Below are positions 1 through 64,000 of a stretch of DNA of 64,000 nt, one piece after another (positions within the stretch are counted from its first letter, which is position 1; each line of letters opens with the position of its first letter). This stretch comes from Prorocentrum cordatum (lineage: Eukaryota > Sar > Dinophyceae > Prorocentrales > Prorocentraceae), in assembly GCA_963575745.1 (NCBI GenBank), contig CAUYUJ010001747.1:5001-69000 (forward strand), written 5' to 3'. Under the pieces are notes generated by a model that saw only the letters and a list, made by a program, of their open reading frames with translations, had not been told where the DNA came from and ran no database searches. The translations under genes were made by a program, and so were the position numbers.

Positions 1-222
1 AACTCGGTCCGGAGCTCAGGGGGACCGTACACGTACGCCTGGATTGTTTGTTAAAAGGTTGTTTCTCGTTGTCTCTCTCTTGCCATCAATTGATCACAGT
101 TGAGAACATAGGAGCTCTGCCGAGCTTTACGACCCGCCGTATATCAAGATATACATCGTCAATTTCTGTAAGGACATCTCGAAGCGAAAGGCTGAGATCC
201 GTGGACTACACGCTCCACTGAC
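1..222 (+). repeat. 5' LTR, 3' portion
   Basis: The segment is colinear with 8151-8372 at a constant offset of 8150. Substitutions were noted at 52, 62, 69, 78, 79 and 170. Similarity ends abruptly at 222, just before a primer-binding-site-like sequence, which fixes the LTR 3' boundary. The low divergence means an evolutionarily recent insertion. Confidence 0.85.
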
Positions 223-224
223 GT

Positions 225-242
225 TGGTAGCGAGACGAAGTG
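225..242 (+). promoter_or_regulatory. Candidate minus-strand primer binding site
   Basis: TGGTAGCGAGACGAAG starts two bases after the end of LTR similarity. Copia elements are commonly primed by initiator-Met tRNA, whose binding site begins TGGTA with a following purine-rich stretch. Position and first bases fit; the host tRNA was not available for comparison. Confidence 0.45.
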
Positions 243-324
243 GCAGCCCACTTCGAGGTGAATAACTCGATCTCCATAGACATCAGGAATGATGTAGTAA
301 GGCCATGGTGGATTCAAGATTCCA

Positions 325-2088
325 GTGTGGAATGGCGAGGTTTCGACACTCGAGAGTTTCGAGGAGAAGGTGAAGCTGTGGGTCCTCGGCGCCAAGAAGG
401 AGGACAGAGTCTACCTGGGCCCCGGGCTGGTTCAGGCGATGGACGGGGACTCCCAGCAGTGGCACGAAGCCAAGAAGGTCTCTTCAGACGACTTGGTCAA
501 AGAGGGCGGCGCCGAGCGGGTCGTGGACGCGCTGAAGGGCGTTCGAGGTACCGTGACGATACAAGAAGCAGTGTCGAAGTCGAGAGAGTTCATGAGAGGC
601 ATCTACAGGAATCCGGGCGAGGGGCCGAAGAGGTGGGTCTCGAGGTTCGACATCCATCTCAGCAAGATCGGCAAGGCCCTACACGCGGTGTGCAACGACA
701 TTCCAGCGACGGGCTTCATGCGCGAGTTCATCCTGGGGCTGATCCTGCTCGATGGCGCGGGCCTGGATCCGCCCGAGCAGGCGGCGGTGCTGGCGACGTC
801 CGGTCCGAAGGGCAACTCGCGCATGTACCAGGACGTGAAGAAGGCGCTGGCGGAGCAGTGGTCCGAAGAGCAGCCGGCCGCCAGGGGCGAGCAGAAGGGC
901 TACAAGTCCAGGAAAGGGGTGCACGCGATCTTCGAGGGCCCGGGGCAGATCGGCGAGCTGACCGCGTACGCGGGGGAGATCTACGACGAGGCCTACCAGG
1001 GCGGCTTCGGAGAGGCCACCGACCTGACGGAGACGGCGATGGCGGCCGGCGAGGAGCTCGTGACGGCGACGATCGGCGAGAACCCGAATTCAGAGGAGAA
1101 TCCTGGACAGGACGAAAGTCTAGCTGCGGCAGTACTTCCTGGGGAAGAGCGAGCTGACGAGTGGACGGAGACGGCGTTCGCTGCTTCTCGTACGTTCCTG
1201 GGGGCTCGGAAGCTCATCAACGAGGTGAAGAACGCGAGGGGCTACTTTCCAGTGATCGGACTGGGGGCGTATGACGCCCTGCCGACTCAGCCAGGACGAG
1301 GAGCTGGACGAGGTCGAGCGGCAAGCCGAGGCGGACCACCCTCGAAAGGCAAGGGCAAGGGCAAGAACAAAGGCAAAGGCCGCGGCACACCGTCGACTAC
1401 AAAGCAGAGCACATCATCAGGTACAGCGCCGAAGAAGGTGGATAAGGATACTTGTCTGCTATGTGGAGAGCAAGGTCATCGTGCTCGAGATTGTCCCAAT
1501 CGGGGCAATGGTGGAACGACGGCTGATCGTAGAATGGCGTTCAACAGCTTCGTGGGAGCTCTGGGGCACATCGTGGAGTTCGACAACTTCGTGGGCACGT
1601 GCGCCGAGGAGCAGATCCTGACTGAGGACGACGGCGACTTCGAAGGCGTCACGTTCATCGGCTTCAGCCTTGACGAGTGCAAGGGCTACGCGCTTCTGGA
1701 CGGCGGCGCGTCCAGGTCCGTAGGCGGCGTCGAGCAGCTGGAGTACCTGAACGAGCACTTGCAGAACCCGATGGAGGTGAGCCCGGGGGCGGGCCTGGGC
1801 CTCTCGTTCGCTGGTGGTGATCGGGCTGACGCTCCCTCGAAGGTCTCGGTCCAGGTCCGCAACCTTGACGATCAGACAGTCGAGATCTACGTGCTGGACC
1901 GCCCGTCGCCCATCCTGCTGGGAGTCGACATGCTGAAGAAGTTTGGGCTGGTGATCGACTGCGAGCGGAGCGCAGTGTACTCCCGGAAGCTCAAGAAGGA
2001 GATTCCCACAAAGGTGCTGGCGTCTGGTCACCTTGCCCTGGACTTGACGACGCTGAGCGACGCTGGCTCGGCCTCTCGTTGCGATTAG
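325..2088 (+). CDS. Copia Gag with zinc knuckle, fused to aspartic protease
   Basis: A 587-residue frame. The first part is Gag-like and builds the particle. At 1459-1500 it encodes a retroviral zinc knuckle, CLLCGEQGHRARDC (CX2CX4HX4C), preceded by a Gly/Lys-rich basic stretch that suits RNA binding. Downstream, GYALLDGGASRS at about 1684-1720 fits a retropepsin active site, with DGGAS where D(S/T)GA is usual; SPILLGVDMLKKFGL fits the family's second conserved block. No ATG opens this frame: it becomes open only after the stop at 298-300, and the nearby ATG at 305 is in another frame. The 325 start is a GTG used for convenience, so the true start is lost, shifted or spliced. The frame ends at a TAG before integrase, and further pol parts follow in other frames. 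Confidence 0.85.
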   Translation: MWNGEVSTLESFEEKVKLWVLGAKKEDRVYLGPGLVQAMDGDSQQWHEAKKVSSDDLVKEGGAERVVDALKGVRGTVTIQEAVSKSREFMRGIYRNPGEGPKRWVSRFDIHLSKIGKALHAVCNDIPATGFMREFILGLILLDGAGLDPPEQAAVLATSGPKGNSRMYQDVKKALAEQWSEEQPAARGEQKGYKSRKGVHAIFEGPGQIGELTAYAGEIYDEAYQGGFGEATDLTETAMAAGEELVTATIGENPNSEENPGQDESLAAAVLPGEERADEWTETAFAASRTFLGARKLINEVKNARGYFPVIGLGAYDALPTQPGRGAGRGRAASRGGPPSKGKGKGKNKGKGRGTPSTTKQSTSSGTAPKKVDKDTCLLCGEQGHRARDCPNRGNGGTTADRRMAFNSFVGALGHIVEFDNFVGTCAEEQILTEDDGDFEGVTFIGFSLDECKGYALLDGGASRSVGGVEQLEYLNEHLQNPMEVSPGAGLGLSFAGGDRADAPSKVSVQVRNLDDQTVEIYVLDRPSPILLGVDMLKKFGLVIDCERSAVYSRKLKKEIPTKVLASGHLALDLTTLSDAGSASRCD

Positions 2089-2458
2089 GGACAGCGCCCT
2101 GGTCGCGACGTGACGACTGTGGAAAAGACGTCATCCACCGTTGTTGCTACCAGGGGCCCAAAGGACGCTGAATACCTTCCCATAGAGCTCCAACAGCTAC
2201 TCGAAGTAAGCATCCGAATAAGATCAAAGTTCCTGAACTTGAGCACCAATATGATGAAACCGATTCTAGAACACCTCCTGAAGTACGCAAACTGGGTCGA
2301 GGGAGACAAGGTTAAGAAGGATACTTGGATCGGAACTCCAGAGGCCCTATGTAGAGTTCATCGCCGGGTTCGTTTTCAAAGATGCGATCCGCGTCATTTC
2401 GAAGATAGGGAAATTTCTGTACTTCTCGGGGAACGGATCACGTATATGATGAGACAAA

Positions 2459-3313
2459 GTGGCGAAGGAATCGCAGTTCGGGACAGTTTCACAGATCGCA
2501 AACACGCTCGTCAAGTCGAACAGTTTCGGTGGATTGGAATCTCAGTGTTTCCCGGAACTGTGTTGGCTCAGAGTTGCTACTCTCAGTCGGACAACGCGAA
2601 TCTCTTCATCGCGGCAGTCGATGGCCAGATCATGTGCGCACCGGAACCAGACGCGTCAGGGGACGAACGCACACATGGAGTGCAGGGACTGCGGAGAGAT
2701 CCTGTTCACGTACATCTTCACGAAGCCGCAGGACGAGCAGCTCAGCCTCTGCACCAAGTCGCGCGAGCACTTCCAGCGGTTGGAGGCAACGGGGCACGCT
2801 CAACCACGAGTTCGTCCCTCTCGCAACCCAGACATGAACTACACGGACACCACCTCAGAGAGCGAGCCGACTTACCACGCGAAGTACACCACAGCCTACG
2901 TCGAGCCGCCCGCTGCCGAGCAGACTGTCGTCGGAGGTCATCAGGGCGCTCTCGGACACAGAGGTGCAGCTGATCATCGAAAACGAGAGGAACGCGATTC
3001 GACAGGAGGAGCAGACGCGCCTGGCCAAGGAGATCATCGAGAAGGGTCTCATTCAGACTCCAGCCTCGTCAAGTCAGAACGTCAACGTCAAGGAGGAGGA
3101 GATGATCGATCCGCCGAGGGCGATGAAGCGGCAGGGCGTTCCAGAACCAATGGTCAGCAAGAGTGCTTACGGTATTCCAGTGCCCGAAGATCTTCCAACG
3201 CCATCGGTCATGCCGAGGTCAGCGGGGGACTTCCACATCGTTTGAAGAGTTCGATGGTCAACGCGCTTCTGATCACGGCCACCGCGTTGGGAGCTCTACC
3301 TGGTGAAGCATGA
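2459..3313 (+). pseudogene. Copia spacer: zinc-finger-like segment and Glu/Lys-rich linker
   Basis: Between protease and integrase the sequence remains coding-like but is split among frames. One frame encodes CRDCGEILFTYIF near 2682-2720, preceded by a His and followed by a Cys, resembling a small treble-clef or ribbon finger. A second frame, 2964-3245, encodes the hydrophilic IIENERNAIRQEEQTRLAKE followed by a Pro-rich tail. Such finger segments before a methyltransferase-like domain are, as far as I recall, a recurring layout in dinoflagellate copia-type elements. No function can be assigned. Confidence 0.45.
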
Positions 3314-3853
3314 GAAGCGGCAGAACGATATGGACGTCTGGATCTGGCGGAAGTGGCATGCGTCGCGGACTCGAGATTGACGAAGGCCGTGCAACATGCC
3401 GGAGGACGAGCTGAATGGTTCAGTAATTGGAACGGCTACGACTTCACAACGAGAGGAGGAGATATAAAGGTGGTCCAGGTGCTGATGGAGAAGAGACCAT
3501 GGAAGGTCTGGTTCTCACCTCCTTGCGGAGCGGAGAGCCCTCTGCAGAACCTGAACCCCATGACCGAAGAAGCGCAGAAGAAGCTGATCAAGACTCGAAC
3601 GATCCAGCGCAACATGGCGTGGGCGATCGCAAAACTTCGAGAAGCTGGATTCTGCGACATCTACTTGGAGCAGACAGGGAGATGCAGATCATGGACGGGT
3701 AACTTCAAGAACCTCAAGCAGGAGCTGCACGGATGTACTATCCACGGGTGCATGTACGATATGCGCGATGAGAAGGAAGACGTGCTGCTGAGGAAGGAGT
3801 GGTACATAGCGACGACCGATGAGACGTTCGAGAAGGAGGTTGGACGTCGATGA
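3314..3853 (+). CDS. Methyltransferase-like domain inside copia polyprotein
   Basis: The frame is open from 3314, after a TGA at 3311-3313. It starts LDLAEVACVADSRLTKAV, in a position like a Rossmann-fold SAM-binding motif I. About 50 residues on comes VWFSPPCGAESPLQNLN, where PPC matches the catalytic Pro-Cys motif IV of C5-cytosine methyltransferases. Later, IYLEQTGRCRSW sits where motif VI ENV/EQP would lie, but the third residue is Thr. The region is about 165-180 residues, shorter than a complete C5 methyltransferase, and no target-recognition domain is evident. It may be a divergent or inactive derivative. Its place between protease and integrase, in the same orientation, marks it as element-encoded rather than a host gene. 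Confidence 0.6.
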   Translation, partial: EAAERYGRLDLAEVACVADSRLTKAVQHAGGRAEWFSNWNGYDFTTRGGDIKVVQVLMEKRPWKVWFSPPCGAESPLQNLNPMTEEAQKKLIKTRTIQRNMAWAIAKLREAGFCDIYLEQTGRCRSWTGNFKNLKQELHGCTIHGCMYDMRDEKEDVLLRKEWYIATTDETFEKEVGRR

Positions 3854-4273
3854 CAAGATCTACACGTTCATCTACCAATCGAAGGACGGACTCGTGCGGC
3901 GCTAACTGCGAACTATCCCGTGAACGTGTGCAAGAAGATAGCGAAGCACTTCATGAATAAGATAACGTCAGACGAGGCCCTCTCGCACCTGGTCAAGGAG
4001 ACCAATGTGAAGAACGATGGGGTCCTTACGATTCGTGAGCATCTACGACATCGGATCCGGGGTAAACGGCCTCCTGAAGATGAAGGGCAGTAAGGGCAAC
4101 GCAAACGACCTACTCTCGAACCAGCCGCAGCACCCACAGAAGAGGAAGGAGAACCTGGACCTCGGGAACCAGCAGCAGGTGACGGACTACACGAAGATCA
4201 ACGTTGGCTGGGCAACCTACGTCTACCTCTTCCCAAGAGCGTAGAGTGATGCACGAAGAAGGAGCTCAAGGAC
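3854..4273 (+). other. Coding-like spacer, no recognisable domain
   Basis: This 420-bp segment separates the methyltransferase-like domain from integrase. Fragments of open frame in different phases are rich in Lys and Glu, as expected for a frameshifted polyprotein linker. I recognise no motif in it. Confidence 0.4.
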
Positions 4274-5410
4274 ATGGAGGCCATCATCGCGCACCTGCAC
4301 CGCAACTTCGGGCACTGCAGCTTGACGACAGTGGAGGCCGCTCTCAAGACTCGGAAGGCCGACAAGATGCTGTTCGATCTGTGCAAGCATTACGAATGTC
4401 CATCGTGCAAGGCCGCTCAACGATTTCAACTTCGTCCAATTGCGAGCTCAGAGCCCTCAGTTCCGACGCCCGGGAAGGAGCTAGGATGCGACATTTTCTA
4501 TTGGACGCATCCCCGGAGGGCATATCACATAAGAGGCACCCTGTGTGCAGACTACGGAAGTCGCTCCACTACTTGTCACGTACTCAACAAGGAGGAGATG
4601 GACAAGAACTGCGGCAACACCACAGCTAAGGAGATGAAGGAGACGGTCCTGAAGAGCTGGATCCAGCACTACGGCCAACCTGAAGTTCTTAGATCAGGTC
4701 CTGAAGGTTGTTTTCGACAAGGTGAACATCGTGCGTGGCTATCAGGTCATGGAATTGAATGGCGACCAGAACCTCGAGAAGCTCATTGGCGCATGGGCGT
4801 GGTAGAGAGGTGCATAGAGACGATCAAGGAGATTGCGACTCGGATGGCCTGGGAAGTCCCGGACGACATCGAGCCGCAGGAGATCTTCACGTGGGCGTGC
4901 GCCGCGAACAACGACCTGATGAGGCACAACGGCTACAGTCCACTGATGCTCCTCATGGGTCGCACTCCTGCTGGACATGGTCTACAAGACGAGGAGAATC
5001 CCTCCACTCTCAGCGCCGAGGTGAAGGAGGATCAGTTTCAGAAGCTCGTGCTGAACAAGCGGACTGCGTACAAGGCCTGTGTAGACCACTACCTGTCCGA
5101 GAAGACGAAGAGAGCGCTGCCAGCCAAGACGCGACCGCTCAAGCTCTGGGAGCCTGGCGAAAAGGCGCACTACTGGAGGAGCGCCAAGGACAACAGCCAC
5201 AAGACGAAGCAGGGCATGTCCATGTCTGGGCGCTTCCATGGTCCAGCTACGGTGTTGATGCAAGAGCGCGAGGTCAAGAACGGAGTCGCAGAACGTCGCG
5301 GAGTTGTCTGGCTTGTGGATGGTGATCGACTGGTACGAGCAGCAGCAGCACACCCACGCACCGTCACGAAGGCGGAGCAGACGCTGGAGAGCATTTCGGC
5401 AGGCAGCTGA
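4274..5410 (+). CDS. Copia integrase (HHCC plus rve core), catalytic Asp changed
   Basis: A 378-residue frame. HLHRNFGH followed 27 residues later by CPSC is the N-terminal HHCC zinc-binding motif of copia integrases. GCDIFYW supplies the probable first catalytic Asp. The expected second Asp, in a RSDPEG-type motif, is replaced: codon 142 (4697-4699) is GGT Gly in RSGPEGCF, one A-to-G transition from Asp. EAHWRMGVVERCIETI carries the Glu region of the DD35E core, followed by the usual NGYSPLMLLMGRTP block. The C-terminal part is basic and resembles the copia integrase C-terminal domain. Loss of the second Asp should abolish integration, so this copy looks dead in cis. The frame ends with TGA at 5408-5410. 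Confidence 0.85.
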   Translation: MEAIIAHLHRNFGHCSLTTVEAALKTRKADKMLFDLCKHYECPSCKAAQRFQLRPIASSEPSVPTPGKELGCDIFYWTHPRRAYHIRGTLCADYGSRSTTCHVLNKEEMDKNCGNTTAKEMKETVLKSWIQHYGQPEVLRSGPEGCFRQGEHRAWLSGHGIEWRPEPREAHWRMGVVERCIETIKEIATRMAWEVPDDIEPQEIFTWACAANNDLMRHNGYSPLMLLMGRTPAGHGLQDEENPSTLSAEVKEDQFQKLVLNKRTAYKACVDHYLSEKTKRALPAKTRPLKLWEPGEKAHYWRSAKDNSHKTKQGMSMSGRFHGPATVLMQEREVKNGVAERRGVVWLVDGDRLVRAAAAHPRTVTKAEQTLESISAGS

Positions 5411-5483
5411 GACCAGTTCCAGAAGTTAGTGCGGGACCTTACGAAGGGCTCGTTCGACGACTTAGCAGACCAACCGGGGCCAG

Positions 5484-6147
5484 ATGAATGACATGACATT
5501 CCTGAAGGTGAAGACGGACCGGGAGGAGATCAACACCGAGAACTACTTCGTGACCACGGAGATCACTTCTTCCCTGAGGCAGCCGACGAACATGGACCTG
5601 ATCACGGAGAAGAGGATCTACCAGGATAACCAGCAGAAGTTCCAGAAGAGCCAGAGCGAGTACTTGACCGACCTGCTGACAGACCTCAAGCCGAAGTTCC
5701 CTGGGACAGCGAGCCACCTCCAGAGGGCATCAACAAGCGGGAAGCGAGTGTTGAACCTCCTGATCATCGAGACCTGAAGCGACATCGCGCCGACTTCGTG
5801 ACCTACATGGAGATGCTGAAGGCGAGGGTGCCTGACGTCTACATGGCCGATCTGGGACGCGCAGATCCTGAAGAATAAGTCTCTCCAGAGCGGAGGTCAC
5901 CCTGGCAGTGCTCACGGAAGGCGAAGCAGGAAGACCTCGTCGGCTACTCCACCGAGGACAACGCAGGGCTCGCAGTACTGGTGGGCTTCACGATAGACGA
6001 GAAGGACCTGGGCCGGCTGGAGAAGAATCCAGAGAGAATGCTGGCAGTTTTGGTGAAGCAGAACACGGTTGAGGTCAAGCTGAAGGATCTTACACCGGAG
6101 GAGAAGAAGCAGCTGCCGTTCGCCAAGGAGAACGAGATCAAGTTTTT
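5484..6147 (+). pseudogene. Copia linker between integrase and RT, frameshifted
   Basis: Two coding-like stretches occupy different frames. 5484-5777 encodes a hydrophilic segment ending TSGKRVLNLLIIET. From about 5947 another frame encodes EDNAGLAVLVGFTIDEKDLG and ends AKENEIKFF at a run of seven T (6143-6149). One more T would join this frame to the RT frame starting at 6148, so a one-base deletion, real or a homopolymer miscall, explains the break. Confidence 0.6.
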
Positions 6148-7884
6148 TTGAAGTATCGCGTATGTGAAGCGGCCAGTCGTGCTGGAGTACATCCCGGAGC
6201 GTTAATGAAGATGCGTTGGGTCATTACCAAGAAGGAGATGGGCGACCTCAAGGCACGTCTGGCGGTTCTTGGATATACTGATCTGAGCTTGGGACAGATC
6301 AAGACGGCATCCCCTACGCACAGCCGCAGAGCGCGACAGATGTTCTTGGGAGTCTCAGCATCGATGGGGTTCCAGGTGTTCAAGGGCGATGTGAAGGCTG
6401 CCTTTCTTCAAGGAGATCTAGGAGAAGAAGATCGGAACGTTCTAGCGGAACCCGTCAAAGAACTTCGAGAAGCTTTGCGACTTGAACATCATCAATGCAT
6501 CAAGCTGAAGAAGGCCGTCTATGGTTTGGTAAACGCTCCGAGAAGGTGGTGGACTAGAGTGCGCAAGGACATGGGGAAGCTCGGTTGGGTCGAGTCGGTG
6601 ACGGAGCCGTGCTTGTGGTGCTTAAGAGATTCCGAAGGTCGTCTAATCGGCATTGCGGTAGCACACGTGGACGACTTCATGATTGCGATCAACAGTGCTT
6701 CTCATGCCGCGGTAGACGCACTTCAAGAACTACATGGCGCTTGCGAGTGGGGCAGCTGGGAGACGCAAGATTTCGTTCAGTGTGGGACTCGCATTCGACA
6801 AGAATACGATGGTCGTACTAAGAGCGGGGGTCGCATCCATCTGAACATGGTCGGCTACGCGCAGGAGTTGAAGGAGATCGACATATCCACTCAACGTTGG
6901 AAAGGTCCAGAAGCTGGAGTGACACCTGGAGAGGCTTCCCATCTACGATCAGTTCTTGGACAACTGATGTGGCTATCCACTCATGGTGTTCCACTCATCA
7001 GCGCGGAGCTGCCGCTGTTACTAGCCAACACGAACACGGCGACGATCAACACCCTGATGCAGGCGAACAAGATGGTCAGGAGAGCGCGAGTGGAAGCGGT
7101 CAAGGAGCTGATCATGGAGAAGCACATCAATCCGTGTCTGGTGGGCTACTCGGACGCGGCGTGGAACGTACGCCGAGATGGGTCATCGCAAGGCGGCTTC
7201 TTGATCTTTATGACGGACCAGGCGCTGCTGCAGAATAAGGAGGCGCCGGTTTCACTGGTCTCATGGGCATCAGCAAAGTTACCCAGGGTATGCCGAAGCT
7301 CAAGCGCAGCTGAAGTTCAAGCAGCCAGCGAAGCCCAAGAAGAGTTGGAGTTCTGCCGCCTCTTGCTGAGCGAGATCCTCATTGGTCCAGTTCCTCTGAA
7401 GCAGTGGGCGCAAGGATGTGCTCGAATTCCGGGGGCGCTGGTACTGGACTGCCGTGGAGTGTTTGACGCGCTGGATAGGTCCGAGAGCAGCGCGCTGGGC
7501 ATGAAGGACAAGAGGAGCGCGCTGGAGGCCTTGGCACTGAAGAGAGGTATGGCGGCTACGGCGACATCACTTCGTTGGTGTCACAGTGGCGCCCAGCTAA
7601 GCGACTGCATGACGAAGAACGCGGAGAAGGCCCGGGCGAGCTACAAACTCTGGCAGCAACGAGGTACCTGGAAGCTGGTCTACGATTCCAACTTCATCTC
7701 GGAGAAGCACCGGAAACAGAAGGGTTTGGACACGCTCGAGACGGGCTTCGCAGTGGATGCAGATGATGCGTGGCAGCTCTTCCCTGACAACATGGAGATC
7801 GAGGGCGCCGGCCTGGACATTGTGAGTGACTATCGTCACCCCAGACTGCGACATCAGATGATGCAAGATGCGACGCCTCAGTGA
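6148..7884 (+). CDS. Copia reverse transcriptase and RNase H
   Basis: A 578-codon frame. RT motifs typical of copia are clear: FKGDVKAAFLQGDL (motif A, catalytic Asp), KLKKAVYGLVNAPRRWW (the YGL..APR.W signature) and VAHVDDFMIA (motif C, HVDD in place of YVDD). RNase H follows: LVGYSDAAWNVRRDGSSQGGF has the first Asp, SSAAEVQAASEAQEELEF the Glu, and GALVLDCRGVFDAL the next Asp. The protein makes and processes element cDNA in Gag particles. The annotated first codon is TTG, because the frame joins the upstream linker through a probable one-base deletion in the T run at 6143-6149; it is not a real initiation site. The core RT and RNase H residues are preserved. Confidence 0.9.
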   Translation: MKYRVCEAASRAGVHPGALMKMRWVITKKEMGDLKARLAVLGYTDLSLGQIKTASPTHSRRARQMFLGVSASMGFQVFKGDVKAAFLQGDLGEEDRNVLAEPVKELREALRLEHHQCIKLKKAVYGLVNAPRRWWTRVRKDMGKLGWVESVTEPCLWCLRDSEGRLIGIAVAHVDDFMIAINSASHAAVDALQELHGACEWGSWETQDFVQCGTRIRQEYDGRTKSGGRIHLNMVGYAQELKEIDISTQRWKGPEAGVTPGEASHLRSVLGQLMWLSTHGVPLISAELPLLLANTNTATINTLMQANKMVRRARVEAVKELIMEKHINPCLVGYSDAAWNVRRDGSSQGGFLIFMTDQALLQNKEAPVSLVSWASAKLPRVCRSSSAAEVQAASEAQEELEFCRLLLSEILIGPVPLKQWAQGCARIPGALVLDCRGVFDALDRSESSALGMKDKRSALEALALKRGMAATATSLRWCHSGAQLSDCMTKNAEKARASYKLWQQRGTWKLVYDSNFISEKHRKQKGLDTLETGFAVDADDAWQLFPDNMEIEGAGLDIVSDYRHPRLRHQMMQDATPQ

Positions 7885-8010
7885 CGAGGCGGAAGTTCAC
7901 TGTACCAGGTCATGTTTGGCATTATGAATCCTCTGAGCTACGTGGACAGACAGGCGAGGATTTCACAGACGGTTCGGGGCATGTCAGTCTCTTTCAGAGT
8001 TCGATACTGT

Positions 8011-8024
8011 GAGAAGGGAGAGAC
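8011..8024 (+). promoter_or_regulatory. Candidate polypurine tract
   Basis: GAGAAGGGAGAGAC is the clearest purine run between the RNase H stop and the mapped right repeat. It would prime plus-strand synthesis immediately upstream of the 3' LTR. Confidence 0.4.
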
Positions 8025-8095
8025 AACCCTCTGTGAGAATGTGAGCCCAGGGGGCCCATCGTGAGAACCCTGTGCAGCCCTGTTTAGGCCGCCTG

Positions 8096-8117
8096 TCCGC
8101 AGCCATTCTGGCGCAAA
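8096..8117 (+). other. Spliced-leader-like segment in LTR
   Basis: This 22-mer agrees with the dinoflagellate spliced-leader exon at 18 of 22 positions without gaps; mismatches are at leader positions 5, 13, 18 and 22. It lies inside the inferred LTR. It could be a relic of a trans-spliced transcript or coincidence. Confidence 0.35.
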
Positions 8118-8118
8118 G

Positions 8119-8138
8119 CCAGACTGGAGCCAGTCTGG
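8119..8138. repeat. Perfect 9-bp inverted repeat
   Basis: CCAGACTGG and CCAGTCTGG are separated by two bases, directly after the spliced-leader-like segment. It may be an LTR regulatory site; no function is shown. Confidence 0.5.
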
Positions 8139-8372
8139 TGAGTTTCAAGAAACTCGGTCCGGAGCTCAGGGGGACCGTACACGTACGCCTGGATTGTTTG
8201 TCAAAAGGTTGCTTCTCGCTGTCTCTCGTTTGCCATCAATTGATCACAGTTGAGAACATAGGAGCTCTGCCGAGCTTTACGACCCGCCGTATATCAAGAT
8301 ATACATCGTCAATTTCTGTGAGGACATCTCGAAGCGAAAGGCTGAGATCCGTGGACTACACGCTCCACTGAC

Positions 8373-8756
8373 ACCCCCCCCCCCTCTCGCGCAAGAGCGC
8401 TGTCCAGTCGCGCGTGGAATCTGTTCGGCGCTGTGCGAAACTCGCATTCTGGGACGCCCGCCAGTGCGACGTGCGAGCCCCCCCCCCCGCGCGTGCGAGC
8501 TCTGCCCAGCCGCGCGAGGAAACTGCTTGGCGCCGCGCTTCGACCCCTACGAAAAGGAAGCTGGCGCAGCCGAGGCAGGCGTGGTTGGGGGGCTGGGAAG
8601 CGGGCGGCGGGGGCGCGCGCAGGAACAACCCATGGCCCGAAAATCCTGATGTGGGGGGCGGGGTGCGTGCGCGGGACTTTTTGGCTGCGCTGCATTTTGC
8701 GCACCGCCCCGCGATCCTGCTTTGTTGGGTTTTTGTTTTGAAGAGACGGCGCCCTG
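8373..8756. other. GC-rich DNA without recognised gene
   Basis: C-run and CG-rich sequence follows the LTR. Open frames here are long on both strands only because stops are rare in this composition. At 8724-8745, GTTTTGAAGAGA with flanks resembles 35581-35605, just upstream of the second non-LTR element. Confidence 0.5.
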
Positions 8757-9560
8757 CGTCACTCCTGTCCCGCTCCCCCCATCCTCCGATCCCTGCTGCT
8801 GCCCTCCGTATGCCAACGATGTCGGCACGCCCCTCAAGCGTTTCGTGGCCGCATAAATGAGCACCGCCGAAGGCCCCAGTGGCTGTCTTCGCATGGCGGC
8901 ACCGCGCCCATTTCGGCACACCCCAGCGGCTTCCGTCGCACGGGGCACCGCACCCATTTCGGCACGCTCCTTGCGAGGATTGTGGCCCCATATGTCCGGA
9001 GGCCCAACTGGCTGCGTTCGCATGGCGGCACCGCATTCATTTCGGCACACCCCTCACGAGGATCGTGGCCTCATAGGGAACTCCACCGAAGGCCCCAGTG
9101 GCTGCGTTCGTATTTGGCACCGCGCCCATTCGGCACATCCATCACGAGGATCGTGGTTCCATATGGAGCTCTTCCAGAGGCCCAAATGCCTGCGTTCGCA
9201 TGGCGGTACCGCGCCCCTCACGAGGAGCGTTGCCACATAGGGAGTTCCACCGGAGGCCCCAGTGGCTGCGTTCGCATGTGGCACCCCGCCCACTCGGCAC
9301 ACCCCTCACGAGGATCTTGGCCCCATAGGGAACTCCACCGAAAGTCCACGTGGCTGCGTTCGAATTTGGCACCGCTCCTATTTCGGCACACCCCTCACGA
9401 AGATCGTGCTTGCACAGCGCGCTCCACCGAAGGCCCAAGTGGCTGCGTTCGCACCGCGCCCATGTTGGCACACCCTCCACGAGGATCGTAGCCCCATGTG
9501 GAGCTCCACCGAAGGCCCCAACGGCAAATTTAGCACCTCATGAGGACCGTTGTCCCACAG
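8757..9560 (+). repeat. ~88-bp degenerate tandem array, copy 1
   Basis: About nine imperfect units share the order TTCGGCACACCCCTCACGAG, a GTGGCCCCATAGGGAGCTCC-like block, CGAAGGCCCCAGTGGCTG and CGTTCGCATGGCGGCACC. Successive TGCGTTCG marks fall near 9010, 9101, 9188, 9266, 9354 and 9441, so spacing is 77-91 bp. The same family, including its lead-in, recurs at 41730-42200. Frames through it are by-products. Confidence 0.85.
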
Positions 9561-10485
9561 GGAGCTCCACCGAAACAAGTACCCACAACGCGGCATTCAC
9601 AACTACATGGTTGAGTCCCTCACCGGGATATCTCTCCCTCTCTTTTCCCTTTCTCTGTCTCTCTGCCTCTCTCTCTCTCTCTTTCGGGAGCAGCGGGCAT
9701 GGAGGAGGAACGAGGTGGGATAACGGATAACGGATAACGGAGATGAAGGATGGGAGGCAGGCCACGCCCACACCAGTTTCAAGGAAAGCTGGGAGGGAGA
9801 GGGGTGAGGGAGGGTGTGTGAGGAGGACGAGGACTATGAGGGAAAACGGGGAGGGGAGGGGAGGAGAGGGAGGTCAGGGCGGGGTGGGGAAAGGTGAAGG
9901 CTAGGGGACATGTGCCCCCGAGCAGACCCGACAGGCATGGGGTCACCCAGTGTTGGCCAGGCGCTTCCCCTTCGAAGGCAAAACCGCTGCCAAGGCCCAG
10001 GTCGCCTCCTCCTTTCAGGCTTGGCTTGGCTCCGCAGCCAGGCAGCCAGGCTGGGGGGGGCAACCCATGACCGGACCAGCGTTGGTGCTTCCACGGGTTC
10101 CCTCCTACCCTCCCCCCTGCACGATGGCCTCCCTTGCTTCTCCTCATTCTGGCCATTCCGTCGGAGGGGCGAGAAACTGCACTTCACCACTAGTGGGCCA
10201 CCTCCAGCGAGGAGGTAAAGGATGCCATCTCGAGGCTGGATGTGGGAGACTTCTCGAGCGGGACGCCACAGACCATGGAGACCACCAGGAGGATCCTCCC
10301 TTGTTCCCCTTTGCTCCTACTCCTCCCCCTTTTCCCCACGTCCTCCCCCTTCGAACCAGACCCCCGACGTTTAGAGTTTTCCCCTTCCTTTTTGTGCTGG
10401 GCTCTCGTTGTTGATAGAGCATCCGTTACTCTTTCTCTCCTGCTCCTTCCTCCCGCCTCCTCCCTCCTCCTCTACTGTTTTCGTT

Positions 10486-10519
<34 letters not shown>

Positions 10520-10660
10520 ACCTCGTCCCTTCCTTTTCCGTCCTCCTCCTTCTTTCTCCTCCTCTCTCGTCCCTCTCCCGCCTCGTCCCTCCCGTCTCCT
10601 CCTCTTCCTCCTCCTCCGCCTCCTATTCCTTTTCCACATAGATAGTTATTCCCGTTCGCA
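9561..10660. other. Low-complexity region, no gene
   Basis: CT-rich stretches (9630-9690; nearly pure CT at 10484-10519) and G-rich stretches (9785-9900) alternate with GC-rich unique DNA. Open frames here translate to Ser/Leu/Pro or Gly/Arg runs and carry no domain. Confidence 0.6.
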
Positions 10661-10689
10661 CCACTAGAAGTGTTCGTAGGCTGGGCTGG

Positions 10690-10850
10690 GCAGCACCGCG
10701 CACATCCATACGACCCAACCTTCACCATCCAATGCAACACAAACTACTCGGCGCCCTCACATTCGAATCAACCCTCACCGTCCTATGCAAAGCAGGCACT
10801 CACATCCATACGACCCAACCTCACCATCCGATGTCAGAGTGAGGGGGCCG
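10690..10850 (+). repeat. Degenerate ~65-bp repeat, copy 1
   Basis: CACATCCATACGACCCAACC followed by TTCACCATCC and ATGCAA occurs twice here and again in diverged form at 14500-14710. It is a dispersed repeat of unknown type. Confidence 0.65.
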
Positions 10851-10931
10851 AACGGTCCTTCACTTTTTCTGGGTGCGTGGCTGAAGTGGGACTCCGCGGT
10901 GCGGATTCTGCTTGTTGTTGTTGTTGTGGTT

Positions 10932-11130
10932 GAAGACGAAGAGGGCGGTTATCGAGGGTTCGGGTTATACGTGTTGAATGGCACGCGAGCAGATCACGAG
11001 CGAACAGCTTTAAAATGATTGTTGCTGTTGTCGGTGTTGTCGTTGCTGAATTCTCATTTCTACAGATGACTATTGCTGATCCCCCCTGCAACCATTGTAT
11101 TTTTCAATTAAGGTGCTTTTCCCAGGGCTC
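10932..11130 (+). repeat. Dispersed repeat family R1, copy 1
   Basis: The unit begins GACGAAGAGGGCGG, contains a TATACGTGTTGAATGG-like block, TTTAAAATGATTGTTG, a TTCTCA..TTCTACAGA block and CCATTGTATTTTTCAATTAA. Related copies are at 11617, 50316 and 51300. Each long copy is followed by the R2 degenerate tandem repeat. Confidence 0.6.
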
Positions 11131-11204
11131 GCACCCTGTTTTTTTAGAAGGGGAAGCGAGGGGTCACCGCGTTGTTGGGCCCCGAACTACAACAACGACG
11201 GCTC

Positions 11205-11430
11205 CCGCCTGAGACTTCCTCACAATTTATTTCCAGATTGCTCTCGCGCGGGACTTCGTTACAATGTATGTAGGAATCGCGCTCTCGCGTGGGACATTCT
11301 CGCCATTTATTCAGACGCCGCGCCCTCGACACTCTGGAATCACGCTCTCGCTGTCGATTTCCGGAGGATTTATTTGGGAATCGCGCAATCGCTCGAGATT
11401 TCCTCGCGATTCATTCAGGACGCAAGCTTC
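11205..11430 (+). repeat. Degenerate ~36-bp tandem repeat family R2, copy 1
   Basis: Units follow the pattern CGCTCTCGCGTGGGACTTC then TCGC and a TTTATTCAGGA-like tail, about six times with many substitutions. It is followed by a CCCGCCTGCTCGACC-type tract at 11440-11520. The same module order is seen at 48945 and 50560. Confidence 0.6.
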
Positions 11431-11616
11431 AGCAACCCGCCTGCTCGACCTGGCTGCGTGGGCCCGCCTTCCCGATCCGCCCGTTGCGGTCTACCCGCCC
11501 GATCTGCCCGTCTGTTTGTCCCTTCCTTCCACCCGTCCTCTCTTCCCGTGTCTTAGGAGCTGCACGATTTACACGCTGCAGGTAAGAAAGGTGTATACCC
11601 CCAAGGGGGCACGATC

Positions 11617-11760
11617 GAAGACGAAGAGGGCGGGTATCGAGGGTTTGGGGAAAACGTGCTGAATGGCTCACGGGCAGGTCAGAACGAACAGCCTTAAAAT
11701 GTGTTGGTGTGGTTGTTGTTGTTGTTGTTGAACATTATTACTTCTAAAGAATAATTATTG
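11617..11760 (+). repeat. Dispersed repeat family R1, copy 2 (shorter)
   Basis: GAAGACGAAGAGGGCGGGTA and following bases repeat the start of the copy at 10932, then a GTT run leads into the large duplication starting at 11727. Confidence 0.55.
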
Positions 11761-12286
11761 TTGGGACCCCTGGTGCACGACCCCCCCGCCGCGCCTAGGC
11801 CGCAGCCACATTTTCATCATTTTCGTGAGGAAGTCTCAGGCAAAACGGGTTGGTCCGGATCCGGTTGTTTTGTTACGGCCCGCTTTCCCTGGCAATAAAT
11901 TAGCTAAAGTGGACATTTCTTGTTCTAACATAACCAAACTTCAAGAATCCCTTGCAAAAATAAGGTAAAGTGGACATTCGCGCGCGCAAGACGAAATCCT
12001 TCCAAAACCTTAGTTTTCGTAGCGATTTTAACATAAAAAAACATAAAAAAAAACAACCAATGTTTTTTTTTATTAAAACAAAAAAAAACTGGTCAAAAAT
12101 TCATCCCGCGCGCTCTTGCGCATTCGTAGGAAACCCAACACTTTTTAAACATTTCTGTCAAACGGGCTTTTGCGAGCAACTTTTTCGAACTTCTGCAACA
12201 ACGGTTGCGCACCTGCCAGGGCCATCATCCCTGTCAAATAATACCATGCGGGACACATTCGTTTTTTCTTCGCGCGCGCACGCCGT
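11727..12286 (+). repeat. Large direct duplication, left copy
   Basis: From AACATTATTA..CTAAAGAATAATTATTG through TGGTGCACG and TAGGCCGCAG to ACACATTCGTTTTTTC, this segment repeats at 12512-13050 with an offset of about 765-787 bp and several small indels. A-rich and T-rich runs are conserved. No ORF is shared at the protein level with a known family. Confidence 0.8.
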
Positions 12287-12300
12287 CGTCGTCGGCCGCG

Positions 12301-12485
12301 GGGCCCTGAATAGTAGCCACGGTCGTCCGCATGCCACGAAGTGAAGTGTCCGAACGTCATAGGGCGGGAAGCTGGGTGTGGGTGGTGGCGAAGAGTCGTT
12401 TGGAAATTTGGTAGAGCTTGAACCGGCCCCCCCACAAAGTGGGGGTATTGCCCGCCTCCTATGAAAACCCTGGCACTGGTGAGAA
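12301..12485 (+). repeat. Repeat with hairpin, copy 1
   Basis: GTAGCCACGGTCGTCCGC through AACCCTGGCACTGG recurs at 13850-14020. It contains a C-run/G-run inverted repeat around 12427-12450, ACCCCCACAAAGTGGGGGTATT-like, less perfect than in the other copy. Confidence 0.75.
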
Positions 12486-12511
12486 CGGAGTGTCCCCACG
12501 TGCTAGTAATT

Positions 12512-13050
12512 GTTGTTGAACATTATTATTCTAAAGAATAATTATTGTTGGGACCCCTGGTGCACGGCCCCCCCGCGCCGCCTAGGCCGCAGCTACATTT
12601 TCATCATTTTCGTGAGGAAGCTTCAGAAAAGTGATGTCCAGATCCGGTTGTTTTGTTGTAATCCGTTTTCCCTTGCAAAAAACACTATAAAATGACATTT
12701 CTTGTTCTAATATAATCAAATTTCAAGAATCCCTTGCAAAAAATAAGGTAAAGTGGACATTCGCGCGCGCAAGACGAAATCCTTCCAAAAGCTTAGTGTT
12801 CGGAGCGATTTTAACATAAAAACATCAAAAAACCAATGGTTTTTCAACAAAAAAATGTCAAAATCTCATCCCGCGCGCTCTTGCGGATTCGTAGGAAACC
12901 CAACACTTTTTAAACATTTCTGTCAAACGGGCTTTTGCGAGCAACTTTTTCGAACTTCTGCGACAACGGTTGCGCACCTGCCAGGGCCATCATCCCTGTC
13001 AAATAATACCATGCGGGACACATTCGTTTTTTCTTCGCGCGCGCACGCCG
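12512..13050 (+). repeat. Large direct duplication, right copy
   Basis: Second copy of the 11727-12286 segment, differing by substitutions and short indels mostly in A or T runs. After 13050 the two copies diverge. Confidence 0.8.
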
Positions 13051-13295
13051 AAATCTCCAAAAACCATTGGGTTCTTAAGAATTTTAGCACCGCGCATCAT
13101 AAAATCACACGAATCGCACCGTAGGTCCTCGAAAAACACCTGCACGACTTTTCAAAATTTCCACCCGCGCGCGCTGTCCGAATCCTAAAAAAACCAATGG
13201 TTTTCCAACATTTATGTTACATGAGCTCGCGCGAGCTACTTTCGCACGCTCTTGCAACGGGGTTCGCGCGCCTGCCAGGGGCCATAATCCCTTGC

Positions 13296-13420
13296 GGTTG
13301 CGCCATAGGTTGCGCCCTCGGCCGCCGAGAATAAAACGCCCCCCTATTGGTTGCGCCATAGGTTGCGCCCTCGGCCGCCGAGAATAAAACGTCCCCCTAC
13401 TGGTTGCGCCATAGGTTGCC
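13296..13420 (+). repeat. 53-bp tandem repeat, about 2.3 units
   Basis: GGTTGCGCCATAGGTTGCGC starts units at 13296, 13349 and 13402, an exact 53-bp period. The units include GGCCGCCGAGAATAAAACG. The third unit runs into the CCAAGAGG-type array. Confidence 0.85.
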
Positions 13421-13424
13421 CCAG

Positions 13425-13595
13425 GAGGCCTTCAAGAGGCCCCAAGAGCCCGCCGTGAGGACCCAATAAGCCCCCAAGAGGCCCCAAGATGCTTCCAAGA
13501 AGCCCCCCAAAGCCCCTCAAGAGGACCCCAAGCGGCGCCAGGAGGCTTCCCCCCTTCCCCAAGAGGACCCCAAGCGGCCCCAGGAAGCCTCCGAC
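13425..13595. repeat. CCCCAAGAGG-type array
   Basis: Irregular repeats of GGCCCCAAGAGGCCC and AGGACCCCAAGCGGCC with no fixed period. It belongs to the skewed array family also found at 21700-23590 in this orientation, and inverted at 34150, 49440 and 59570. Confidence 0.7.
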
Positions 13596-13609
13596 TGATC
13601 ACTGTCACA

Positions 13610-13631
13610 TCCGTAGCCATCTCGGATCAAG
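13610..13631 (+). other. Best spliced-leader-like segment in the window
   Basis: 19 of 22 positions match the dinoflagellate spliced leader without gaps; mismatches are at leader positions 12, 14 and 17. CCGTAGCCAT and TCAAG are intact, and GT follows the final CAAG, as at the donor site of a spliced-leader RNA gene. It is either a relic leader from a reintegrated mRNA or a decayed leader RNA gene. Confidence 0.5.
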
Positions 13632-13849
13632 GTATCGCCTGTGTTCTTGGATGGGTCATGGCTTTGTCGGCGGAAGCCCAAAAATGTGACCAACTCCGCT
13701 CTCTCTGTCTCTCTCTCTGTCTGCTCTCTGTCTCTCTCTCTCTGTCTCTCTGTATTATGTATTGTATGGCACAATTGCACCATGCTGGGCACATGCGCGC
13801 CCCGAATAAGTGACCAAGTTCTGTGGGTGTGTACCCCACGCCAGTGTAG

Positions 13850-14020
13850 TAGCCACGGTCGTCCGCACGCCACGAAGTGAAGTGTCCCAACGTCATAGGG
13901 CGGGAAGCTGGGTTTGGGTGGTCGCGAAGAGTCGTTTGGATATTTGGTAGAGCTTGTAATACCCCCCCACGAAGTGGGGGTATTGCCTGGTGTCGTATGA
14001 AAACCCTGGCACTGGGGAGA
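13850..14020 (+). repeat. Repeat with hairpin, copy 2
   Basis: Copy of 12301-12485. At 13958-13984 it has an inverted repeat, AATACCCCC...GGGGGTATT around a short loop. It ends CTGGCACTGGGGAGAAC and is followed by TAAAATGATTGTTGTTG, a piece like family R1. Confidence 0.75.
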
Positions 14021-14117
14021 ACACCACGCGTTCGGGTAAAATGATTGTTGTTGTTGTTGTTGTTGCACGTATTGTTGTTATACTAATTTGCGTTGCTGTT
14101 GTCGTCGTCCCCCCCGC

Positions 14118-14345
14118 AAGCGGGCCCGCGACCCGCCCGCGACCCACCCGGAAACCACCCGCCACTCATCCGCGACCCACCCGCGACCCACCCGCGACCC
14201 ACCCGCGACCCACCCGCGACTCACCCGCGACCCACCCGCGACCCACCCGCGACCTACCCGCGACCCACCCGCGACCCACCCGACGATCCACCCGCGACCC
14301 ACCGGTGACCCTTCCGCGACCCACTCGCGACCCACCCGCATTGCT
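14118..14345 (+). repeat. CGCGACCCACC tandem array
   Basis: About twenty units of CGCGACCCACC (11 bp) with small variations. Translated frames are repetitive Arg/Asp/Pro/Thr strings and are not evidence of a gene. Confidence 0.85.
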
Positions 14346-14499
14346 TTAACGGAGAAGTCGGCGCCAGCGGCGGGCTCGTTTCATAATTTGTTTACATCAG
14401 GCGCTCGCGGCGGGCTTCGTCAGAGCCTCGCAGATTGCCGACGTCCCCGCCGACCCCTCTTCCGCAACTGCGGGGTGTTACGGGCAAACAATTACTGCT

Positions 14500-14710
14500 C
14501 GGCGCACACGCATACGACCCAACCTGGACCGTTCTATGCAAACACGTTGGCTCGCGCACGCCAATCCGACCACGCGCTAACTTTTTCTGTAGCATATACG
14601 ATGCGGTGCATATCCACACGGCCCAACCTTCATCACCCCATGTAGCGACAGACAGTCTGTGCACAGCCATCCCACCAAACCTTCGCAATCCGATCCGATG
14701 TTTTACGTGG
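14500..14710 (+). repeat. Degenerate ~65-bp repeat, copy 2
   Basis: CATACGACCCAACC, CACACGGCCCAACC and TATGCAAACAC blocks repeat the organisation of 10690-10850 with many substitutions. Confidence 0.5.
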
Positions 14711-15780
14711 CGTTCGGCGCGCATCTTCTGATCTGGAACGTCGACCCACCCCTTGGCCCCGAAGAGGCCGTAGGCACCAAAGGCAGATATGCAACAATAC
14801 ATCGCTTGCAAATGCACAACGTATTTTTGCGTTTCGGGCACCCCTCGCCGACTCCGATTTGGAACCATGCAGCTCCAGGCGCTTCCAAAGGCTCCAATAC
14901 GCTCATTGGCGCCCCCGAGCTCCACAATCTCCCCCAAGCGTTCCCAGGCTCGCTGTCGCCACCAGCAGCAACAGCATCCACACCCTCATCTTCATCGTTC
15001 CCGTCGCCGCAGGAGGCCCCAAGGAGCAAACGAGTTCAGATGGCGTTGGCGCGTGGAGCATGAAACAAGGGTTTTCGCAAGGAGCTCTCGCTCTGCTGGC
15101 GCCGCATACCATCGCCATTCGCAGCCAAAGAACGGACAGAGGGCTCGTCGTTTTCAAAAAAGGGTTTTCGCCCTAACGCCGTGCATGCTCGGCATCAAGA
15201 TTATCCATCGCTGCGCGGGTGGATGGCGAGTCTTTCCCAAAACAGTGGGGGCAGTGGACAAGGAAGAATGAAAGGCCTGTAAGCTGATGGGGTTCCAATC
15301 GTGGGTCGGCCATGAGTAGCAGCGCCGCACTCACCAGGTCAGGATTTCTCTAGGGTCAGCAGCCCCCTGGGCACATTTCTTTATGAGCGCCCCCACCTCG
15401 TTGGAGTCTCCCCTTGGCCTCGCGGGCATTCGGGCACATATCAGCATCAACGTCCATTTGACCCTTCCTCGACCTCTACGAGCCGGCGATCCATGGTGTG
15501 CTACAGTTAATTCGGGTGAAGGGCGGATCCTCCTCGGAAGCGGGGCTATCGCGTGAGACTTCCGCGACGCATGCGTCCACGAATTTGACATCCTGCAACG
15601 TTGAGACGGATGGAAGGCATGTGCCCTTCAAAATGGGGCTACCCTGCGCGCCCTCCAATTGGAGGGAGGGGTCATTCAAGGGTGGGCGTGCGCAGTGGGA
15701 AGGAACACTGGTATGGACGCATGAGGAGGGGAGTTGGTTCGGGAACGGTGTTGCAGCATGGGTTGATGCATCTTGGGTTT
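14711..15780. other. No recognised feature
   Basis: Moderately GC-rich DNA. Several overlapping frames of about 100 codons occur on both strands, but none has a motif, a compositional signature or similarity that I recognise. Confidence 0.4.
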
Positions 15781-15784
15781 ACTC

Positions 15785-16735
15785 TGGTGCGCCTCCTCCT
15801 TCTCCGCTTCCTCCTCCTCCTCCTCCTCCTCCTCCTCCTCCTCCTCTTCCTCTTCAAAGTGATATCATCCTTCTGCGCGTCTACTGTTCTCTCGCATCCT
15901 CTGGGCGCTACCATGCGCTCGAGTTTCGGAGCCTTCTCGCGCAATTGTCTTCAGGGGGTCCAGCGGAGGGATGACACGGTGCCCCCTCCCCCCCCGAGGT
16001 TCCTGGAGCTTCGCATGAGGTCCCCTGGGGCGCACGCAGGCCCCGGGAGTCCAAGCGTGGCGCCCGAAGGCTTCGATGTCCCCCCCCGGGCCGACCGATT
16101 GGGCGTTCGCCCGCTCTCTGCGTGCCTGTCGGTCTGGGCGGTTTGGGCTTCGGGTCCCCGTCCTGTCGGGGGTCGCCTCCTCGCTGTAGTCCTCCCCCTG
16201 AGCCGCTCCAGCCCTCGTTTTCCTTCGTTTCTTCGTTTCCGAGGTCCGGACGTTTCCCAAGACACCTCCAGCAACATTTGGGGAACGTGGGTACCTCTGC
16301 AAAACAATCGAGGGGAGACGTTTCGAAGCCGTTGAAGGTCTCCCTGTCTTGCTCCTCTCTTCTCTCTCTTCCTCTCTTCTCCACTCTCCTCCTCGTAATT
16401 CCCCCTCTCTTGCGCGATTGTCCTTTCGGCTCACAGCACTCTTCGCAAGCGAAGCATGCAGATGGGGATAAGGTGATAGCCGGCAGCGAAGGCGGCGCGC
16501 GGCATGATGAGGAATGTGTCGATGAGTATGAGGGCCAGCAAGGGCTTGGAGGAGGAGGAAGAGGACGACGACGACGATCAGGATACTGAAGAGGAGTAGA
16601 ACTAGGAATGATAGTTGGAGGAGGAGGAGCAGGAGAAGGAGGGGGCGAGGAGGAGGAGGAGCACGAGGAGGAGGAGGAGGAGCAGGAGGAGACCGAGGAA
16701 GAGTAGGAGGAGGGACTGGTGGATGGCGTAGGAAG
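15785..16735. repeat. CTC/GGA microsatellites flanking unrecognised DNA
   Basis: A nearly pure CTC run at 15811-15855 and GGA-rich repeats at 16545-16715 flank about 680 bp of GC-rich DNA. Long frames here, including one of 355 codons on the minus strand, are created by these repeats and encode Arg, Leu or Pro runs. Confidence 0.7.
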
Positions 16736-17039
16736 TCTCGAGAAGCTTTGTCCGCGAGGTTTTTGGGGGCGCGACAGTCCAGGATGGGCATGCCGCGGGC
16801 CGTGCTGATTATGAGGGTCGTCGAGCGGTTTTCAGTGCGTGGGAAAGACTGCGGAGGCCTTGGTCGGCTGATCACAGGCTTCGGGGAACTTGCGCGCATA
16901 CGAATCATCCGCTTGGATCGCCCACTGATCACAGACCAACCGACCCCGCCGTCCCCACTCGCGGTGCGCTTGCCTGCCCGCTCCCTCTCCTGCTCCCCCT
17001 TCCTCCTCTTCCTCCCTCACCTTTACCTCCTCAAGAGAG

Positions 17040-17840
17040 GGAGGTCGAATAGGCGGGAGAAAGGAGGAGGCGACGGTGGGGGAGGAGGAGAAGGAGGAGG
17101 AGAAGGAGGAGGATGTACCCTATGTGGAGACGGGAGGTGGTATCCCGCTTTCCTGCCGCTACTTTTGCCAATATCGCGGTGGATTCACAACGCAATGATG
17201 ACGGTGAGGGTGATGATGTTGCTGGCGCTGGTGATGACGATGATACTGTTCATGCTTATGGCTCGTTTGCTACTTACAAAACTGGTGCGACTCACGGTCG
17301 TGATGGTATCAACAATGAATGCAATTGTCTTGATGATGTTGCTGAATCCGATCGTGTCCATGACGACGGTGATGATATTGATGACGACGACGCCAGTGAC
17401 AATGACGACGATGCCGGTGCTGCTACCAATCATGGTGGTACTGAGTATGATTTTGCTACTGATGACTTTCAGATGACGATGTCGATGACGATACCGACGA
17501 TGCTGACGAGGTGTCGACGACTACGACGACGATGATGCTGATGATGATGCTGATGATGATGGTGGTGATGATGATGGTGATGATGTCGCTGGTGATGTTG
17601 ATGGTGGTGCTCTTACTGATGATTGTTATCTTGCCGACGGTGATGATGATGCTGATGATGAGCATGATGATGCTGATGATGCTGATGATGCTGCTGCTGC
17701 TGATGATGATGATGATCATGGGGATGATCATGGGGATGATGGTGGTGGCGGCCACGATGAGGGTGGTGGTGATACTGATACTGGTGATGGTGATGGTGAT
17801 GGTGATGGTGACGATGTTGCTGATGATGTTGTTGTTGATA

Positions 17841-17936
<96 letters not shown>

Positions 17937-18055
17937 GTGATGATGGTGATGGTGATGGTGATGGTGATGGTGATGTGATGATGATGATGATGCTGCTGAT
18001 GATGATGAATGGCAAGGAGGAGGAGGAGGTGGAGGAGGAGGAGGAGGAGGAGGAG
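17040..18055. repeat. GAT trinucleotide region
   Basis: GGA repeats (17060-17112) lead into imperfect GAT/GGT repeats; 17839-17935 is almost pure GAT. It ends in a GGA run. It gives Met, Asp, Ile or Ser homopolymers depending on frame and is non-coding in all likelihood. Confidence 0.85.
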
Positions 18056-18233
18056 TTCGGTTCGCCTGACCCGGCTAGCCTTCCCTCGCACCGCGCTGCT
18101 GGCACTGGCCGTGTGGCGTTGAACCTGGCTTGCAGCTAGGAGATGTTGACGGTCAAAGCGCTCTGAAACAGGACTCGCTGTCGTCGGGTGCTCCATGACG
18201 TCGAGCCAGAATGGCTCAGGATGTTGTTACTCA

Positions 18234-18283
18234 TGGAGGAGGAGGAGGAGGAGGAGGAGGAGGAGGAGGAGGAGGAGGAGGAG
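18234..18283. repeat. GGA microsatellite
   Basis: About 16 units of GGA, nearly pure. Confidence 0.9.
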
Positions 18284-19955
18284 AGGTCGGGCTGGCGAGC
18301 TAGGTACTATCGTGTCCTTCGTGGTGGCGGCGCGGAGCGGCAGCCAGGACAAGTGTTAAGGACGTCCTTCCTCAGTGCCGATGTCTTTCCGTGTCCTTGT
18401 CTATGTCTTGTCCGTCTTTCTGTCAGCTCGCCCGCCCGTGTGTCCATGTGCCTGCATGCGCTTGCGCGCCTGTCGGTCCAGGCTGCGTGTTCGTCCATCG
18501 TTCTGCTGGCTTGCTCATTCGTTTGCCGTGCCGTTCTCATCGACGGCTGTCCGAACCCAGTGGCTGGGACGCTTGTTCATCCGCTCCGCCGTTCGTGCGT
18601 TCGTCGGCCTGTTTTTCGATTGCTCGTGCGCACGTGGTCTTGACTTCCTCCTTCCTCCTGCCCTCCCTCCACTCTCCCCTCGCTCCCTCTCTATCTCCTC
18701 TCTTTGTCTCTCTCTCTCTCTCTACTGACTCCTCGCCCCTCGCCTGTCCGCCTCCCCCTTCCCTCTTCCTCCTTCCTCGCTTTTCCCTTCTCCCCACTCC
18801 CTCTTCCCTTCTCGCTCCTCACTCTCGCTCCTCCCTTGCTCTTCGTCCTGCCTCCTCCCTCCTCGCTCCTTTATCCCTGAGCGACCTTCGCTTGTACACA
18901 TGCAAATGCGACTCTCCGTTCTTCCATAGGGCTGTTTTTGTATCCCGGCTATGCGGTATATTGTTTGCTCACGGAGGACTGTTTCTGGTTGGCTTTCGAT
19001 ATCGTTGTCTCAGTGAAAGCGACCTTGGCCTTTCAGACGTGTTATTCCCGCTGCATCGCTTGTTGATGATCTTTGCCTCCAACGTTCGGAACGACGCTCT
19101 GGCCGTAGTGTTAGCCTTCCTCTTGCATTGGTGGAAGTTGTGCTCTGGCTGTCGGCATTGCCACATTCACGAATTTCCGTAGATCGTCAGTCCACGAGAG
19201 CGACGCACCCGTCTCAGTGTCGGCCGTTCTCTGCATAAGCGACAGGTGCTCTCGCTGCGTTTGGTATCAATAGAGTCTGCGTCCAACCGAAAGGCGCTCT
19301 CGCCTTCTGATACCCGCGTCCTCCTCCTGGAGGATGTAGAAGAGTTTTTTGAAAAGTGCAGTCAACCGTAGCAAAACAGTCTTCGGGCCGCCGCGCTGAG
19401 GAGTCTCAGCAAAGTGTCGCGGCGCGACTGTCGGGGGGGAAAAGAGCGATGGCTATTCCGAAAGGTTTCGGCACGGCCAGGTCGCGAGCACAACGGGGGT
19501 CCTCCCCCAGACCTGAAACGCGACGTTGGGGCCTGCACGCGTTTGTCGCGCGCCGCCCAACCATCGCGCTGCAAACAAACCGACGCACATGCGCCAAACG
19601 CGAAAACTTGCGCGAGGGAGACTGGCCTCCAACCCGCGTCTGCACTTGAACCGCAGGCGGAGCACTTTTGAACCAAACGGCAGTGAGCAACAATTGCCAC
19701 GGCTGCAACGGCAGAAGGAGGAGGGGGGTGGGGGAGAAAGGAGGAGGGCAGGAGGAGCGGCAAGGCGAGGATGGGGGAGGATCAGTGGGGGGAGGGACTG
19801 GGGAGATAGAAAGGGTGAGGAAGAGGTGGGGCGGCGGGGAGGAGGGATGGGGAGGGGAGGGGGCCACGAGGAGCTGGGGGAGACAAGGCACGAGGCGGGG
19901 TGGAGGAGGAGAGGGCGCAAGCACCGGGAAGGGGGCGGATGGGGGCGACGACGGG
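18284..19955. other. No recognised gene; pyrimidine-rich then G-rich DNA
   Basis: 18640-18870 is rich in CTCCCT tracts and 19710-19920 in GGGGAGG tracts. The stretch between, about 18890-19700, is more complex but shows no domain in any frame. Confidence 0.5.
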
Positions 19956-19959
19956 CGTG

Positions 19960-20215
19960 GCAGCGGGTGTACACCGGCGGTGTGGTGTGTGCCACCGTTG
20001 TGGTGCACGCAGGCAGCGTGGTGTACACGGGCGCTGTGACGCACACGGCTGCTGCAGTTTACGCGGGCACTGCTTGTGTACATGGGCGACGTGGTGCTGC
20101 GGTGCACGCGTCTGCTGTGGCGTACGGGGGCTTTGTGGTGTACGCACTCGGCGCTGTGTTGCACGCAGGCATTATTGGGCCTTGTCGTGTGCGCAAGCAT
20201 TGTGGCTCACGCAGG
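19960..20215 (+). repeat. Degenerate ~27-bp repeat
   Basis: Repeats of the type GTGGTGTACACGGGCGCTGTG with GCACGCAGGC spacers recur about nine times. On the minus strand this makes VHH/TPQ-like strings, as expected of a tandem repeat rather than a gene. Confidence 0.6.
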
Positions 20216-20739
20216 CGATTGGTGCGCTGGTGGCGCGGACGCACCCTGGCGGGTGCACGCCGCGGCCGCCGTTACCGTTATTTTCCCGCCCGACCCCCCC
20301 CCCCCTACCCCTGGGTAGCGTTACCTGGGAAGGAAAAGAAGCGCTCACCAAAACGCCAATCGTACCGCACGAATCGGTGTTTTGCGTCGTTTACGCAGTA
20401 GTGTATCGCTTGTTATAAGGTCCCTGCGCGTTTGCGCCCACATCGTGGTCGCTTTCTACTTGCACCAGTTATGCTGTCAATTACGTTATTTGTTAACTTG
20501 GCTTGCAAGGGTGGAGTCGTGGCTTCGCTTCACGGCACATTTATTTTACATCCACCCGTTGCCCAGTCACTTGTGCTGTTTATGTCTCTCCCGTCTCCAG
20601 ATTCGGCTTATCAGCCGAGGGGGGTGTTAGATCTGAACGTTCCGAGTGGGTGAGCAAGTGTATAGTTGTGAATAGTTGTAGTGGAGAGCACAGTGCACAT
20701 GTCGTGGACTTGGTGCGTGAGCTTCGGGACGGGTGATGG

Positions 20740-20760
20740 TCCGCACCCATGTGGCTCAAG
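20740..20760 (+). other. Spliced-leader-like segment (gapped)
   Basis: With one deleted T the segment matches the leader at 18 of 21 bases and keeps the final TGGCTCAAG exactly. Substitutions are at leader positions 5, 7 and 13 or 14. An open frame of 136 codons begins nine bases after its start but has no recognised domain. Confidence 0.35.
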
Positions 20761-21369
20761 TTCGTTTGGCCTGCATGGAAAGAGGCTCCTATCATTTTGT
20801 CAGGGAGGAGGAAATGGGGGGGGAGGAGGGCGTTGGAACGCCTCTGTCGCCCGCCGGGGCTCCCGAAGGCCCCTTCCAAGGGGGGGTGTCTGACGGATTT
20901 CGTTGAGCCTGCGCCCGTCCACCTCGGCTCCCGCAGAAGACGTGCCGTTGCGGGGGAGGGCGAGGGACAAGAGGCAATTTCAGTGCACTCGCGCCAGATT
21001 TGGCGTCCTACCCTTCCTTCTCGTCCCTTCCATTGCGATGATACCCTCAGATCACAAAGTCGGGTGTCGGGAAAGACCTTCATCCCGAACGGGCGACATC
21101 ATCAACAAAAGCCGTTCCCCAAGGAATCAAGAACACCATTGCGGCAGTTGCGGCGATAGCGCCGCTTCCATTTGACAAGGTATCCCCAATAAATACGGAA
21201 TAACCATCAAGACGCACCAGCGGGAACAACATCATCATTACCCAGTTGATCATGCACTATTGAACGTGCTAGAGACAGCACCCCTTACCAAAACCAGAAG
21301 CTACTCGTCCAGTCCCGACAAACATTTGTGAACGGCAAACTGAACCCATCTTTCGTCCAATCACACCGT

Positions 21370-21629
21370 GGATACTATATACGTTTATATGCGGGTGTGT
21401 ATGCATGCATGTCTGTAATGTAATGTCTGTATGTGATGCAGTGTAATGCAATGCAGTGTTGTGTAATGCATTGCCACACACGTACATATATGCATGTGTT
21501 TATGTATATGTACATGCACATGTATATGTATATTAGATGTATAGGTATTCGTATATGTATACGACATGTATGTGTATGTATACATGTATCGGTATATGTA
21601 TACTGTTTTGTACATGCATAGGGATATAT

Positions 21630-21671
<42 letters not shown>
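21370..21671. repeat. TATG/ACATGTAT repeats and TA run
   Basis: Imperfect TGTATATG repeats end in a pure TA run at 21640-21671. A similar block is at 31960-32380. Confidence 0.85.
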
Positions 21672-21675
<4 letters not shown>

Positions 21676-21699
21676 GGGGGCGAGGCCAGGGAACCCAGG

Positions 21700-22340
21700 A
21701 CAGGTGTCTCCACCCCCCATGGCGTGACGGGGGGTGGCTGGAGCCTCCCTGGAGCAGCCCAGGCGGCCCAAAAGAGCCCCAAGAGCGCTCCACGGCAGGC
21801 CCAGCAGGCTCCAAGAGGCCCAGGAGGGCGCCAAGACGGCCCCAAGATGCCCAAGACAAGCCCAAGACGGCCAAAGAGGCCCCCGAGAGGCCTCCAAGAG
21901 GCCCCCCCAGAGGGCCCCAAGAGGCCAAATTCTTTAATTTTACGATGGTTTTGGACACATTTGTCTTTCCCGCCTTTTCAGCTTACCGACGCTCCACGAC
22001 GGCTCAAAGGCCACCCGCGGACGCCCCACGACGGCCCAAGAGGCCTCCAAGAGGGCCTCAAGACGGCTCTTGAGGGCCCCAAGGCGGCCCAAGACGCGCC
22101 CAAGACGGGCGAAGAGAGGCCCAAGACGGCTCCAAGAGGGCCCCAAGAGGGGAACCGCGAACCGGAAATTCGAGCCTCCCGCCTCCACAGGGCCCCGGGA
22201 GGCCCCAAAGGGGCCCCAAGAGGCCCCAGGAGACCCCCAAGATAAGCCCAAGACGGCCAAAGAGGCCCCCAAGACGCTCCAAGAGGCCTCCAAGAGGCCC
22301 CCCCAGAGGGCCCCAAGAGGCCAAATTCGTTAATTTTACG
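21700..22340 (-). repeat. CCAAGAGG array with conserved core, unit 1
   Basis: GGCCCCAAGAGGCCTCCAAG repeats with no strict period surround an AT-richer island at 21933-22018. The island holds a 26-bp core at 21967-21992 (complement strand: GCGTCGG..GCTGAAAAGGCG). The island recurs 388 bp downstream. Confidence 0.75.
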
Positions 22341-22700
22341 ATGGTTTTGGACACATTTGTCTTTCCCGCCTTTTCAGCTTTCCGACGCTCCACGACGGCT
22401 CACAGGCCCCCCGCGGACGCCCCAAGAAAGCCCAAGAGGCCTCCAAGAGGGCCTCAAGACGGCTCTGGAGGGACGACCCAAGACGCGCCCAAGACGGGCG
22501 AAGAGAGGCCCAAGACGGTCCCAAGGGGGGCCCCAAGTTGGGAACCGCGAGCCGGAAATTCGAGCCTCCCGCCTCCACAGGGCCCCGGGAGGCCCCAAAG
22601 GGGCCCCAAGAGGCCCCAGGAGACCCCCAAGAGGCACCCAGCTGGCCCAGGAGGCCCAAACGAGACCCCCAAGAGGCTCCCAAACAGCCCCGAGGAACCT
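22321..22700 (-). repeat. CCAAGAGG array with conserved core, unit 2
   Basis: The island 22321-22405 differs from the first by about four bases; its core is 22363-22388. Flanking blocks, such as GGAAATTCGAGCCTCCCGCC at 22554, also repeat 21900-22290, so a ~390-bp unit was duplicated in tandem. Confidence 0.8.
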
Positions 22701-23099
22701 CACAACGGACGGTGCGGACGAGCCGCACTTCGGACCGCCGCCGCCGCCGGTCCAAGAAAACGGCCTCTTGGACGCCGTGCGCGCCGTGGCCCTCCTGCGG
22801 TGGCACCTCCCGCCCTGGGCCAGCGCAGAGGTCCTCGGATCCCAGAGAGAATTCTCCGTCGTCGGCGGTGTCGCCGTCGTCGGCGTCGTCGTCGTCGACG
22901 CCGTCCCCGCTCCGGTCGCCCCTCGGGACCGCGCTCGCCCCATCGACTTCTCGGCTCGCCTCCCGCCGATGTTCTTGTCGCCCTTCGACTTTCGGAGGCT
23001 CCTCCCGGGGTCCTGGGTCCAGTGCTCCGGCCTCCTCCCTTCGGCGAGGCCGCGCCGGCTCGAGCCGCGTCGGCGAGACAGCTCCAAGATAGCCGAAGA
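22701..23099. other. GC-rich insert inside the array
   Basis: Non-repetitive GC-rich DNA interrupts the CCAAGAGG arrays. GTC/GTCGTCGTC repeats are present near 22860-22905. Open frames are compositional. Confidence 0.4.
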
Positions 23100-23590
23100 G
23101 GCTTCCAAGAGGGCCCTGGGCGGCCCACGAGGGCCCCAAGGCGGTGCCTGAGGCGCCCAAGACGGCCCGAGAGGGCCCCAAGACGGCCCCAAGAGAGGCC
23201 CAAGAAGGGAAACGCGAACCGAGAATCCGAGCTTTCTACCCCGAGAGGTTCTCGGGAAGTCCCAAGAGGCCCCCAATCGGATCCAAGAGGCCCCCAAGAA
23301 GCTCCCAAGAGGGCCGACGAGGTTCCAAGAGATCTCCCCAGGTGGCCCCAAGAGGCACAACTCATTGTTTTACGATTGGGCTTTGACGGTTTTTAATTTG
23401 TTCTGCCTTTGGGCATCCCGATGCTCCAAGACGGCCCAAGAGGCTTCCAACACCGCTCCCATATAGAGGAAGAGGCCTCCAAGAGGGCCCCAAGACGGCC
23501 CGCGAGGGCCCCAAGACGGTGCTTGAGGCGCCCAAGACGGCCCGAGAGGGCCCCAAGAGCCCCAAGAGAGGCCCAAGAGGGGTAGGACAC
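23100..23590 (-). repeat. CCAAGAGG array with diverged core, unit 3
   Basis: Same array type, with a diverged island at 23357-23440 and core at 23401-23424. It runs directly into the 5' end of the first non-LTR element. Confidence 0.7.
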
Positions 23591-24950
23591 ATTGCCTTGC
23601 TCGTCCACGCCGTGCAGTCCCCAGCTTTCCCCGCAGGCCCCAACGCCGACGTGTGCGACACGTGCCTCTTCGAGCGCCAGCGCTGCATCTGCCGCCGAGG
23701 AGCAGGGAATCGAACAGGACCTCCGGAGCGCGACCGCTCCACCTCGCCTCGACGAGTGGCGCCGCCAGTTCCGCCGCCTGGGTCGGCAAGTGCATCGAGT
23801 GCGGGCCCCGCGCAGATGGAGACGGAGGCCGCGGTGTCGGTCAGGAACGCCTTCGTGGAGGTCGGCGCCCGTGCTTCTCCGGGACGCCGCGCGCTCAGAC
23901 GCAACCGCACGGAAGGCGATGAGCCCGGCGACGACCCCCTCTTCCACGAGCGAATCAACAGCATGCGCCTGGACGACACGCGAGACATGGACCAGGATGC
24001 AGGATGCGGGCGCGCCGCTGGCCGAGCAACGTCGGCGAGCAGCGCTGGAAGGAGCTGCCCCCTCGGGCGCCCGGCAGCCTCTGGCCATGCCGGCAGAGGG
24101 GGGGGCCCGGCACGCTGCGGAGCCAGCCGTCGCTGCCGCGCCGCCGCCGGCCGCGGAGCCGCCGCAGCCAGCCCCCGCCGCGCCCCGCCTTGCAGCCCGA
24201 CGGCGGCCCCGCGTCTACTGCCCAGTGCCCGGTTGCCCGCGCGCGGGTCCTGCCGCCTCGCCAGGGTGGTCCTGCCAGGAGAGCATGAGGGTCCACTTAA
24301 ACGAGCACGCGGCGGGCCGCTACCCCAACCTGCCGCCCGTCCCGCAGAGTTCCTTGACCAGCACGCCCTCGGCCAATGCTCGGTGTGTCAGCGGTTCCTG
24401 AGTCTCCGCTACCAGGGAGTGTGCCCCAGGTGCCGGCCAGCGGCGCGCGCAGCTGCCGCCGCGGCCCCCCGGGCCCTTCCGGCCGACGCTGGCGACGCGA
24501 ACGGCCAGCCAGGGCCCCCTTCGCTGAGGGTGGTCTTCTCCAGCCGCGCCGGCGCGAGGCGCCACGTGCCCAGGGGGGCCAGGGCGTTGTGGGCACAGTG
24601 CTTGGTGCAGGCCGCGGCGTTGGCGGTCCACCACAACGCCGAAGCAGCTTGGGTCCAACTGGCCACGCTGCCCAAGTGCGTGCTGCGACCGCCGGAACGC
24701 CAGCGAGCAGGAAGCCAAGAACCTCTGCCGCCGCTGGCTGGAGGGAGAGCGCCAGACGCTGTGGGCGGAGACGACAGAGCGGCGCCAGACAGGGGGAACG
24801 GACAAGGCGACTCGCCGAGCACAGCGCTGCCTCGACTTGGCTTCGGAGGGGCTTCATTTATTTGAAAAGCTGCGCTTCGCTGACGTCGGAGCCGCCCGTG
24901 TCCGTCACGCCGGCTGTCGTGGACCAGATGGGCCGCAAACGCCCCCGCAG
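23591..24950 (+). pseudogene. N-terminal zinc-finger region of RLE-type element
   Basis: Coding potential passes through three frames. VYCPVPGCP and SMRVHLNEH (about 24212-24310) make a C2H2 finger; CSVCQRFLSLRYQGVCPRC (about 24380-24436) makes a CX2C...CX2C finger. Then comes a conserved-looking stretch, ARALWAQCLVQAAALAVHHN, AWVQLATLPKCVL, and in a third frame RRWLEGERQTLWAE and LDLASEGLHLFEKL. Fingers of this kind contact target DNA in R2-type elements. Because the frames abut without stops for long distances, small indels are a simple explanation for the breaks. Confidence 0.65.
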
Positions 24951-25037
24951 CCAGCAGCCAGTTGTGGACCTGGCTAGCCTGCCTGCTGTCCACGCGGCCG
25001 CCGCAGCCCAGGTCGACGTCCTGTCGTCCAAAAGGAA

Positions 25038-26340
25038 GTGCGGGCCTTCCCCAAGGGTTCGGCCGCCGGCCCCACTGGCCTGCGCCCGCAAGACCTGCAG
25101 GACGCCCTGGCGACGGCAGCCCACAGGGACGAGGTAGTCGAGCAGCTCGCTGGCCTCGTCGACGTGCTCGCGCGTGGCCAGGCTCCGGCGGCGGTCGCGG
25201 CTTACTTTGCTGGCGCCTCGCTGGTGGCTCTCCCGAAGAACGACGGCGGCCTCCGCCCGGCGGCCGTCGGCGAGACACTTCGCCGCCTGGTGGGCACGTG
25301 CCTCTGCAAGGAGGTCGCCGAGGCTGCCCGCGACCGCCTGGCGCCCTCGCAGGTGGGCGCGGCCGTCCCGGGAGGGGCCGAGGCGGCGATCCACGTGGCC
25401 AGGCAGTGGTTCACGCGCAACCTGGGCGACAGGGACAAAGTTTTCGTGAAGTTGGACCTCTCGAGCGCTTTCAACACCCTTGGCCGGAGGGCCGTCCTCA
25501 GAGCAGTGCACGAGGACTTTCCCGCACTGGCACCTTGGGCGGACTGGCGCTACGGCAGCCCCTCGCTACTCTTCCTCGGCGAGCAGACGCTGCGCTCCGA
25601 GTGCGGTGTCCAGCAGGGCGACCCGCTTGGCCCGCTGCTCTTCCCCCTGGCACTCCAACGCTGCGCGGAGACGGCGAGCCGCAGCCTCAGGGAGCTTGCC
25701 CAGGACGCCGGCCTGGACCTCGTCTTTTTCTACCTGGACGACGGCTGCGCGGCGGGTGACAGACAGGCTGTGGCGCGCTTCCTCCACCTCGTCGTGGCCG
25801 AGCTCGCAGCAGTCGGCCTCGACCTCAGCACGGGGCCAGGCAAGTGCGAGGTGGTCCCTGCAGCGGGGGCGGACAGCAACGCGTCCGCGGCGGATTTCCC
25901 ACCGGGCTTCCGACTGCGCCCCGACGGCTGCTTCGAGCTCCTCGGCGCGCCCATCGGGAGCGACGATTTCTGCCTCCAGCACACGCAGAAAAGAGTGAAG
26001 AAGGCAGCGGAGCTCCTGGGCGCACTGGCCGGCTTGGAGGACGCGCAGGTAGCCCGTCACCTTCTCCGGCAGTGTGCCTCCAACTGCAAGCTCGGCGACT
26101 CGGCGCGCGTGGTGCCGCCCTCCGCCGGCGCCGAGGCTCTCCTAGAGATGGGCGCTGCAGGGCGCTCCTGCCTGGAACAGCTGGCCGGCGCTTCCCTCAC
26201 CGACGACTCCTGGGCCCAAGCGCAGCTGAAACTGAACGAGGGCGGCTTGGGGCTGCGCTCCGCTGAGAAGCACTCGCCGGCGGCCTACTTGTCCTCGCGC
26301 GCCAAGATCGGCGAGTTCTGCTGGTCCATGTATACACAGA
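25038..26340 (+). CDS. Reverse transcriptase domain of RLE-type element
   Basis: An intact RT region of about 430 residues. VFVKLDLSSAFN is motif A, GVQQGDPLGPLLFPLAL motif B and VFFYLDDGCAAG motif C with both catalytic Asp; GPGKCEVVP fits motif D, and FELLGAPIGSDDF is the thumb-proximal block typical of non-LTR RTs. It would make cDNA by target-primed reverse transcription. 25038 is a GTG in an open frame and not a proven start; upstream protein comes from another frame. After about 26330 coding continues in the next frame (YTDDDAGDAGALAAAL), so the 3' end of this frame, to 26618, is spurious. Confidence 0.9.
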
Positions 26341-26805
26341 CGACGACGCGGGCGACGCCGGGGCCCTGGCGGCGGCGCTCCAGACCCACAACGCAAGCGT
26401 GGCGGGGGCAAACCAGGCTGCGCGCTTCGACTGCGAGACGCACTCCAACCAGAAGACTCTCTCGGACCAGGTCGACGACGCCGCGCGCGCCGCCCTCTGG
26501 GGCCGCTCCTCGGCCGCGACGCGCGCCCACCTCGCCCTGGTGGCCGCGCCCAGCGCCGGCGCGCACCTGCGGGCGCCCCCCAGCGAGGCGCTCGGCGCAG
26601 CGGTCCCGCACAGCTTGATGCAGATCGGGATCAAGCGACGGCTCCGGGCCCAGCTGATGGACGAGGAAGCGTTCTGCCCAGCGTGCGGGGAAGTCATGGG
26701 CGTGTACTGCGACCACGCCTTGACGTGCGCCTGCCAGGGCGACCGCACGCGCCGCCACAACAAGCTGCGGAACGGCACCTTCTTTGGCCGCTGGCTTCTC
26801 GGGGG
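26330..26805 (+). pseudogene. RLE-type element linker and CCHC motif
   Basis: In this frame, ANQAARFDCETHSNQKTLSD continues the RT, and CPACGEVMGVYCDHALTC followed by RTRRHNKLRN supplies the CCHC-type motif with trailing RHN that precedes the endonuclease in R2-like elements. It is bounded by frame changes at both ends. Confidence 0.75.
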
Positions 26806-27374
26806 CGGAGCTGGAGTGGCCCGAACTGCTGCCGCCGCGGGCGCCGGGCGAGGGGCCGAGCGCCGAGGGGCCCGACGGCGACGGACTAGACAACGACGGC
26901 CGCCGGCCAGCGGATGTCCATGTCCCCCGGTGGCGCGGCGGGCTCTCGGCGGCCTTGGACTTCGCGGTGACGTCCGGCCTGCGCGCGGACCTCATCGCGC
27001 GCTCCGCCGCCGACCTGGCCGCCGCCCTCGACAGGTGCGAGGAGTGCAAGCGGCAGCACCAGGGCACGGCGCAGGCTTGCCGCGACGCGGACCTCGCCTT
27101 CATCCCAATGGTTGTGGAGGCGCACGGCGGGAGCTGGGGCGGCGAGGCGCGGCGCGCCTTCGCCGTGCTGGCTAAGCGCGCGGCCGACGCGCGCGGCGAG
27201 GGGGCCGCCAGCACGGCGGACAGGATGGCCCAGCGACTCTCCATCTCCCTGCGCAGGGAGAACGCGCGGGCCATCCTGCAGCGCCTGCAGCGCCCGCGGC
27301 CCGGGGCGACCCCGGCGCGCCTGGCGGCGGCGGCTGCAGTGGAGGCGGCGGCGGCGGCGGCGGCCGTCGCGTGA
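26784..27374 (+). CDS. Restriction-like endonuclease domain and C-terminus
   Basis: [25 protein letters not shown] has two spaced acidic residues resembling the R-P-D...D core of the PD-(D/E)XK endonuclease in R2-type elements. Downstream, [20 protein letters not shown] and [11 protein letters not shown] agree with the family's conserved block. The frame is the same phase as the RT (25038), so two compensating frameshifts bracket the CCHC portion. It ends in an Ala-rich tail and TGA. Confidence 0.75.
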
Positions 27375-29150
<1,776 letters not shown>

Positions 29151-29189
29151 CCTTCACGTCGTCCTGCTCCTCCTCGTCCTCCTCATCCT

Positions 29190-29850
29190 CGGCATCATCA
29201 TCATCATCATCATCATCACCACCAGCATCATCGTCGTCATCATCAGCATCATCAGAAGCATCTGCGTCACCCCGTCGTCGTCATCATCAACATCATCGTC
29301 ATCATCAACAGTATCAAAATCATCGACGTCATCATCATCATCGTCAGCATCATCGGCATCATCATAACCATCATCATCATCCTCATCATCATATATCAGC
29401 ATCATCATCATCATCATCGTCATCGTCATCGTCATCATCATCATTGTCGTCGCCACCATCGTCATCATCATCATCATCAGCATCATCATCATCATCTTCA
29501 TCAGCATCGTCATCATCATCACCATCACCGTCCTTGGCATCGTCATCGTCCGCATCATCGTGGACGTCATGATCATCAGCATCATCGTCGTCATCGGCAT
29601 CCTCAGCACCAGCAGCGTCAGCATCAGCAGCAGCATCGTCATCATCACCAGCATCTGCATCATCATCCTCGTCGTCGTCGCCATCGTTGTCATCATCGTC
29701 ATCGTCATCACCATCATCGTCATCATCATCAGCATCATCATCATAATCACCGTTATCGCCATCGTCATCGTCCATCACCATTATCGCCATTGTCATCGTC
29801 ATCGTGAACAGCAGTATAACCATCGTCATCACCATCATCATGATGAAGCC
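29190..29850. repeat. CAT trinucleotide region
   Basis: Imperfect CAT/CGT repeats over about 650 bp. It is the reverse-complement composition of the GAT region at 17040-18055. The encoded Ser/His/Asp strings are not genes. Confidence 0.9.
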
Positions 29851-29934
29851 TTCCTCATCGCAGAACTCCCCCTCCTCCTCACCCTCCTCATGGGAGGAGT
29901 AGGACGTGAGATGGATAGGTAATGTTCTCCCTCC

Positions 29935-32382
<2,448 letters not shown>

Positions 32383-32667
32383 CGTGTGTGCACATCGGTG
32401 TGTGCATGTGCATGTTCGACTCGCGCATGATCATATGGTACACTTATGAGCAAGGCGAATGGGCCGCAGGACCAAGGGCTGTATTCAGAGAGTAGGTGGC
32501 GAGGGGGCGAAGTAGCAGATGACGAGGGGCGGGGAGGACGGGGGAAAAATGGGGGGCACAGGACGAGGGAGGACAACGGGGAAGGCGGGCGAGGGAGCAG
32601 GAGGGAACAGGACGAGGAGGACGCGGTCGGGGCCCCGCAGGGCCTGATCGGCACCACTGGCGTTGCG

Positions 32668-33189
32668 ATGTCCGGGAACATACCGTACATCGGCAGCAAA
32701 ATCAGCCTGATCACGACGTCGGACATCAGGTATGAGGGCATCCTTTACACGCTCAACCGCGAGGAGTCCACGATCGCGGTGCAGAACGTCCGGTCGTTCG
32801 GCACGGAGGGCCGGAGAGTCCCCGAGGTGCCGATGTCCAACGAGATCTACGACTTCATAATTTTCAGAGGCAAGGATCTCAAGGACCTGACAGTCCTGCA
32901 GGGGGTGCCGGAGCGCACGGCACAGTACCCAATGGGCTCCATGGATTTTATGGACCATGGCAACTCCTTGTATAACCACCAGGCGCCGGGGAGGGAGGGC
33001 AGGCGGCAGGAGGGGGATGATAAGGGAACAGGGATCGGGGGGCAGCATGGAGCAGGACGGGCAGGAGGAGCAGGAAGGGGCGGGAGGTCTGGAGGAAGAA
33101 AGCAGTCTGGAAGCACCCGATGCGTCTCTCTGACGTCTCGGATTTGGACGCCTCCAGAGGGTATTCTGCGACCCTGCCTGGAGCTCTAG
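32668..33189 (+). CDS. LSm domain of the LSM14/RAP55/Scd6 family
   Basis: From ATG 32668 the first ~78 residues match the N-terminal LSm domain of LSM14 proteins closely: [30 protein letters not shown] and [16 protein letters not shown] are family signatures. LSM14/Scd6 proteins are P-body components that bind decapping and translation-repression factors. The frame is open upstream to 32446, but that part is Gly/Arg/Glu-rich and unlike the family, so 32668 is the better start. CCGCAG at about 32636 is a possible (trans-)splice acceptor. After residue ~78 the frame continues through MDFMDHGN and then a Gly/Arg-rich tail to a stop at 33189; the FDF motif and RGG-rich C-terminus of full-length members are not recognisable. 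It may be a first exon, a short paralogue or a truncated copy. It is the only convincing host-type protein here. Confidence 0.8.
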
Positions 33190-34140
33190 AAACTTTGGGC
33201 AAGCTTCGGGTGCCTAGGCCAGGGCGTTCCAGGACGGTCTGACGCCGTTCTGGACCGCTTTGGAACCGCCGCGGCGCCCAAGACATCCTCGAGACCCGCT
33301 TGCTCTCGGCGATTCCCGAGTTGCCTCAACCGACCTCGTCCAATTGAGGTCTGGAGTCTGCATGCCTTCGCGCGTCCTGAGGGCTCCAGTCTGGAGTAAC
33401 GGACGCCTCCCAGGTCCCCAGTGGGGGTGATGGTTTGAGTGAGTGCCGCCTGGTAGTACTCGTGCACAAGCTCGGTGACGCCAGTTTTTGTTTGGGCCGA
33501 GGGGGCTGAACAACAGTTCAAGATCTTGGCTGCGCGACGAGCCTGCCCAAATTGATCATCGGGAGATCGGCAGAACCATCCCAACCCCGACTGGGACAGG
33601 GTGAGGCATGTCTCCTAGAGCACCCCCTCTGGGCGGGGATGGGTGCTGTGAAACTCGAAGCAGACGACACCGATCCCCACCCAGGATGTGTAGGTTGGTC
33701 AGCGGGGCCAAGGTGTCCTGGTGGCAGTGGGGACGGTTTTTGCTTGTCAGGTTCGCGCCGCGTGGACGCAGCGGCGACCCCAGCGCGGGTGTTCGAGGAT
33801 GAACGGCGTCCGTGGCTGGGGATCGGTTGGTGTCGAGCGATCTGCGCTGTCAGAAAGCCTTGATCGTGCAGGGTTGAACGATCCACGCGCTGTCGGATGC
33901 TAACGCCGACGTCATCGCAGCGATAACCTGCCGGGGTATCGTCTGCGGTATTCTTGCTTGTTCTTTCGGCTTCTCGTGCTCTCGAATGTTGTTTTCCCTC
34001 AGTCTCCGGCTGTTCTCTTATTGTGTACGCTTCGCGAATCCCCGCCAGCCCGTTCAGAAGCCCTGCCCACGAGAGCTGACGGCAAATGAAGAGCAGTGAC
34101 GCATATAGTGAAACAGAGTGGTCAAAGAGAGCAGGGGGAG
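33190..34140. other. Unrecognised unique DNA
   Basis: About 950 bp of moderately GC-rich, non-repetitive DNA. A 273-codon minus-strand frame (33518-34339) spans it, but its N-terminal part lies in the following repeat array and no domain is visible, so I do not call a gene. Confidence 0.45.
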
Positions 34141-34149
34141 GAACGTGTT

Positions 34150-34700
34150 GAGAACCATGCTGGAGGCTATCTTGGAGCATGGGAGGCCTTCTTGGAGCTA
34201 TGGGGCTTCTTGGGGACGTCTTGGGACCCTCTTGGGGCTCTTTGGCGGCGTCTTGGGGCCCTCTTGGGGCCCTCTTGGAGCTCTCTTGGGGCTCTCCTGG
34301 CATTTTCGGAGAGCCTCCTAGGGCCATCTTGGAAGCCATCGATCAAAAGGGGGGGCCCCCTTTTTCTAGGCCCCCACCTAAGAGTACTCGAAATCGCCTC
34401 TGGGGGCTTCTTCGGGCGCTCTTGGGGCGATCCTGGGCGCTCTTGGGCCCGTCTTGGGGGCATCTTGGGCCCCTCTTGGAGCTCTCTTGGGCCTTGAGGC
34501 CTCGAAAGCGCATCGGAAGCGAAGATGTGAGAAAAAGGATTCTGGCTTCTCGGGGAGGTCCGGAGGGGTCTCCAAAAGCACTTGGATCCGTCTTGTGGCC
34601 ATCTAGGGGCCTCTTGGAGGCATGCTGTCAGCTATCTTGAGCCATGTTCGGCCATCTTGAGCGATTCGGGAGGCCAGCTTGGGCTCTCTGGGGTCCTCTT
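34150..34700 (+). repeat. CCTCTTGGGG array with core, unit 4
   Basis: TCTTGGGGCCCTCTTGGAGC repeats are the inverse orientation of the arrays at 21.7-23.6 kb. A related core is at 34510-34533 (GCATCGGAAGCGAAGATGTG), here on the plus strand as expected from the flipped array. Confidence 0.7.
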
Positions 34701-34703
34701 GGA

Positions 34704-34875
34704 GCCGGGAGGAGGGAGGAGGGAGGAGGGAGGAGGGAGGAGGGAAGAGGGAGGAGGGAAGAGGGAGGAGGGAATAGGGATGAGGGATGAGGGAGGAGGG
34801 AGGAGGAGGGAGGAGGGAGAAGGGAGGAGAGAGGATGGAGGAGGGAGGAGGGAGGAGGGAGGATGGAGGAGGGTT
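34704..34875. repeat. GGAGGGA array
   Basis: About 24 imperfect units of GGAGGGA(G). Strong purine skew with regularly spaced G3 runs gives G-quadruplex or triplex potential. Confidence 0.9.
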
Positions 34876-35293
34876 GACTGGTAGCAACGTCCAAGCGCGT
34901 GTGGAAAGCTGCGCTGGCGCGCGGCACTTCCATGCGGGTCGGTGGTTCGGGCGGTCGCGGTATCATGAGGACGCCGACACTGGCGGCAACGATGCTGATC
35001 GTATCTCTGGTGGCGGCGCTGATGGCGGTGACGACGATGGGGATGATGTCCACGCGTCCGATGGTGATGGTGGCAACAGCGGCATGTAACGATGACGGTG
35101 ACGCGATGTTGCGGCGGTGATGAGGGTGCTTGTGAGGAAGTGCGCGCGCGGAAGTCCAAGAACCCAGGTACATTTGTTGGTTGAAGAGCACATGTCCTCT
35201 AACATTCAATTATGATGTGCTTCGGTGGCGAAGGGTTATGGACAGATTTCGATACGCTCGCGGAGCGGCGCGCGCGTGCGGACTGTATTATGT

Positions 35294-35450
35294 TATTTGG
35301 TGGGGATTCGTGCACGGGGCGCATGGCCGATCAACGCCCATGCGCCCCGTGGTGAGATGAGAATGCGGGTGCCGGGCGGTTTTGTTAACGTCGTACGGCT
35401 GCCCAATGATTTGAGCTGATGCTCGCGGGCAGAATCAGTGCTAGGCTTGT
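35294..35450 (+). repeat. Left copy of repeat bracketing the APE-type element
   Basis: TATTTGG, GGATTCGTGCACGGGGCG, CCGTGGTGAGATGAGAATGC and GGCAGAATCA blocks recur in the same order at 42339-42480. Similarity is roughly four bases in five over the best 85 bp, judged by eye. Confidence 0.6.
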
Positions 35451-35828
35451 GATGCGAAGTGTGTTGTTTTCGTGTGCAGATTTTTATTTTGAAATTGCCC
35501 GCGTTGTATGCTTGGGCCGGTTTAACCTGTGCGCGCGTGGGGATATCGTTGTGTGTTGAGTTGGATGTTTCCCAACCATCTTGTGGTGTTGGGTCCTCGT
35601 TTTGAAGAGAGTGCCCCGCGATCCTTCCTTCCTCCTCCCCCTCCCCCTCCTCCCCCTCCTCCCTCCTCCCCTCCCTGCCTCTAGCCGTTCTGGCCCAGGT
35701 TCTTTGGGCTTGCAAGTGCCGTCTTCAGAGCGGTAATCGCACTTGCGGGTCATTTTTGGCTCGTCACGATTCAGTTCGCGGGATCTCAACCCGCAGTGTG
35801 CAGTGAGCTCCTGGAGGAGCGAGCGTTC

Positions 35829-36375
35829 ATGGTGGATCCAGATGTCCTCCCAGGCCCAAGGGAGCCTAAGTGGGGATGTCACAGCTGCGGCCGCAACGCG
35901 AATTTCGCGAGCCGCATCAGATGCCAGTGTGGGCAAGCAGCGCCGCGCAGCATCATTGACAAGGCTAAGAAGCGGGCTGAGGACCACAAGCAGAAGTCGT
36001 CATCATGTGGTGGCGATGCGGTGCAGCGTCCTCTACGCGGTGCTTGGGCTCGCGGTCCTCCTGTGCTGGACAAAGGAGTTACCAAGCAGATCAGCCAGCT
36101 TCAGAAGCAGATGGATCAGTTCGTCAAGCATTTCGGAGCCGCAGGTGGTGGTCAACGTCAGCAGCCTGACGCAGCAGCCGCCAGTGGTGACAGCAACGTG
36201 GACTCGCTCGCTGATGACGCAGGTCGGCAGCTTCTGGCACGTGTCAAATCGCTCGAGACCACTCTCAACTCAGTGCGCAATGATGATGCTTTCCCGTCCG
36301 TGGTCAAAGAGGCGCTGGAGAAGGAGCTCAAGGCTGCCAGGGATCAACTCAACAGCCAGAAGCCGTATCTCTCTC
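35829..36375 (+). CDS. LINE ORF1, N-terminal part: zinc finger and coiled coil
   Basis: ATG 35829 is the first ATG in the frame. KWGCHSCGRNANFASRIRC then QCG matches a RanBP2-type zinc finger (W-C-X2-C...N...C-X-C here). A Lys/Gln-rich segment with heptad-like ISQLQKQMDQFVKHF and a second helix LLARVKSLETTLNSV predict coiled coils. ORF1 proteins bind element RNA and form multimers. The frame leaves coding sequence in a CT dinucleotide run at 36367-36377 and resumes two phases on at 36401. Confidence 0.75.
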
Positions 36376-36377
36376 TC

Positions 36378-36958
36378 GCCACACGGCGCTGGGGCACAAG
36401 TTGCAGCGGACCCAGCAAAAGCTTGATAAGCAGGAGGATGACATCAAGGCGCAAGAGGCCCTCATCAAGGCGGCACAGGAGGAGCTGGTTGCCATGCAGG
36501 CCAAGGCTCGTCAGTTGCGGGTTGAGGTGGAGGCCACGAAGGTGGAGCTGCAGACGACCATGTCGAAAGTGGCCCCCCCAGTTGTCCCGTCTTTCGAGCT
36601 CAAGGCCGAGACGGTGCAGAGCGATCCCGAGGTGCAGCAGCTCGTGTCCTCGGCCGCTTTCGGCAAGTACAAGGAACTCCTGCAGGCTCAGCTTCAGGCA
36701 GAGGCTGCACAATCTCAATCTCCTCCACCTCCTACTTCTGCGGGTCCCGCCCAGGAGAGCACGGGGGGAGGAGACGATGGTGGAGATGAGCATGCCAATA
36801 TCCCCGTCCCAGAAGATATGGATTTGGACGATTTGGATGCAGAAGATGTCGAGAAGTTGTTTATGGCCGCTCAGGCCGAGGGACCAGATAACAAGCGCGT
36901 CTTTGAACACATGGTCAAAACTCTGGGGATCAAGGCCAAGAAACAAAAGTGTGGGTGA
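36378..36958 (+). CDS. LINE ORF1, C-terminal coiled-coil part
   Basis: Continues ORF1 in a second frame: LQRTQQKLDKQEDDIKAQEA and the following ~50 residues are a strong coiled coil, then Gln/Pro/Ser linker, an acidic segment (PEDMDLDDLDAEDVEKLF) and a basic KAKKQKCG end. The stop is TGA 36956-36958. The shift from the N-terminal part falls in a CT repeat, consistent with replication slippage or an assembly error. Confidence 0.75.
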
Positions 36959-36985
36959 CACTATGTTCCAGCGCCCTGCTCCCAA

Positions 36986-37903
36986 GTGTTGTGGGATCCC
37001 GCTCTCGTGTTCAGGCACCCCCGTCCACCTCTGAAGGGGGCGCCGCATAGACCGAGTACTGACAGTCAGTACCAGGTAGAGAGTTTCAATGGTTCGTGCT
37101 GGACTACTCTCAAACGACGTCTTCGAGAGAGTTCAGCAGTGCTTCTTTGCGCGCAGGAAGTGGGCACCAGCGCTGATTTTGTTGGCAGGGCTACTGCCAA
37201 GGCACGCAGTCTTGGATGGCATGCACTGTTCGCGCCCAGCTATTACAACCCTGACACAGGTAAGAAGTCTGCAGGTGTTGCTGTTTTCGGACGTCTGGAC
37301 ATTGGCCTCAGGTGGCCACCAGAAGGAGATGCACCCATTGCCCCGCATAGGCTCATGAAGGTCCTCGTGGATTTCCCTGGGTGGCCTACCATATCGTTGT
37401 TTTCGGTGTATTTCAAGTCGGCCGAAGGACCCAGTGAGTTCAATCTTGATCTGATGGCCAAATTGGGTCGTGCTGTAAGTGATCCAGCTCATTCGGTTAT
37501 TGCGGGAGATTGGAATATGACCCCCGATGTTGTAGAGAGCTCAGGTTTCCCACGTAAACTGGGCATGCTCCTCATGGCCCCCACAGCGCCCACGTGCAGA
37601 AGCCCTACCTCCAGCTCCATTATTGATTTCTTCGCTTTGGGTGCTGGTGTAGCTAGGCTTATTTCGGGAGTTCAAGCTGATATGCAGTGGGAGATCAAAC
37701 CACATCGCCCTGTGCTTTTACAGGTTCGGCCTGATGCTCTTCAGGTCAAGCAGTTGATTTATCGCAGCCACCTCAAGCTACCGCTTGAGTTACCTTTCGG
37801 CCCAGTGCCAAGCCAGGATGCTGGGAGGGTGCGCTGCATCAGGCAGCATATGCCGTCGCCCTTGCACGTCATAGTCCTGCTGACGAGGCTTGGACTAGCC
37901 TGA
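36986..37903 (+). CDS. LINE ORF2, APE/EEP endonuclease domain
   Basis: The frame is in the same phase as ORF1 and follows its stop directly; 36986 is a GTG, so reinitiation or readthrough is possible. Conserved EEP features: an Asn in SFNGSCW, LLCAQEVG with the metal-binding Glu, VIAGDWNMTPD with the Asp/Asn pair, SSIIDFFAL with the Asp, and KPHRPVLL as the terminal His motif (SDH is usual). The domain nicks target DNA to prime reverse transcription. Coding moves to another frame at about 37900. Confidence 0.85.
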   Translation: MLWDPALVFRHPRPPLKGAPHRPSTDSQYQVESFNGSCWTTLKRRLRESSAVLLCAQEVGTSADFVGRATAKARSLGWHALFAPSYYNPDTGKKSAGVAVFGRLDIGLRWPPEGDAPIAPHRLMKVLVDFPGWPTISLFSVYFKSAEGPSEFNLDLMAKLGRAVSDPAHSVIAGDWNMTPDVVESSGFPRKLGMLLMAPTAPTCRSPTSSSIIDFFALGAGVARLISGVQADMQWEIKPHRPVLLQVRPDALQVKQLIYRSHLKLPLELPFGPVPSQDAGRVRCIRQHMPSPLHVIVLLTRLGLA

Positions 37904-38268
37904 ATGCTGCCTGGACCACCTTCGTGGACTGCGCCGAGTTGGAGCTAGTTCGTTTCCTGGGCACCGAGACCAAGATTTTGGGTATGAGGGGGCAATCGAT
38001 AAAAGCATCCTGGGCCCCCGTGTTCTATCGCCCCAAGCATGCGGATGACCAGCTCCAAGTCTGCTCAGGATGGCGATGGCTTTATCACGCGTTTGCCGAG
38101 TTTGTGCAGATCACCGCCAGCGCCGCAGAGGGCGAGGCCCAGATCCTGACCCCCCAGGTTTCGTTGCAGCACTCCTGCCCTGGGGAAGGCCTCAACATCA
38201 GATTGGATGCGTCTTTAAAGGAAATGAGAGCCCTTGCGGCAGAGTGGAGTTCAGGCCATCCGCAGTGA
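37904..38268 (+). pseudogene. LINE ORF2 linker between endonuclease and RT
   Basis: An open stretch without recognised motif encodes LELVRFLGTETKILGMRG and ASLKEMRALAAEWSSGHPQ. It joins endonuclease and RT by position and is out of frame with both neighbours. Confidence 0.5.
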
Positions 38269-39334
38269 TTTCTTGGATACTATTCAGGAGGACCTCTCAG
38301 ATGCCAATGACAAAGGGGAGAAGCTCCTCCAACAGTCTTGGGATGAGTGGCAACAGAAGGCTCTAGCAGGCTCCGCAAGGCTCATGCACAGGTTCACCAA
38401 GCTCCCAAGAAAGTGGCAGCCCACGGTTACTCAAGTGGCCCCAGGGATCTACTCGTCGGACCCCGTCAAGCTCCTAGAGGCCGAAGCTGTTCACCTTGGA
38501 GGCTACTGGAATGCACAGGTAAGACCCCCAGAGGCGTGGATACCTGACAGGAGCTGTTTCCCTCGAACTGGGCCTGATCAAATTCGGGCGGCATCGAGGT
38601 CTTTCAGTGTTTACACGGCCCAGTCGCTTGACGGGCTGCACGTGCGCCACTTCAGCCTCCTCAGCGATGCTGGTCTGGAGGTGATGTCTCTTTTGTTCGA
38701 GGCGGTCGAGCGCCTTGGGTTGTTCCCGATGCAGTTGCTGTGGATGTTGCTACCGCTTCTTGAGAAGCCCAAAGGCGGTCTTCGGCCCATATTGCTCCTG
38801 GCTGCACCAGTGCGTATCTGGGAAAGGCTGAGGCGCCCTGAAGTCGATGGTTTCCTGGTTCGGGCCCATAGGGCCTATTGGTCCTTCGGGGAGGGGCAGT
38901 CGCCTGAAGCAGCGGTGTGGCAGCAGAGCATGTTGGCAGAAGAAGCCCAGTCTCAGGGCAAGGTCACTGCAGGCTTTATCTGGGATGGAACGAAGTACTA
39001 TGAATCGTTTAGGCTATCCTGGCTCCGTGTGCGTGCTGAGTATTGGGGGATCCCGCGGGTACTCGTCAAGACCCTGTATAATATCTGGAGGAGCCCGAGG
39101 ATTTTGAGGTTGGGAGCCCATCACAGCCCTCTCCCCCTCTTCGCGGAATCAGGATTACCAGCTGGTGATATATACAATGATGTTTTCGTTCAGGTTTACA
39201 CGTTGTTCGAGTTTGATCAGTTTGCTATTCGGAACCCACAAGTCTCCCTGGGCTCGCACATTGATGATGACACGATCCTCACGTTTGGTGAAGAAGAAAA
39301 AATCATCCAGGATCTTGTTAGAGCCGCAGTATGA
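38234..39334 (+). CDS. LINE ORF2, reverse transcriptase domain
   Basis: LLEKPKGGLRPILLL is the early RT block, VTAGFIWDGTKYYESF motif A (Asp kept, flanking sequence unusual), LFAESGLPAGDIYNDVFVQ motif B, and LGSHIDDDTILTF motif C with HIDD in place of YADD/FADD. The frame ends within the next helix; LEPQYDMKYIFQHRLGVQLA continues in another phase from about 39320. The shift lies near a run of A (39295-39305), a likely indel site. Confidence 0.85.
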   Translation: MRQSGVQAIRSDFLDTIQEDLSDANDKGEKLLQQSWDEWQQKALAGSARLMHRFTKLPRKWQPTVTQVAPGIYSSDPVKLLEAEAVHLGGYWNAQVRPPEAWIPDRSCFPRTGPDQIRAASRSFSVYTAQSLDGLHVRHFSLLSDAGLEVMSLLFEAVERLGLFPMQLLWMLLPLLEKPKGGLRPILLLAAPVRIWERLRRPEVDGFLVRAHRAYWSFGEGQSPEAAVWQQSMLAEEAQSQGKVTAGFIWDGTKYYESFRLSWLRVRAEYWGIPRVLVKTLYNIWRSPRILRLGAHHSPLPLFAESGLPAGDIYNDVFVQVYTLFEFDQFAIRNPQVSLGSHIDDDTILTFGEEEKIIQDLVRAAV

Positions 39335-40300
39335 TATGAAGTATATCTTCCAACACCGACTGGGAGTGCAACTAGCTGCTGACAAGGCATCGACGTTTGC
39401 ATCTTCTCAGCGTGTGGCTGCTCGCTTGGCCAAGAAGCTTGCCCGCTACTGCCCGTCGCTCGCCTGCAACTCGGCCATCTCGCTGGGCTGCGATTTAGCG
39501 CCAGGACAGCATCGGGCATGTGCAGGAGGGCGCACAAAAAGGAAGGCTCGGTTCAAAGATATGAGGACCCGTCATGGTTTTATTCGTTACCTTCGAAAGC
39601 AACTTGCCCAGGGACCGATCTCGCATGAGCAAGATTTACATATGTGGGGTCAGGCCTGCCGCGGGCTATGGGCCCATGGCCCTGGGAATGTCCGATCAGG
39701 AACTCAATGATCTCAGGAGCGTGCTGCTTTCAGGTCTGTCGCCAGCGCATAGAGGTGCGTCGCTTACGGCAAAAGTTTGCATTCACGGAGATCCTGCATG
39801 GCTGCAGGCGACGGCGCCCGCCAGGCAATGGTCGACCAGTTTGTGGAGAAGTCTGACGACGCCGTCCACCAGCCCCTTCTCGTTCAGGGATCACATCAGG
39901 CTCTGGAGGAGCCTCGAGGCTCAGGGGCTACGTTTGGGGCCATCTGAGTGGAGGAACTCTCGGGGACCAGGTCATCGAATGCTTCTGAGTTTAGAGCGCA
40001 TAGGCTGGAAGGCGCTTAGCTTTAGTAGGTGGCAAGATGATAGGGGCAATGTTGTGGATTTACTGTATCACAGCCCAGCCATGATTGCTAGTCTGTTGCA
40101 GTCAGGAGTTCAGAGATCCCATGAGAGGCGATTGGCGGCGAGTCTTCCCTCGTTCGATGGTGCGCGTGTGTGCGTGGACCCTCTCCGCTCCCTCCTTCGT
40201 TCGAAGCGAACCCCGCCGCGAGCAAAGTACTGGATCTGCTCCTGTTTTTTTTTCAAATGGCTGCTGGACGGCAGACCGTTTGCAAGAGTCGGGTTATATT
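39320..40300 (+). pseudogene. LINE ORF2, RT thumb and downstream segment in two frames
   Basis: QLAADKASTFASSQRVAARL and the basic GGRTKRKARFKDMRTRHGFI run to a stop at 39710 in one frame. A second frame (39640-40280) encodes ELNDLRSVLLSGLSPAHRGA, IRLWRSLEAQ and LERIGWKALSFSRWQDDRGN, with the Trp/Arg-rich look of LINE post-RT regions. Confidence 0.6.
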
Positions 40301-40690
40301 TCAGATGGACGTTGTCCCAAGTGCGGCCAACCTGACTCGATTTTCCACCGCCAGTGGTTATGTGAAGACCCAGAGGTATCAACGGCCCGCAGCGAAGCTG
40401 TTGAACCTCATCTGATTGAGGCTGCCCGTAGTTGCCAGCCCTCTGAGCGATTGTTTTGGTCTCGATTGATAATGGCTCAGGGAGCCTCGGACCCCCTCCT
40501 CCAGGATGCGAATGGGCAGCCATTGTCTCTCGATGAGTTTGTTGAACGGAGTGAGAGCTGCGACCTAGTGGTCGACGGCTCGGCTAGTATCCGATTCTTG
40601 AGCTCAACCGTGCTTCTTTCGCGGGGGTCTTTGGAACCAGGGGACGTTTACCGGTTCGGACCCGCTTCATGGCCACTGTGTGGCCAGTGT
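40290..40690 (+). pseudogene. LINE ORF2, CCHC zinc finger region
   Basis: GRCPKCGQPDSIFHRQWLC is a CX2CX7HX4C finger of the type found after RT in LINEs, followed by acidic and hydrophobic stretches leading to RNase H. The preceding frame change is near a run of T at 40243-40252. Confidence 0.75.
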
Positions 40691-41304
40691 TGCACCAGAC
40701 GCCCCAGGCGGCTGAAAATTTGGGCCTGGCCACTGCGTGTGCGTTTAGTTCGGGCATGACTTCCCCTTTCAGTGATTGCAAAGGGGCCGTGCGGTTGCAT
40801 AACCTCTCGGACGAGGCGCAGCTTTGCCCGCGTGAAATGTTTGCTGGCTTTCGACGTGCCGCGCAGCAGTCGCCTGGTTTTGATGCCCTGGGGGAGGCCC
40901 AGCATACGCCCGCCCATAGGCCGGATGCTATTATACAGGCCCTTCCCCCAGACCAGAAGCGAATAGCTTTAGCCAACCAGGATGCTGACCGCCTGGCTAA
41001 GTATGCCCTCTCGCTTCATCCGCAGCCTGCATCTGCTGATCTGGAGATGCTAGATAGGCAGGTGCAGGCCCTTCGAGCATGCGCGCTAATGTTCGGGAAG
41101 GTGCTCTCTCTTTTTCCTAAGCTGCACTTTGAGAGACCCCCGAAAGAGAGGAGGTTGCCTAGAGTCCCTCCCCCGCCTGACTGGCATGAGTGGGATGAGC
41201 TCAGTGGCGATCGACCCGCTTTCAGATGCAAGAAATGTTTCAGGATTTCGTTTGAGGGCGAGTCCCGCCCGATGAATGGTTGTGGGGTTTGTCCACAGCA
41301 CTGA
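40669..41304 (+). CDS. LINE ORF2, RNase H domain
   Basis: FSDCKGAVRLHNL carries an acidic motif of RNase H, and LANQDADRLAKYAL matches the late N..AD.LAK motif with the last catalytic Asp. The N-terminal beta-hairpin Asp and the Glu helix are less obvious; VVDGSASIRFLSST in the preceding frame may supply the first Asp. The domain removes the RNA strand after target-primed synthesis. A CKKCFRISFEGESRPMNGCG finger precedes the stop at 41304. Confidence 0.7.
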   Translation: MATVWPVLHQTPQAAENLGLATACAFSSGMTSPFSDCKGAVRLHNLSDEAQLCPREMFAGFRRAAQQSPGFDALGEAQHTPAHRPDAIIQALPPDQKRIALANQDADRLAKYALSLHPQPASADLEMLDRQVQALRACALMFGKVLSLFPKLHFERPPKERRLPRVPPPPDWHEWDELSGDRPAFRCKKCFRISFEGESRPMNGCGVCPQH

Positions 41305-41687
41305 GACGCCTCCAGGGTGCTGAGACCGAGCGGCAACATAAGCTGGATTTTGCCATCCTGCACAAGACCCAGAGGCCGCTGTTTTTCTGTTTTGCCTGCG
41401 GTGCTTACACCAGCAGGCGATGCCACTTGCTAGGTCAGACCTGCGTCAAGAAGCTGAGCACTGCTGGTGAACAGGTGCTCACACGACTGCAGGCTGGCTT
41501 CCACCCTCACTACAGAAAGAATGCTGAGGGTGATGACTCGCTGGCGCCTGCTAGAGCGCCGTCGAAGTCGGTGCTTCTTGCCCCTCCTGGCCCTCTCGCT
41601 GCGGGGTCGTCTCGCTTGGTCGATTCCGACCGCTTGCGAGCGCTCGCAGCCCGTATTCAGGCCAATGAGGAGGCATCCAGGCGCTAG
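41280..41687 (+). CDS. LINE ORF2, C-terminal zinc finger
   Basis: Another frame continues with FFCFACGAYTSRRCHLLGQTC, a Cys/His-rich finger, then VKKLSTAGEQVLTRLQAGFHP and a Pro/Ala-rich end to TAG at 41687. The next 40 bp lead into the 88-bp tandem array, so this marks the end of the coding part. Confidence 0.65.
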   Translation: MWGLSTALRRLQGAETERQHKLDFAILHKTQRPLFFCFACGAYTSRRCHLLGQTCVKKLSTAGEQVLTRLQAGFHPHYRKNAEGDDSLAPARAPSKSVLLAPPGPLAAGSSRLVDSDRLRALAARIQANEEASRR

Positions 41688-41729
41688 CTGCTGCCTGAAG
41701 CTGACGTTCTGCCGCAAGGTCGCCCCGCC

Positions 41730-42200
41730 CTCCCTGCCTCTGCTCTCCGCATGCCCATCCCATATCGGCACGCCCCTCGCACGTCTCGTGGCCCCATGGG
41801 GAGCTCCACCGAATGCCCCAGTGGGAAGGCGGCGTGGCACCTCCGCCCCATTTCGGCACACCCCTCGCACGTTTCGCGGTCCCATTAGGAGCCTCACCAA
41901 AGGCCCCAGTGGGAAAGTTCGCATGGCACCGCCGCCCCATTTCGGCACACCCCTCGCACGTTTCGTGGCCCCGCGACACCGCCGCCCCATTTCGGCACAC
42001 CCCTCACACGTTTCGTGACCCCATAAGGAGCCGCCCCACCTAAGGCACCAGTGGGAAAGTTCGCATGGCACCGACGCCCTTCGGCACACCCCTCACATGT
42101 TTCGTGGCCCCATAGGGAGCTTCGCGGAAGGCCCCAATGGCGACGTTCGCAGGCATCCTCCCGACTCATGTCGGCACACCCACCACATGTTTCGTGGCAG
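41730..42200 (+). repeat. ~88-bp degenerate tandem array, copy 2
   Basis: Five to six units of the family at 8757-9560: TTCGGCACACCCCTCGCACG, TTTCGTGGCCCCATAGGGAG and CCCCAGTGGGAAAGTTCGCA. The lead-in (CTCCGCATGCCCATCCCATA then TCGGCACGCCCCTC) is shared with 8802-8840. Here it lies where the 3' UTR of the LINE would be. Confidence 0.85.
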
Positions 42201-42338
42201 AGGGCTGCACCGCGTGCGCTACTCGGAGTTTGCGCGCCCCCCTCCTTCGTCTCATCTGCCTCGCGGCATTTGCAGCTGCATATGCTTGGGTCCTTCGTCC
42301 GGCTTTTTCTCCGATTAACAAGCGTGCGTTCATAGTTC

Positions 42339-42480
42339 TATTTGGCAGGGGTTCGTGGGCAGGGCGCGTGGTGGATCACGAGGATGCACCGCGTGGTGAG
42401 ATGGGAATGCGGATTCGGGGCGGATTAGAATGATGGGGGGCAATGAAGCAGAATTGTGAATCATGAGGCAGAATCATATG
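42339..42480 (+). repeat. Right copy of repeat bracketing the APE-type element
   Basis: Same blocks and orientation as 35294-35450, ending GAGGCAGAATCATATG. Confidence 0.6.
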
Positions 42481-42544
42481 TGAATTGCAGTGCCCCAAAG
42501 GGAGGCGACAATCCCTTGGAGGGTGGGGGGCGGAGTCTAGTCTC

Positions 42545-42832
42545 CTTTACAATGGGGTTTCAATGCAAAGCAATGCAAGCACAAGGCAAACCGATGCAAA
42601 CAATTGCATAATAATGAACACCAGTGCAAAATAATGCAAAACAATGTAGCACAACACAGAACGATGCAACACAATGCAATGCAACGCGCAGCGATGCAAA
42701 ACACTGCACCGTAATGCAGAGCGATGCAAAGCAATGCGCAGCAGGGCACAGCAATGCACAGCAATGCGCAGCAATGCGAATCAATGCAGAGCAAAGCAGA
42801 GCAATGCAAAGCAATGCAGAACAATGCGGCCA
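42545..42832. repeat. AATGCAAAGC/AATGCAGAGC decamer array
   Basis: Imperfect 5- to 10-bp repeats GCAATGCAGAGC over about 290 bp. Minus-strand Cys/Ala/Leu frames are by-products. Confidence 0.9.
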
Positions 42833-43470
42833 CGGTTGGGGACGAGCCGGCAGAAAATTGACACTGGGGCCCATCGGCGACGGCGGCGACGGGTGGCGAC
42901 GAGCCGGTCGGACCAGCACCGGGGCCCAGCGGCGATGGCGGCGACGGGCGGCGACGCGGGGCGGCGACGAGCTGGCCAGATCGGCATTGGGGGCGTTACC
43001 TTTAGAACATAAGTAAAAACCTTCAAGAGCGAGTACTGTTTGGCGGAATGTGTGCGGGGCTGAGGGGAGAGCCACATTTTGAAAACGAACCGACCTCAAT
43101 CCTTGAAATTGTTGCACATTCCAAGCTTCAGGATCATCAGTGGTGAGGAAGGGAAACGGCCGGCCCGCCCCCTACGGACATGTCTGGGGGTGCGACAGGG
43201 AGGAACTGTCTATGAGGAAGCGGCATGGAGGAGGAGGATCGGACGTTAGAAAGGAGGAAGAGATAAAGAGTGCGAGTTCCAGGCCTCCAAAACAGAGCCC
43301 CGGGTGCGCCCCGTCGGAGGGGAACTTTTTGTCACCCTGACTGGGAGCCAACGGCCTCCTTCTCCATCGAGCGAGTCGGTGTGGCTTCGAGCCCGCTCCG
43401 CTTAGCCCCGAAGGGCTCCGAGCGGTACAATACGCATCTTTTGCACTCCCTGATGCCTGGCACGCTAGTG
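42833..43470. other. GC-rich DNA with a short internal repeat
   Basis: GGCGACGGGTGGCGACGAGC-type repeats at 42870-42985; the remainder shows nothing recognisable. Confidence 0.5.
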
Positions 43471-43885
43471 TCTAGAGGGGGAGGGGGATGGGGAAGGGGA
43501 GGGGGCGGGGGCGGGGGAGAGGGAGGGGGCGGGAGGAAAAGGAGGAGGACGGTGGCCAGGGGGGCGGATGACCCGTGGATGCCCTGGAGGCGATCCCGCC
43601 TGCCGTGGACAGCTTCCAGCAGAGCGCGCAGCAGATGTCGATGGGAGACCGAGGGGGTTCCTGGGATGCGCTTGCTTCATGCTTTGCCAGAGGCAAGGTC
43701 AGGGTGGGGCAGGTGAGTGAAGGGGGGGTGGGGGAAAGGTGCGTAGAGGGTCAGGAGGAGGAGGGGAGTGAAGGGGGGGGCGAAGGCAGTGAGGGGAGAG
43801 GGGGAGGGGAGGGGAGGGGAGTGGAGCGGGGGCGGGCGAGAAGGGGCGCGGAGGGGAGGGGGCGGGGGAAAATGGGGGGGGGACG
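43470..43885. repeat. G-rich tracts
   Basis: GGGGGAGGGGGC-type tracts at 43475-43550 and 43720-43880 with strong purine skew. Frames across them are Gly/Arg strings. Confidence 0.75.
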
Positions 43886-44212
43886 ACGGTGTCGGCGACA
43901 TCGACCGCGACGACGACGACGGCCTCCAGCGATCCCCTAACCGTGATGCCGAGGAGCCTTCCAGCGGCCGAGCGTCGGGAGCACCGCGACCGCCAGGAGC
44001 GCCCCCACCTCTCCCCTGTTACATTTATGTTGATGTGGTTAAATCTTCATCGCCGAGCAGTTAACCGTTGGGGACCCAGGGGGGCTTGCGTGTTTTCCGA
44101 GCGTGAGTTCTCCGTGTCCAGAGAGCGAGTCAGCTCTGTGCTTTCATTAGCCGATCCTTCATGTTCAGGCGCTGCTGAGATCGTCGCGTGCCTAATGTAA
44201 GAGGTAGACGTC

Positions 44213-44252
44213 GACGACGACGATGACGACGATGTCGTCGTCGTCGTCGGGC
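44213..44252. repeat. GAC/GTC inverted trinucleotide repeat
   Basis: GACGACGACGATGACGACGA is followed at once by TGTCGTCGTCGTCGTCGG, making a long near-perfect hairpin. Confidence 0.75.
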
Positions 44253-44384
44253 TACTCCACGGAGGAATGGCTTCGCGCCGGCCGCTGCCAGTCTGCCGGC
44301 GGCGGTCAACTCGCACTCCATGGGGGCGTACCCCACACCTGCCAGCTCTGCAAGCAGGCTCCCATGGGAGGGGGCATCCCTCCT

Positions 44385-45145
44385 CTCCCTCCTCCTCCTC
44401 CTCCTCCTCCTCCTCCTCCTTCTCCTTCTCCTCTTTCTCATCCCTCTCCCTCCCTGCCGTCCCAACTCCTTCCCTGTCTTCCCTTCTCCTTCTCCCTCCC
44501 TCTGCCTACCTCGTTGCCCCTCCCCCTTCTCCCGGTGTCGGGAGGAGAGGCATAGGTGAGCATGGAGAGGACGAGGATTGGAGGAAGCAAATGAAACTGG
44601 GGCGGGAGGAACATTTGTGGAAAGTGGTGGGGGGGGCAAGGGGGCAAAGGGAAGGGCGGGAGGGGGGGCGGGTGGGTGGGCACGACCAATCTTCTCCAGT
44701 ACATCACCCTCAAAAATGGCGGGGGGGGTCGCAAGCGCCTAGTGGGTGATCCAGGATTTGCACTGCAGTATTGCAGCGTTGCAGCGCTGCCGCATATGGT
44801 TCGATCCGCATTGCAGCATTGCAGCATTGCAGCATCGCAGCATCGCAGCATTGCAGCATTGCAGCTGCAGGACCTAACGGTCTTTTCGATTTGCATTGCA
44901 GCTGTCACATTGTTGAGTCGAGCAGGGATGGTCGCGCTGCGCCCGCCTCCTCTTCCTGCACCCCTATCTAGCACCCCCCAGATCAGACTGCGAGTTTGGG
45001 TGCGCCCCAAGAAATGAGTGTCCCCGATGGGCAGCTCCTCGGCTTAATTAGCCACGACTCGCCAGTGGAACTATCAACGGCGGCCCGCTCGCGTTTGGCG
45101 ATCCTCCTCCTGCTCCTCCTCCTCCTGCTCCTCCTCCTCCTAGAA
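44385..45145. repeat. CCT microsatellites and GCATTGCAGC array
   Basis: CCT runs at 44385-44435 and 45100-45145. Between them, 44763-44870 has about ten units of ATTGCAGC/ATCGCAGC. Confidence 0.8.
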
Positions 45146-46025
45146 AAGAGGCAGATCGCAACATAATCTCAAAGGGTGATGGAGGTTTCGACGGCACGTG
45201 GCCATGGTCCCCTCTGAACCTTGTAGGCGACCCAGCCAAGCCAGGAAATTCTCCTCTCTTCGTACGGCCTCGTGATCTTGCCAGCCTCTAGCAAGGCTTG
45301 TTTTCGCGAGGGCGCTCCCCCATTCATCTCCTACGCGAGTATCCCACCGTCACGTCTCTCAGGCAGCAGTGGCGGGCGGTTCTGGCGGCAAAGGGCGGGG
45401 TAAACCAGCCTCGTGGGCTCCCTGGCATCGTGGGTGGGGGTGCTCGCCGCGGGCATTGTCTGGCGGCGAAGCTCACGGGCATCAGGATAAATTCTTGTGG
45501 CCGCGTCTTTTTCCTGGGCTTCAGTCTTTTAGCCTACATTATGATGGTGATCGCGGTGCTCCGTCTAACACAGGTCAGCGGTGATCATGTTTTTCTTTGT
45601 ACTTGCGCAAAGAACAAGAACACTTCTACTTTGTATGCACTGCGGGTCGTTCAAATCTGAAAGAGCGCGTTCTGTGGTCGCTTGGAGGGGGGGGTGGAAC
45701 CAGACCCCCCCGCCCCCCCCTCCTCCCCCCCTGCCCTACTTATCCTCTCTCCCTCTCCTCGGGCCGGCGCCTGCGACGGTGGGGGCGACGACTCCCTTTT
45801 CTGGGCCGGCGCCTGCGGCGGCGGGCGGCGGCGGCGGGGAGCGTCGACGAGGACGACGGCGACGACGATGACGACGACGACGACGGCGACGTTTCGCCAC
45901 CGAGCCTTGGTTTCGGGTCAGAGTCCTGATGGATGCCTCTTGGGGTCTCGTCGGAGGGCTCTCGGGGGCGTCTGAAGGGCATTTGTGAGGCCTCCTGGAT
46001 GCCTCTTGGGCGTCTCTTGGGGCCT
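45146..46025. other. No recognised gene
   Basis: About 450 bp of complex DNA, then C-rich and GACGACGAC-rich stretches (45700-45890). The frame at 45298-45660 (120 codons) includes a hydrophobic LLAYIMMVIAVLRL segment but no family match. Confidence 0.4.
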
Positions 46026-46029
46026 TTCT

Positions 46030-46160
46030 GAGGTGGTGGTGGTGGTGGGCTGTGGTGGTGGTTGTGGTGGTTGGTGGTGGTTGTGGCGGTGGTGGTGGTG
46101 GTGGTGGTGTGGTGGTGGTTGGTGGTGGTGGCGTTGGCTGTTGTTGTGGTGGTTGCGTGG
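46030..46160. repeat. GGT trinucleotide repeats
   Basis: Imperfect GGTGGT/GTTGTG repeats across 130 bp. Confidence 0.85.
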
Positions 46161-46243
46161 TGGATTTTGAGGAGTGGGGGCTGGTGATTCAGTTCAGGGT
46201 CCTTGTCTGAGGTCCGCGCCCCCTGACTGCTCAGAGTGCTGAG

Positions 46244-46558
46244 TTGAGCGCTTGCGCATGGGCTAAAGTTCTGGCCGCCGCTCCTTCAGAATGTCGCGTT
46301 TTCTCGGACAGTGAAGTTGTGGACTGCGCATGGGCTAAAGTTCTGGCCGCCGCTCCTTCTGAATGTCGCGTTTTCTCGGACAGTGAAGTTGTGGACTTCG
46401 TTGGGAGGCTACATATGTGCAGATGTCTCCCAGGAAGGTCTATTGTGGTGTTTCCCTTCTGTGCTATGGTCAGCTGTCGTCAATTCCTTAGTGTGCTGAG
46501 GTTGATGCAGGCAGAGATGTGGACGCCCCCAGTTTCATCCTTCTGGAAAGAGGCGTAG
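46244..46558 (+). CDS. Small hypothetical ORF with duplicated 24-residue unit
   Basis: A 104-codon frame with two copies of CAWAKVLAAAPSECRVFSDS plus EVVD. It ends with a stop at 46556-46558. The remainder, including VGRLHMCRCLPGRSIVVFPF, has no recognised domain. It is unclear whether it is translated. Confidence 0.25.
   Translation: MSACAWAKVLAAAPSECRVFSDSEVVDCAWAKVLAAAPSECRVFSDSEVVDFVGRLHMCRCLPGRSIVVFPFCAMVSCRQFLSVLRLMQAEMWTPPVSSFWKEA
46252..46395 (+). repeat. 72-bp perfect-period tandem duplication
   Basis: GCGCATGGGCTAAAG begins at 46254 and again at 46326. The 72-bp units differ at about one base inside the unit, plus one at the edge. Because 72 is a multiple of three, the duplication is in frame in every phase. 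Confidence 0.95.
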
Positions 46559-47580
46559 GGTTGGCAATCACCATGCCGATGTGGGTGCCGAACAGTGTGT
46601 TTCCAGTCGACCTGGCGATGCTGGCGTGCTACAAGGTGTCGACACTCTTGTCGAACTGTCTGTGCCAATTTTCAGTCAACTGCCGGCGTCCTTCTCCTTT
46701 GGCCCAGCGTGGACCTGTCTGGAGTCAAGCGTGTGGCCCCTCTCGCGGATCGTGCTCAAAGTGTCGGCCACCGCTGGGAGCGTTGAGGAAGTATCTGGAG
46801 CTGTGTCACTTGTTTTAGGGGCCATCGAAGCCAGGCCCTTCCTAGCCATGGTCGTTGCCCACAGGACAGTCCGTTGCATGTTAAGCACCATGACAGTCTG
46901 GTCATGGTACCATCGACTTTGATGATTGTTCTGATCAGACTGAACTGCTCATGAGTGCGAGGTGCAAGTTTCATTCATCAGGAGGCCCACTAAGGGGCTT
47001 GGCCTATCGGTGCAGGACCACTCCCACTCGTGCAGCAAAACTAGGGTGGAACTATTTGTGTAGAGGCCGCCCCGCCTGCTCGCGTCGGCAGTATGGGGTC
47101 AAAGTCATGTTTAATCCCGTCATCGAATTCTTTATAGACTTTGAAATGGATTCCCATGTTTCGGACCCTGGTTTGCCGTCGGCTGCGCAGGTGGAGACTG
47201 GACATTTGGTTTCTTCGGCCGCTTGTTTGGCTGCGCATGCAGCCCATGCGCAGTCCGAGTCTGCTGCTGGTGCCTCCGCGGGTGCACTGGCCGATGCCCG
47301 TGCTGTGTTCAAGCGAGTGTTTGCCGCGCCCAAAGGAGAAGAGGCGGCTCGCGCCACTCCCGGGGAAGACCGTGGGGTGCCGCTGGGTTCGGGATCGGCC
47401 TGATTCTGCTCCAGGTTGGCAGCCATGTCTGCTGGCGTGCCCTGCACCACCCTCCGTTGCAAGTGCCATTTCAACGGAGCTCTTTCCAGGCGAAGTCCTG
47501 GGTTCAGGAAGCGTTCTCATTGATGTTCAAAAAATCCTCGTCCTCCTCCCTCCATTATCCCGACGAGTTTCCCTCTAGCC
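46559..47580. other. Unrecognised complex DNA, possible decayed gene
   Basis: The composition is balanced and non-repetitive, unlike most of the window. Overlapping frames of 99-150 codons in several phases include SVEEVSGAVSLVLGAIEARP (46581-46922) and a segment with Ala-rich AACLAAHAAHAQSESAAGAS (46951-47403). Phase changes suggest decay or introns. No family is recognisable. Confidence 0.35.
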
Positions 47581-48480
47581 CTCTCTAGGGTTTCGGACGG
47601 AGGAGGTAGAAGGAGGAGGGGGGACGAGGAACGGGGGGAGAGGATGAGACTTTGGGGCCCTGTTGTTTTCGCTTTGCGTCCAGCGCTGCGACCTTGATAT
47701 CGAAGACGCCTGCGGCGAGTCATCGCCGCCCCTTGCCTTTCTCGAAACGCCGGTGCGGCCACATTGAGCCCTACGTAGCATGGCCAACCTGTTGGACATG
47801 TTGTCCCCCCAGCCGTTGTTGAGCCCCTCAGCGAAACACTTGCGGGAGGAAAGGAGGAGGAGAGGGAGGAGATGGCGGATGGAAAGGAGGAAGAGGAAGA
47901 GGAGGCCTCTTGGGGCCCTCCTTGGGGTTTCCTGGGGGCCTGCTGGGCAGCTCTGGGGGCCTCCTGGGGCCTCCCGCGGGCCCAAGCAGTTTCTCGGCCT
48001 TCGGAGGCGCGCTGGGGGGCCTCACGGGGGCCGTCTGCAGGCCCTCCTGCGCAGGGCCGTTTTTGGAAGCCGCTGGGGCCGTCCGTGGGTCGTCTCGGGG
48101 GCCCCTTGGGCTGTGGCCGCCCGTGGGCGCCTTGTGGGCGCCCCACGTGCTGGGTGGGTGCGCCGACGTCTCGCTCGGCGGCCGCCCGCGGACGCTTCGT
48201 CGGCGCCCTGTGCGCTGGGTGGGCTTTCTGCCCGGTGGCCACGTGGCGGTCGCCGGTGTCCGCCTCGTGGGCGCTGCGTGCGCTGGGTGCTCTGTTGGCA
48301 TGTTTGGCCTGGCGATCGTATGTGGGCGCGTCGTGGGCGCCTTGTGCGTTGGTTTGGTGTTATGGGTTTTCGCCCCGTCCCCGCCCGTGGCTGTCTTCGT
48401 GTGGCCTTGTGCCATGTGCGCTGGCTCAGTGTTCCGCGTTTTTCGCCCGGTGGCTGCCAGTGGGCGCCTTCAGCGCTGGA
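47581..48480. other. GC-rich, GGGGGCCT-rich DNA
   Basis: 47895-48010 has CTTGGGGCCCTCCTTGGGG-type repeats, distantly like the CCTCTTGG arrays but shorter and without a core. 48010-48480 has GTGGGCGCCTTGTGGGCGCC-type repeats. Long frames on both strands come from these. Confidence 0.5.
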
Positions 48481-48944
48481 TGGCGTTATTGAGCGCACGA
48501 ATTGTTATGAACTCCGTAGACTGCAGACGTCAATGCCGCCCCATCGATTTCACCGCGCTGAGTGCACCTCCATGCAACACATATAATGTACCACACATGT
48601 TGTACTACACCGTTTTTCACTTTGTAGGTTGCAGCGCGTAGTTTGCACCAGTGGGCGCCCGAGGAACGATGGGCGCCCGAGGAACGAATGGGTTAAGCAG
48701 GTCGCCAAACGTGCTGCTGAGGAGAGAACATGGTGAGTCAGGTTGGAGGGTTGGCGTGAGCTGGCATTGCATGCCCCAGTTGCGTCTACGCGACGGCGTG
48801 TGAGTGAGTGAGTGGTGAATGTGCGCCACGTCGCAGACATCACGTGCATTGCACCCCGTAGATTTTACATCCAGTGCGCAAGATCTCATTGTTTGGGGTC
48901 CCCGCTGGCAAACATATATTTCGCCGTCGTGCTCCTGCCGCTCA
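48481..48944. other. No recognised feature
   Basis: A CGCCCGAGGAACGATGGG duplication at 48656-48690 is the only structure seen. Confidence 0.4.
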
Positions 48945-49085
48945 GGAGTCGGACTCTCGCCTGGGAGGTCCCCGCATCTGATTCCAGACTTGCGCTCTCG
49001 CCAGTCACGGCTTGCACTCTCGCCCAGGAGTTCCTCGCAGCGTGCCGAGGACGCGCGCTCTCGCCCGAGACTTCCGCACGATGTT
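48945..49085 (+). repeat. Degenerate repeat family R2, copy 2
   Basis: GGACTCTCGCCTGGGAGGTC, TTGCGCTCTCGCC and GCGCTCTCGCCCGAGACTTC units match the 36-bp pattern at 11205. A CCCGCCCGACCCGCCCG tract follows at 49095-49310, as in the other copies. Confidence 0.55.
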
Positions 49086-49094
49086 CTCATGAGT

Positions 49095-49310
49095 CGTTTT
49101 CACGCCTTGCCCGCCTGGCCTGCCCAGTAGGGCCCGCCCGCCCGACCCGCCCGTTGGGGTCCGCCCGCCCGACCCGCCCGTCAAGGGCCGCCCGCCGTGC
49201 GCTTGCTGTGAAGCCCGCCCGCCCGATGTAACGCCTCGCCCGCCCGTGTTGCACAGCAGGCCCGCCCGCCCGACGCGCCAGACTGAATCCCACCCGCCCG
49301 ACCTGCACGG
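49095..49310. repeat. CCCGCCCGACC tract
   Basis: GCCCGCCCGACCCGCCCGTT-type repeats, following R2 copy 2. Confidence 0.7.
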
Positions 49311-49439
49311 CAGGGTCCACCGTCTCCCGTGCGTGGACACCCGCGGGCCCGCTCCCGCCGTCCGCCGGGACACCGTAACCATGTCTGATGGCTCTCGGCC
49401 TGCCCCGCCACCGTGCCTAGGTTGCGGGTCAGCGTCCTC

Positions 49440-50095
49440 AGCGATTTTCCTAGGGTCTCTCTGGGGCGCTCTCGGGGGCAGTTTGGGGGCTTCTTGGGAG
49501 CCTCTGGGGGGCCTCTTGGGAGCCTCTGGGGGGCCTCTTAGGAGGGCCTCTTGGAGCCTCCTGGGGGCCTCCTGGGGGCCTCCCTGGACCGAGAGCTCGA
49601 AATGTTCATTCGTGTCCCCCGTCGGGGCCCCCTCTTTGAGCAGTCTTAGGAGCCTCTGGGGCCGTCTTGGGCGCCTCTTGCGCCGTTTTAAGGACATCTT
49701 GTGCCGTTTTGGGATGCTCTTGGAGGCCTCTTGGGCCGTCTTGGGGCGATCTTGGGGGCCTCTTGGGCCGTCCTGGAGCGTCGGCAAGCCGAAGAGGCGA
49801 GAATGCCAACATATTTCAAACATCGTTGGAACATCAACAATACTATACGCCTCTTGGGAGGCCTCTTGGGGCATCTTGGGGGCCTCTTCGGCCGTCTGTG
49901 GGCGTCTTTGGCGTCTTGGACCGATCGTTCGGTGACTCGGGTACCTCTTTGGCCGTCGTTGGGTCCTCGTAGGATCCTCTCAGTGTCACCAAGAGGACCT
50001 TGAGAGGACCTACGAGGACCCTGAGAGGACTCTAGAGGACACTAAGAGGACCTCCTTTGGGTCCTCTTGGCCGTCTTGGGGCCTTCTTGGCGTCC
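49440..50095 (+). repeat. CCTCTTGGGG array with core, unit 5
   Basis: Array orientation is GGGGCCTCTTGG. The core lies at 49778-49803, followed by an AT-richer island to 49850. At 49975-50060 GAGAGGACCTACGAGGACC-type repeats close the array. Confidence 0.75.
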
Positions 50096-50315
50096 CAAGG
50101 GCTCAGGCAACACACCCTAGTAGCGCAGGGGACAGCCTGGGAAACTTGGCGTCGGGCCCTTCAGAAGCCTTACGAACCACAAGCCCTCCTACTTCGCAGA
50201 GCTGCATGAGCCTTGGGACACTTCACCACTTGCCGAAGGCACGGTGGCGGACTGTTTCGCAGTTTGACCCAGTGGGTGGTATGACAAAGGAGCCCCCCCC
50301 ATGGGGTATGTTCAT
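50096..50315. other. No recognised feature
   Basis: Short unique segment between the array and the next R1 copy. Confidence 0.4.
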
Positions 50316-50500
50316 GGACGAAGAGGGCGGGAATCATTGGTTTCGGGTATACATGTAGGATGACGCGTGTGGACGTACACAACTAAGTTTTTCGAGCTCT
50401 CACTTCTGACGAACAATCATTGTTGATCCACCTTGTCCAGTGCCCATTGTTGTGTACTTGAAGTGCGCGCGCCACGCTCGCGCCCTGTTTTATGCCAGGG
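50316..50500 (+). repeat. Dispersed repeat family R1, copy 3
   Basis: GGACGAAGAGGGCGGGAATC, TTTCGGGTATACATGT, CAATCATTGTTGATCC and CCATTGTTGTGTACTTGAAG follow the order of the 10932 copy, then GCTCGCGCCCTGTTTT matches 11130-11150. Confidence 0.6.
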
Positions 50501-50559
50501 ACATCTGCCTGCTTAGATCGCAGTGTTGTCCCACGGACTACATCAACACCGGCTCCCGC

Positions 50560-50870
50560 CTGGGACTTCTTCAGCATTCTGTCAGAGATCACGTCCTCGC
50601 TTGAGACATCTTCGCGGTCCACCCAAGAGTCGCGCTCTTGCCTAGGATGTTTTCGAAGTGCATCAAAGAATCGTGCTCCCGCGCTTCAGGAATCGAGTTC
50701 TTGCCAAATAGTTTGATTGTGTATTCAGGAATCCTGCTCTCGCTTGAAATTTCTGGGCGACTTACTCACGGGTTGTTCCCTCTTTCCTTACTTTTTGGGT
50801 AATCTATTTGAGGATCGCGGTTTCGCCATTCAGGCATCGCTCTCTCGCCTGGGACTTCCTTGCTGCCCGC
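50560..50870 (+). repeat. Degenerate repeat family R2, copy 3
   Basis: CTCCCGCCTGGGACTTC, TCCTCGCTTGAGACATCTTC, GTCGCGCTCTTGCC and later CTCTCTCGCCTGGGACTTCC units, followed by GCCCGCCTGCTCGACCCG. The order R1-R2-CCGCC tract repeats that at 10932-11520. Confidence 0.6.
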
Positions 50871-51299
50871 CTGCTTTACTGTTCCACCTGCCCAGCCCGC
50901 CTGCTCGACCCGTCCGTCCGTCAGGTTTCGCCCGCCCGCCGAAGCCGTCAGAGTCCCCGCTTGCTTGCGTGAAAGCTGGCCCGTTTAAGTGCCCCGCGTC
51001 CGTTCTGCTTAAAAGGTTCCGCCCGCCCGGCCTGCCCGTAAAGATCCGCCGCCTGACTCACCTGGTCGACGTCGCCCGCTCGACCCGCTCGTCTTACCCC
51101 TCGGGGGTGCACTCAGGACTTGGAATGACAAGATCCCACGAACTGGGTCCAGAAGGAAGAAGGTGGGAGTCGAGTGCTCGGGGTGCACACATCGGATGAC
51201 TCGCGAGCGTCCAAGAGGGGGCTTCTCCCTCGTCTGCACACATGCCTCGGACCATGATTTGCGATCCCCCTCTTGGACGCTCATCTCTTAGGCGCCCCC

Positions 51300-51400
51300 G
51301 ACAGTACGAGCGAACCGTTTTGAATGATTGTTGAACTCTCAGCTCTTCGCAAACATTGTTGATAATCCCACAGGGGCCCATAGTTCTTCAATTGAAGTAC
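51300..51400 (+). repeat. Dispersed repeat family R1, copy 4 (partial)
   Basis: GAGCGAACCGTTTTGAATGA, TTGTTGATAATCCC and TTCAATTGAAGTACGC resemble the middle and end of R1. Confidence 0.5.
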
Positions 51401-52554
51401 GCCCTTCGGCTCTTGCGTTTTGGGAGGCCCAGTAAGTCCTGCGTCTCAAGCTGCGTTGCTGGGCTCCCAGGCTGCAAGGATAAGGAGCGGGACGGGACGT
51501 GACAGAGGCGGAGGAGAGTGGGGGAGGCGAGAACGAGTCAGGGAGGGAATGGGGGAGGTGAACGACGGGGAGAGGAGCGCGAATTGGTCAGCGTGTCTTC
51601 CAATCTGCGTCCGCGCGCAGACCCCGCGGAAAGCAAACCGCTCTGAGGCCTGTGGAGAAGCCCTTCAGCGGGCGAGCGCCTCTGTTGCTCGCTGTCGTGC
51701 CTCCTGCCGTGCAGTCCCTCGCTGCTCGGGCCACCGTCTCGTTGCCTCCTCCGGCCGCTACCTCCTTGGAGTGGGGAGGGCACTTGCCGACATCCGGACG
51801 ACATAGAAACTCGGGTGGGTGGTAAAGGGTGGCAGGGTGGGTGCAGAATTGGGCCCTAAAGGGGCCCCGTAGGGCCCCTTGGAGCCAGCAGGGGCCCAAA
51901 AGGGACCCTACCGGGCCCCTTCAGGCCCTCTTTCCTCGCACCCCATGTAGGTCACCCGCCATCACCACCCGGCCGAGAAATAACAATGCGTCGGGCTTTC
52001 TCTCTCCGTCTTGGGTGCCAGGATTCCCACGGGGTCGGTCCAGCTCGGGTTCGCTCACAAAATGGCATCGCGGAGATGATTGTGATGCCTATTCTTAGCA
52101 TATTGTGTATGCGATGGTCGGCGCGGCTGGTGTCTTGCGGTCTTCTATCGCTCTGCCTTTTGCTGTGGAATGGAGAATTGAAGCTGAGCTGCGTTCATGC
52201 GTGTGCGTGTGCATTTGAACATACGGCCTCTGTGCACGTGCGAAAATATTGATGTTTATGTGACTGCGTGCGAGGTGCGTTCCTGATAATGCGCACTTCA
52301 GCAATTATGCGTGTTGCCTGTTTCTCTTTCTCTTCTCTTTCTCCCCCTCTTTCTATCCGCCTCTGAGTATAGCATACAGCATATTCGACGGAGATCACGG
52401 CCTCATTCGCGTGGCCTCACCAGGCAGCATCTCTCTGACATCTCTCTCTTCTTTTCTCTCTCACTCTCTCTCTCTCTACATACATATATTCCCCAATCAG
52501 AGCTTGCCTCTGTAGGGGTCCTAGCGGATTAAAGGTTTAGGTGAGAGGTGCGGC
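51401..52554. other. No recognised gene
   Basis: GGGCCCCTT-rich repeats at 51850-51935 and pyrimidine-rich CTCTCTC at 52440-52480. The rest is unremarkable. Confidence 0.45.
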
Positions 52555-52690
52555 CGATTTCGGTGGCCGGGCCCGGGTGCCCGGGTGCCCGGGTGCCCGG
52601 CGGTGCCCGGGTGCCCGGGTGGCCGGTGAGGTTGGTCGCCGATTTCGGTGGCTGGGCCCGGGTGCCCGGGTGCCCGGGTGCCCGGGGTGC
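52555..52690. repeat. GGTGCCCG octamer array with duplicated lead-in
   Basis: GGTGCCCG units form two blocks, each introduced by GCCGATTTCGGTGG (about 52554 and 52637). Confidence 0.85.
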
Positions 52691-52930
52691 CCAATAGCCC
52701 AATAGCATATAGCCCTATAGCCCTATAGTTTAATAGCCCCATAGCCCTATAGCCCTCTAGCCCTATAGCCCAACAGCCCTATAGCCCTATAGCCCTATAG
52801 CCCCATAGCCTTATAGCCCTATAGCCCTATAGCTCTACAGCCCTATAGCCCTATAGCCTTATAGCCCAATAGCCCTATAGCCCTATAGCCTCATAACCTT
52901 ATACCTTTATAGCCCTACAGCCCCATAGCC
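52690..52930. repeat. ATAGCCCT octamer array
   Basis: About 28 units of ATAGCCCT with single-base variants, ending 40 bp before the tyrosine-recombinase element. It is not the plant/alga-type telomere heptamer. Confidence 0.9.
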
Positions 52931-52969
52931 CCGACAAACATCTGATTGGTTTTTTTCTCTGGTGTCGTA

Positions 52970-53060
52970 TTGGCGGTTTGTAATTAAACACGTTGTGCAG
53001 AAGTCAGCAAGCCGACAGGGGACGGACGTGGGTCCGTCACCGTTTTTGCTCAAGCTTTTA
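52970..53060 (+). repeat. Split direct repeat A1
   Basis: 91 bp, matching A2 (59226-59316) at about 88 positions. It contains a perfect 7-bp inverted repeat, GACGGAC GTGG GTCCGTC (53021-53038), and ends in GCTCAAG. The 22-mer 53033-53054 matches the dinoflagellate spliced leader at 18 of 22 positions. Confidence 0.9.
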
Positions 53061-53062
53061 AT

Positions 53063-53291
53063 TTGCGGCCTCCGCCTATGCAATCCCTCGGGCGCATTCT
53101 CTCGGGGGCACACCACCTGGCCGCCATCGCCGGCAGGCTCGCATCGCAGTGGGCGAGCCAGGCCGGCAACTGTGTGGTGATCGCCAATAGCATCGGCGAC
53201 CTGAGGGTCGCCTTCATTTTTCTCTTCGCCGCAGGGGTGTTCCTGGGCTGCATCGGAGGGTGTCTCTGCTGCAAGGGCCTGGCTCTGAGCC
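53063..53291 (+). CDS. Possible small leader ORF with hydrophobic segment
   Basis: The frame starting at 53063, two bases after A1, encodes MQSLGRILSGAHHLAAIAGR and then VAFIFLFAAGVFLGCIGG, a likely membrane span. Beyond ~53290 the frame overlaps the next ORF in another phase and loses coding character. It may be the N-terminal part of the next ORF after a frameshift, or a separate small protein. Confidence 0.3.
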
Positions 53292-54719
53292 ATGGCCGCA
53301 TGGCGAGCTGGTCACAGGATCGGAGTCTTGTTGAAAGACGGAGAGGACTGGCAGACTCGCGTGCTCCTTTGTCCTGGTACTACCGCCGATGCCGAGAGCG
53401 ATCTCCAGATGACTGGCCTGAAAGCAGCGGGGAAGAACGGCAACATATGGTACGCTCTCACACCCGACGGGGACGTGTACATTCACGTGCTGGAACCCCC
53501 GGGAGTCCGGGGATCGGCGCTGTGCGATCAGATGGGCCTGCCCGAGCGGAGCGGGCCCTTGCAGTTCGGGAGGACGTGGCGAGCAGGAGGCAGGATCTAC
53601 GGACAGGAGTGGACCCCGACGCCAGAGGAGTTCGTCGACGCGCTGCAGTTCGCGCTGGGCGGCTCCTTGTTCGAGGCAGCCCCTCAAGTGGCGGACAAGA
53701 CGGTCTCGGTGCTGCGACGGATGAGCAAGAAGGGGCCGCTCCCAGCTGGCGCGGTCTTGGCTAGGGCAGCTCCTCCGAGTAGCTTTGTGCGTGGCTCGGG
53801 TGCCCTGCCATCCGCGGTGGGGATGCGCTGGCAGGTTCAGGCCGCCAGTGGCCCAACACCCGAGCGCCGCCCGCTGCAGGACTACGACGTGGACGAGTAC
53901 TGCACCGCGGGCGGCTTCGCGCTGGCATCTCAGGAGGGGGAGCTGCTCCTGCTGAGGGAGGTCGAGAGGTCCTCGCCGGAGGACGACACGGAGGTGGACG
54001 CCAGGCTCCTGCCGCTCGTGGAGGTCGAGGGCGTTCGCAAGCGGTACTTCAAGGACTCGCCCAAGGGGCTCACCGAGACGGCCTGGCGGGAGTGGCCCGT
54101 GCGCGGGCCACGTACGACTGTCTGGTGCGCCATTTTCGTGGGTGACCAGGACAGCCACCCACGCTCGAGACACACTAAGTGGAAGGCCGAGTGCGGTCTC
54201 ACGACTGCCGACGTCGGTGTTTCGGAGCACGAGTTGTGTATGCGAGTATTGGAGCTGGCCATCACCTACGACCAATTGAACATCGGGGAGTTGGCCAGCT
54301 TCGAGCTCATGCTCAGGCGCGCGCAGATGACGGAGTGGAGATACAGAGAGCGCGTGCTGGGGCGTCCACTCCTGGACGACACGGCGGAGGACGAGTTCCT
54401 CTACATGGGGACGGCGGAGACGAGAGGGCTGCTCATGGTGGCCCCGGAGCTGCAGGCTCACATCTCGGACGAGCTGCACCGCGAGTCGGCGGTGCTCAAG
54501 GAGAGGCGCAAGCTCCGCGAGGAGCGCCTGGCGTCCCGCGGGCTACCACCAGCTGGCGGCGGCGGGGGCTCGGCGTCCGCGGCAGCGATGGAGACGAAGA
54601 TCAAGCAGCAGGCGGCTGAGCTCTCGAGGCTCCAGGCGAAGCTCAACCACGGCGGCGGGGGCGACCCAGCCACAGGGGAGAGGCAGGCCGCGGCCAAGGG
54701 CCGCGGCCGAGGCACCTAG
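53292..54719 (+). CDS. Gag-position ORF of the tyrosine-recombinase element
   Basis: A 475-codon ORF, ATG at 53292. By position it should be the nucleocapsid protein. No zinc knuckle is visible. The N-terminal half is mixed alpha/beta in character (IWYALTPDGDVYIHVLEPPG); the C-terminal quarter is charged and helical (ISDELHRESAVLKERRKLRE), followed by METKIKQQAAELSRLQAKL, a short coiled coil, and a Gly/Arg-rich tail that could bind RNA. The assignment rests on context. Confidence 0.6.
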   Translation: MAAWRAGHRIGVLLKDGEDWQTRVLLCPGTTADAESDLQMTGLKAAGKNGNIWYALTPDGDVYIHVLEPPGVRGSALCDQMGLPERSGPLQFGRTWRAGGRIYGQEWTPTPEEFVDALQFALGGSLFEAAPQVADKTVSVLRRMSKKGPLPAGAVLARAAPPSSFVRGSGALPSAVGMRWQVQAASGPTPERRPLQDYDVDEYCTAGGFALASQEGELLLLREVERSSPEDDTEVDARLLPLVEVEGVRKRYFKDSPKGLTETAWREWPVRGPRTTVWCAIFVGDQDSHPRSRHTKWKAECGLTTADVGVSEHELCMRVLELAITYDQLNIGELASFELMLRRAQMTEWRYRERVLGRPLLDDTAEDEFLYMGTAETRGLLMVAPELQAHISDELHRESAVLKERRKLREERLASRGLPPAGGGGGSASAAAMETKIKQQAAELSRLQAKLNHGGGGDPATGERQAAAKGRGRGT

Positions 54720-54960
54720 TCGCCCTGATGATCGCGCCGCGGGAGCTCCTCCCTCTGAGGGGCCCTGCGGCTTCAGGCGCCTCGCCATCCGTGGCGGGCG
54801 TCAGCCGGGCTGTGCGCTCACGCGTTCGTCGTCGCGCAGCCTGCTCGTCCTGGGCCAATGAGATCATCGACACAGTCAAAAATTTGTACTCCCACGGCGA
54901 GGTACAGCAGCATCACTCCGTCTCAGCTGGGCAGCAGCTCGCCCTGGACGCCCGTCTCAG

Positions 54961-56617
54961 ATGATCGAGCCCGCGGCAGCCTTTCGAGTGCTGTGCGGAT
55001 CGGCGCCAGGGTATACTGAGCCCTCGGCAGAACATTCACCCTATCGACGAGGCGCAGTCTCGTTGCCGGCTCCTGGAGCTGACCTTGCTCGTGGCGACGT
55101 CTGTCTTCGAGGACCGGCAGTGCAAATGTGGACAGGGTGGCGAGACTGTCTCTTGCACCCCAACCAGGACCTCTCCGGGGCAGTGCGGCCGTACTCTGAC
55201 CCCAAGCTGATTCGGGACAGCGGCACGTACGCCGAGTTTTTGGTGGACATGGCACGTTCAGGGCTCGTCTCTTTCACGAGCGAGAGGCCATCCACCGTGG
55301 GGGTCTTCTTCGTAAAGAAAGGTCCAGATCGCCTTCGACTCATCCTGGACACTCGACGAGCAAACAAGCTGTTTTTGGATCCTTGCCACACCCAGCTCTC
55401 TACACCATCGAGCTGGTCCTCTCTGTACTTGCCACCCGAGGCGGAGCTGATGGTGTCTCAGACCGACGTCAACAACGCGTTCTATCGCATCCAGCTCCCC
55501 CCCGGCACGAACGACTACTTTATTTTGCCCAGCATCGACGCCAAGTGGATTTCCGAGGCCGCCCCTGATCTGGCCCCTGGTCTCCCCGCGGGCATCCGCA
55601 TCTCCCCTCGCATGGAGGTGCTGCCCATGGGGTTCAACTGGGCGCTGTTCTTCTGCCAGGAGATGGTCCGCAATGCCGCGGAGGACGCTGGCTTCGCTGA
55701 CGGGCAGATGTTCCTGGACCGCCACTCGGCCCCCGACATCGCCACCCAGCCGGGCGCCGCCGTGTACGTCGACGGCGTGGCCGTGGTGGGGGCGGACTTG
55801 CAGGCGGTCGAGGCCGGCGGAGTCGCCGTGGCCAAGCAGCTGGAGGAGCGCGGCCTCCAGGTCAAGGGGGTCGAAGGCCCCTCGGACTCCCAGACCTTCA
55901 CGGGGATGGAGTTCGATCGGACCTCCGGCCGCATCTCGCTCAGCCGCGAGAGGATCTGGAGGCTGCGCGCGGCCCTGCTGTTCGCTGCGGACCAGCGCTA
56001 CCTGACTGGGCGCCAGATGCGGCGCCTGGTCGGCCACTACACGTGGAGCGCGACCCTGCGGCGTGAGCTCCTCAGCGTCTTCAGCAGCGTCTACGCCTGG
56101 GCGGAGAAGGCGGGCGACAAGAGGTGGCGCCTGTGGCCTTCGGCCGAACGGGTGCTCCGCCAGGCCGCCGCCCTCGTGGCCTTCGCCTTCGCGGACCCCA
56201 AGCGCCCGTTCCACGCCACGGTCGTGGCGACCGACGCCTCAGGCGCCGGGCTGGACGACGCCGGCGGCTACGGCGTGGTCACGCAGGAGTGGCCCGTGGA
56301 GAAGGTCCGGCGCTGCTGCGGGCATGCCGAGAAGTGGCGCTACGGGGTGCAGGGGCTCGTCGCGGCCAGGGCGGCCGCGCTGGGCAGCCCCGCCGACCCC
56401 AGCTCGCCCCGCCCGACGGCGCAGAGCGGCGAGAGGACCACAGACTTCGAGAGCATGACGCGGGACGACATCGGGGCCTTCGAGAACTGGAAGCTGGCGT
56501 GCCGGGGCCGATGGGCCCGGGCCGAGGGCATCCTGAGGACCGAGGGCCGAGCATGCATGATCGGCCTCCGTCACGAGCTGAGGTCCACGAGCACGCACGG
56601 AAAACGTATACTTTTTT
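54961..56617 (+). CDS. Reverse transcriptase and RNase H, first frame
   Basis: DIRS-type RT: RLRLILDTRRANKLF, LMVSQTDVNNAFYRIQL (motif A, Asp at codon 169), LPMGFNWALFFCQEMV (motif B) and AAVYVDGVAVVG (motif C; the second Asp of YVDD is Gly at codon 272). Further on, FTGMEFDRTSGRISLSRERI and HYTWSATLRRELLSVFSSVY are family blocks. RNase H begins HATVVATDASGAGLDDAGGY, with the first catalytic Asp at codon 425. The reading frame is open but its final 15 codons after 56617 are off-frame: coding continues one base on as VDNMSVVLSLGTG. The shift falls in six T (56612-56617). The YVDG change could impair catalysis unless it is normal for this family. Confidence 0.9.
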
Positions 56618-57060
56618 CCTGTGGACAACATGAGTGTGGTATTGAGTTTGGGTACGGGTAGATCCAGCAGCCATCAGATGAACCGAGCGTGTCGTGAGCT
56701 TCTGTGTCTGTCAGTTGTTGCCAACCTCCAGGTCGTGGTGAGATGGGTCGCCTCTGAGTTGAATCCATCCGACCACGCGCCCCGACTCCCGGGCTCAGCC
56801 ATCTCGCTGGGCTGGGGTGGGCCTCGCGCGGCGGGGGGCGATGCTGCGCCGTCCGAGGCCGTGCTCGCCAGCCGCTTCGATGCCGAGCTGGAGAGCGCGG
56901 CCCGCAGCCTTGGGCCCGCCCTTGGCGGGGACGCCTGCGGCCGCCCCCTCGCCGGCCTGGGGGGCCAGCTCGCTGCTGAGGAGGCCAGGCTCGGCACCGC
57001 CGCCGCGGAGGCCGGTGAGCTCAGCGACAGCTCCTCCAGCTCGGGGGAGAGCTGGCCAGC
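56618..57060 (+). CDS. RNase H C-terminus and Ser-rich tail, shifted frame
   Basis: VDNMSVVLSLGTGRSSSHQM followed by VVVRWVASELNPSDHAPRL is the C-terminal half of the RNase H: the DNMS Asp and the NPSDH late acidic motif of DIRS-like RNases H. A Gly/Ala-rich and Ser-rich region follows (GELSDSSSSSGESW). It overlaps the start of the recombinase ORF. The frame stays open to 59056, but 57150-58198 in this phase is overprinted by the recombinase and is low-complexity. Confidence 0.75.
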
Positions 57061-58220
57061 CGGCCCCAGCGGCAGCGACGGCCAGGCGCCGCCGCGCACG
57101 GGGCGGGCCGACTGCGGCGCGATCGACTCGAGCAGCATCACACGATCTGCGAGCCCGCCGCGGACAGCAGCGACGGCAGCACCAGGCGCGGGAGATCGCC
57201 GAGGCCCGGCGCCACGGCTTCACCAGCCTCCAGATGGCCAAGATAGGGCCTCGCTCCCGCGCTCAGTACCAGAAGTTTCACCAGGCCTTCCTGGAGTGGA
57301 GCAGCCAGGAGGGTCAGCCCCGGGACACCGACCTCCAGATCGACTGGGCCCTCAGCAGGTACATGGACTACCTGTACTACGAGGGCTTCAACGCGGACGC
57401 GGGCGAGAAGGTGCTGGCGGCTGTGGCCTTCCACGGCCCAGTGGAGGGCCTGGAGCTTCCAGGAGCTCGCCGGGCGCTGGCGGGGTTCCGGCGCCGGGCG
57501 AGCGCGAGGACCCGCAGCCCCCTGCCGCTGGCGGGCGTGATGGCCATCGTGGGGGCAGCAGCGGCCGACGGCCAGCTCCCCTTTGCCCTGGGGCTGGTGC
57601 TGGCGTGGGAGGCCTACCTCAGGCTGCCGTCCGACCTCGTGAGCATGGTGGGCGCCTCTCTGGTCAGGCCAGCCGCCCGGAGCCCCCAGGCGCGCTGGGG
57701 CCTGCTCCTGTTTCCTCAGGAGGGGGAGGCGCGCAGCAAGATGGGGCACTACGACGAGGGCATCATGCTGGACGGCCAGTTCGGATCCACGCTAGCGCCT
57801 TTCCTGCGCCGGCTGAAGGCCCAGACCGCCGACGCCAGCCCGCTGTGGTCCTTCTCGAGCGCCACCTTCAGACGCCTGTTCAACGAGTACGCCGCGAAGG
57901 TCAGCCTCGGAGGCAAGAACCCCTACCAGGTCAGGCACGGGGGAGCCTCTCTGGACGCCCTAGAGTGCCGGCGCAGCCTGAAGGAAATCCAGGAGCGGCT
58001 CCGCCACCTGTGCGAGTCCAGCACCCGTCGGTGCAAGAAGGGGACCAGGTACCTGGCCGAGGTCAACAACCTCGACAGCCGGGCCCGGTCCTACGGCGAG
58101 CAGGTCCTCAGGCAGCTCGACGGGGTGCTGAGCGGGCGGGTCCGCCTCCCGCCGCCGCCGGCCCTCGCCGACGCCGCGGGCTGCGGACGGGCGCCGCGAT
58201 GCGCCAAGGCGACGCCCTAG
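56817..58220 (+). CDS. Tyrosine recombinase
   Basis: A 467-codon frame; the first ~110 residues are Arg/Pro-rich and overprint the RNase H tail, so the true start may be near IAEARRHGFTSLQMAKIGPR (about 57193). The N-terminal core-binding region (SRAQYQKFHQAFLEW, YMDYLYYEGF) and the catalytic domain follow. Candidate active-site residues: Arg 269 in EAYLRLPSDL, YQVRH with Arg 373 (Tyr replaces the usual His of HXXR), His 397 in RLRHL and nucleophile Tyr 412 in KGTRYL. DIRS-order elements use such enzymes to insert a circular DNA intermediate, which fits the split direct repeats. The stop at 58218-58220 overlaps the methyltransferase start by 22 bases. Confidence 0.85.
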   Translation: MGLARRGAMLRRPRPCSPAASMPSWRARPAALGPPLAGTPAAAPSPAWGASSLLRRPGSAPPPRRPVSSATAPPARGRAGQPAPAAATARRRRARGGPTAARSTRAASHDLRARRGQQRRQHQAREIAEARRHGFTSLQMAKIGPRSRAQYQKFHQAFLEWSSQEGQPRDTDLQIDWALSRYMDYLYYEGFNADAGEKVLAAVAFHGPVEGLELPGARRALAGFRRRASARTRSPLPLAGVMAIVGAAAADGQLPFALGLVLAWEAYLRLPSDLVSMVGASLVRPAARSPQARWGLLLFPQEGEARSKMGHYDEGIMLDGQFGSTLAPFLRRLKAQTADASPLWSFSSATFRRLFNEYAAKVSLGGKNPYQVRHGGASLDALECRRSLKEIQERLRHLCESSTRRCKKGTRYLAEVNNLDSRARSYGEQVLRQLDGVLSGRVRLPPPPALADAAGCGRAPRCAKATP

Positions 58221-59056
58221 AGGCGGTGGAGCGGGCCTCGGACACCAAGGTGATCCGCCACCTCCGTCAGGGGCTCGCCTGGGCCAGCAGGCGAGGCCGG
58301 CGCCGTGGGCAGGTGTTCCTTGACTTGTTCAGCGGTGCCGGCGGCGTCGCCAAGGCCCTCGAGCGCCGCGGCGACGACGGTTGCCTCCAGATCGACATGG
58401 AGGCCGACGTAGCTTTCGACCTCACCCGCCGCTCGGCCCAGCAGCTCATCTTGGGCTGGATGGCCGGCAGGCGCGTGCGAGGGCTCTGGATCGTTTTTCC
58501 ATGCGCGACCTGGTCTGCAGCCTCACGGCACACGTACCGTCGCCCCGGAGAACTCCGTGGCCGAGCGAATTTGACAGCAGAGCAAGAGCACAAAGTGAGC
58601 CTTGGTAATAAGACCCTTGCCGCCACTGTCCGTTTCATCAGAGCTGCAATCATGAGACAGATCCCAGCTGTGATCGAGAATCCTCTCACAAGCATGGCCT
58701 GGCAAGTTCCCGACATGAAGAGGCTAATGGCGCACCGCAGTTGTAAGATAGCAGTTGTAGACCAGTGCATGTTGAACACCCCCTGGAAGAAGCCCACAAA
58801 ACTTGCAGGCTGGAATGTTGCTGAACCGCCCGCCCCGCTCGTCCAAAGGTGTCGTGGGAAGTCTCTGTGCTGCAAGACCCTCCGGCCTCGCCTCGCCCTC
58901 GAAGGTAGCCGGCGGACCGCCTTGGCTCGGGCCTATCCGCGGGGGCTGGCGGAAGCAGGGGCTCGATGGCTGGTCACTTCAGCCGATAGTATCGAGCACG
59001 CACACGTAGGGAGGTTGTTGATTGAATTATCTCGTGCTCTGAGCTGCAGTTGCTAA
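58199..59056 (+). CDS. C5-cytosine methyltransferase-like protein of the element
   Basis: 285 residues from ATG 58199, in the same phase as the RNase H tail. QVFLDLFSGAGGVAKAL (Asp 42, GAGG 46-49) is motif I, the SAM-binding loop of C5 methyltransferases. LWIVFPCATWSAASRH has the motif IV Pro-Cys, with catalytic Cys at 102. VIENPLTSMAW, Glu 160-Asn 161, fits motif VI with Pro for Val. LQIDMEADVAFDL has the acidic residue of motif II. Motifs IX-X and a target-recognition domain are not evident, and the protein is short for the family. It starts 22 bases before the recombinase stop, as overlapping ORFs of one transcript do. DIRS elements often carry a DAM-type N6-adenine methyltransferase-like domain; this one instead looks C5-like. 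Confidence 0.75.
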   Translation: MRQGDALEAVERASDTKVIRHLRQGLAWASRRGRRRGQVFLDLFSGAGGVAKALERRGDDGCLQIDMEADVAFDLTRRSAQQLILGWMAGRRVRGLWIVFPCATWSAASRHTYRRPGELRGRANLTAEQEHKVSLGNKTLAATVRFIRAAIMRQIPAVIENPLTSMAWQVPDMKRLMAHRSCKIAVVDQCMLNTPWKKPTKLAGWNVAEPPAPLVQRCRGKSLCCKTLRPRLALEGSRRTALARAYPRGLAEAGARWLVTSADSIEHAHVGRLLIELSRALSCSC

Positions 59057-59119
59057 TTTAACCCTTGCTTTGTAAGAATGTGAGTGATTGCGGCACGGCC
59101 AGTAACATGAATGGGCTGT

Positions 59120-59224
59120 GGGGGGCTTTCCCCGAATAATCCTTCTGCCGACTCGGGCCCCAGAGACGGCTCGGTCGCAAGTCTCGTGACAGCATAGGTT
59201 CTCCTGGTTGCGAAAACAGTGCGC
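59120..59224 (+). repeat. Split direct repeat B1
   Basis: 105 bp, matching B2 (59357-59461) at 104 positions; the one difference is GTTGCGAAA versus GTTGCAAAA. It lies 1 bp before A2. Confidence 0.95.
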
Positions 59225-59225
59225 G

Positions 59226-59316
59226 TTGGCGGTTTGTAATTAAACACGTTGTGCAGAAGTCAGCAAGCCGACAGGGGGCGGACGTGGGTCCGTCACCGTT
59301 TCTGCTCAAGTTTTTA
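59226..59316 (+). repeat. Split direct repeat A2
   Basis: 91-bp copy of A1 with three substitutions. The internal hairpin is reduced to a shorter stem by the A-to-G change. Confidence 0.95.
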
Positions 59317-59356
59317 CCACCTCCTCCTCTCCTCCTCTTTCTTGCGCTCTCACGGC

Positions 59357-59457
59357 GGGGGGCTTTCCCCGAATAATCCTTCTGCCGACTCGGGCCCCAG
59401 AGACGGCTCGGTCGCAAGTCTCGTGACAGCATAGGTTCTCCTGGTTGCAAAAACAGT

Positions 59458-59461
<4 letters not shown>
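59357..59461 (+). repeat. Split direct repeat B2, right end of element
   Basis: Second copy of the B repeat. Similarity stops exactly where the TA microsatellite begins, which defines the element's right end. Confidence 0.95.

Positions 59462-59503
<42 letters not shown>
59462..59503. repeat. TA microsatellite
   Basis: About 20 TA units directly after B2, then CACACACC. Confidence 0.95.
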
Positions 59504-59509
<6 letters not shown>

Positions 59510-59569
59510 CTAATGGCCTTCGGCCCCTTCCGCCACCGTCCCTGGGTTGGGGGCATGGAGCCTGTTGGA

Positions 59570-60075
59570 TTTTCGTTGGGATCTCGTGGGAAGCCTCTTG
59601 GGGGCCTCTCGGAGGCAGTTTGGAGGCCTCTTGGGGGCCTCCTTGGCATCTTTTGGGCCTTTGGGGGCCTCCCGGGTGCCTCTTGGGGTCTCATGGGGGC
59701 CTCTTGGGGCGGACGGCTCGGATTTTCGGTTAGTGTTTTCTCTCGTGGGTCTCCTGGGCCCCTTGTGAGGCCGTCTGGGGCCTCTTGGGCCGTCTTGGGG
59801 CCCTCGTGAACGCCCCTCAGGCCGTTGTGGGGTGTTCTTAGGGGCCTCTTGGACTGTCTTGCAGCGTCGGAACGCCGAAAAGGCGAGAACTCCCAAATCC
59901 ATCTACCAATCATTGGCACATCTGGATTTTTGCCTGTTAGTGCCCTCTTGGGAGACTTCTTGGAGGCCTCTTGGGGCGCCTTGGGGGCACTTGGGCTATC
60001 TTTCGGCGACTCGGGGCCCTCTTGGACTGTCTTGCCGTTTGGCCCGTCTTTGGGCCTTCTTGGGCCGAACAGTTC
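59570..60075 (+). repeat. CCTCTTGGGG array with core, unit 6
   Basis: GGGGCCTCTTGG-oriented array. The core is at 59864-59889 and is the form closest to the consensus (GCGTCGGAACGCCGAAAAGG). An AT-richer island follows to about 59945. Confidence 0.75.
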
Positions 60076-61790
60076 ACGCGATAACATTTCCCAGAGTCCA
60101 GGGGTCACGCGACATGATGTTTCATATTTTTTGTCATTCCGTATGATGTATCACTGTTTCACCGAGTCACTGTCCGATGAAGCTCCGGCCTTTCCGTGCG
60201 TTTGCGCACTATGGATCCGTCACGCCGGACGGATGTTTGGCTGCCGCTCCGCTCCAGGGAGGCACGCGACAAGCCCCAAATGGGACTTTGGACATGTCGG
60301 ATTGGGGCCCTTAGAGACTCCTCAGTACTGAGGACTGGGTCTCCAGGGATGAGGCAAACGAGTTCACATGAGTCTGTCCTCGCCGTCGCCCGCCGCCGCC
60401 GCTACCATCGTCTGAGATGGACGTTGGCTCCGCAGCCTTGTGGGGCTATAACTAGGTGGACAAGGGGCGCGCTCTCGGTCGACCGGCCCCCTCCCTACAC
60501 ATACTTAGTTGTGCGTTTTTGCTTGTCCGTTTCCTTTCAGCCTACTGAGGAGATAGACCTCTGAGCGATAGTAGAACAAGACACCCAGCCAATCACAATG
60601 CCGGAACATTTAATTCTATTTGGTTGCCAGCCGGAGTTCTGATTCATGATAGCGACTTGGCAAAGCAGTTGCGACAGGGTTTTCTTTTCATGTTTTCAAT
60701 TGACGCGTTTCTGATTCGTCGCCAAGCGCAAACCTTCAAAGTTACATTGCGTCGGGTAGGGTTGATCTTGCCAATCCCAGCCCCCTCTGTGGACTTGTGG
60801 CGGGAGATGCGAACCTTTTAGGGATGGGTGTGGATCGGGACTTTCTCGCGTGCGTTGAGCCGACAATGGGTTCATGCATTTCCTTATGAAAACGACGGTC
60901 GCGCGACTTAGCAGTCGCTCGACCGTCCCAGCAGTTTATGGGAACTGTCAGCTTAACCTGAAGTTGCAATGATATCCGGCCGAATGTGACAGACAGATGG
61001 GCGTGGCGGCGTGCCATGGGGCGGTTTAACCGTTCCCCAGGTATTCCGCCGACCACCGACTCAGACAGCGGGACACATCGGGATCTCTCCATCCACGGTC
61101 GACATGTAGAGCCTTTGTGAGCTTGAGATGCCAGCGCAGCCAAGGGATCCCACGGGGGAAACGCCGTTTCCGAAACGACCGAAAGGGGCGGCTGGAAGGT
61201 AGTATCTGGCTCGGGTCACGAATTCAGATTTCCGGTTTATCCAGACGTTCAGCATCGGTGTCTCATTGTCCCATCACCCGTGAAACCGGCGGAGTGGACG
61301 ACGAACCTTCTGATTTGACGGAGTCTCGGCATCAAGAGAAGAAACGACGGAACGTCAGAAAGGGGTGGGCCGACTTGAACAGCATGACACCCCCGCCGAC
61401 GTTGCCCATCCCGGTGAGGCGCGTGAAGCTCGGGTCGCCCATGTCAGGTCGCATTATTTCGAGGATCAGCCGAGGCTCTAGCATAATTTCGGTAAAAAGG
61501 TTTCTTCCAGTAGATTTTTGACCCTGGTGAGTTGCTGGCCCTGGGCCCCGAGCTGCCCAGTAACGGCGGAGAGGAGCTGCCCGCGTAAGGCAGGGGGGCG
61601 AGAGGTCCATGTCGCGGGCCCGCATGCGGGGCGCTTTCTGACAGTTGCAAACGTCGTTGCGCCAGCTGGCTTCGTCCGGAGCGCGTCGAGGTGCAAGAGC
61701 ACAGCAGCTGCATAGGTAGAAATTCCTCAACGATCAGGTGGTTTCTCAGATGGAGATGGAAGTGGAGGGCGAAAGACGGAACGGCTACTA
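60076..61790. other. No recognised gene
   Basis: Balanced-composition unique DNA. On the minus strand, 61478-61702 encodes LLSAVTGQLGAQGQQLTRVK, which looks helical, but no family is recognised and the flanking phases are closed. Confidence 0.4.
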
Positions 61791-61793
61791 CGG

Positions 61794-62353
61794 ATGCAGC
61801 AGGGAACAGAGGACATTGAGCGCTTGACGTTTACTGTGGAACAGGCGCACCAGAGCCAGCAGACATATTCAGGGGCAGTTGAGCTGCCTCTGCCGGGCGC
61901 CGAGCGTGAACCGAGAACTATTGAGGAAGCAGTTGCGTTGACAATCGTGGAGGAGGAACAGAGCGCGGCAGAAAGGGTGACTGATATGGAAGAGCAGATG
62001 CAACAGCAGCTGCGCGCCGCCAGGAGGCGGCGTCAATCGCCGCCGAGCAGAAGCTGGCTGGAGCCCTTCAAGAAAGGGCGGTTCAGGCTGTGCTTATCAC
62101 GCAGCAGGATAGGGGGCGTTCATATGCCGTCGCCCAGCAGGCAGCGCTCAGCGCTCAGGGGGCAACCCGCCCGTGGGGGGGCGAGGACTATCAGGGGAGA
62201 TGCGATCAGGCAGAAAAGTGCACGCGCGAGATTAAACCTTCGCCAAAACGGATTGGCCCAGGGGCGCGCGGGGCTGCAGTTGGCGCCGACCGCGTTGCCG
62301 GCTATGCCTGCAAAGCGCCGCGGCGTTCAGGCATGCCGCCCCAGAATGTCTAG
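61794..62353 (+). pseudogene. Broken coiled-coil ORF of unknown family
   Basis: The first frame encodes EEAVALTIVEEEQSAAERVT and DMEEQMQQQLRAA, a clear coiled coil. At about 62020-62030 (CGCCGCCAGGAGGCGGCG) coding character passes to another phase: EAASIAAEQKLAGALQERAV, VLITQQDRGRSYAVAQQAAL and a basic tail to the stop at 62351-62353. One small indel in the GC-rich run explains the break. ORF1 or Gag proteins often look like this, but no RT is seen nearby, so the identity stays open. Confidence 0.4.
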
Positions 62354-63750
62354 CGCCCTGGTGGGCCAACGCTAGGGCTGAGCTTTCAGTGCCGTCCAAG
62401 GAGTGCGCGGGCCCCGTCGCCGGGTGACCCTGCGCCTGTTCCGACTCAGTAGGTCGGCGGCGGGCGCGGGGTTACCTCGGGGCGAGTGGGGCGTGTTCGG
62501 ACATTTCAAGTGCCCGGGGGGGGGCGGCGCCTCTGCGTCAGAAGCGTTGCCTTCTTTGTTGCCGAAGCAGGGGAAAAGCGTTCAATGCGGCAGTCTGCGC
62601 TGCAAGATCCACGCGGGCCCAGGCGCCGAGCGATGCGCGAGTTATTTCCAGAGGGCAAACGCCGAGGCAGCGGCAGCGAATAATCGCTTGGATGAAGAGG
62701 AAAGCCAGAGGTTGCCTCGCCGGTGGGTTACTGGCTCGCACAACCTCGTTGCCGGTTCAACCGCCAGCGGCCTGGCCGGCCGAGACGCAGTCAGCCTGCG
62801 TTGGCAATCTGTTCTCGATGATCGGTGCCGCCAAGAAGAAGTCCGCCGAACGCTCGCGCTGGATTGGGCTCTCGGGCAAGGTCGGCGCGTGGAGCCGCGG
62901 CAGGGGGCCCCCGCTGGTGCCGACTGACCACGTGGAGTCTACCGCGTGCTGCCCCTGGCTGGCGTCGTTGAAGCGCTTCGGATGGGGCCGCGGCGTGTCC
63001 GGATTGCCGCTCGCGGGGCATTCGATGCGGCTGCTGCCCGCGAGTGCAGATGCCGCCCGCTCCTGCCTGCCGATCGAGAAGCTGCTCTCGAGCGGAATCG
63101 CGTCGAACGATCTCAGAACGTTCTTGGAACAGCTCGCGGGACAATCGCGCGCAAGCGGAGCGCCTCGACGGCGTTCATCCCGAAGGGCTGTGCCGCGAGA
63201 GTGCCCGTCGGCGCGCGCTGCCTCCTGCGCCGCGCGCCAGTCGGCCTCGACGGCGACGCGGGCGAGGAGGGCTTGCGGCCGAAGCATGGCGCCCCATAGT
63301 GCCTCCACGCGCGGTTCTTGCCCATCCCGAGCGCGAGGGGGCGCGCCGCCGCCCCTCCTGCCGTGGCCAGGGCCGTGTACTAGTGCCACTCAGAGTTTCA
63401 CTTTCGCGAGACCTCCTCGTCGTGGCGAGCGAGGGTCGCCGCCGTGAAAGAGGCGCGGACGAGTGCCAACTTGCTGGGCACTTGGGATCGCTGGCGACCC
63501 AGCCCCTACACGCGCGCGCAGGCGCCGAGGCGCGCCTGTGCGGGCCGAGAACATTTGCCGTTCTGATTGTGAGCCGCGGAGCGGTTTGCCCCAGCTTCAG
63601 AAGACAAGAGCGTGATCGACGATTGCAATCATCAGCACCACCACAATCGCTATTTCCCACATGCTTAGTGGGATTATGATTTTCTTCCCTGCCTCGTCGC
63701 ACCCGCGGCTCTCACACCCCGCCTTCCTCCTCCCTCTCCTTCCACGCATC
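62354..63750. other. GC-rich unrecognised DNA
   Basis: Frames of 100-250 codons are open on both strands at once (for example 62692-63447 plus and 62757-63389 minus), which points to composition rather than a gene. No motif is recognised. Confidence 0.4.
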
Positions 63751-63754
63751 ACGT

Positions 63755-63925
63755 CACAGCGCAGCGCAGCGCAGCGCAGCGCAGCACAGCGCAGCACAGC
63801 ACAGCACAGCACCCAATACACATAGACACACACACACAACTCACACAACGCACACACATCACAACACACAGCGCACGCACACAAGCAGCGCAACACAGCA
63901 CAACACAGCACAGCACAGCGCTGGC
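63755..63925. repeat. GCAGC/ACAGC pentamer array with CA run
   Basis: GCAGC and ACAGC pentamers flank CACACACA at 63828-63860. Confidence 0.9.
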
Positions 63926-64000
63926 GTGGCAGTTTCTTGACACCAGAAGGGGTTGCACAGGGGGGGGTCTCTCACCGCGGCCGCTATCCAAGACAATGTC

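Follow-up and report, generated by a model that had tools for sequence, protein, structure and literature searches.

Cytosine-methyltransferase DIRS elements have already been published for Symbiodinium. As described in the available text of de Mendoza et al. 2018 (PMC5890265), SymbioDIRS-Dnmt3 is a dinoflagellate DIRS-type retrotransposon with an A-coding-B-A-B repeat layout, whose cytosine methyltransferase (MTase) domain lies in the reverse transcriptase (RT) polyprotein, is under purifying selection, is detected by PF00145 and falls in the Dnmt3 clade, and whose tyrosine recombinase (YR) is a separate ORF. The same text describes the MT of DIRS1 as Dam-like. Dam-like enzymes are structurally unrelated to C5 enzymes. 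In the accessible part of PMC3266345, DIRS1-like elements are described with GAG, YR and a Pol comprising RT, RNase H and MT in that order, and Pol and YR overlap over a long stretch in half of the 28 elements annotated. Inverted terminal repeats together with internal complementary regions characterize DIRS1, PAT has split direct repeats, and Ngaro and Viper are described as lacking an MT and, as a rule, ORF overlaps. Phage-type C5 methylases (PHROG 757; HFTV1 gp60, MG550112.1), which belong to the C5 family, are free-standing genes.

Here, we analyse an element from Prorocentrum cordatum within a 64,000-nucleotide stretch of DNA, hereafter the window. The window family resembles SymbioDIRS-Dnmt3 in repeat layout and in carrying a putative cytosine-MTase domain under purifying selection in the RT polyprotein, but its domain falls below the PF00145 cut-off and has phage-like motifs, and the RT-to-MTase frame runs across its nested YR. 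The published elements agree with the preliminary description's statement that cytosine methyltransferases occur in dinoflagellate retrotransposons, and share the repeat layout as well. It shares the domain order of the DIRS1-like Pol, the Pol/YR overlap and the split direct repeats of PAT, but unlike DIRS1 it has only direct repeats at its ends. The element is probably a DIRS-order split-direct-repeat retrotransposon in which a divergent phage-like MTase of the C5-cytosine type forms the end of the RT-RNase H polyprotein, while the linker also encodes the YR in a second frame.

Repeats, coding regions and genomic copies

Positions 52970-59461 of the window hold a YR retrotransposon in the order A1-ORFs-B1-A2-B2 (Table 1). 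The preliminary description had read it as a split-direct-repeat element with RT-RNase H, YR and a C5-methyltransferase-like domain, and both this reading and the claimed repeat pairs are supported. The repeat layout is beyond chance, since a 29-base piece of A matches the window at exactly two sites (mean in shuffles 0.00, n = 100), and since 11 other copies carry all four repeats in the same order. No inverted repeats are present at the element ends; the inverted pairs detected are (TA)n. Ngaro elements also have split direct repeats, but the window family is unlike Ngaro in that the MTase is present in all copies examined and the YR overlaps the RT-MTase frame.

Table 1. Features of the element, with positions in the window
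Feature	Position	Strand	Basis
A1, left split direct repeat, 91 bp	52970..53060	+	97% identity with A2
ORF1, 475 aa, gag-like only in its position	53292..54719	+	Open reading frame; kept in close copies
RT and first part of RNase H	54961..56661	+	Weak PF00078 match; similarity to RTs of other families
Open frame, RNase H tail through YR region to MTase end	56621..59056	+	811 aa, ORF list
YR, nested in another frame; catalytic-type Tyr is Cys in this copy	56817..58220	+	ORF, motif alignment, at least 92 genomic relatives
C5-methyltransferase-like domain	58199..59056	+	Motif I LDLFSGAGG, motif IV PCATWS, motif VI ENP
B1, 105 bp	59120..59224	+	99% identity with B2
A2, 91 bp	59226..59316	+	97% identity with A1
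B2, 105 bp, right end of element	59357..59461	+	Repeat pair with B1; junctions at 12 right ends

The 4.13-Gb genome of P. cordatum contains at least 14 close copies of the window element. All four repeats are present in 12 of these (the window copy and the 11 others), the 13 copies besides the window's all begin with the A repeat on the left, and MTase sequence is present in 14 of 14, broken in some. Among the matches listed in the genome are 92 YR relatives, and MTase sequence follows the YR in every one (77 through listed matches, 15 through fetched DNA). Chance juxtaposition of MTase and element, which the preliminary description would have accepted had other copies lacked the ORF, is therefore ruled out. 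Own B repeat pairs are found in L043-L046 and L089, and A and B pairs together in L044. A search for a YR family without MTase led to a giant-ORF YR locus (L088/L090), in which MTase is absent from the 5 kb fetched. Its YR is only distantly related, however, and the locus might be something other than a retrotransposon. A pattern scan of viral contigs returned 13 stretches that fit the pattern, none of which was confirmed.

ORF1 has a pN/pS of 0.20 across close copies and no Pfam match at E ≤ 1. The RT matches PF00078 with an E-value of 0.0061 (16.7 bits, cut-off 29.6; profile positions 3-185 of 205) and is 43-50% identical to the RTs of four other families; RT conserved blocks and RNase H acidic blocks are visible in five families, and RNase H gives no profile match. 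The YR likewise has no YR match in Pfam. Its catalytic R-H-R-H-Y is recognizable at the family level, with Tyr in nine of the 13 copies where the motif was located. The R...R-H...H...Y previously assigned to the window YR thus holds for the family but not for the window copy, which has Cys at the position aligned to the conserved tyrosine, so that the Y of the assigned motif must be the invariant Tyr found further on, in RYL. The same substitution occurs in L029, L035 and L038. In addition, RNase H leaves frame in the window copy at about 56620-56660. The element, earlier called complete, is so structurally but is not intact, and represents its family in a decayed state.

The methyltransferase domain

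The window domain (P0001) scores 12.1 bits against PF00145, under the cut-off of 22, and this profile reaches E ≤ 1 in only four of 23 family rows (best 1.5e-4). Profile support for the methyltransferase claim comes instead from phrog_757 (E 2.4e-4). P0001 has no sequence match in the PDB, where the family profile gives only weak unrelated matches, and an NCBIfam search gave no match. The AlphaFold2 model of the domain (pLDDT 89.3, pTM 0.88) has a predicted fold that is that of a C5 MTase: the best matches in a structure search are C5 MTases, and all 50 listed PDB rows are C5 enzymes. In the family alignment, G46 of motif I, Cys102 of motif IV and Glu160 of motif VI are each present in 23/23 rows, the latter two residues being the catalytic pair of C5 enzymes; L059, a copy outside the alignment, has Ala in place of the motif IV Cys, and motif VI reads ENP rather than ENV; both count against the assignment, as do the low PF00145 scores. 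Motif VIII departs from the QxRxR usual in C5 enzymes. The domain is under purifying selection. The phage-type methylases share LDLF-G, PPC-x-x-FS, ENP and KPT with the window family and are 21-27% identical to P0001 in alignment. Together, motifs and model predict a divergent C5-cytosine-type MTase of a phage-like lineage that PF00145 misses.

A Dam-like adenine MT, as in DIRS1, is disfavoured because the structure model matches C5 enzymes; weak matches to the adenine-MTase model PF02086 in six of 23 family rows (best 0.021) remain contrary. A LINE origin of P0003 and P0004 (GEAxNPGP motif) was dropped, as longer relatives show MTase and then YR.

Frame architecture and alternative readings

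The 285-aa MTase ORF of the window overlaps the YR ORF by 22 bases, as originally reported, and is part of the 811-aa open frame that begins inside RNase H. In related families, a single frame encodes RT, RNase H and, at its C-terminus, the MTase, and the YR gene is nested there in another frame; the earlier picture of a stand-alone MTase gene is not supported. Specifically, the MTase frame is continuous with RT in L043, L044 and L045, runs without stops through the YR, and can be followed back to RT uninterrupted in 22 copies; the open frame across the YR exceeds what codon usage explains. Against fusion counts that RT and MTase lie in different frames in 11 of 44 pairs. Also contrary is a mild depletion of stops in the MTase-type frame in RT and gag too (53 seen versus 87.0 expected), although never to zero. 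Low synonymous divergence of the YR was rejected as proof of double coding, because RT pS is equally low (0.121 versus 0.123) with no known overlap.

It is unlikely that ribosomes re-initiate after the YR stop and make the MTase as a separate protein from an ATG of its own (58199). The ATG and the short YR overlap of the window ORF would fit this, as would the single MTase/YR frame relation held in 60 of 77 pairs, but the ATG is not conserved (a Thr codon takes its place in L032, which belongs to this family), no Met occurs in the linker immediately preceding the MTase in L043, L044 and L045, and the frame stays open to RT in the 22 copies. Very unlikely is an ordinary copy of the SymbioDIRS-Dnmt3 kind with a fast-evolved Dnmt3 as its domain: the published elements, in the available text of PMC5890265, were found through PF00145, which misses the window domain, and the window family has ENP and KPT in common with the phage enzymes.

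We regard as doubtful a domain that keeps the C5 fold but targets RNA, protein or adenine, or merely binds nucleic acid. The PF02086 matches and the unusual motif VIII favour it, as does the missing CpG signature: CpG depletion is absent, and CpG transitions (7.3%) are barely higher than the GpC control (6.3%), leaving no trace of self-methylation. The CpG counts give no sign of the role suggested earlier, in which the enzyme would mark or protect either the circular intermediate or inserted DNA. Against a domain with another target stand the Cys of motif IV and the Glu of motif VI, both invariant in the alignment, and the uniformly C5 structural matches.

Possible role and origin

Under the preferred reading, an RT-RNase H polyprotein ending in a C5-type MTase, element RNA would be reverse-transcribed into circular DNA, the fused, putatively active MTase would methylate cytosines of the new DNA during its synthesis, and the YR would insert the circle by recombination, without target duplication. 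By analogy with the SymbioDIRS-Dnmt3 proposal, the methyl mark would most likely pass the new DNA off as host DNA, or guard it against editing or degradation. Retrotransposons with their own DNA methyltransferase bear on the heavy methylation of dinoflagellate genomes and on how mobile DNA evades the host.

We give about even chances to the following origin: a phage-type C5 MTase, distinct from Dnmt3, was acquired by dinoflagellate YR retrotransposons before the Prorocentrum and Symbiodinium lineages split, became a standard part, and moved among three positions (one within RNase H, one between RNase H and the YR, and one behind the YR), the window's clade keeping a 1.4-1.6 kb double-coded stretch with the YR in the second frame. 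If so, the published 'DIRS lacking DNMT' may partly be cryptic carriers. The PF00145-cryptic phage-type lineage, the nested YR layout and the three domain positions are apparently new. Were this second, Pfam-invisible lineage fixed in an abundant class of elements, PF00145 counts would miss it, and published comparisons of carriers with 'non-carriers' would have been made wrongly. The three placements of one domain, with the nested YR, offer natural experiments on its role in the RT complex.

At the end of the window's MTase, a TAA lies inside the span in close copies (seven of the eight best matches), and the last ~10 residues therefore look like read-through past the family stop.

Copies and state of the window element

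The window element is a tyrosine recombinase (YR) retrotransposon of the DIRS order with split direct repeats, and it encodes a C5-methyltransferase-like (MTase) domain. The window occupies G000:C1747:5001-69000, with a GC content of 50.7-73.1% per 2-kb step. Tandem 8-bp units (TAGCCCTA-like) fill window 52660-52963 and stop immediately 5′ of A1.

Parts of the window element
Feature	Window position
A1 repeat	52970-53060
ORF1	53292-54719
RT-RNase H	54961-56661
YR	56817-58220
MTase	58199-59056
B1 repeat	59120-59224
A2 repeat	59226-59316
B2 repeat	59357-59461

The preliminary description had proposed a search for other copies with the same A/B repeats. A DNA search of the genome (4,128,499,153 bases, 21,875 contigs) gave 27 matches to B1-A2-B2 (27 of 27 candidates scored): 12 are entire 3′ ends, 14 are copies of A1, and the remaining one is a partial B. 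The family thus has at least 14 close copies in the genome, the window's included, and the sequence of all 14 was examined. All four repeats are present in 12 copies, among them the window copy, while L041 has A1 alone and L042 has A1 and a portion of B1. The ends of the copy on contig C20778 lie 24.8 kb apart. A chance juxtaposition, which the same description had considered, predicts copies without the MTase ORF; MTase sequence is present in 14 of 14, divided between frames in several. Inspection by eye of window 59462-59507 and of the flanks of L029-L042 places 12 of the 14 copies (exceptions, L032 and L041) within or next to di- or trinucleotide simple repeats, for example (TA)n, (CA)n or GATGA, suggesting an insertion preference.

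The window copy had been called complete, and its structure is indeed whole, but two of its enzymes are damaged. Specifically, the RNase H tail, located by pattern in 11 loci, is in frame with the upstream part in nine and broken in two (window and L029), and the YR residue nine positions beyond the histidine of LRH is Cys in four of 13 loci (window, L029, L035 and L038), the other nine having Tyr. Judged from these lesions, the window copy is very likely dead.

Association of methyltransferase and recombinase

Searched against the genome as protein, the window MTase gave at least 136 matches (136 of 10,972 first-look candidates were scored, and every one matched), about 18 of those listed being 70-100% identical and the remainder 35-44%. 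The window YR gave at least 92 matches (91 scored out of 528,436 candidates), with a few elements counted twice. In 77 of the 92 listed YRs, a listed MTase match on the same strand follows at −100 to +1500 bases; in the other 15, MTase sequence is present in the downstream DNA of every one, in one or more frames, and the other-strand control is empty. The MTase thus accompanies every YR listed; the listed YRs are those nearest to the window's, so the result applies to this clade rather than to all YR elements of the genome.

Pooled pN/pS among window-family loci is 0.20 for gag, 0.34 for RT, 0.42 for YR and 0.23 for MTase (91 pairwise comparisons per gene), with single pairs reaching 0.79-1.31; the MTase is conserved as well as gag. 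At synonymous sites (pS; window 53292-58220), copies differ about half as much in RT and YR as they do in gag and MTase.

Retrotransposons of this kind are already known, as de Mendoza et al. 2018 (PMC5890265) describe SymbioDIRS-Dnmt3, a group of Symbiodinium DIRS elements with A-coding-B-A-B repeats, Dnmt3 within Pol and purifying selection. The same paper reports CG methylation activity of retrotransposon DNMTs, a search with PF00145, and DIRS elements lacking DNMTs. For a phage-type MTase lineage, a nested YR or the placements described here, searches of open-licence PubMed Central papers showed nothing closer.

Shared frame with a nested recombinase

In three loci of related families (L043, L044 and L045; MTases 37-43% identical), RT-RNase H and MTase form a single open frame of 1425, 1517 and 1473 aa, respectively, with the YR inside it and read in another frame; in L046, the RT-RNase H and MTase frames match, with a stop between. 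The genome has at least 83 RT matches (64 of 15,860 candidates scored), and among the listed 136 MTase and 83 RT matches there are 44 pairs no more than 3.5 kb apart. Their frame is the same in 33 and falls in the other two in 6 and 5, and 22 pairs have an identical open-frame length listed for both members. The MTase-YR frame relation is constant in 60 of 77 pairs.

GC richness alone might explain the open frame across the YR. In synonymous shuffles (5000 per YR), that frame is stop-free in 1.04%, 0.12%, 0.44% and 0.00%, against four of four real YRs, the four families being related and therefore not fully independent tests. The stop shortage is partly general, since the same frame is mildly depleted in gag and RT too (53 stops seen versus 87.0 expected over six genes, 1000 shuffles). 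Scaled by this gag/RT factor, a calculated ~13.5 stops are still expected over the four YRs, versus none seen.

With the repeats A1/B1-A2-B2, reverse transcription could yield a circular DNA, which the YR would insert. The MTase would be produced as the C-terminal part of the RT polyprotein and would methylate the circle's cytosines during its synthesis. Such a route is probably the one taken. The CpG counts give no sign of such methylation: the observed/expected ratio is 0.93 for the element and 0.89 for the remainder of the window, and between copies the frequency of CpG-to-TpG/CpA differences is barely higher than the GpC control (7.3% versus 6.3%).

Relatives and other domain placements

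An MTase profile search (8000 candidates scored) found 52 proteins, one from Fugacium kawagutii, as read from the gene name Skav227574, and one labelled Polarella glacialis; the 10 scanned gave no Pfam match at E ≤ 0.1. In P0006, P0010 and P0012, the MTase is followed within one ORF by a YR-like domain akin to the window YR (HHalign E 6.1e-8), and P0006 and P0012 start within RNase H. P0006 has 58 matches in the window's genome, 10 to its MTase part and 48 to its YR part. Both related MTase loci examined, L085 and L086, carry the domain by profile (E 3.8e-54 and 7.8e-55). In the L086 translation, the MTase lies within RNase H, after its first block (ATDAS) and ahead of the others (QEMRT, LCDS, NPAD). 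Downstream of L086 are a YR, recognised by profile (E 7.2e-13), and two perfect direct repeats of 155 bp.

A tree of 38 MTase domains, phage rows included, has three groups matching three placements: window type with P0002 (support 98/96), RNase H-YR type (100/99) and in-RNase H type (100/99). The latter two join weakly (91/70), and the deep order is unsure because of long branches and the phage rows.

The RT active-site block, usually YxDD, is YVDG in all five aligned families (window and L043-L046) and FMDD in the L086 family. At L088/L090 (G000:C3718:24300-29200), a YR-like domain ends a giant open frame, listed at 3230 aa, and no MTase was found in the 5 kb examined. Classical PF00145 domains also occur in the genome (at least 129 matches; 123 of 3988 candidates scored). 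Many of those listed are near-identical frames of 383-478 aa, and one (L087 2031-3233, E 1.9e-43) adjoins ORFs without assigned identity, making another mobile DNMT family likely.
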